Positions 1 to 23,288 of a DNA stretch of 23,288 nucleotides are shown in pieces. Position 1 is the first letter of the stretch. Every line of letters starts with the position of its first letter. The notes under the pieces are model-generated. The model was given only the letters and a program-made list of their open reading frames with translations. It made no database searches and was not told the origin of the DNA. Source of the stretch: a virus; IMG/VR virus record IMGVR_UViG_3300010370_000257, positions 1 to 23,288 of that record; one strand, written 5' to 3'. Made by a program: the position numbers and the translations under genes.

Positions 1-162
1 ACGCTGGTGACAGGTACTAGCTACTATGTCTCCACAACAGCCGGCGGTATCTGCCTAGAAAGCGATCTATCAAGCGGTCATTTCACCACGTTCCTCGGGA
101 TCGCTACCAGTACTAGCCTTTTGGAGCTAGACATCGTGGTCGGCGGCGTAGCCCGAGCGTAA
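1..162 (+). CDS. C-terminal end of a truncated phage structural (tail/fibre or decoration-like) protein
   Basis: The first reading frame is open from base 1 to a TAA at 160-162, followed at once by a second TAA, giving the last 53 residues of a protein whose start lies outside the window. The fragment is rich in Thr, Ser, Gly and Val, with short beta-strand-like runs (GTSYYVSTTAGG, FLGIATSTSLLELDIVV). This pattern is typical of the C-terminal beta domain of phage tail-fibre or DUF2190-like proteins, where GxxYYVS...AGG...GIA...LL.LDI is common. It reads in the same direction as the tail genes at the right end of the window, so it may be the last structural gene of a circularly permuted map. 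The exact family cannot be told from 53 residues. Confidence 0.6.
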   Translation, partial: TLVTGTSYYVSTTAGGICLESDLSSGHFTTFLGIATSTSLLELDIVVGGVARA

Positions 163-270
163 TAAAAATATTTTTTGATTTTAGTCTCGATCCTATTGCG
201 TCGATAACAATTTTGCGTTACAACAAACGCATGTTGGTTGTCACAGTTTCAAATCTATAGGATTTAGATT
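163..270 (+). promoter_or_regulatory. AT-rich intergenic gap upstream of the early genes, candidate promoter region
   Basis: This is the longest gap of the window (108 bases) and separates the structural fragment on the left from the first early gene. It begins with an A/T run. It holds a short hairpin, TGCGTT (214-219), loop ACAACA, AACGCA (226-231). A possible but poor promoter match (TTGGTT 234-239, TATAGG 256-261, 16-base spacing) would leave only about 9 bases before the ATG at 271. The location before an all-+ early block makes a promoter likely, but I cannot pin down its boxes. Confidence 0.3.
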
Positions 271-492
271 ATGGAATCTTCTAAGGCTCTCGCCGCATCT
301 CTAGCGGCAACGTATGTCATGTACCACGAACGCGGCAATGCAGTCATGGCGCTACAGGCGCAGCATGACGCAGTAATCAGGTACGCTTTAGTTTCGGTCA
401 AGCAGTGGCAACGTCTAGTTGCTGCTGAGCAGCGCGCTAGCGAGCGTGACCGTATCGCCATTGAGCGCAAGCTATCTACCCGTGGTCGATAG
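271..492 (+). CDS. Small hypothetical protein (first early gene)
   Basis: This 73-residue protein is not recognised. The ATG at 271 is preceded by a weak ribosome-binding match (AGGA at about 259-263). The N-terminal half is Ala-rich and probably helical. The C-terminal third is highly charged (VAAEQRASERDRIAIERK), suggesting a long amphipathic helix. There is no signal peptide, cysteine motif or membrane span. It is the first gene after the intergenic gap and its stop codon overlaps the GTG start of the next gene, so it is probably the leader gene of the early transcript. Small early proteins in this position often modify host functions, but nothing in the sequence shows which. Confidence 0.55.
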   Translation: MESSKALAASLAATYVMYHERGNAVMALQAQHDAVIRYALVSVKQWQRLVAAEQRASERDRIAIERKLSTRGR

Positions 493-703
493 AACCTGCC
501 GCATGTGTGGCGAGCCTCTACGCCGCAACAACAGCAAGTTTTGCTCATCGAAGTGCAGCAAACTTGCAACCCACATGACGAATATCTCGCCATGGAAAAT
601 TTCATGTGCGCCGCATCGGTGCAAAACGTGCGGGCATCTGATCAGTACCAAAGATTGTTTCGAGTGTTATTTGATCGCTAAAAGAGAAAGAGAAAAGCAA
701 TGA
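482..703 (+). CDS. Small zinc-finger protein with two cysteine-pair knuckles
   Basis: The protein has 73 residues when read from the GTG at 482, which overlaps the preceding stop (490-492). The frame is open further upstream, with another possible start at 419, but that part would lie inside the previous gene and has no cysteine motifs. Two cysteine clusters are visible: CRMC followed by FCSSKC near residues 6-26, and CKTC followed by CFEC near residues 47-61. Together they form treble-clef or zinc-ribbon-like metal-binding knuckles. The C-terminus is basic (KREREK). Such short phage proteins often bind DNA or RNA, or are adaptors, but the target is unknown. No strong ribosome-binding site precedes the GTG, so translation may be coupled to the gene before it. 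Confidence 0.55.
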   Translation: MVDRTCRMCGEPLRRNNSKFCSSKCSKLATHMTNISPWKISCAPHRCKTCGHLISTKDCFECYLIAKREREKQ

Positions 704-933
704 TTGACAAAGTAGAAATTTACTGGGACCGCCAGGATTGCAGCAATGAAGGCTGGGCGTATCGTGCGTGGAGTGACGGAGAAACAATCGCCAGCGGCGC
801 CATTGATGGCCGTTTAGTATCTAACGCAATACAGGCCACAATTTACGAACTGGATTTGCCTATAGCAGCAGACGAGTTTGCAGTGACGGATGCAGATGGT
901 GGTTTTGCGGTTTGGGATATAAGCAACAAATAA
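700..933 (+). CDS. Small acidic hypothetical protein
   Basis: This 77-residue protein is not recognised. Its ATG overlaps the preceding stop as ATGA, and a purine-rich AGAGAAAGAG stretch upstream could serve as the ribosome-binding site. The sequence is acidic and aromatic-rich (VEIYWDRQD, GWAYRAWSDGE, FAVWDISNK), with alternating strand-like segments, and looks like a small folded alpha/beta or beta-sheet protein without membrane or metal motifs. It lies between the zinc-finger gene and the exonuclease in the early block. A role in recombination or host take-over is possible only by position. Confidence 0.55.
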   Translation: MIDKVEIYWDRQDCSNEGWAYRAWSDGETIASGAIDGRLVSNAIQATIYELDLPIAADEFAVTDADGGFAVWDISNK

Positions 934-950
934 GAGCAGGAAAATCACAA

Positions 951-1835
951 ATGAAAACCGATCGTATGGAATGGCGCGAACGCCGGCGCAAATTTATTGG
1001 CGGCAGCGATGCCCCAGCTATTTTAGGCGTGTGCCCATTCAAATCGCCCCTGCAAGTATGGGCGGCGAAGCAGGGCATTGACTATGTGAGCGATTCGCAG
1101 ACCGAAGCGATGGCCTGGGGAACCCGACTGGAGCCTGTCATCTGCGAGGCGCTTAGCGAGCGACTTGGTGAGCCGGTGCGGCAATGGGATCAAGACCTGA
1201 TTGTTATCCACCCGACGCGGACGTGGCAAGCCTGTACGCCCGATGCGTTTGTTGGAAACGATCAAAGCCGTCTGGTGGAAATCAAAACGACAAACAGCTA
1301 CAGATCGAGCGAATGGGAGGAAGGCGTACCACTGCACTACCAGGTACAGGTTCAGCATAACCTGGCAGTGACCGGAGCGGCGGAAGCTGTGGTAGCGTGT
1401 TTAGTCGGCGGTCAAAAGCTGATTGTTCACGAAGTGAAGCCTATCCCAGAATTTATTGCCGGCCTGTGCGTGAAAGAGGAGGCGTTTTGGCGCAATTGCC
1501 GCGAAGGCATCGAGCCGACCGCAGGCGCCGGGATGATTGATCGAGCAATCCTTGGTGAGCTATACACGCCTCGGGATGAACCGCTGATTTTTGCCGAGGG
1601 CCCAGTAGTTGCCGAGGCCGAAGCGATTGACGCAGAGCTAGAGCAGCTGCGGGATCAGATTAAACAGCTAGGCAATCGCAAGGAGCAACTTGAAAACCAG
1701 ATGTTGCAGCTAATGGCGGGCCATGAAACGGCTGTACTGCCAAGCGGCGCGAAGTGGTCGTACAAGTGGCAGACTCGCAAAGCGTATGAAGTGGCCGAAA
1801 GCAAATACCGAGTACTGCGGAGGTCAAGCAAGTGA
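951..1835 (+). CDS. YqaJ/lambda-exonuclease-family viral recombinase (5'-3' exonuclease)
   Basis: This 294-residue PD-(D/E)XK nuclease would resect double-stranded DNA ends to give 3' single strands for annealing. The YqaJ signature is clear: IGGSDAPAILG near residue 17, W.TRLEP with E61, TPDAF (D98), LVEIK (E110, K112) and the QVQVQHN helix near 131-137. D98, E110 and K112 fit the metal-binding and catalytic Asp-Glu-Lys positions of the family. The C-terminus (about 220-260) is a coiled coil, possibly for oligomerisation or partner binding. I chose ATG 951 because AGCAGGA lies about 10 bases upstream; an in-frame start at 912 lies inside the previous gene. The RecT-type partner follows one small gene later, making a two-component (exonuclease plus annealing protein) system. 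Confidence 0.9.
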   Translation: MKTDRMEWRERRRKFIGGSDAPAILGVCPFKSPLQVWAAKQGIDYVSDSQTEAMAWGTRLEPVICEALSERLGEPVRQWDQDLIVIHPTRTWQACTPDAFVGNDQSRLVEIKTTNSYRSSEWEEGVPLHYQVQVQHNLAVTGAAEAVVACLVGGQKLIVHEVKPIPEFIAGLCVKEEAFWRNCREGIEPTAGAGMIDRAILGELYTPRDEPLIFAEGPVVAEAEAIDAELEQLRDQIKQLGNRKEQLENQMLQLMAGHETAVLPSGAKWSYKWQTRKAYEVAESKYRVLRRSSK

Positions 1836-2008
1836 CACTAGAGGAAAGGCTATTAGAGGCGGTGCGTGACGGTGTGCGGGATGCTGTAGTGGATCTGGTG
1901 CAGTGTTCCGATTTGGGGCCGGCGATCATTGAGCAAATGGCAGCTGCGGCGGGTAAAGCGATGCTGGAAAAGATTGATTTTAAAATAAAGGACAAAGCAA
2001 GTGAGTGA
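1832..2008 (+). CDS. 58-residue hypothetical protein between exonuclease and annealing protein
   Basis: The reading frame starts at GTG 1832, overlapping the exonuclease stop (GTGA), and ends at TGA 2006-2008, overlapping the annealing-protein start at 2001. It reads MTLEERLLEAVRDGVRDAVV and so on, is Ala-, Glu- and Asp-rich, and is predicted helical throughout, with amphipathic periodicity and a single cysteine. It fills the space between two genes that are otherwise contiguous, with coupled stop/start overlaps at both ends, which is the main evidence that it is real. It could be an adaptor or cofactor of the recombinase pair, but no family is recognised. Confidence 0.5.
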   Translation: MTLEERLLEAVRDGVRDAVVDLVQCSDLGPAIIEQMAAAAGKAMLEKIDFKIKDKASE

Positions 2009-2645
2009 ACTAATTGAAGTACAGGCAGTAGAGACCGATGAGGCAATTACTAAGCAGGAAAAGCAGTTGTCTGTAACGGAACGTTGGTTTGTGCTTGCAC
2101 AGCGCGAAGCAAAGTTACTAGCTAATAGCGATTACGCGCCAAAGGCATATAAAGGCAATATTCCAAATTGTACTGTCGTAATCAATCTAGCCAGGCGGCT
2201 CGGGCTCGACCCGGCAACCGTCATGCAGAATACGGCGATCATCCATGGCAAGCCGGCGTGGGAAGCAAAATTTGTGATCGCGCTTATCAACCGGGCCAAC
2301 GTGTTTACTCGTCTGAACTATGTATTCTCTGGTACGCCTGGCAGCGATGACTGGGGGTGTAGAGTCGTCACCATCGATAAGCAAACTGGCGAGCGTCTTG
2401 AGGGCCCGCTAGTAACGATTGCTATGGCAAAAGCCGACGGGTGGTTCGCCAAAGAAGGCAGCAAGTGGCGAACGATACCGCAACAAATGCTGATTTACAG
2501 GGCAGCTACATTTTTTGGCCGGGTCCACTGTCCCGAAATAATCATGGGATTTCAAACGCAGGACGAACTGGACGAGATTGAGCCGGTGAAGCCTGTAGGG
2601 AAGATTGGGTTGATGGAGTTGGTGGAAGATAGTGTAGGGAATTAA
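2001..2645 (+). CDS. recT: RecT-type single-strand annealing protein
   Basis: This 214-residue protein would coat and anneal complementary single strands made by the exonuclease at 951-1835. Family features visible are the central FVIALINRANVF/RLNYVF segment (near residues 90-108), TIAMAKADGWF, and the C-terminal block KWRTIPQQMLIYRAATFFGR followed by PEIIMGFQTQDEL. This arrangement is characteristic of RecT-like recombinases, which end with a Trp/Arg-rich helix and an MG..T.DE motif. The start is GTG 2001 with AAGGA (1987-1991) at good spacing. It is somewhat shorter than typical RecT (about 270 residues), mainly at the N-terminus. Erf-type annealing proteins are a less likely alternative. 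Confidence 0.85.
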   Translation: MSELIEVQAVETDEAITKQEKQLSVTERWFVLAQREAKLLANSDYAPKAYKGNIPNCTVVINLARRLGLDPATVMQNTAIIHGKPAWEAKFVIALINRANVFTRLNYVFSGTPGSDDWGCRVVTIDKQTGERLEGPLVTIAMAKADGWFAKEGSKWRTIPQQMLIYRAATFFGRVHCPEIIMGFQTQDELDEIEPVKPVGKIGLMELVEDSVGN

Positions 2646-2660
2646 CAAAAGGAATATTTT

Positions 2661-3458
2661 GTGCAAATAACCATTGAAACAATTACGCCAAGTCAGGCGG
2701 CGGCTTGGTTGACCTTAAACGTAAACAACAGGCCGATTTCAAATTCGCTTGTCAAGCAATATGCCAAAGAAATGAAAAATGGAACTTGGCGACTAACTCA
2801 CCAGGGAATCGCTTTTAGTGCGGATGGCATATTACTTGACGGTCAGCATCGCTTGCTGGCAATTATTGAAAGCAAAGTGGCTGTTGCTATGGTCGTTAGT
2901 CGCGGTGTTGATAACCGAGCCCAGCTAGTCATGGATGATCACAAAAAACGATCAGCTGGCGACGCGTTGAGTTTAGTTCGCAAAGAAAAAATTAGCAATC
3001 AGCGTGTCTCGGTAATCAGAGCTGTTGCCGAACTGACGCGGTCAAGCAGATCAAGCCGCATGAGCAAAGAAGAACTAGATATTGTTTACGATACTTTTAA
3101 GCCGGCATTGGAGTTTGTTGCGCCGCTGTTTCCCAACGAAAAAGGCGTGTCCTCAGCGCCGATCAAAGGCGCAATTGTTCTTGCATGGTTTTATGTTGAG
3201 GATCTGGCAAAGCTGGAAAGGTTTTGCGATGTGCTATCGGGTCGGCAAATGGGTACGAACGAAACAGAAAAATGTGCCGTGTTGTTGCGGGAATTTATGC
3301 TCAAGAATGGCATGAAAAATCACGCAGACAGGACGGACGCGTTTTTTAAGGCCCAGAGAGCTATTGTTGCGTTTGTAAACGGTGAAAAACTTTCTAAGTT
3401 GTACGGTAGTTTGCAGTTTGAGTGGCCGCTAAAAAATCCAGTAAGAACGCTGTGTTAA
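2661..3458 (+). CDS. ParB-like nuclease-fold protein
   Basis: This 265-residue protein has a ParB/Srx-like N-terminal domain. It contains the diagnostic segment NGTWRLTHQGIAFS followed by LLDGQHRLLAI, with DGQHR at residues 60-64, the nucleotide-binding motif shared by ParB and sulfiredoxin-like folds. An N-terminal helix (ITPSQAAAWL) and a SN.LVKQYAKEM helix precede it, as in phage ParB-like proteins. The C-terminal 150 residues are helical and not recognised. The start is GTG 2661 with AAGGA about 8 bases upstream. Phage members of this family are linked to DNA binding or nuclease activity rather than plasmid partition, and its place after the recombination genes fits DNA metabolism. The exact role is unknown. 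Confidence 0.75.
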   Translation: MQITIETITPSQAAAWLTLNVNNRPISNSLVKQYAKEMKNGTWRLTHQGIAFSADGILLDGQHRLLAIIESKVAVAMVVSRGVDNRAQLVMDDHKKRSAGDALSLVRKEKISNQRVSVIRAVAELTRSSRSSRMSKEELDIVYDTFKPALEFVAPLFPNEKGVSSAPIKGAIVLAWFYVEDLAKLERFCDVLSGRQMGTNETEKCAVLLREFMLKNGMKNHADRTDAFFKAQRAIVAFVNGEKLSKLYGSLQFEWPLKNPVRTLC

Positions 3459-3481
3459 TGACAACATCATAAGATTATTTT

Positions 3482-3486
3482 GGAGG
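3482..3486 (+). promoter_or_regulatory. Strong ribosome-binding site of csrA containing a GGA motif
   Basis: GGAGG lies 8 bases before the ATG at 3495 and decides that start over an in-frame TTG at 3480. The same bases contain the GGA core that CsrA proteins recognise, so the phage CsrA could bind its own leader. Self-repression is inference; a proper hairpin loop around this GGA is not obvious. Confidence 0.6.
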
Positions 3487-3494
3487 TTAGCAAA

Positions 3495-3707
3495 ATGGCA
3501 AGGAAGCATAAATCCACAGGGCGGTTAGTTCTCGGCCGGCGACTTGGCGAGCGTGTGTTCATCGGCGCGGTATCGGTGGAGATTGCCAGGATCGAGGGTA
3601 ATCGAGTTTGGTTAGGTGTGGTGGCCCCGCCGGAGGTCAAAGTGGTGCGTGAGGAATTGATAGATTTGCCAGAGGCCGGCAAAGATGCTAAAACGGATTT
3701 AGCTTGA
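3495..3707 (+). CDS. csrA: CsrA/RsmA-family translational regulator
   Basis: This 70-residue CsrA homologue belongs to a family of homodimeric RNA-binding proteins that block or remodel ribosome-binding sites by binding GGA motifs. The family pattern is nearly complete: LVLGRRLGERVFIG (residues 11-24), a V.I..I.GNRVWLGV strand segment, then APPEVKVVREEL with the conserved Arg of the RNA-binding surface. It differs from bacterial CsrA by an N-terminal extension of about 9 residues (ARKHKSTGR). The start ATG has GGAGG 8 bases upstream. It is the last gene before the intrinsic terminator, so it closes the early transcript. A role in switching early to late translation or redirecting host mRNAs is inference. 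Confidence 0.88.
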   Translation: MARKHKSTGRLVLGRRLGERVFIGAVSVEIARIEGNRVWLGVVAPPEVKVVREELIDLPEAGKDAKTDLA

Positions 3708-3749
3708 CTAGCAGCAAGCTACTAATCGTAAACGCGGGAAACCGCATTG

Positions 3750-3793
3750 AACCGTCTGTTTGGGTCTGCTAGCCCAGGCAGGCGGTTTTTTAT
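3750..3793 (+). terminator. Intrinsic (Rho-independent) terminator after csrA
   Basis: A 15-base arm at 3750-3764 (AACCGTCTGTTTGGG) pairs with 3773-3787 (CCCAGGCAGGCGGTT) with three G-U pairs and no mismatches, around an 8-base loop. A T-run (TTTTTT, 3786-3791) follows. It sits between csrA and the replication gene at 3804, the only other intergenic gap of note, and marks the end of the early transcript or an attenuation point in front of the replication and late genes. Confidence 0.85.
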
Positions 3794-3803
3794 TGGGTGA
3801 CGT

Positions 3804-4616
3804 ATGGGAAAAGCGCCAGGATTTTGGTTTTTTACAGGCGACTGGTTGAAGGATCCAGAGCTAAGATTTTGCTCGATTTTTGCTAGAGGTTTGCTTGTCG
3901 ATTTGCTTTGCTACATGTTTGAATCAAAACGGCAGGGCTATTTAGTTTGGCCTAACGGTAATGCAATTACGGACGAAGAAATCGCAATGTCGATCGGTGG
4001 TGGAACGCAGCAGCAAAAGGTTGACGCCATACTGGAATTGGTAGTAAAAGGCGTACTATCGAGGGATGAGAATGGCGTTTTGTATTCTCGCAGATTAGCC
4101 AGATTATCGAGTTTATCAAGCGCTCGCGCAGAAGCAGGTAGCAAAGGTGGAAGCAAACTTCAAGCAAACCGCAAGCAAAACGCTAAGCAAACTGGCAAGC
4201 AAAACACGGGGGTTTCTGATTCGGTTTCAGATTCGGTTTCAGATTCGTTTAATACCCCCCATAGCCCCCCAGGGGGCAAACGCGGGAGAAAGGCGGCCTA
4301 TCAATTTTCGTTAGCCGACATCCCAGAGTCACTAAAGATCGGCAACCCGCAGCACTTCTACCGCGCCTGGGCCCGCTGGATTCAGCATCGCCAGGAAATC
4401 AAGAAGCCGATTACGCCGACCTCGGCCGAGCAGCAACTGAAACAGTTTGACCTGTGGGGCGTGGACCGGGCTGTAGCTGCGATCGAATACACCATCGCCA
4501 AGGGCTGGCAGGGCCTTAAAGAGCCCGAGGCCAGAGACAAACAGGATTCATTTGATGAGGAGTTTGCTCGGATGCACGAGCGTGTTTCAAGGCAGGTATT
4601 AGGAGAGGTTGTATGA
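3804..4616 (+). CDS. Phage replisome organiser / replication initiation protein
   Basis: This 270-residue protein has the two-domain layout of phage origin-binding initiators. Residues 1-105 (starting MGKAPGFWFFTGDWLKDPEL) form a winged-helix-type domain of the kind found in replisome organisers. Residues about 106-165 are a Gln/Lys/Ser-rich flexible linker with repeated SDSV units. Residues 168-240 form a compact helical domain with an AAIEYTIAKGWQGL segment, seen at the end of phage replication proteins and thought to contact the helicase loader. Linker-coding DNA carries direct repeats and a G/C hairpin, a candidate origin. It is the first gene after the terminator, and a possible helicase loader follows at 5455. 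The start ATG has only a weak GGGTG upstream. Confidence 0.75.
   Translation: MGKAPGFWFFTGDWLKDPELRFCSIFARGLLVDLLCYMFESKRQGYLVWPNGNAITDEEIAMSIGGGTQQQKVDAILELVVKGVLSRDENGVLYSRRLARLSSLSSARAEAGSKGGSKLQANRKQNAKQTGKQNTGVSDSVSDSVSDSFNTPHSPPGGKRGRKAAYQFSLADIPESLKIGNPQHFYRAWARWIQHRQEIKKPITPTSAEQQLKQFDLWGVDRAVAAIEYTIAKGWQGLKEPEARDKQDSFDEEFARMHERVSRQVLGEVV
4151..4203 (+). repeat. Five AAGCAAA direct repeats at 11-12 base spacing (candidate origin iterons)
   Basis: AAGCAAA begins at 4151, 4162, 4173, 4185 and 4197, so the copies are spaced by 11, 11, 12 and 12 bases, about one helical turn apart. Spacing that is not always a multiple of three shows the array is not just a codon repeat. The repeats lie in the linker-coding part of the replication gene, the place where lambda O carries its origin iterons. 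Origin function is inferred. Confidence 0.6.
4212..4247 (+). repeat. Three tandem 12-base repeats GTTTCNGATTCG
   Basis: The unit GTTTC(T/A)GATTCG occurs three times without spacers at 4212-4223, 4224-4235 and 4236-4247, the last two identical. It encodes the VSDS repeat of the linker. It follows the AAGCAAA array directly and is followed by the hairpin GCCCCC/GGGGGC at 4264-4277. It may be part of a replication origin, or only a low-complexity coding repeat. Confidence 0.7.
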
Positions 4617-4909
4617 TTGCAAAAGTTTTTGGTTTATGGCTGCTACTCGCCGCAGCTGCGATCGCACAGGAAGTCAACAGCGACTCGGCAGCATACGCAT
4701 TCGCTAAACGTGAAGCACAGATCCAAGCCGACCGCGAGCGTGTTGGGCATTTTTTAGGGATCGCGCCGGGCTGCCGATTTGCCGGTGTAGGCTCAAGCAA
4801 TTCGACTGCAAGGCCGAATCATTGTACGACGAATCGGTATCGGCTAGTAGCCAGGGCGTTTGCTATCGGGCGAAGTGGCAAAGTTTATTGGTCTGCACAT
4901 TATCGCTAA
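4613..4909 (+). CDS. Small exported protein of planctomycete-phage type, unknown function
   Basis: This 98-residue protein has a clear signal peptide (MIAKVFGLWLLLAAAAIAQE, cleavage probably after AIA-Q at residues 18-19). The mature part has a segment HFLGIAPGCRFAGVGSS, two cysteines and an aromatic C-terminus (GKVYWSAHYR). From memory, the G..PG.RF.GVG.S signature recurs in small secreted proteins of planctomycetes and their phages, but I cannot check that here. The ATG overlaps the stop of the replication gene (ATGA). An exported protein inside a replication block is unexpected. It might act in the envelope, for example in superinfection exclusion, but nothing shows this directly. Confidence 0.6.
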   Translation: MIAKVFGLWLLLAAAAIAQEVNSDSAAYAFAKREAQIQADRERVGHFLGIAPGCRFAGVGSSNSTARPNHCTTNRYRLVARAFAIGRSGKVYWSAHYR

Positions 4910-4933
4910 TAATTAAGTTTAAAGGGTTGTTAT

Positions 4934-5455
4934 ATGAAGCTTGAAGTCGGCAAGAAGTATACAGACGGGCGTGATATCGTCGAAGTAAAGTTTTTTGATT
5001 ACGAAGGGACAGCATGGTGCTTGAGTAATAGAAATTATTGCAGATACATCCACAAAGATGAAAACGACTGGCAAGAAGTCACCGACAAACCCGACCCAGG
5101 CGAAGGCTGGAGGTTGCTACATTCTCATGAAGATGTCGAGGAAGGCGATGAGTTTTGCTCACCCGCCAACAATGTATGGTTGAAATCTGGCGCGTCAAAA
5201 CATTTTGGCGGCAAGCAGGGAAAGTTTGCATATCGTCGCCGCATTGCTACGCAGTACGTGCCATACACTTGGGACGACCGCGATGAGTTGCGGGGACGGT
5301 GGTATCGACGGAAGGGCGACAATTGCGAGTTCATGGTGAACTACGTGACTCGTCACAATGAAAATGACATATCTATTGGCCCCTGGCGTGAAGGTGCGTT
5401 TTTTAAACAATGCGAATGGCTCGACGGTAGCCCGTGCGGAAAGAAGGTGGTGTGA
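4934..5455 (+). CDS. Hypothetical phage protein rich in aromatic and charged residues
   Basis: This 173-residue protein is not recognised. The ATG has AAAGGG about 8 bases upstream. The protein has short strand-like segments, many Trp, Tyr and Asp residues, and a segment PGEGWRLL...E.VEEGDEF followed by W near residues 54-85. That segment resembles a module seen repeatedly in phage hypothetical proteins, with a second related stretch (GRWYRRKGDN) near residue 120. There is no signal peptide, membrane span or conserved cysteine pair. It lies between the exported protein and the possible helicase loader, and its stop codon shares a base with the next start. It may bind nucleic acid or protein; no function is claimed. 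Confidence 0.6.
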   Translation: MKLEVGKKYTDGRDIVEVKFFDYEGTAWCLSNRNYCRYIHKDENDWQEVTDKPDPGEGWRLLHSHEDVEEGDEFCSPANNVWLKSGASKHFGGKQGKFAYRRRIATQYVPYTWDDRDELRGRWYRRKGDNCEFMVNYVTRHNENDISIGPWREGAFFKQCEWLDGSPCGKKVV

Positions 5456-5907
5456 TGAACTCAGTCGAGCAAGGAAAATTGTTTAATGCAATATTCGCCT
5501 ATTTCCCGACATTTCGGACATGGTATCAAGAGCTACCAACGCGCGATCAAACGTATGCGATTTGGAGCAAAGCATTAGCGGAGGTCAACTATATCGACTG
5601 CTTGCAGGTGCTAGACGACTGGACCAGCGGAAAAGCAAAACCGCCGGCTGGATTTGAGCGCGAACAAACGATTTACAAGTTGGCCGCAGCTGCCCGCGAT
5701 ATACAAGCCGAGCGTGACCGCTGGGCCCAAAACGAAAAAACATTGGCGCAGGCGGACAGGAAGCAATACACGCCACTGAAGTTTGATAAGTCAATGAACG
5801 ATGCGTACGCTAAGATTTTAACCCGGCTAGAGGAACATAAGGCTGGCGCAATGACCGATGCCCAGTGGAAGGAATGGTGCGCCAAATGCGCAAGCGAAAT
5901 GGGTTAG
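5455..5907 (+). CDS. Possible helicase loader/inhibitor-like replication protein (G39P-type)
   Basis: This 150-residue all-helical protein begins at ATG 5455, overlapping the previous stop, with AAGGTGG upstream. The N-terminal 75 residues carry the pattern of the phage helicase loader family (G39P of SPP1): LFNAIFAYFPTF, a WYQEL..RD segment, then a helix ending DDWTSGKAKPPAGFE, where the conserved PP closes the domain. The rest is a charged helix (AARDIQAERDRW) and a basic tail. In such systems the loader delivers the replicative helicase to the initiator at the origin, and an initiator-like gene sits just upstream here. The match is from pattern only; an unrelated helical protein is possible. 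Confidence 0.5.
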   Translation: MNSVEQGKLFNAIFAYFPTFRTWYQELPTRDQTYAIWSKALAEVNYIDCLQVLDDWTSGKAKPPAGFEREQTIYKLAAAARDIQAERDRWAQNEKTLAQADRKQYTPLKFDKSMNDAYAKILTRLEEHKAGAMTDAQWKEWCAKCASEMG

Positions 5908-6272
5908 TCCGCAAGCGTATTTTCATTCTGCCGTGGCCGCCAAGCGTGAATCACTACTGGTACAGCCGAGGCAACCGCAGGTTTTTGAGCCGGCGCGGCT
6001 ACCAGTACCAGGCAGACGTTTTGGCCGCAGTGTGGGAAGTGTACGCCGGCAAACCGACGCCGATCGTTGGTAAGGTGAAAGTGATGATCGAAGCATACCC
6101 GCCAGATAGGCGAACGCGCGACATCGACAATATTTTGAAAGCACCCCTGGATTCAATCACAAAGGCGGGTGTACTGGTGGACGATTCCCAAATTGTGGAT
6201 CTGCACGTTGTCCGGCATAGCGTTACTGCGGGCGGGTCGCTGATTGTTTCCGTGGAGCTAATCAATGATTGA
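5886..6272 (+). CDS. rusA: RusA-family Holliday junction resolvase
   Basis: This 128-residue endonuclease would cut four-way and branched DNA, here probably recombination intermediates and replicating concatemers before packaging. The family pattern is complete: PWPPSVNHYW (residues 16-25) in the substrate-binding N-terminus, then TRDIDNILKAPLDSITKAGVL..DDSQIVDL, with Asp79, Asp81 and Asp100 as the catalytic acidic residues and Lys85 conserved. Several in-frame starts exist (GTG 5865, ATG 5874, GTG 5877, ATG 5886). I chose 5886 because GGAAGGA lies upstream and the protein then has the usual RusA length. It overlaps the end of the previous gene by 22 bases and the terminase start by 8. Confidence 0.92.
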   Translation: MRKRNGLVRKRIFILPWPPSVNHYWYSRGNRRFLSRRGYQYQADVLAAVWEVYAGKPTPIVGKVKVMIEAYPPDRRTRDIDNILKAPLDSITKAGVLVDDSQIVDLHVVRHSVTAGGSLIVSVELIND

Positions 6273-8331
6273 CAAAGCAAGCGCCTGGTATCAGCAGCAC
6301 AAGATCAATATGGCCGCGAAGGCCGCCGAAAAAGCGAAGTCAGCCCGCGAAATTGGGCCCCTGCCCGAAATCGTTAATCCAGAGCGGCGGGAGATGTGCG
6401 CGCGATCGCTAAGATTATTTCTTGAAACCTACCAAGCCGAAACGTTCAACCTGCCATGGAGCGAGGATCATTTGCGAGCGATTAGTGTAATGGAGGATGT
6501 AATCCTAAACGGCGGTCAATACGCGCTAGCAATGCCCCGCCGGCAGGGCAAAACTACCATGATCACAGGCGCGACGCTGTGGGCTATTCTCTATGGTCAC
6601 AGGAAGTTTGTTGTTGTGATCGCCGCGACAAAAGCCGACTCGGTAAAAATTGCAAGCAACGTAAAAATCACAATCGAATCCGATGAACTGATTGGCGAAG
6701 ATTTCCCTGAAGCATGTCACCCGATTAGAAAGCTGGAAGGCGTCAACAATAGGGCCAATGCGCAAACGCTTGACAATGAATTAACGCGTATCAGGTGGAC
6801 GCGCGAAGAGATTGTATTTCCAAATATTGCTGGGTCGCCGTGTAGCTGCGCGCGGCTGTATTGCCGATCGATTACCGGGGCGATCCGCGGGCTAAGTGAT
6901 AAGCTGCCCGACGGTACGACGATTAGGCCCGAGCTGGTCCTACTAGACGACCCGCAGACCGAGCGCAGCGCAAAGTCGGCACATAGTACCAGTCAGCGCG
7001 AACAAACTATTTCCAGAGCAGTTTTGGGGCTCGGCGGGGCAAAGAAAAGACTAGCCGCATTTGCTGCTGTCACCGTGATTCAGGAAGATGATCTAGCAGC
7101 GCGTTTGCTGGATCGCCAGCGCATGCCCGATTGGCGCGGCGACCTGATGAAGCTGGTTTATGAAATGCCGACAAATTTAGATTGGTGGAAAGGCTACCGC
7201 GATAAGCGCAATGAGCTTATACGATTTGAGAGGCCGCTATCCGAGCTGAATGAATATTATACCCAGCATCGGGACATTGCCGACGCAGGATGCCGAGTTG
7301 CGTGGCAACATCGATTCGAACCGGACCAAGTCAGCGCAATTCAATATGCGATGGATCTATGGGCGAAAGATGAGGACGCGTTTTTAAGCGAGTATCAAAA
7401 TACGCCTCGGCGCCAGGAGCTAGACAACGTCTATGAAATTAGAACTAGCGCGATCGGTGACCGGCTAAACAATCTTCCGCGCGGTATTGTGCCCGACTGG
7501 GCCGACTACGTCACAGCGTTTATCGATGTGCAGCAAGACGCGCTATTCTTTTTGATCGCCGCTTGGAATCGGCAGCTGCGAGGCGCGGTAATTGATTACG
7601 GCTCCTGGCCCGACCAAGGCCGAGCGTACTACAAGAAAACTGACATTCGCAAAAGCATTACGGACGTATACGGCGCAGCGACAATTCAGCACGGTCTAGC
7701 CCAGGCGTTTGACGATTTGACGCCCAAGATTTTGCATAAGGTATTTAACTATCAAACCCGCGGTACAAAGGTCATTGATTGTTTGCTGATTGACGCCAAC
7801 TGGTCGGTATCAACGGAGGTCATCTATCAGCTGGCGAGGTCCAGTGAGACGGGGAAAGTTTATCCGCATCATGGCCGGTATTTATCGGCAACCACAACGC
7901 CGATCGAGCAGTGGAAACCAAACCCAGGAGACAAGACAGGCCCAGGCTGGCGCCAGCAGCTGGGCAAGCGAGCGGCTAGGCATTTCGTTACGGACGTGAA
8001 CTACTGGAAAACCATTGTTGCCCATCGTGTTCAGAGCGACATCGACGACAGCAGCATTTCTTTTTTTGGTGACCGGCCCGAAACGCATGTGATGCTAGCC
8101 GATCATTTATCCGCCGAGTTCGCCCAGGACCAAAGCAGCGAAAGCACTGGCCGCCGTATCATGGAGTGGACCGCCAGGCCAAACCGCGACAATGAATGGT
8201 TTGACTGTCTCGTTGGCTCCTGCGTAGCAGCAAGTTTTCTAGGAGGCGAACTGCCAGGCCAGTTAGTTAAGCCGCCTCGGCGCCGAGTATCCTGGCGAGA
8301 GCAGCAAAACGCCAAGCGTGAATCACGATGA
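6265..8331 (+). CDS. Terminase large subunit (packaging ATPase/nuclease)
   Basis: This 688-residue motor protein would cut concatemeric DNA and pump it through the portal. The ATPase domain has Walker A MPRRQGKTT (residues 90-98) and Walker B LVLLDDPQ (224-231). The C-terminal RNase H-like nuclease shows its acidic residues in AFIDVQQDA (D421), CLLIDANW (D510) and NEWFDCLV (D647). The N-terminal 60 residues are charged and helical, and the last 20 are basic. Length and the D-V-Q motif resemble the GpA-like terminases. ATG 6265 overlaps the rusA stop by 8 bases. No small subunit is recognisable nearby. Confidence 0.93.
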   Translation: MIDKASAWYQQHKINMAAKAAEKAKSAREIGPLPEIVNPERREMCARSLRLFLETYQAETFNLPWSEDHLRAISVMEDVILNGGQYALAMPRRQGKTTMITGATLWAILYGHRKFVVVIAATKADSVKIASNVKITIESDELIGEDFPEACHPIRKLEGVNNRANAQTLDNELTRIRWTREEIVFPNIAGSPCSCARLYCRSITGAIRGLSDKLPDGTTIRPELVLLDDPQTERSAKSAHSTSQREQTISRAVLGLGGAKKRLAAFAAVTVIQEDDLAARLLDRQRMPDWRGDLMKLVYEMPTNLDWWKGYRDKRNELIRFERPLSELNEYYTQHRDIADAGCRVAWQHRFEPDQVSAIQYAMDLWAKDEDAFLSEYQNTPRRQELDNVYEIRTSAIGDRLNNLPRGIVPDWADYVTAFIDVQQDALFFLIAAWNRQLRGAVIDYGSWPDQGRAYYKKTDIRKSITDVYGAATIQHGLAQAFDDLTPKILHKVFNYQTRGTKVIDCLLIDANWSVSTEVIYQLARSSETGKVYPHHGRYLSATTTPIEQWKPNPGDKTGPGWRQQLGKRAARHFVTDVNYWKTIVAHRVQSDIDDSSISFFGDRPETHVMLADHLSAEFAQDQSSESTGRRIMEWTARPNRDNEWFDCLVGSCVAASFLGGELPGQLVKPPRRRVSWREQQNAKRESR

Positions 8332-8522
8332 GCGCCGGACTACGCTGTCCAAAGTGCGGCTGTGCGGATCTGCGGGCATGGACGACCCGCAACCGAGGCG
8401 AGACAAAAAGCCGCGTCAGGATCTGCCGCCATTGTGGCCAGCGCGTTTTGACGACAGAAAAAATTTTAGGCAATTTGTCCAGTACTGGACGCAAGCGCAA
8501 AGATAAGCCTAAAGATAGTTGA
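8328..8522 (+). CDS. Small zinc-ribbon protein (NrdR/Ogr-like)
   Basis: This 64-residue protein contains one zinc ribbon: CPKCGC near residues 7-12 and CRHCGQR near residues 33-39, separated by an Arg-rich hairpin (TTRNRGETKSRVR), followed by TTEKI and a Lys-rich tail. This layout matches the N-terminal ribbon of NrdR and the Ogr/Delta late activators of P2-like phages, both nucleic-acid binding. It begins inside the terminase stop (ATGA) and precedes the connector gene, so it is made with the packaging proteins. It could be a late transcription factor or an accessory of the terminase; the sequence does not decide. Confidence 0.7.
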   Translation: MSAGLRCPKCGCADLRAWTTRNRGETKSRVRICRHCGQRVLTTEKILGNLSSTGRKRKDKPKDS

Positions 8523-8554
8523 ATTGATCGCTACTAGGTTGCAACCATGGAAGC

Positions 8555-8758
8555 ATGAGCAACCCATCTGACCTTGAAGCGACGATTGAAACCGCGGCCG
8601 AAAATCCACAGTCGGCAAGCGTAGACGGTGTGACCGTAACCCAGCGATCGATTTCTGAATTGATTGAGGCCGATAAATATCTACAGGCCAAAAAGGCCGC
8701 CCGCCGCAAAAACCGCGGACTGCGTTACACCAAGATTGTCCCACCGGGGGCCGGCTGA
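8555..8758 (+). CDS. gpW-like head-tail connector candidate
   Basis: This 67-residue protein has a helical N-terminus, a DGVTVTQRS strand pair, then a helix SISELIEADKYLQAKKAARR and a basic end GLRYTKIVPPG. Size, the order helix-hairpin-helix, and placement between terminase and portal are those of lambda gpW, which joins the portal to the tail side of the head. Sequence identity to gpW is not evident to me, so the call rests on pattern and synteny. The ATG has a weak GGAA upstream; the stop overlaps the portal start by one base (TGATG). Confidence 0.6.
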   Translation: MSNPSDLEATIETAAENPQSASVDGVTVTQRSISELIEADKYLQAKKAARRKNRGLRYTKIVPPGAG

Positions 8759-10272
8759 TGGCGTGGTGGAATCCTTTTAGCGGCCAGACGAAAAAGCAAA
8801 CTCGGGTGGTGCGGGTTAAAGCGAAATACGACGCCGCGCAAACGACGTATGATAATCAAAGGCACTGGGCAGCGGCCGACGATCTATCTGCCCGCAGCGC
8901 CAATAGTGCAGACGTACGCCGGCGACTCAGAAAACGTAGCCGCTACGAAATCGCAAATAACAGTTATGCCCGAGGGATCATATCAACGCTGGCGAGCTAC
9001 ACGATTGGATCGGGTCCGACGCCTGGCCTAACTTATCTTGGGGCGGAGCTAGACCGCGAAGAAGTAAGCGCCGTAGCTAGCCAAGTGCAGCGGCTTTTCT
9101 ACGCCTGGTGGACCGAAGCCGATATTCCGACCAAGCTATCAACGGCCGCGATCGCTGTACCGCAGGATGGCGAAGCGTTTTTCACCAAATTTACGAGCCT
9201 AAACCCGTTTTGGCGATCGCCGGTACGTTTGAATGTTCGACTAATAGAAGCCGATCAGTTTGAAACCGACAGCGTCATTGCCCAGCTGGGCGTCGATGAG
9301 TCAGCAACCGAACTGGATGCCAACGGCGAAATCATGGCATACTATCTTTTGCCATATCACCCAGGCGATTTATTTGCGCCGTTCCAGAGCGCTCAGCGCA
9401 TTAGCGCCCGTGACGTTTACCATCTTTACCGAGCGGACAGGCCAGGCCAGTTGCGTGGGATTCCATGGCTGACGCCTTCCCTCGGTATTTTCGCACAGCT
9501 GCGCCGGTTTGTACTGGCGACACTTACGGCAGCCGAAACAGCCGCGGACCATGCCGCCGTATTAGAGCAGATGGCCGGCAGCGACGATGAGGACCAAGCT
9601 GAGCCGTGGGAGAGAATGGAAATTGAGCGCGGGGCTATGGTGACATTACCGGCCGGCGCGAAGTTATCCCAATTCAAAGCAGAACATCCCAACGCGACTT
9701 TTGAGCAGTTTGTGACGTCGATGATTCGTGAGGCCGCGCGATGTGTGGACATGCCCGCAGTTTTGGCAATTGATGCGTCCAAATACAACTACGCCTCGGG
9801 CCGGCTGGACCTACAAGCATTCTGGCGAACCCGCAACGCAGAGCGAGTATTGATTTACGAACGTCAAATGCTCGATCCGCTATGGCGGGATTGGCTGGAT
9901 GAAGCGCTGTTGATACCAGGATTTTTGCCGGCCGCATTTGTGGAAACAGTACAGGACTGGGCGCCGCTCTGGCGGTGGACAGAAGCCGAGCATGTAGACC
10001 GCGCAAAAGAGGCAAACGGGCAAGCTATTGAGCTAACAAATCATACAACCACACTAGCCCGAGAGTATGCCCGCCGCGGTCAGGATTGGGAAGATGAGCT
10101 GCGGCAGCGAGCCCGCGAATTGCAGTTGATGCGGGAGCTAGGATTAACCCCCCAGCAAGCCGCACCACAGCCCGCAGCGATGAACCCGGAGCCCGACGAA
10201 ACCGAGGATTTAGAGGAGTCGCCAGAGGAACAGCTAGAGGACGACATAGAGGACCAAATCGAAAATGAGTAA
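8758..10272 (+). CDS. Lambda-type portal protein
   Basis: This 504-residue protein would form the dodecameric ring at the unique vertex through which DNA enters the capsid. Family features are the N-terminal YDAAQTTYDNQRHWAAAD segment, then LRKRSRYEIANNSYARGII..LASYTIGSGP, which is characteristic of lambda gpB-type portals. A central VRLIEADQFE, the HLYRADRPGQLRGIPWL motif and a long stem/clip region follow. The C-terminus is strongly acidic (about residues 470-504). It starts one base after the connector stop and ends 8 bases into the capsid fusion gene. Length is typical for the family (about 500-530). Confidence 0.92.
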   Translation: MAWWNPFSGQTKKQTRVVRVKAKYDAAQTTYDNQRHWAAADDLSARSANSADVRRRLRKRSRYEIANNSYARGIISTLASYTIGSGPTPGLTYLGAELDREEVSAVASQVQRLFYAWWTEADIPTKLSTAAIAVPQDGEAFFTKFTSLNPFWRSPVRLNVRLIEADQFETDSVIAQLGVDESATELDANGEIMAYYLLPYHPGDLFAPFQSAQRISARDVYHLYRADRPGQLRGIPWLTPSLGIFAQLRRFVLATLTAAETAADHAAVLEQMAGSDDEDQAEPWERMEIERGAMVTLPAGAKLSQFKAEHPNATFEQFVTSMIREAARCVDMPAVLAIDASKYNYASGRLDLQAFWRTRNAERVLIYERQMLDPLWRDWLDEALLIPGFLPAAFVETVQDWAPLWRWTEAEHVDRAKEANGQAIELTNHTTTLAREYARRGQDWEDELRQRARELQLMRELGLTPQQAAPQPAAMNPEPDETEDLEESPEEQLEDDIEDQIENE

Positions 10273-12181
10273 GTTATCATTGGCCGCATCTGCCAGCATA
10301 GAAATGGCGACCAGTCCCGAGGGCGAACAACCATCGCGGCCTACCGTGGCAATTAACGCGTATAACGGCGGGCCGGTTCGCGTCGGCGCCTACCGCCATC
10401 CTGTTGTCGTGGACCTGGAAACGTTGCAGACGCCGCGAACTATACCGCTACTGCGTAGCCATGACAGCGAGCGAATTGTTGGGCACGGTGTGCCGACAAT
10501 AACAGGGCCAAATCGCCTCGATATTTCAGGCGTTATTTCAGCAAGTAATCAAGATGCCGAGCAAGTCATTGACCTGGCAAAAGGCGGCTTTCCGTGGCAG
10601 GCATCAGTAGGTGTAGACGTTGTCGCCAAACCGCAGTTTATTGCTGACGGTGAAGCGGCCACAGTCAACGGGCAAAAAGTCAACGGCCCCGCATACGTTG
10701 TGCGTGGCGGCGAGTTGTATGAAGTGAGTTTGGTAACATTGGGGGCCGACCGCTCGACTAGCGCGGCAGTGGCCGCAGAATTTCAGGAGCAGGGTACGAT
10801 GGACGAAAACACAGTTGAAGCGGGCGCAGAGATCCAGGCCGTTTTTGAAAAGGCCAAACTAGAACAAAGCCGACAAAAGGCGATCGCTGTCATTGCCGAG
10901 CGAGCGATCGATAACGGCTACGATGTGACCAGAATTGAGGCCGAAGCGCGGCGAGCGATCGAAACCAAAGCGACCCCTCAGGAATTTGAATTGCAATTGC
11001 TCAGGCAAAACCGCGTTACGCTCGGCGCAACCCAAAAGCGCAAAGTCGCCTCGCCGCAAATCTTGGAAGCGGGTTTAGCCCTAGCTATGGGCGCAAGTTT
11101 TGATTCGGAAAAGCACTACAAGCCGGAAGTTTTGGAAGCTGCCCGCGATGAGTGGAAACGCGGACTAAGTATTACGGAATTTTTGCGTATCTGTGCCCGC
11201 CGCAACGGCTGGGCAGGTGAGAGCAACAAAGATGTACGCGGCCTACTGCGGGCAGCGTTTGCGCCAGTCGAAGCCGCAAGCGGTGTATCGACCTATGACG
11301 TATCGGGCATCCTGTCCAACGTCGCGAACAAGATGATTATGGACGCCTTCAATGCAGTCGATTCTGCTTGGCGATCTATTTCCTTGATCAGCCCGGTTAG
11401 CGATTTTAAGCAGATGAAATCCTACTCGCTGGTTGGTAATCTCGATTACGAATTACTTGGCCGCGGCGAGCGCATCAAACACGGTACGCTTGGCGAAGAG
11501 GAGTACTCAAACCAGGCCGAAACCTACGCCAAGTTTATGGGGATTGATCGCCGCGACATTATCAACGACGACATGGGAGCGTTTGATCGAGTTCGCCAGC
11601 GACTGGGCCGCGGAGCTGCAACGAAGCTGAACAAAGTTTTCTGGACCGAGTTCATGGATAACAGCAGTTTCTTCGCCGCTGGAAATAACAACTACATCAC
11701 AGGCGCCACTACTAATCTTTCTAGCGAAGGTTTGCGTCAGGGCGTAGAAAAATTCATGAAGCAAACAGACCCTAACGGCGAACCGCTGGGCATCATGCCA
11801 CGGTATCTGCTAGTTCCGCCGGAACTGGACAGTATTGCCCGAGAATTGTTTGTCAGCACGAACAACAATACGGGCGGCGCAGCAACGACCGAGCGAGTAC
11901 CAAATGCTAACGTATTCGCAAATCGGTTTATTCCGGTTTCAACCCCATATTTGAGCAACAGCGCATACACTGGTTATGGCGCAAAGATTTGGTATCTGCT
12001 TGCTGATCCAGCGGATTTGGCAACGATCCAGGTAGTATTTTTGAATGGCGTACAAACGCCAACGGTGGAAAGCAGCGATGCCGATTTTGATTTGCTCGGG
12101 ATTTCGATGCGAGGTTATCACGATTTCGGCGTGAACCTGATGGAAAAACGAGCGGGCGTCAAGAGCAAGGGCGAAGCGTGA
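10265..12181 (+). CDS. Fused prohead protease - scaffold - major capsid protein
   Basis: The 638-residue polyprotein has three parts. Residues 1-175 form an HK97-type (U35/S78-like) prohead protease, with PLLRSHD (H66), WQASVGV (S114) and the GGELYEVSLVTLGAD segment (150-162) that closes the active site. Residues about 178-290 are a charged helical scaffold (delta-like) region. Residues about 290-638 are an HK97-fold major capsid protein, with the N-arm, a TLGEEEYSNQAETYAKFMGI segment that recurs in Mu gpT-like capsids, and PRYLLVPPEL near the axial domain. In-frame ATG 10799 with its own AGGAG would give the scaffold-capsid part alone. The ATG at 10265 overlaps the portal stop. Confidence 0.88.
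   Translation: MSKLSLAASASIEMATSPEGEQPSRPTVAINAYNGGPVRVGAYRHPVVVDLETLQTPRTIPLLRSHDSERIVGHGVPTITGPNRLDISGVISASNQDAEQVIDLAKGGFPWQASVGVDVVAKPQFIADGEAATVNGQKVNGPAYVVRGGELYEVSLVTLGADRSTSAAVAAEFQEQGTMDENTVEAGAEIQAVFEKAKLEQSRQKAIAVIAERAIDNGYDVTRIEAEARRAIETKATPQEFELQLLRQNRVTLGATQKRKVASPQILEAGLALAMGASFDSEKHYKPEVLEAARDEWKRGLSITEFLRICARRNGWAGESNKDVRGLLRAAFAPVEAASGVSTYDVSGILSNVANKMIMDAFNAVDSAWRSISLISPVSDFKQMKSYSLVGNLDYELLGRGERIKHGTLGEEEYSNQAETYAKFMGIDRRDIINDDMGAFDRVRQRLGRGAATKLNKVFWTEFMDNSSFFAAGNNNYITGATTNLSSEGLRQGVEKFMKQTDPNGEPLGIMPRYLLVPPELDSIARELFVSTNNNTGGAATTERVPNANVFANRFIPVSTPYLSNSAYTGYGAKIWYLLADPADLATIQVVFLNGVQTPTVESSDADFDLLGISMRGYHDFGVNLMEKRAGVKSKGEA
10785..10789 (+). promoter_or_regulatory. Internal Shine-Dalgarno for a nested scaffold-capsid start at 10799
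   Basis: AGGAG lies 9 bases before the in-frame ATG at 10799 (residue 179 of the fusion), exactly at the boundary between the protease domain and the scaffold region. This is better than most ribosome-binding sites in the window. It predicts a second 460-residue product lacking the protease. Confidence 0.6.
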
Positions 12182-12564
12182 GCGATCTACTAGCCGACGC
12201 GGCAGAGTGGTTGCGAGGTCAGCGAAAAACTTACCTCAGTCAAACAGTCGTTTATTCGCAAGACGGCGCAACCTATAGCCTAACAGCTACCAAAGCTGAA
12301 ACCCGATTTGAAACAGATCAGGGGGACGGGGTTTTGATGGCTGGTCGGCAGGTGGACTGGTTAATTGACGTGGCCGATTTGGTGGCCGGTTTCGGAGCAA
12401 ACAGTAAGCCCGAAGCCGGCGATCGAATCCAAGCGGGAACCGGAACAAGTGCCATTGTATTTACCGTCGTGCAGATCGGCGGCGAAAATGTTTGGCGCTA
12501 TCATGACCGGCAAAACAAAACATTTCGGATACACACGGTAGAAACAGGCAGCGGGACAATATGA
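12178..12564 (+). CDS. Head-tail joining (stopper-like) protein candidate
   Basis: This 128-residue beta-rich protein starts at GTG 12178, which overlaps the capsid stop (GTGA). A helix MSDLLADAAEWL is followed by strands including VVYSQDGATYSLTATKAET, a VDWLIDVADL stretch, a Gly/Pro-rich turn with GDRI, and a WRYHD...FRIHTVE ending. Such small beta proteins right after the capsid gene (the FII/stopper position) close the portal or bridge to the tail. I recognise the general pattern in phage annotations, but not a named family with certainty. Confidence 0.6.
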   Translation: MSDLLADAAEWLRGQRKTYLSQTVVYSQDGATYSLTATKAETRFETDQGDGVLMAGRQVDWLIDVADLVAGFGANSKPEAGDRIQAGTGTSAIVFTVVQIGGENVWRYHDRQNKTFRIHTVETGSGTI

Positions 12565-12977
12565 GCGCATGGTTTGATTTGCGTGAAAAAGTCAAAACAC
12601 AAATCAATGCGCTGACTGGATTTGAAACCATCGTTGGCAATATCCCTACTCTGGAACGAGCTGACCTAACAGCACCAAAAATATTGGTTGTTCCAGCAGG
12701 GGCAGCAATCGAGTTTTTAAACAGAAGTTCTACACCAAAAACATTGGATTTGTTTGTTGCGTTTTTTGCGCCGCTCGATACCGACACAGCAAAATGGGAT
12801 GATCTGGCGAGTGAATATCTAGGGGACATGGAACGCATTATAGAAATGCTGATGGAAGATTGGCCCGAGGGTTATAGGACAATCGAGGTGGAGTGGTCAA
12901 CGCCGATCAGCGAGGACAGGTGGCGCAACGTGTCGCAATTTGCTTCTATTGCAAGAGTGAGCTACAGACAGTTATGA
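12561..12977 (+). CDS. Head or tail completion (neck) protein candidate
   Basis: This 138-residue alpha/beta protein starts at ATG 12561, overlapping the previous stop (ATGA). An N-terminal helix (WFDLREKVKTQINALTGF) is followed by ILVVPAGAAIEFL and a TLDLFVAFFAPLDTD strand, then a helix with DLASEYLGDMERIIEML, and ends with W-S-T-P...ASIARVSYRQL strands. The alternating strand-helix fold and the location between the stopper-like protein and the next small genes fit tail-terminator (gpU/gp17-like) or neck proteins. Not assigned to a precise family. Confidence 0.55.
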   Translation: MSAWFDLREKVKTQINALTGFETIVGNIPTLERADLTAPKILVVPAGAAIEFLNRSSTPKTLDLFVAFFAPLDTDTAKWDDLASEYLGDMERIIEMLMEDWPEGYRTIEVEWSTPISEDRWRNVSQFASIARVSYRQL

Positions 12978-13282
12978 ACGAACTAGAGCAATCCATTATT
13001 TCCGTTTTGACCGCGGCCCGCAGCGGCGGCGTACTAACCCGGTTTGGGCTCATCGATATGCTATTACAGCGGCTCGATTTCCTACGGGCGCTCATTGCAG
13101 GGCTCGACAAAGAAGCGGTACTGGATTTGATTAACAAGCTGTACGATGAATACATTGCGCCACTGGATATACCAGGGGTACCAAACTTTATCGTCGAACC
13201 TCAAATCGATGCCGCAGTTAAAGCTGTTGTTTTGGCAATCGTATCGCAAGTCATCGATAAGGCAAAAGCCGATGAAGCGTAA
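12974..13282 (+). CDS. 102-residue hypothetical helical protein
   Basis: The start is ATG 12974, overlapping the stop of the neck-type gene (ATGA); the frame is open further upstream but inside that gene. The protein is helical (MNELEQSIISVLTAARSGGVL, then KLYDEYIAPLDIPGVPNFIVEP) with a hydrophobic C-terminal helix (AVVLAIVSQVI) that is amphipathic rather than a clear membrane span. It is the last gene before the lipoprotein gene, which starts inside it at 13272. I do not recognise a family. It could belong to the connector block or be the first gene of the lysis cassette. Confidence 0.6.
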   Translation: MNELEQSIISVLTAARSGGVLTRFGLIDMLLQRLDFLRALIAGLDKEAVLDLINKLYDEYIAPLDIPGVPNFIVEPQIDAAVKAVVLAIVSQVIDKAKADEA

Positions 13283-13631
13283 GCAATTGCTGTTTGACGT
13301 TGGGTGTTTCTTGATCTGCGTTTGTGCGGCAGTCATCGGCTGCGCAACCGTTAGCCCGCGCGATCGCAATACGGCAGATGAATTTTTGCGGCAGTACGCG
13401 ATCGGCTTGCATGGCGCATTCAGCGAAGCGGCCGCAGCTGTCGAGCAGGGCGGCGTGAAAACAGATGCGGAATTGCTTGAGTTTTTGAAGCCGAGGACAG
13501 AATCAGCCAGAAAAGAAGCGGCCGCGACGATCGACAATTACATGGAAAGCAACATCAGCGATGGCGAGCTGAAGAAAAGCGACGCAACAGCGCTCAGGAA
13601 TCTGGCGAATCAATTTCGAGGTGCGCCATGA
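13272..13631 (+). CDS. Phage lipoprotein (possible outer-membrane spanin or lysis accessory)
   Basis: This 119-residue protein has a lipoprotein signal: basic start MKRKQ, hydrophobic core, then the lipobox V-I-G-C with the lipid-anchor cysteine at position 24. The mature part is helical and charged (DEFLRQYAIGLHGAF, then KPRTESARKEAAATIDNYM), ending in Gln-Phe-Arg-Gly. The ATG lies inside the end of the previous gene (10 bases overlap). A phage lipoprotein next to a peptidase and a small membrane protein fits an o-spanin-like or lysis-accessory role, acting at the outer or cytoplasmic membrane. A superinfection-exclusion lipoprotein is an alternative. Confidence 0.65.
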   Translation: MKRKQLLFDVGCFLICVCAAVIGCATVSPRDRNTADEFLRQYAIGLHGAFSEAAAAVEQGGVKTDAELLEFLKPRTESARKEAAATIDNYMESNISDGELKKSDATALRNLANQFRGAP

Positions 13632-14467
13632 TCGAAAATTTTGGCTATCGAATCGACCTGGAAAACCGCGATGACCTGGCCGGTATGTGCCAGCCCATGC
13701 TACTAAAAAGTGGCGAATTTAATGAGCCCGAGCGGGTAGACCCCAGGCCCATCGTCATTACCGAGGATCAGGGAAACATGGGCAGCTGCCAGGGGCATAG
13801 CCTCTCGACCTGCCTAGAATGGTGCCACTACATTGCTACGCAGGGACAATACCTACAGCTAAGCCGTTTATTTGCCTACCTCGGATCACAAAAAATGAGC
13901 GGCATTGTCGGCGACTCGGGCAGCACGCTACATGGCGGCGCAAGACTGGCCATGGAATATGGCATCTGCCCAGAGGCGCAGTATCCATACCCGCGACCTG
14001 TCGTTTACCCGCGCGGTGGCTATAAGGCTATACCGGACAATTTGTGGGCCGCAGCGGCGCCGTACAAGATTCGCAGTTCAACATGGATCGAGCAGGAGGC
14101 CGACGCAAAAACATTTCTCGCCAGCGCAGCGGGACTAATAAACATTGGCATTGCTTGGGGGCCCGCGATGACCCCAAACAGCCAAGGTATCATTAGCCGT
14201 TTTGCGCCAGGTGGCGGCGGTCATGCAGTCGTTATCGGCGGCTATGTGCCAGACGCAGCAGTCGGCCGAGCGACAGCCCAAGGCTATTATTACCTAATCC
14301 ATAACAGCCATTCGCATCGCTGGGGAATGAAGGGCTGGGCGTATGTGACGCCGGACGCAGTTAGGCAGATGCTTCAGGATCGATTTACCTATTTTGTGGG
14401 GCTCAGCGATATGAGCGAAGTAAAACCCCGTAGTATTGATTTTATCAAGGAATCGGTGATTCAATGA
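13628..14467 (+). CDS. Papain-like (C1A) cysteine peptidase, possible endolysin substitute
   Basis: This 279-residue cysteine protease has a complete papain-type active site. EDQGNMGSCQGHS gives the oxyanion Gln48 and nucleophile Cys54, GGGGHAVVIGGY gives His199, and LIHNSHSHRWGMKGWAYV gives Asn226 followed by the conserved Trp. A YPYPRP segment (119-124) matches the Tyr-Pro-Tyr signature of C1A enzymes. There is no signal peptide, pro-region or membrane segment, so it would be cytoplasmic until a holin releases it. It starts inside the lipoprotein stop (ATGA) and precedes an exported peptide and a holin-like gene. A lytic role is inferred; structural maturation is an alternative. Confidence 0.8.
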   Translation: MIENFGYRIDLENRDDLAGMCQPMLLKSGEFNEPERVDPRPIVITEDQGNMGSCQGHSLSTCLEWCHYIATQGQYLQLSRLFAYLGSQKMSGIVGDSGSTLHGGARLAMEYGICPEAQYPYPRPVVYPRGGYKAIPDNLWAAAAPYKIRSSTWIEQEADAKTFLASAAGLINIGIAWGPAMTPNSQGIISRFAPGGGGHAVVIGGYVPDAAVGRATAQGYYYLIHNSHSHRWGMKGWAYVTPDAVRQMLQDRFTYFVGLSDMSEVKPRSIDFIKESVIQ

Positions 14468-14673
14468 ACGCGTTTATTTTGGCGATGGTGCTAGCCCAAG
14501 ATCCAGTATGTATCAACGGAAATTGCCGGCCGGCAACAGTCGCAAGGGAATCGGCTGACGCACCAACCGTACGCCGGCCGGCAGTTGTCCAGCGATCTAT
14601 CGAGGTGCAGCGATCGGCGCAGGTACAGCGTCCACCCCGATTGTTTACGCGTTTGCGATGGTGGAGAAAGTAG
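14464..14673 (+). CDS. Small exported Arg/Val-rich peptide
   Basis: This 69-residue protein has a short signal peptide (MNAFILAMVLAQ), two cysteines (CINGNC, residues 18-23) and a repetitive basic C-terminus with VQRS/VQRP units near residues 42-56, ending LFTRLRWWRK. The Arg/Trp-rich end resembles cationic membrane-active peptides, but this is only composition. It starts in the stop of the peptidase gene (ATGA). It may act in the envelope during lysis. It is the third protein with an export signal in this window. Confidence 0.55.
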   Translation: MNAFILAMVLAQDPVCINGNCRPATVARESADAPTVRRPAVVQRSIEVQRSAQVQRPPRLFTRLRWWRK

Positions 14674-14675
14674 CA

Positions 14676-14840
14676 ATGGAACCAACGGTTGTAATGGGCG
14701 CTATGACCGCAGGTATGGCCGCTATGTCGGCGGCGCTAACGGTACTGTGGCGACGATTTGAAAAGCTAGCCAATGATTGCGAGGAAGACCGGCGCAAGCT
14801 GTGGTCTGAAATTGCGGATTTGAAAAAGACACATGATTAA
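14676..14840 (+). CDS. Small single-span membrane protein, holin-like candidate
   Basis: This 54-residue protein reads MEPTVVMGAMTAGMAAMSAALTVLW (membrane segment about residues 4-25) followed by a charged helix (RRFEKLANDCEEDRRKLWSEIADLKK). One N-terminal span with a cytoplasmic coiled-coil tail fits a small holin or pinholin, and also inner-membrane spanin-like proteins. I chose ATG 14676 because GGAG (14663-14666) is 9 bases upstream; an in-frame ATG at 14658 would add six residues. It overlaps the next gene by 8 bases. Confidence 0.6.
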   Translation: MEPTVVMGAMTAGMAAMSAALTVLWRRFEKLANDCEEDRRKLWSEIADLKKTHD

Positions 14841-15279
14841 CGTAAACATTAAGCAGGCGAAAATCATTTTTCGTGAGCAGGAAGTACTGACGCCGATTGA
14901 GCGCGCCAAGATACGCTACGTTAGCCAGGCCGGGGCTTTTATTCGCCGTGATGCTAGATCATCCATGCGGCGGCGCAAAAAGCCTAGCCCGCCAGGTAAA
15001 CCGCCGCGGGTCGTCGACGGGCGACTGAAAAAATATTTGTTTTTCATTGTCGATCGCCAGGAGCCGGTGGCTGTGACAGTTGGGCCGGCAAGTTTTGGTC
15101 CGCAGTATGACGCGCCGCGAGCGCTAGAGTTTGGTGGCGTCGTAACGCGAAAAACATTTAGCCGCGGCCGAGTCCGCAGTATGCAAGTAGAGCTAGAGGC
15201 GAGGCCGTACATGCAACCGGCATACGAAAAAACAGAAAACAAATTGCCCGACCTTTTTGCAAAAGCATTTAATAAGTAG
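14833..15279 (+). CDS. HK97 gp10-like tail completion / minor tail protein
   Basis: This 148-residue basic protein begins at ATG 14833 inside the previous gene. The pattern of HK97 gp10 family proteins is visible: a helix ending in FIRRDARSSM, the basic turn RRRKKPSPPGKPPR, a VAVTVGPASFG strand, ALEFGG near residue 97, and the closing ARPYMQPAYEKTENKLPDLF. Members join the tail tube to the neck. Placing it after the lysis cassette and directly before the tube gene supports the call. It marks the start of the tail module. Confidence 0.78.
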   Translation: MINVNIKQAKIIFREQEVLTPIERAKIRYVSQAGAFIRRDARSSMRRRKKPSPPGKPPRVVDGRLKKYLFFIVDRQEPVAVTVGPASFGPQYDAPRALEFGGVVTRKTFSRGRVRSMQVELEARPYMQPAYEKTENKLPDLFAKAFNK

Positions 15280-15291
15280 GAGAAATAAAAC

Positions 15292-15735
15292 ATGGCAGTA
15301 ATGAGCGGCCGCGGTGGCTATGTCTACCGCAATACAGCGACGTATGCGAGCCCGACATGGGCTCAGGTAAACCCAGTGATTGAGGTCACAGTAAACCTAG
15401 ATAGCTCGGCATTTGACGCCTCAAACCGGGACAGCAACTATCGTTTGCAGTTGCCGAGCCTCATTGAAGTATCGGTAGATTTTCGGTTTCACAAAGATAA
15501 AGACGATGCGGATTTTTTGGCGCTGGAAACAGCGGCCCAAACCGGCGCAAATATCGATCTGCTTATTCTGGACGGTGTGCGAACGTCGGCGGCTAGCGAT
15601 GGTTGGCGTATTCAAGGATTTTTCACGTCATGGAACGAATCACAGCCCCTTGAGGACGCAATTACCGTTGATGCAACATTTGTGCCAGCAGCGATCGCAA
15701 ACGCAATTGCAGTTGCGACAGGAACCGCGCCCTAA
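15292..15735 (+). CDS. Major tail (tube) protein
   Basis: This 147-residue beta-rich protein is preceded by a strong TAGGAG site 8-9 bases before the ATG, in line with high expression. The sequence has the tube-protein layout: an N-terminal extension, V.EVTVNLDSSAFDASNRD, a LPSLIEVSVDFRFHKD strand pair, a helix DADFLALETAAQTG, then LLILDG, WRIQGFFTSWNES and DAITVDATFVPA, the hairpin common to siphovirus tubes. It lies upstream of the two-frame chaperone and the tape measure, the standard order. One or more hundred copies would stack around the tape measure. Confidence 0.82.
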   Translation: MAVMSGRGGYVYRNTATYASPTWAQVNPVIEVTVNLDSSAFDASNRDSNYRLQLPSLIEVSVDFRFHKDKDDADFLALETAAQTGANIDLLILDGVRTSAASDGWRIQGFFTSWNESQPLEDAITVDATFVPAAIANAIAVATGTAP

Positions 15736-16169
15736 TGCAAACATTTAGTGATGGAAAAAAGGTCTGGTCCTTGCGGTGGACAGTAGGCGTCGTTCGCGAA
15801 GCCCGAAGCATTTGGTACTACCGCGGCGCCGAGCGTCACCGACTGAATCCAGGTCTGCCAGAAGAATGGATTGGCGATCTGTTTTCGAACGTCGAATTGC
15901 TGGCCGATTTGCTATGGCTAGCAGCGATCAAGCAGCATCCAAACGCAAGCAAGGACGAATTGGATGAAGGGCTGTATGGGTCAGTGATTGAGCAAGCTAG
16001 GGAGGCGCTCATCGATGAAATTGTAAATTTTTCGCAGGACCGGACGGGCCGCGGGAAGATGCTGGCGATGATCGCGGAGGAGGTAGCCGAGAGGATGCGT
16101 CAGGTCATCGAAACCGCAACCGAGGATTTGACATCGTCCGAACCTGCAATGAATGGTGCGGAGAGTTAG
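15735..16169 (+). CDS. Tail assembly chaperone, first frame (gpG-like)
   Basis: This 144-residue helical protein starts in the last base of the tube-protein stop. It begins with a strand-rich segment (KVWSLRWTVGVVREAR) and continues as helices (LFSNVELLADLLWLAAIKQH, GSVIEQAREALIDEIVNFS), the usual look of the abundant chaperone between tube and tape-measure genes. It would bind the tape measure and bring tube subunits. The overlapping -1 frame stays open from 16019 and continues as the gene at 16187-16393, as in lambda G/GT. AAATTTT at 16025-16031 is in the right phase for -1 slippage. Confidence 0.75.
   Translation: MQTFSDGKKVWSLRWTVGVVREARSIWYYRGAERHRLNPGLPEEWIGDLFSNVELLADLLWLAAIKQHPNASKDELDEGLYGSVIEQAREALIDEIVNFSQDRTGRGKMLAMIAEEVAERMRQVIETATEDLTSSEPAMNGAES
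16025..16031 (+). other. Candidate -1 ribosomal frameshift slippery heptamer A AAT TTT
   Basis: The zero-frame codons are GTA AAT TTT. Slipping back one base gives AAA TTT, matching the X XXY YYZ rule. The -1 frame has its last upstream stop (TGA) at 16016-16018 and is then open to 16393. Slippage here would fuse the first 99 residues of the chaperone to about 120 residues of the second frame. A later slip site nearer 16169 remains possible. Confidence 0.4.
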
Positions 16170-16186
16170 GTATCGATGGATCTAGT

Positions 16187-16393
16187 TTGACATTTTGGCA
16201 ACTTGCCGAAATGGTACAGGGCCGGCGCAAGGCCGAATGGGCTAGGGCTGGCACAATAGCGGCGGCTGTTTACAACACGCACAGGAAGCGCAATAGCCGA
16301 GTGATTCGGCCAGGCGATTTCTACAGGCCGCTCGATGCGGTTGCCAGTAATTTCAAAAGCATGGTTGCAAAGTACAAGGATTTGAAAAAATGA
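16187..16393 (+). CDS. Tail assembly chaperone, second frame (gpT-like), probably made by frameshift
   Basis: Read from TTG 16187 it has 68 residues: LTFWQLAEMVQGRRKAEWARAGTIAAA and on to DFYRPLDAVASN. The L.F.QL..M..GR...EW segment recurs in the gene before the tape measure of many phages. The protein-like sequence continues upstream of TTG (CNEWCGELGIDGSS), yet the open frame (16019 on) contains no ATG, GTG, TTG or CTG before 16187, and the TTG has no well-spaced ribosome-binding site. The most economical reading is a -1 shift from the gene at 15735. The fused form would bind the tape measure while the short form binds tube subunits. Confidence 0.65.
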   Translation: MTFWQLAEMVQGRRKAEWARAGTIAAAVYNTHRKRNSRVIRPGDFYRPLDAVASNFKSMVAKYKDLKK

Positions 16394-17139
16394 GTCAAGC
16401 AGAAGTAAAAACAGTTACAGAGATTTTGCCCTACGTTCCAGCATCAGCTGCATCAGCTGGCGATTGCGTGTCAATCGGCTCGTTATTTGGGATCGTAGCT
16501 ACTGATTTGGCCGCAAGCGAGCGCGGCAGTGTGGTTGTATCTGGTCAGATTAGTATGCCCAAGGTGACCGGCGCAATTAGCCGCGGGGCTCGGGTATACT
16601 GGAATCCAACAGGCGATCCAGTCAGCGGGACGGCCGGCAGCGGTGCGATCACGACGACCGACTCGGCTGGATTTTTGGTGGGCTACGCAGCGGAGGCAGC
16701 GGTATCTGGCGATGCCAATGTGACCGTGTTTGTTGTGCCAGGCAGCGAAAGCGGCGTTCAGCATACTCGGCAGCGATTTACCGTCGCCCAGGTAAACGCA
16801 GGCGCAACAGTCCTGCCGGCCCGAGCAGGGATCCGCTATCAGTTAGTGGATCTGGCGCTCATCGCCATCGGTGGCAACGCAGCAACAGCAACCGGCGTTC
16901 TGGTGCGCGGAACCCAATCAGCTAGCGTCGTCAAATTGATGGATGCGAAGATTGCTGGCCTGACACAGTCAACGCTACTGCGCATCGGCACAGCAACGAA
17001 CGGTTTGATTTTGGCTGATGGCGCGTCGTTCGTCGCTAATGATGTGAATACCGCGATTACGATCATCAAAGATGGCTCGGACCTCGCAACGGCGACGCAT
17101 ATTGATTTGCTTATGTCCTACAAGATGATTTCGGCATAA
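16390..17139 (+). CDS. DUF2190-like decoration protein with extra C-terminal beta domain
   Basis: The protein has 249 residues. The N-terminal 115 match the DUF2190 pattern of capsid-decoration proteins: PASAASAGDCVSIGSLFGIVATDLA, then GSVVVSGQISMPK, SRGARVYWNPTGDPVS, GFLVGYAAEAAVSGDANVTVFV. The C-terminal part (about 125-249) is another beta-rich domain (FTVAQVNAGATVLPA, then LRIGTATNGLILADG) of a type seen in phage surface proteins. The start overlaps the previous stop (ATGA). The location between chaperone and tape measure is unusual for a head-decoration family, which normally follows the capsid gene; it may decorate the tail here or have been moved. Confidence 0.7.
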   Translation: MSQAEVKTVTEILPYVPASAASAGDCVSIGSLFGIVATDLAASERGSVVVSGQISMPKVTGAISRGARVYWNPTGDPVSGTAGSGAITTTDSAGFLVGYAAEAAVSGDANVTVFVVPGSESGVQHTRQRFTVAQVNAGATVLPARAGIRYQLVDLALIAIGGNAATATGVLVRGTQSASVVKLMDAKIAGLTQSTLLRIGTATNGLILADGASFVANDVNTAITIIKDGSDLATATHIDLLMSYKMISA

Positions 17140-17140
17140 C

Positions 17141-18673
17141 ATGGCAAGTAAAAAAGCAGTTGAAGCGGGCGGCGCGTACATCCGTATTTTTGCGGACGAC
17201 TCGCCGCTACGCCGTACGTTAGCGGCAGTTGCCAAGCGCATCAGCAAGTTTTCTGCGCCGTTCATTACGGCCGGGAAGTCCATTGCTACAGCGATGGCGG
17301 CTGCCGGTGCGTCGGTAATCGCAGCGACTCGCAGTTTTGCCAATTACGCCGATCAGATTGGAGACATTTCGCAGAGAACAGGATTAAGCACGGAAGCTAT
17401 TTCAGAACTAGGTTACGCTGCAAAGTTATCTGGTAGCAGTGTTGAAGATTTGGAAAAAGGATTTCGTACACTGCAAAAAGGCATCGGCTCAGGAGCCGCG
17501 AATAAAGCCCTGGAAAGCCTCGGGCTCGATCCAAAGCAATTAGCCCGCATGAGTCCCGACGATCAGTTTATGGCCGTGGCAGACGCGGTAGGATCGATTC
17601 AAGACCCAGCCCAGAAAACCGCTATGGCAATGGCGCTGTTTGGCAAGGCCGGTACAAATCTTATCCCGATGTTATCCGGTGGCCGAAAAGAAATCGAAGC
17701 GATGCGCGAAGAAGCGCGGAAGCTAGGCGTCAGCATGTCGGCAGATAACGTCGCAGCGGGGGCAGCGTTCAACGATGCGCTCGATAAAATGTTCATGTCG
17801 CTGCAAGGTATCGCTAACGCGATCGGCAAAATTGTTGCGCCAATGCTAACCTGGTTAGCTGATCAAGTGGTCATTTTAGCGGGCGAGTTTATCGCATGGA
17901 TTGCTGACATCGGCACGTTTGTGGCATCATGGGAGACGTTTACCAAGACAATGTACGTCGGCTGGCTCGGCACTAGCCAGGCCATTGTCGGCGCGTTTGA
18001 TGATGTCGTTACGGATTTAATTTCTGCGGCAAACACGATACAGACCTACATCGAAGGCGCATTTGATTCGCTCGGCGTCGCTGTCCTAAACATTTGGGAT
18101 GAAATGCTGGGCAAGATGCTGAACCTTACCTACCGAGCTATGAGCGACGTGGGCAAGCCTTTAGCGGATATGTTGCGCAGTGCAGGGCTGGATACATTGG
18201 CTGGCACGATTGAAGGGGCAGGAATAGCGGCCGGTGTGGTCGGTCCCCGAGCTGCGGATCGCCAGCCCAATATCGACGCGCGAAACCAGGAAGCCGCCCA
18301 GCGGGCAGCAGAGCGCCAAGCACTAATGGAGGGCGTGAATGCGGCGCAGCAGCAGGAACTACAGCGCCGGCAAGCGGCCAGGGATGCCGAAATGGCGAAG
18401 GCCCAGAATGGTTTAATCAAGTCAATGGAAAACGATCAAAAGATGGCCGAAGATGCTGCCAAACGCCGAGCCGCCGAGGCTAAGGGCCAGGCGGTAGATG
18501 TAGCGGCCCTCGGCACAAAAACAGGAGCCGAAACCGCGGGCACATTTGCGGCGCAGGCGATCGCGGGCCTCGGCGCCGGTAATTTGCAACAGGATATGCT
18601 TTCCGCACTGTTACGCATTGGCGATAATACCGACGAGCTGATTCGGCTGGATGAGGAAGGCGGTGTAATGTGA
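17141..18673 (+). CDS. Tape measure protein
   Basis: This 510-residue protein would set tail length and be ejected ahead of DNA. Its features are an Ala-rich N-terminal helix with a hydrophobic stretch (about 43-62), the FANYADQIGDISQRTGLSTEAISELGYAAK segment typical of tape measures, and a TP901-like region (LFGKAGTNLIPMLSGG). A strongly hydrophobic central block (about 217-265) could insert in membrane, and a coiled coil rich in Gln/Ala/Arg lies near 375-435. At about 1.5 angstroms per residue the predicted tail is near 75 nm, short for a siphovirus. It starts two bases after the previous stop and overlaps the next GTG. Confidence 0.9.
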   Translation: MASKKAVEAGGAYIRIFADDSPLRRTLAAVAKRISKFSAPFITAGKSIATAMAAAGASVIAATRSFANYADQIGDISQRTGLSTEAISELGYAAKLSGSSVEDLEKGFRTLQKGIGSGAANKALESLGLDPKQLARMSPDDQFMAVADAVGSIQDPAQKTAMAMALFGKAGTNLIPMLSGGRKEIEAMREEARKLGVSMSADNVAAGAAFNDALDKMFMSLQGIANAIGKIVAPMLTWLADQVVILAGEFIAWIADIGTFVASWETFTKTMYVGWLGTSQAIVGAFDDVVTDLISAANTIQTYIEGAFDSLGVAVLNIWDEMLGKMLNLTYRAMSDVGKPLADMLRSAGLDTLAGTIEGAGIAAGVVGPRAADRQPNIDARNQEAAQRAAERQALMEGVNAAQQQELQRRQAARDAEMAKAQNGLIKSMENDQKMAEDAAKRRAAEAKGQAVDVAALGTKTGAETAGTFAAQAIAGLGAGNLQQDMLSALLRIGDNTDELIRLDEEGGVM

Positions 18674-19488
18674 GTATCACAGTAACAGAATTAGCAATCG
18701 AAAGCCGGACAGGCGAAGTGAGCGTAGATGGCCGCAGCAGTACGGCCGAACTGGTATATATCGTCCAGGGTACATCTATTAGCAACATTGCAGTCGATGC
18801 TGTCAGATCCACAGCGCCAACGGTATTCAATGGTCTAATCCGCCGCCGGTTTTCGTTTGAGCCCATGAGCAATAGCGCCTGGAAAGTAGCCGTAAGCTAC
18901 GATAGCGCCAAGCGTTTGCAGGTCAACGAATTTGAATACGAATTTGACATCGGCACGCAGTCGCAGCGCGTTACGCAGAGCAAAAAAACCGAAGCTATAT
19001 TTAGGTCGCCATATTCGGGCGTCACGACCGCGCCGTTTTATAAAGGCGCCATCAACGTGCAGGAAGGGCGCGTTCAGGGTGTAGACGTTGAGATACCGAC
19101 CTTCCAGTGGACCGAAACCTACATTTTCCCAGCCGAAGTTGTTACAGAAACCTACAAAAACACGCTGTACAATTTATGTGCGACGAAAAACAACGCATTT
19201 TTCCGCGGTAAAGCCGCCGGTGAAGTTTTGTTTGGTGGTTGTCGCGGACGACTGCGGAACGAAGATGAGTTTTCCATTTCATTCCAATTTGTGGCCTCGC
19301 CTAACGTGGCTAACCTGCAAGTCAATGGCATGATTATTAACAAAAAGGGTCACGATTTTATCTGGTTCGTTTACGCCGACACCAGAGATACGGGCACCGG
19401 CTTTAATGTGGTCAAACAGCCCGTGTTTGCCTACGTGGAAAAAGTGTATGAGGACGGTGATTTCTCTTTACTGGGGATCGGCGTATGA
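18670..19488 (+). CDS. Distal tail / minor tail protein candidate
   Basis: This 272-residue beta-rich protein starts at GTG 18670 inside the tape-measure stop. The N-terminal half has a WKVAVSYDS and EFEYEFDIGTQSQRVTQSK region. A middle block reads YKGAINVQEGRVQGVDVEIPTFQWTET, and the C-terminus has GEVLFGGCRGR, FVASPNVANLQVNG, KKGHDFIWFVYAD and VEKVYEDGDFSLLGIG. From memory this order of motifs recurs as the first gene after the tape measure in planctomycete-type phages. In siphoviruses that position holds the distal tail protein that caps the tube. No enzymatic motif is seen. Confidence 0.65.
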   Translation: MSITVTELAIESRTGEVSVDGRSSTAELVYIVQGTSISNIAVDAVRSTAPTVFNGLIRRRFSFEPMSNSAWKVAVSYDSAKRLQVNEFEYEFDIGTQSQRVTQSKKTEAIFRSPYSGVTTAPFYKGAINVQEGRVQGVDVEIPTFQWTETYIFPAEVVTETYKNTLYNLCATKNNAFFRGKAAGEVLFGGCRGRLRNEDEFSISFQFVASPNVANLQVNGMIINKKGHDFIWFVYADTRDTGTGFNVVKQPVFAYVEKVYEDGDFSLLGIGV

Positions 19489-20375
19489 CAGTGTTTCTGC
19501 CAGGCGATCGAATGGACCGCAAGATTAGTGCCCGCGACGCAAACAGAATGTTACGCGCGGCCCAGGAATACGACGCGGGGCTCGGTAACCTGTCACCAGG
19601 CCAATTACAGGATGTATTTGAAAACGGACATATTTTGGTTCGCAACGATGAAAATTGGCGAGCGTACGCATTTTGCGCCATGGGCTTTGCTCAGGCCGAG
19701 GCGCCATTCAGACTCGATTACAGCAATTGCAACCGCCGGCTTAATATTTTTATCGGTCAGCGGCCGAAGCTGTACAAACATTGGTTTCGGCATTGCGTGT
19801 TACAGCAAGCGGCTGCTCCCGGTGAAGTCGTACCAGCTGCGATCAACGGCTTGACGTTTGCAGCGGTTGAAACCCCTCGGGATACGCCGAGCGTGTTTTC
19901 GCTCGGGGCTCAGGTTGCGCTATATGACAGTGATTTTGTGCCCAATAGCTGGATGTATTCAGGATTCTATGAAGTTGGGTCAAGCACGAACGGTCGCTAT
20001 GGTCATGCCGAGTTAATTCGCGCAGCATCGCACAGAGTGCCGATCAGAACCGCATTGATCAACATGAAAAAAATAACGCCCTGCTGGCGCGTTACGCTAA
20101 CTAATAGAGTCAGTACAACAGAATTTGACGGAACCCTGGACGAATTTAATTTCACAGGATCGCCCACAATCAAGGTCTACGATCCCCAGGGCATTTGCCC
20201 CGGTACTAGCGTAGTGCCCACCGGCGGCTGTAGCGTGAAGGGATTTGTTGAAATCTACCAAAACAGTGTGACGACCAATGACAAGACGTTTTTGCCAGAT
20301 ATTGCCGGTATACTTATTTCCGTTAACGCCGCAGTAGTGCGGCAAGGCCTTCAATTAGAGACTCCGCCAGTATGA
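19485..20375 (+). CDS. Tail-tip protein of unknown family
   Basis: This 296-residue protein starts by ATGA overlap with the distal-tail gene. It has an N-terminal helix (DRKISARDANRMLRAAQEY) and then beta-rich segments with many aromatics (LDYSNCNRRLNIF, KLYKHWFRHCV) and a C-terminal DPQGICPGTSVVPTGGCSVKG loop with paired cysteines. The N-terminal helix, KISA.DANRM, resembles fibre or tip proteins that attach by a short helix. It contains no peptidase, lysozyme or lectin motif. Position after the distal protein suggests a tip or hub component. Confidence 0.55.
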   Translation: MTVFLPGDRMDRKISARDANRMLRAAQEYDAGLGNLSPGQLQDVFENGHILVRNDENWRAYAFCAMGFAQAEAPFRLDYSNCNRRLNIFIGQRPKLYKHWFRHCVLQQAAAPGEVVPAAINGLTFAAVETPRDTPSVFSLGAQVALYDSDFVPNSWMYSGFYEVGSSTNGRYGHAELIRAASHRVPIRTALINMKKITPCWRVTLTNRVSTTEFDGTLDEFNFTGSPTIKVYDPQGICPGTSVVPTGGCSVKGFVEIYQNSVTTNDKTFLPDIAGILISVNAAVVRQGLQLETPPV

Positions 20376-20830
20376 GCATTCTATCCGACGAACTATCCAA
20401 GCCGCAGTACGCTGGTCTATCAGACCAGCAAGCGGCCGACGCAATTAACGCGAAGACTGTGGTGGTTCGTCGGCCTGTTGAATTGTGGCGAGTCAAGCAA
20501 CTTGCCATTGAGCAGGGTGTTTGGGGCTCGCTAAAGGTCGCAGTACGCAAAAGCGATACCCCAGATCAGGCGTACGGACTCTGCGTATCGGTAATCGACT
20601 GGATCGACGACCCAAGCGGAAAAGTACAAACGGTAGACGTTGATTTGGTGAGTGTGCAAACCATGCTTGCCGGGCTAGTGCAAATCGGAATTGCAACGCA
20701 AGCTCAAGTAGCGGACCTGTCAGCATTAGCCAACACATCCATCCGCTGGGTGGATCACGTCGGCCTCGGAACGGTTGGCGATGGCAGCGTACGCTCAGCA
20801 CGATTAGAAATCGAAGAGGTATCAATCTAA
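20372..20830 (+). CDS. Conserved-type phage tail-region protein, unknown function
   Basis: This 152-residue protein begins by ATGA overlap. The pattern LSDQQAADAINAKTVVVRRPVELWRVKQ, followed by a helix, an IDWIDDPSGK loop, VDLVSVQTMLAGLVQIGI, QAQVADLSALAN and a final IRWVDHVGLGTVG, is one I have seen in hypothetical proteins of tail regions in several phage groups. It is helical with no catalytic signature. It may be a small assembly or tip-associated protein. The stop overlaps the next start by one base. Confidence 0.6.
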   Translation: MSILSDELSKPQYAGLSDQQAADAINAKTVVVRRPVELWRVKQLAIEQGVWGSLKVAVRKSDTPDQAYGLCVSVIDWIDDPSGKVQTVDVDLVSVQTMLAGLVQIGIATQAQVADLSALANTSIRWVDHVGLGTVGDGSVRSARLEIEEVSI

Positions 20831-21366
20831 TGGCGTTACCAGATTATTTTGTACAGACCCAAGGCACAGCGGTTATTTGGCGAGACAGCGGCGGAACTGG
20901 CGGCACGGCGGTTATCACGCTTGACGCACTCGCAGACGGATCGGCCCGCATGGGTGCAGCGGTTGACCTTGGAGCAAACTGGAATCGTGAATACCTGGTC
21001 ACGCTGGTGGTCGAAACCGGAACAGCACCAACCGCTGGCAACCGAGTCGATCTGTATTTTGCTTGCTCTTACGACAATAGCCTCTGGCCCGCTGGCGTGA
21101 CGGGCAGCGATGGTGCGTGGCCCGCAGACGGTAACGAGGATGAATGGGCCGTTCAATTGGGTTGGCCTGTAACAAGCCTTTTGGCTACGAATGATGGCAA
21201 CACAACACAGGTGCAAAATCCGGTTATCTGGCGACCTTCTGGCAGATACGTCGCTCCTGTTGTTGACAACAATCTAGGCCAAGCGTTCCGCGATCAAGCT
21301 ACCGCAGCGAACAATACATCACGAATTATTTTAGTTCCGATTCGCGATTCGGTGGTTGATACATGA
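20830..21366 (+). CDS. Beta-rich tail fibre/spike component
   Basis: This 178-residue beta-sheet protein has an ATG that shares its first base with the preceding TAA stop. Segments include VITLDALADGSARMGAAVDLG, YLVTLVVETGTAPTAGNRVDLYFACSYD, a WPAGVTGSDGAW loop and a RIILVPIRD end. The arrangement (ALA.GSAR...AVDLG, then A.TAGN.VDLYFA, then a final strand) is common in jelly-roll-like tail decorations and fibre proteins encoded before receptor-binding genes. It precedes the LamG-domain gene by a 4-base overlap and is probably assembled with it. Confidence 0.6.
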   Translation: MALPDYFVQTQGTAVIWRDSGGTGGTAVITLDALADGSARMGAAVDLGANWNREYLVTLVVETGTAPTAGNRVDLYFACSYDNSLWPAGVTGSDGAWPADGNEDEWAVQLGWPVTSLLATNDGNTTQVQNPVIWRPSGRYVAPVVDNNLGQAFRDQATAANNTSRIILVPIRDSVVDT

Positions 21367-22181
21367 TGAATCAGGTCGTGGTGAGTCAGCAAACAGGCTA
21401 CGCACGCAATGCCAGTGAATCAGCGTACCCAAATCTATGGCGTGGCCTCATAGGCTGGTGGCTACCATCGGTGAATCCGCGCGGAGGCAATCGCCTTTTT
21501 GATTTGTCGCCATTTCGCAACCACGGCACGCTCACCAACATGGCCAACGATGATTGGGTTGTGAGCCAAGGGGCTGGTGCGTTGGATTTCGATGGGGTGA
21601 ATGATTTTGTAGACAATAATCCGTGGACAACAAATTTAGGCACTGGAGATTTTTCGTTATCGGCATGGATTAAAACTTCATCTTCAACACGCCAAACAAT
21701 CTTTGGTGCTTATAACGGTTCTCTGGTTGATTCAGGCGTTTTTTTAGACGTATTGTCAACCGGAAAGATTCGCTCAACCGCTGTTCAAGATTCTTCAGCA
21801 AGATTGATTTATGCGGATAGCAACTCATCAGCAGCAACGGGGTCATGGACACATATTTGTGGCGTGCGCAGAAGCGCAACGATGGATGTTTACGTCAATG
21901 GAAAGATAGACAATGGCGTACAGTCCAGTTTAGGAAACCCAAACGTAGCAATAACAGGTTCACACAGAATTGGTTCGGGCAGGTCAGATGCTGGCTATTC
22001 ATCGCCTTTTAACGGCCAAATCGATGACGCAAGGGTGTACAATCGCGCCCTAACCCCTCCCGAAATCCGTCAACTTGCCAGCAAACGTGGCATCGGCCTA
22101 CAACCACGACCAAAACAATTTACCTATTATCAATTCCCATCGGGCAGCAAACGCCGAAGAATCTTAACGGGGATGCCATAA
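21363..22181 (+). CDS. LamG-like (concanavalin A-fold) tail adhesin
   Basis: The protein has 272 residues. Residues about 25-230 form a LamG/LamGL jelly roll: GLIGWWLPS, FDLSPFRNHGTL, GALDFDGVNDFVD, TGDFSLSAWIKT, SWTHICGVRRSATMDVYVNGK and the closing FNGQIDDARVYNRALTPPEIRQLA, which is a very typical end. Such domains bind glycans, so this is a likely receptor-binding protein of the tail tip. The tail after residue 235 is basic (KQFTYYQFPSGSKRRR). Two adjacent ATGs (21363, 21366) are possible starts. G+A-rich, AT-leaning DNA near 21640-21900 differs slightly from its neighbours, as often seen in adhesin genes. Confidence 0.85.
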   Translation: MMNQVVVSQQTGYARNASESAYPNLWRGLIGWWLPSVNPRGGNRLFDLSPFRNHGTLTNMANDDWVVSQGAGALDFDGVNDFVDNNPWTTNLGTGDFSLSAWIKTSSSTRQTIFGAYNGSLVDSGVFLDVLSTGKIRSTAVQDSSARLIYADSNSSAATGSWTHICGVRRSATMDVYVNGKIDNGVQSSLGNPNVAITGSHRIGSGRSDAGYSSPFNGQIDDARVYNRALTPPEIRQLASKRGIGLQPRPKQFTYYQFPSGSKRRRILTGMP

Positions 22182-23242
22182 TGCAACTTTTGAAGGTCAA
22201 TACAACCGCTACTGTAACCTGCGGGCCTGTGCTTGATGCCGATGGTGTTGCCGTGACAACGGCGGTGCTAGCCGATTTCTCAATTAGCAAGAATGGCTCG
22301 GTCGCAGTGCTGACAGGTGCAACGGTCACGCACAGCACGAATGGCTACTACACGGTAGCACTGACAACGGGCAACGTGGATACGCTCGGTAGGCTAGACA
22401 TCATCGTGAACAATGCTGCGATGAGTATGAGCAATCACAGGTACGATGTGATTGTCGCGCAAGTGTATGATTCGCTCGTTAGCGGTAGCGATCTATTGCA
22501 AGTCGATGTTACGCAACTCAACAACTCGACGCAGAACGCAGATCGAATATTGATCGGTGCGAACAGCAACCGAACGGTGCAGGTGACAGGAAGCAATCAC
22601 GTTGCTGCTGATGTTCATGAGTTTCAAACGGACGTAATCGATAGTGATGCCATCGCAGCAAGTGCTGTGACCGAGATACAGGCGGGATTGGCAACGACAA
22701 CACAGCTAACGACCGTTGAGGGCAAGATTGATACGATCGATAATTTTGTTGATACGGAAATAGCTGCGATCAAGGCGACGACTGATAAGCTAGATACCAC
22801 AGTCGAACTAGATGGTGCGGTCTACAGGTTCACCACCAATGCGTTAGAGCAGGGCCCATCAGGATCATCGACAATCACGGTGAGCCCGCTATCGGCCTTG
22901 GCCCCCGAACGTGTCGTTGGTACGACGATCAGTGTTGCAGTTGGTGACCGCACGCCCATCAGTGTCGATGTGTTTGACGCAAACGACGCCGCTGTGGATC
23001 TGTCAGCCCAAGGTAATCTGGAAGTGTGTATTGAGAGTCGAAACAATACCGACCTACAGGTTGTAGCTCATGCAAACATAACGATAAGCGGTACAGGTAA
23101 CAGGCGAGCGACATGGACACCCAACGCAGCTGCGGTAGCGAGCGTCGATAAACACCGCTGGAGCCTCCGTACCGCGTCCGCGAAGAAAGTACTAGCGTAT
23201 GGGCCTTGGGTGGTCGAGCGTGTGGCATTGAGCGACGTATAG
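22181..23242 (+). CDS. Tail fibre-like protein with coiled-coil shaft
   Basis: This 353-residue protein starts on the last base of the previous stop. Residues 1-95 form a beta domain (LLKVNTTATVTCGPVLDADG, YYTVALTTGNVDTLGRLDIIV) like N-terminal domains of phage baseplate or fibre proteins. A low-complexity, heptad-like region follows (about 100-215), including GKIDTIDNFVDTEIAAIK and TTDKLD, typical of trimeric coiled-coil shafts. The C-terminal 130 residues are another beta domain (VGDRTPISVDVFDANDAAVDL, TWTPNAAAV, HRWSLRTA). It would be a trimeric tail or baseplate fibre next to the LamG adhesin. The stop TAG is at 23240-23242. Confidence 0.75.
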   Translation: MQLLKVNTTATVTCGPVLDADGVAVTTAVLADFSISKNGSVAVLTGATVTHSTNGYYTVALTTGNVDTLGRLDIIVNNAAMSMSNHRYDVIVAQVYDSLVSGSDLLQVDVTQLNNSTQNADRILIGANSNRTVQVTGSNHVAADVHEFQTDVIDSDAIAASAVTEIQAGLATTTQLTTVEGKIDTIDNFVDTEIAAIKATTDKLDTTVELDGAVYRFTTNALEQGPSGSSTITVSPLSALAPERVVGTTISVAVGDRTPISVDVFDANDAAVDLSAQGNLEVCIESRNNTDLQVVAHANITISGTGNRRATWTPNAAAVASVDKHRWSLRTASAKKVLAYGPWVVERVALSDV

Positions 23243-23288
23243 CGTTTACAGGGCAATTGGGTCCTTCCAGACAAAACTGGGCCAAAGC
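23243..23288 (+). other. Right-edge remainder without a recognisable complete feature
   Basis: The last 46 bases hold no ATG start or convincing terminator. One frame is open to the edge (from 23232) and, if the end were joined to base 1, would run straight into the truncated reading frame at 1-162 without a stop. It lacks a standard start codon. Confidence 0.3.

Follow-up and report, generated by a model that had tools for sequence, protein, structure and literature searches.

The closest described counterparts of the locus reported here are the holin-endolysin-spanin cassettes. These share with it and its relatives a soluble enzyme without a signal peptide, anchored lipoprotein or membrane partners, and a neck-tail or pre-terminase position, which is typical for lysis genes, and with many of the distant relatives also a holin-like gene. 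Endolysins of the CHAP and NlpC/P60 types belong to branches of the broad papain-like fold that cut stem or cross-link peptides. Viruses of methanogens encode PeiW and PeiP, pseudomurein endoisopeptidases that are likewise protease-type lytic enzymes fitted to an unusual host wall and that belong to a different family from the peptidase described below. PeiW and PeiP are named in a 2025 census of viral lytic proteins, the main text of which makes no mention of Planctomycetes, papain or thioredoxin (PMC12596118). For the phage that a deep-sea planctomycete sheds, a chronic mode with no lysis is described (PMC10945688). A literature search on planctomycete phages returned no paper by the phrases tried, and lysis of planctomycetes by phages is undescribed in the papers found.

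The window analyzed here is a stretch of 23,288 bases that constitutes the complete IMG/VR record IMGVR_UViG_3300010370_000257. We propose, with a probability of roughly 0.6, that it carries the cassette with which a small tailed phage lyses its Planctomycetota host, and that a papain-like (C1A) cysteine peptidase acts there as the lytic enzyme, no peptidoglycan hydrolase being recognizable. The cassette would differ from holin-endolysin-spanin cassettes in that the peptidase replaces the peptidoglycan hydrolase and an exported thioredoxin-like or CX4C partner is added.

Sister contigs were collected using the capsid and portal proteins as queries. One contig of 12 kb is 99.98% identical to the window. 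Terminal repeats are present in the sister genomes G001 (exact, 127 bp), G003 (200 bp at 99%) and G005 (146 bp at 96%). Together with the break points, which vary among the sister contigs, these repeats indicate circular permutation of the sister genomes and a length of about 23-24.5 kb. Judged by these sequences, the window is a nearly whole, circularly permuted genome of ~24 kb, and the spacing of the 22181 and 271 homologues in G003 implies that the missing stretch is short. Elsewhere in the window, a conserved early-region protein with a signal peptide (MIAKVFGLWLLLAAAAIAQ) is encoded at 4613-4909 and is 65-84% identical in relatives. The protein encoded at 21363-22181 contains a LamG-type lectin domain (Laminin_G_3, 9.5e-27) and is a candidate receptor-binding protein.

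Four genes on the plus strand form the proposed cassette: a lipoprotein of 119 aa (13272-13631), the papain-like peptidase of 279 aa (13628-14467), an exported peptide of 69 aa (14464-14673) and a one-span protein of 54 aa (14676-14840). The first three overlap by 4 nt each; the fourth begins 2 nt beyond the third and shares 8 nt with the gene that follows. An earlier note on this DNA had described four overlapping genes in a neck-tail slot; the coordinates and the slot stand. Within the window clade the slot is bounded by head-tail joining genes on one side and by a gene with weak tail-completion matches on the other. The peptidase occupies the same slot, at 67-85% identity, in the sister contigs that reach this region. 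Relative to the sister genomes, pN is well below pS for all four genes, least clearly for the exported peptide, which indicates that the four ORFs are real genes under purifying selection. A helical protein of 102 aa is encoded directly upstream on the plus strand (12974-13282), in a gene that overlaps the lipoprotein gene, and is 41-75% identical within the clade by tblastn. No convincing family match was obtained for this protein in Pfam and PHROG-type profile scans, and a profile comparison detected no kinship to the gene ahead of the one for the anchored protein in distant cassettes (probability about 1% by hhalign). Its place in the cassette is uncertain.

The product of gene 13272 contains, as the earlier note had read it, a lipobox (VIGC, with Cys24); it also has a helical domain and is the conserved upstream partner of the peptidase. 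The profile of its family matches 139 of 154 peptidase loci and, among the peptidase-negative loci, only one contig, which ends before the peptidase. In this family the anchor is often a membrane span and not a lipobox. The 14464 peptide carries a signal sequence, a CX4C motif (CINGNC) and a basic tail. A signal peptide ending in ALAQ or similar, the CX4C motif (CPNGQC in most relatives) and a basic C-terminus are conserved in its relatives. The same note had called it an exported Arg/Trp-rich peptide; export and the basic C-terminus hold across the family, and the richness in Trp is inconsistent among relatives. The peptide is not a thioredoxin by the Pfam test (PF00085), for which 14464-14673 gave no match, and its motif is CX4C rather than CXXC; from the comparison of loci it is the positional counterpart of the exported thioredoxin-like proteins in distant cassettes.

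The ORF for the one-span protein was confirmed at 14676-14840, together with the charged coiled-coil tail (CEEDRRKLW) noted earlier. By family profile, a protein of this type is present in every sister genome, for part of them elsewhere in the genome. In one branch of the clade (G001, oriented 4429-4647, and G002, G004 and G005) the gene has been relocated between the 19485 and 20372 homologues. A spanin pair consists of an outer-membrane lipoprotein and an inner-membrane partner with a periplasmic coiled coil. The 13272 lipoprotein and the one-span 14676 protein might be read in this way, but by its charge pattern and the positive-inside rule the tail of the 14676 protein is probably cytoplasmic, and a span often takes the place of the lipobox in the 13272 family.

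A distant homologue of the peptidase was found in the 59-kb genome G013 by whole-record search. The gene next to it encodes a coiled-coil lipoprotein that ends in NCPNGQC and a basic tail, like the exported peptide of the window. Related peptidases were then located at 143 viral loci using a widened alignment, of which 80 were kept. These loci belong to at least three unrelated phage backbones and occupy differing genome positions. The recurring gene order is a holin-like protein, an anchored helical protein of the 13272 family, the peptidase, an exported thioredoxin-like or CX4-5C protein and a charged one-span protein of the 14676 family. Because the loci are phylogenetically non-independent and the partner profiles, which replaced a regex CXXC census judged too crude, were built from members of the same locus set, the following counts describe linkage and carry no significance test: of the 32 full loci (distinct loci with enough flank), 30 have a 13272-type protein upstream of the peptidase, 18 a holin-like ORF, 19 a thioredoxin-like ORF and 19 a 14676-type protein by profile, and a further 12 have a CX4-5C or CGPC exported protein identified by eye. 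Among 101 peptidase-negative loci of capsid relatives, one holin-like ORF and no 13272-type, thioredoxin-like or 14676-type protein was found, and none has the whole set.

The exported thiol protein downstream of the peptidase is thioredoxin-like in most loci and has a CX4-5C tail in the window clade and in the large phages. Matches to Pfam Thioredoxin (PF00085) above the cut-off were obtained for L276:10417-11316 (6e-6) and L278:10178-10723 (1.5e-6). The holin-like ORF of L183 (3440-3649) matches the PHROG lysis family 9987 (phrog_9987) at 2.8e-5. In G428, a terminally repeated genome of 41 kb with an HK97-type capsid, portal and terminase, the cassette lies just upstream of the terminase genes, and in G013 it is likewise upstream of the terminase. 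Phages of 117-205 kb carry it beside a baseplate-J-like gene, near a matrixin with a PG_binding_1-like domain. That composition is kept while position shifts on unrelated backbones is expected of a host-adapted functional unit, an inference drawn from sequence comparison. The comparison of gene neighborhoods proposed in the earlier note thus shows the peptidase recurring with anchored and exported thiol partners.

Two further observations concern genes outside the common set. The matrixin metalloprotease of the 117-205 kb phages (L180:8310-9233; also in G026, G027 and G028; Pfam M10, 2.4e-36) is encoded shortly upstream of the papain-like peptidase and has the PG_binding_1-like domain at its N-terminus and a cysteine-switch-like motif, PRCGCPD. 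Among the proteins of G428 and G001, one matches Pfam Evr1_Alr, a sulfhydryl oxidase family, at 1.7e-8; by sequence it is possibly the G428 protein at oriented positions 25863-26267, and a link to the cassette's thiol chemistry is conceivable.

No wall hydrolase was recognized among the window proteins scanned with family profiles, in agreement with the earlier reading that the window has no recognizable lysozyme, amidase, transglycosylase or NlpC/P60 gene. Amidase_2 and NlpC/P60 were absent from the 34 records searched, and phage lysozyme, SLT and Amidase_3 from the 28 records searched, with matches obtained in the control genomes in both cases. These searches took in 24 peptidase-positive records, four of them of 117-205 kb. 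Pfam scans of the larger ORFs (90 aa or more and uncut by piece ends) of the three terminally repeated genomes G001, G427 and G428 found no wall hydrolase; the families recovered were capsid, terminase, portal, recombination and lectin. CHAP had no match in the Pfam scans of the window and of these three genomes; this result, and the absence of NlpC/P60 from the records searched, set the cassette apart from endolysins of those types. An endolysin just outside the window, which would have argued against the lysis cassette, is not supported by the sister genomes with repeated ends, in which these searches recognized no wall hydrolase. Peptidase-negative viral records likewise lack the endolysin families searched; being short fragments, they serve poorly as a positive control.

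In the complete genomes many ORFs match no Pfam family, and the absence of known families leaves room for a hydrolase that could belong to an unknown one. Peptidoglycan has been shown in several Planctomycetes and is lysozyme-sensitive in some (PMC4432640), so that an unrecognized hydrolase could still be needed. The peptidase might then be an accessory lysis factor, spanin-like and directed against an outer protein layer, and the sacculus would be cut by a hydrolase that is one of the unassigned proteins. A spanin-like role of this kind could suit the anchored lipoprotein. We regard this arrangement as unlikely, though worth serious consideration, given that none of the 24 peptidase-positive records, the four large ones included, has a common endolysin family and that the peptidase adjoins the holin-like gene, the usual place of an endolysin.

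The peptidase was assigned by a match to Pfam Peptidase_C1 (PF00112) at 4.1e-10 and 40.5 bits, against a curated cut-off of 20.7. The catalytic residues Gln48 of the oxyanion hole (codon 13769-13771), the nucleophile Cys54 (13787-13789), His199 (14222-14224) and Asn226 (14303-14305), all encoded on the plus strand, are unchanged in 17 distinct close relatives and invariant in a 16-row alignment that extends down to 34% identity. An AlphaFold model computed with an alignment reaching 34-37% identity has a pLDDT of 84.3 and a pTM of 0.87; close relatives alone gave a pLDDT of 36. The nearest solved structure is xylellain (PDB 3ois), with a Foldseek value of 6e-14 and a Z of 23.8 over 244 residues, and xylellain is also the closest solved relative by sequence (5.7e-15 with the family profile). 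Cathepsins and papain-like plant enzymes follow at a Z of about 19-20. Xylellain shares the papain-like catalytic arrangement; it differs in being a cellular enzyme of Xylella fastidiosa, 22-23% identical and outside any phage cassette. No signal peptide is apparent in the sequence of the window peptidase, and no wall-binding domain was found in it by Pfam scan. By profile, catalytic set and predicted fold the protein is a member of papain family C1, and proteolysis is its predicted activity. The papain-like fold, the complete catalytic set and the lack of a signal peptide were all anticipated in the earlier note, and the search against peptidase families proposed there returned Peptidase_C1 above the cut-off.

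The same fold and catalytic set, the endolysin-like position beside the holin and the absence of another recognized endolysin would also be compatible with a papain-like endolysin of the peptidoglycan type, which would cut stem or cross-link peptides of planctomycete peptidoglycan and be novel in enzyme family only. This is considered distinctly unlikely. The close structural matches are all protein-cutting C1A enzymes rather than CHAP or NlpC/P60, a wall-binding domain is missing, and a thioredoxin partner is, to our knowledge, no feature of peptidoglycan endolysins.

A planctomycete host, as suggested in the earlier note, is supported by the capsid and by the module itself. Searching bacterial genomes with the capsid alignment gave 80 loci at 38-43% identity, which are phylogenetically non-independent; by contig title 65 are Planctomycetota, 12 stand under other names and 3 are titled only as bacteria. 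The peptidase profile at 1e-5 matched 15 of 392 genomes of the planctomycete phylum and 7 of 398 from a second phylum, sampled around a genome titled Pseudomonadales; at this loose threshold the contrast is weak. Full-length matches below 1e-70 number three and are all from Planctomycetota; the best match in the second phylum is 5e-22. A scan of genome contigs with the alignment of close peptidase relatives alone gave no matches. The strongest matches in planctomycete chromosomes carry the same module of anchored protein, peptidase and thioredoxin-like protein. In two Planctomycetota chromosomes (L276 and L277, at about 8.6-14.8 kb), an ATPase-like gene and a gene with a terminase-like motif, HSKTTDIA, come after the module, perhaps as a prophage remnant.

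The presence of the module in chromosomes with few other recognizable phage genes nearby, its location beside baseplate genes in large phages and the export of its partners could point away from lysis, to an exported or virion-borne protease that modifies the envelope with its thiol partner, be it for entry, for the exclusion of superinfecting phages or for the turnover of surface proteins of the host. Such a role is also considered unlikely: the peptidase has no signal peptide, a holin of a PHROG lysis class is encoded just upstream in distant cassettes, and the complete genomes have no other recognizable lysis enzyme. A head-maturation protease, an alternative raised in the earlier note and suggested by a protease gene in the head-to-tail region, is very improbable and was rejected, since the maturation activity is fused to the major capsid protein (10265-12181; phrog_4523, 1.4e-65; phrog_3244, 6.6e-20 over residues 58-208), and the peptidase recurs in HK97-type phages that have their own ClpP-type head protease and is absent from the loci of distant capsid relatives.

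The proposal of a lysis cassette built on a papain-like peptidase is thus favored by comparison, through the conserved partners, the position and the lack of a recognizable endolysin, and from these we infer lysis itself, the substrate, export and the roles of the partners. Lacking a signal peptide, the peptidase would be synthesized in the cytoplasm and leave it through a membrane lesion. This lesion would be formed in distant cassettes by the holin-like protein, whose gene lies just upstream; for the window clade the best candidate holin is the one-span 14676 protein. Once in the periplasm, the peptidase would encounter the anchored lipoprotein of gene 13272, which may hold it in place, act as its chaperone or keep it in check. 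The peptidase would then cleave a protein layer that bears the load, or peptides linked to the wall. The exported thiol protein could keep the catalytic Cys54 reduced or open disulfide-linked wall proteins. Most Planctomycetales are reported to lack peptidoglycan genes and to possess a protein wall with cysteine-rich YTV proteins (PMC8567305), which are a plausible target of this chemistry. The lysis reading is weakened in that no homologue of the distant-cassette holin was found in the window clade, where the cassette departs in this respect from holin-endolysin-spanin systems, and in that the exported peptide has CX4C and not the CXXC of thioredoxin. It is offered only tentatively, and we lean against it as a general rule, that phages of Planctomycetota share a hitherto undescribed mode of lysis, in which a cysteine peptidase would act with an exported protein, thioredoxin or another thiol protein, to dismantle a disulfide-linked protein wall without a peptidoglycan hydrolase, the large phages adding a matrixin metalloprotease.

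Among 50,697 GenBank phage records nothing matches the window peptidase significantly (best E 0.1). For distant members of the family the same records gave either none or one partial match, at 25% identity in an uncultured 595-kb phage, and for the thioredoxin-like partner no match. Given the lack of a clear relative among these records, the peptidase family could serve to mark planctomycete viruses in metagenomes. As no usual wall-dissolving enzyme was found, the route by which these phages lyse their hosts may be an undescribed one. It is still debated whether planctomycetes owe the strength of their envelope to peptidoglycan, to protein or to both. A conserved cassette in which a peptidase and a thiol protein replace the endolysin would be virus-side evidence on what holds a planctomycete cell together, and the cassette would supply enzymes for direct tests of the planctomycete envelope.
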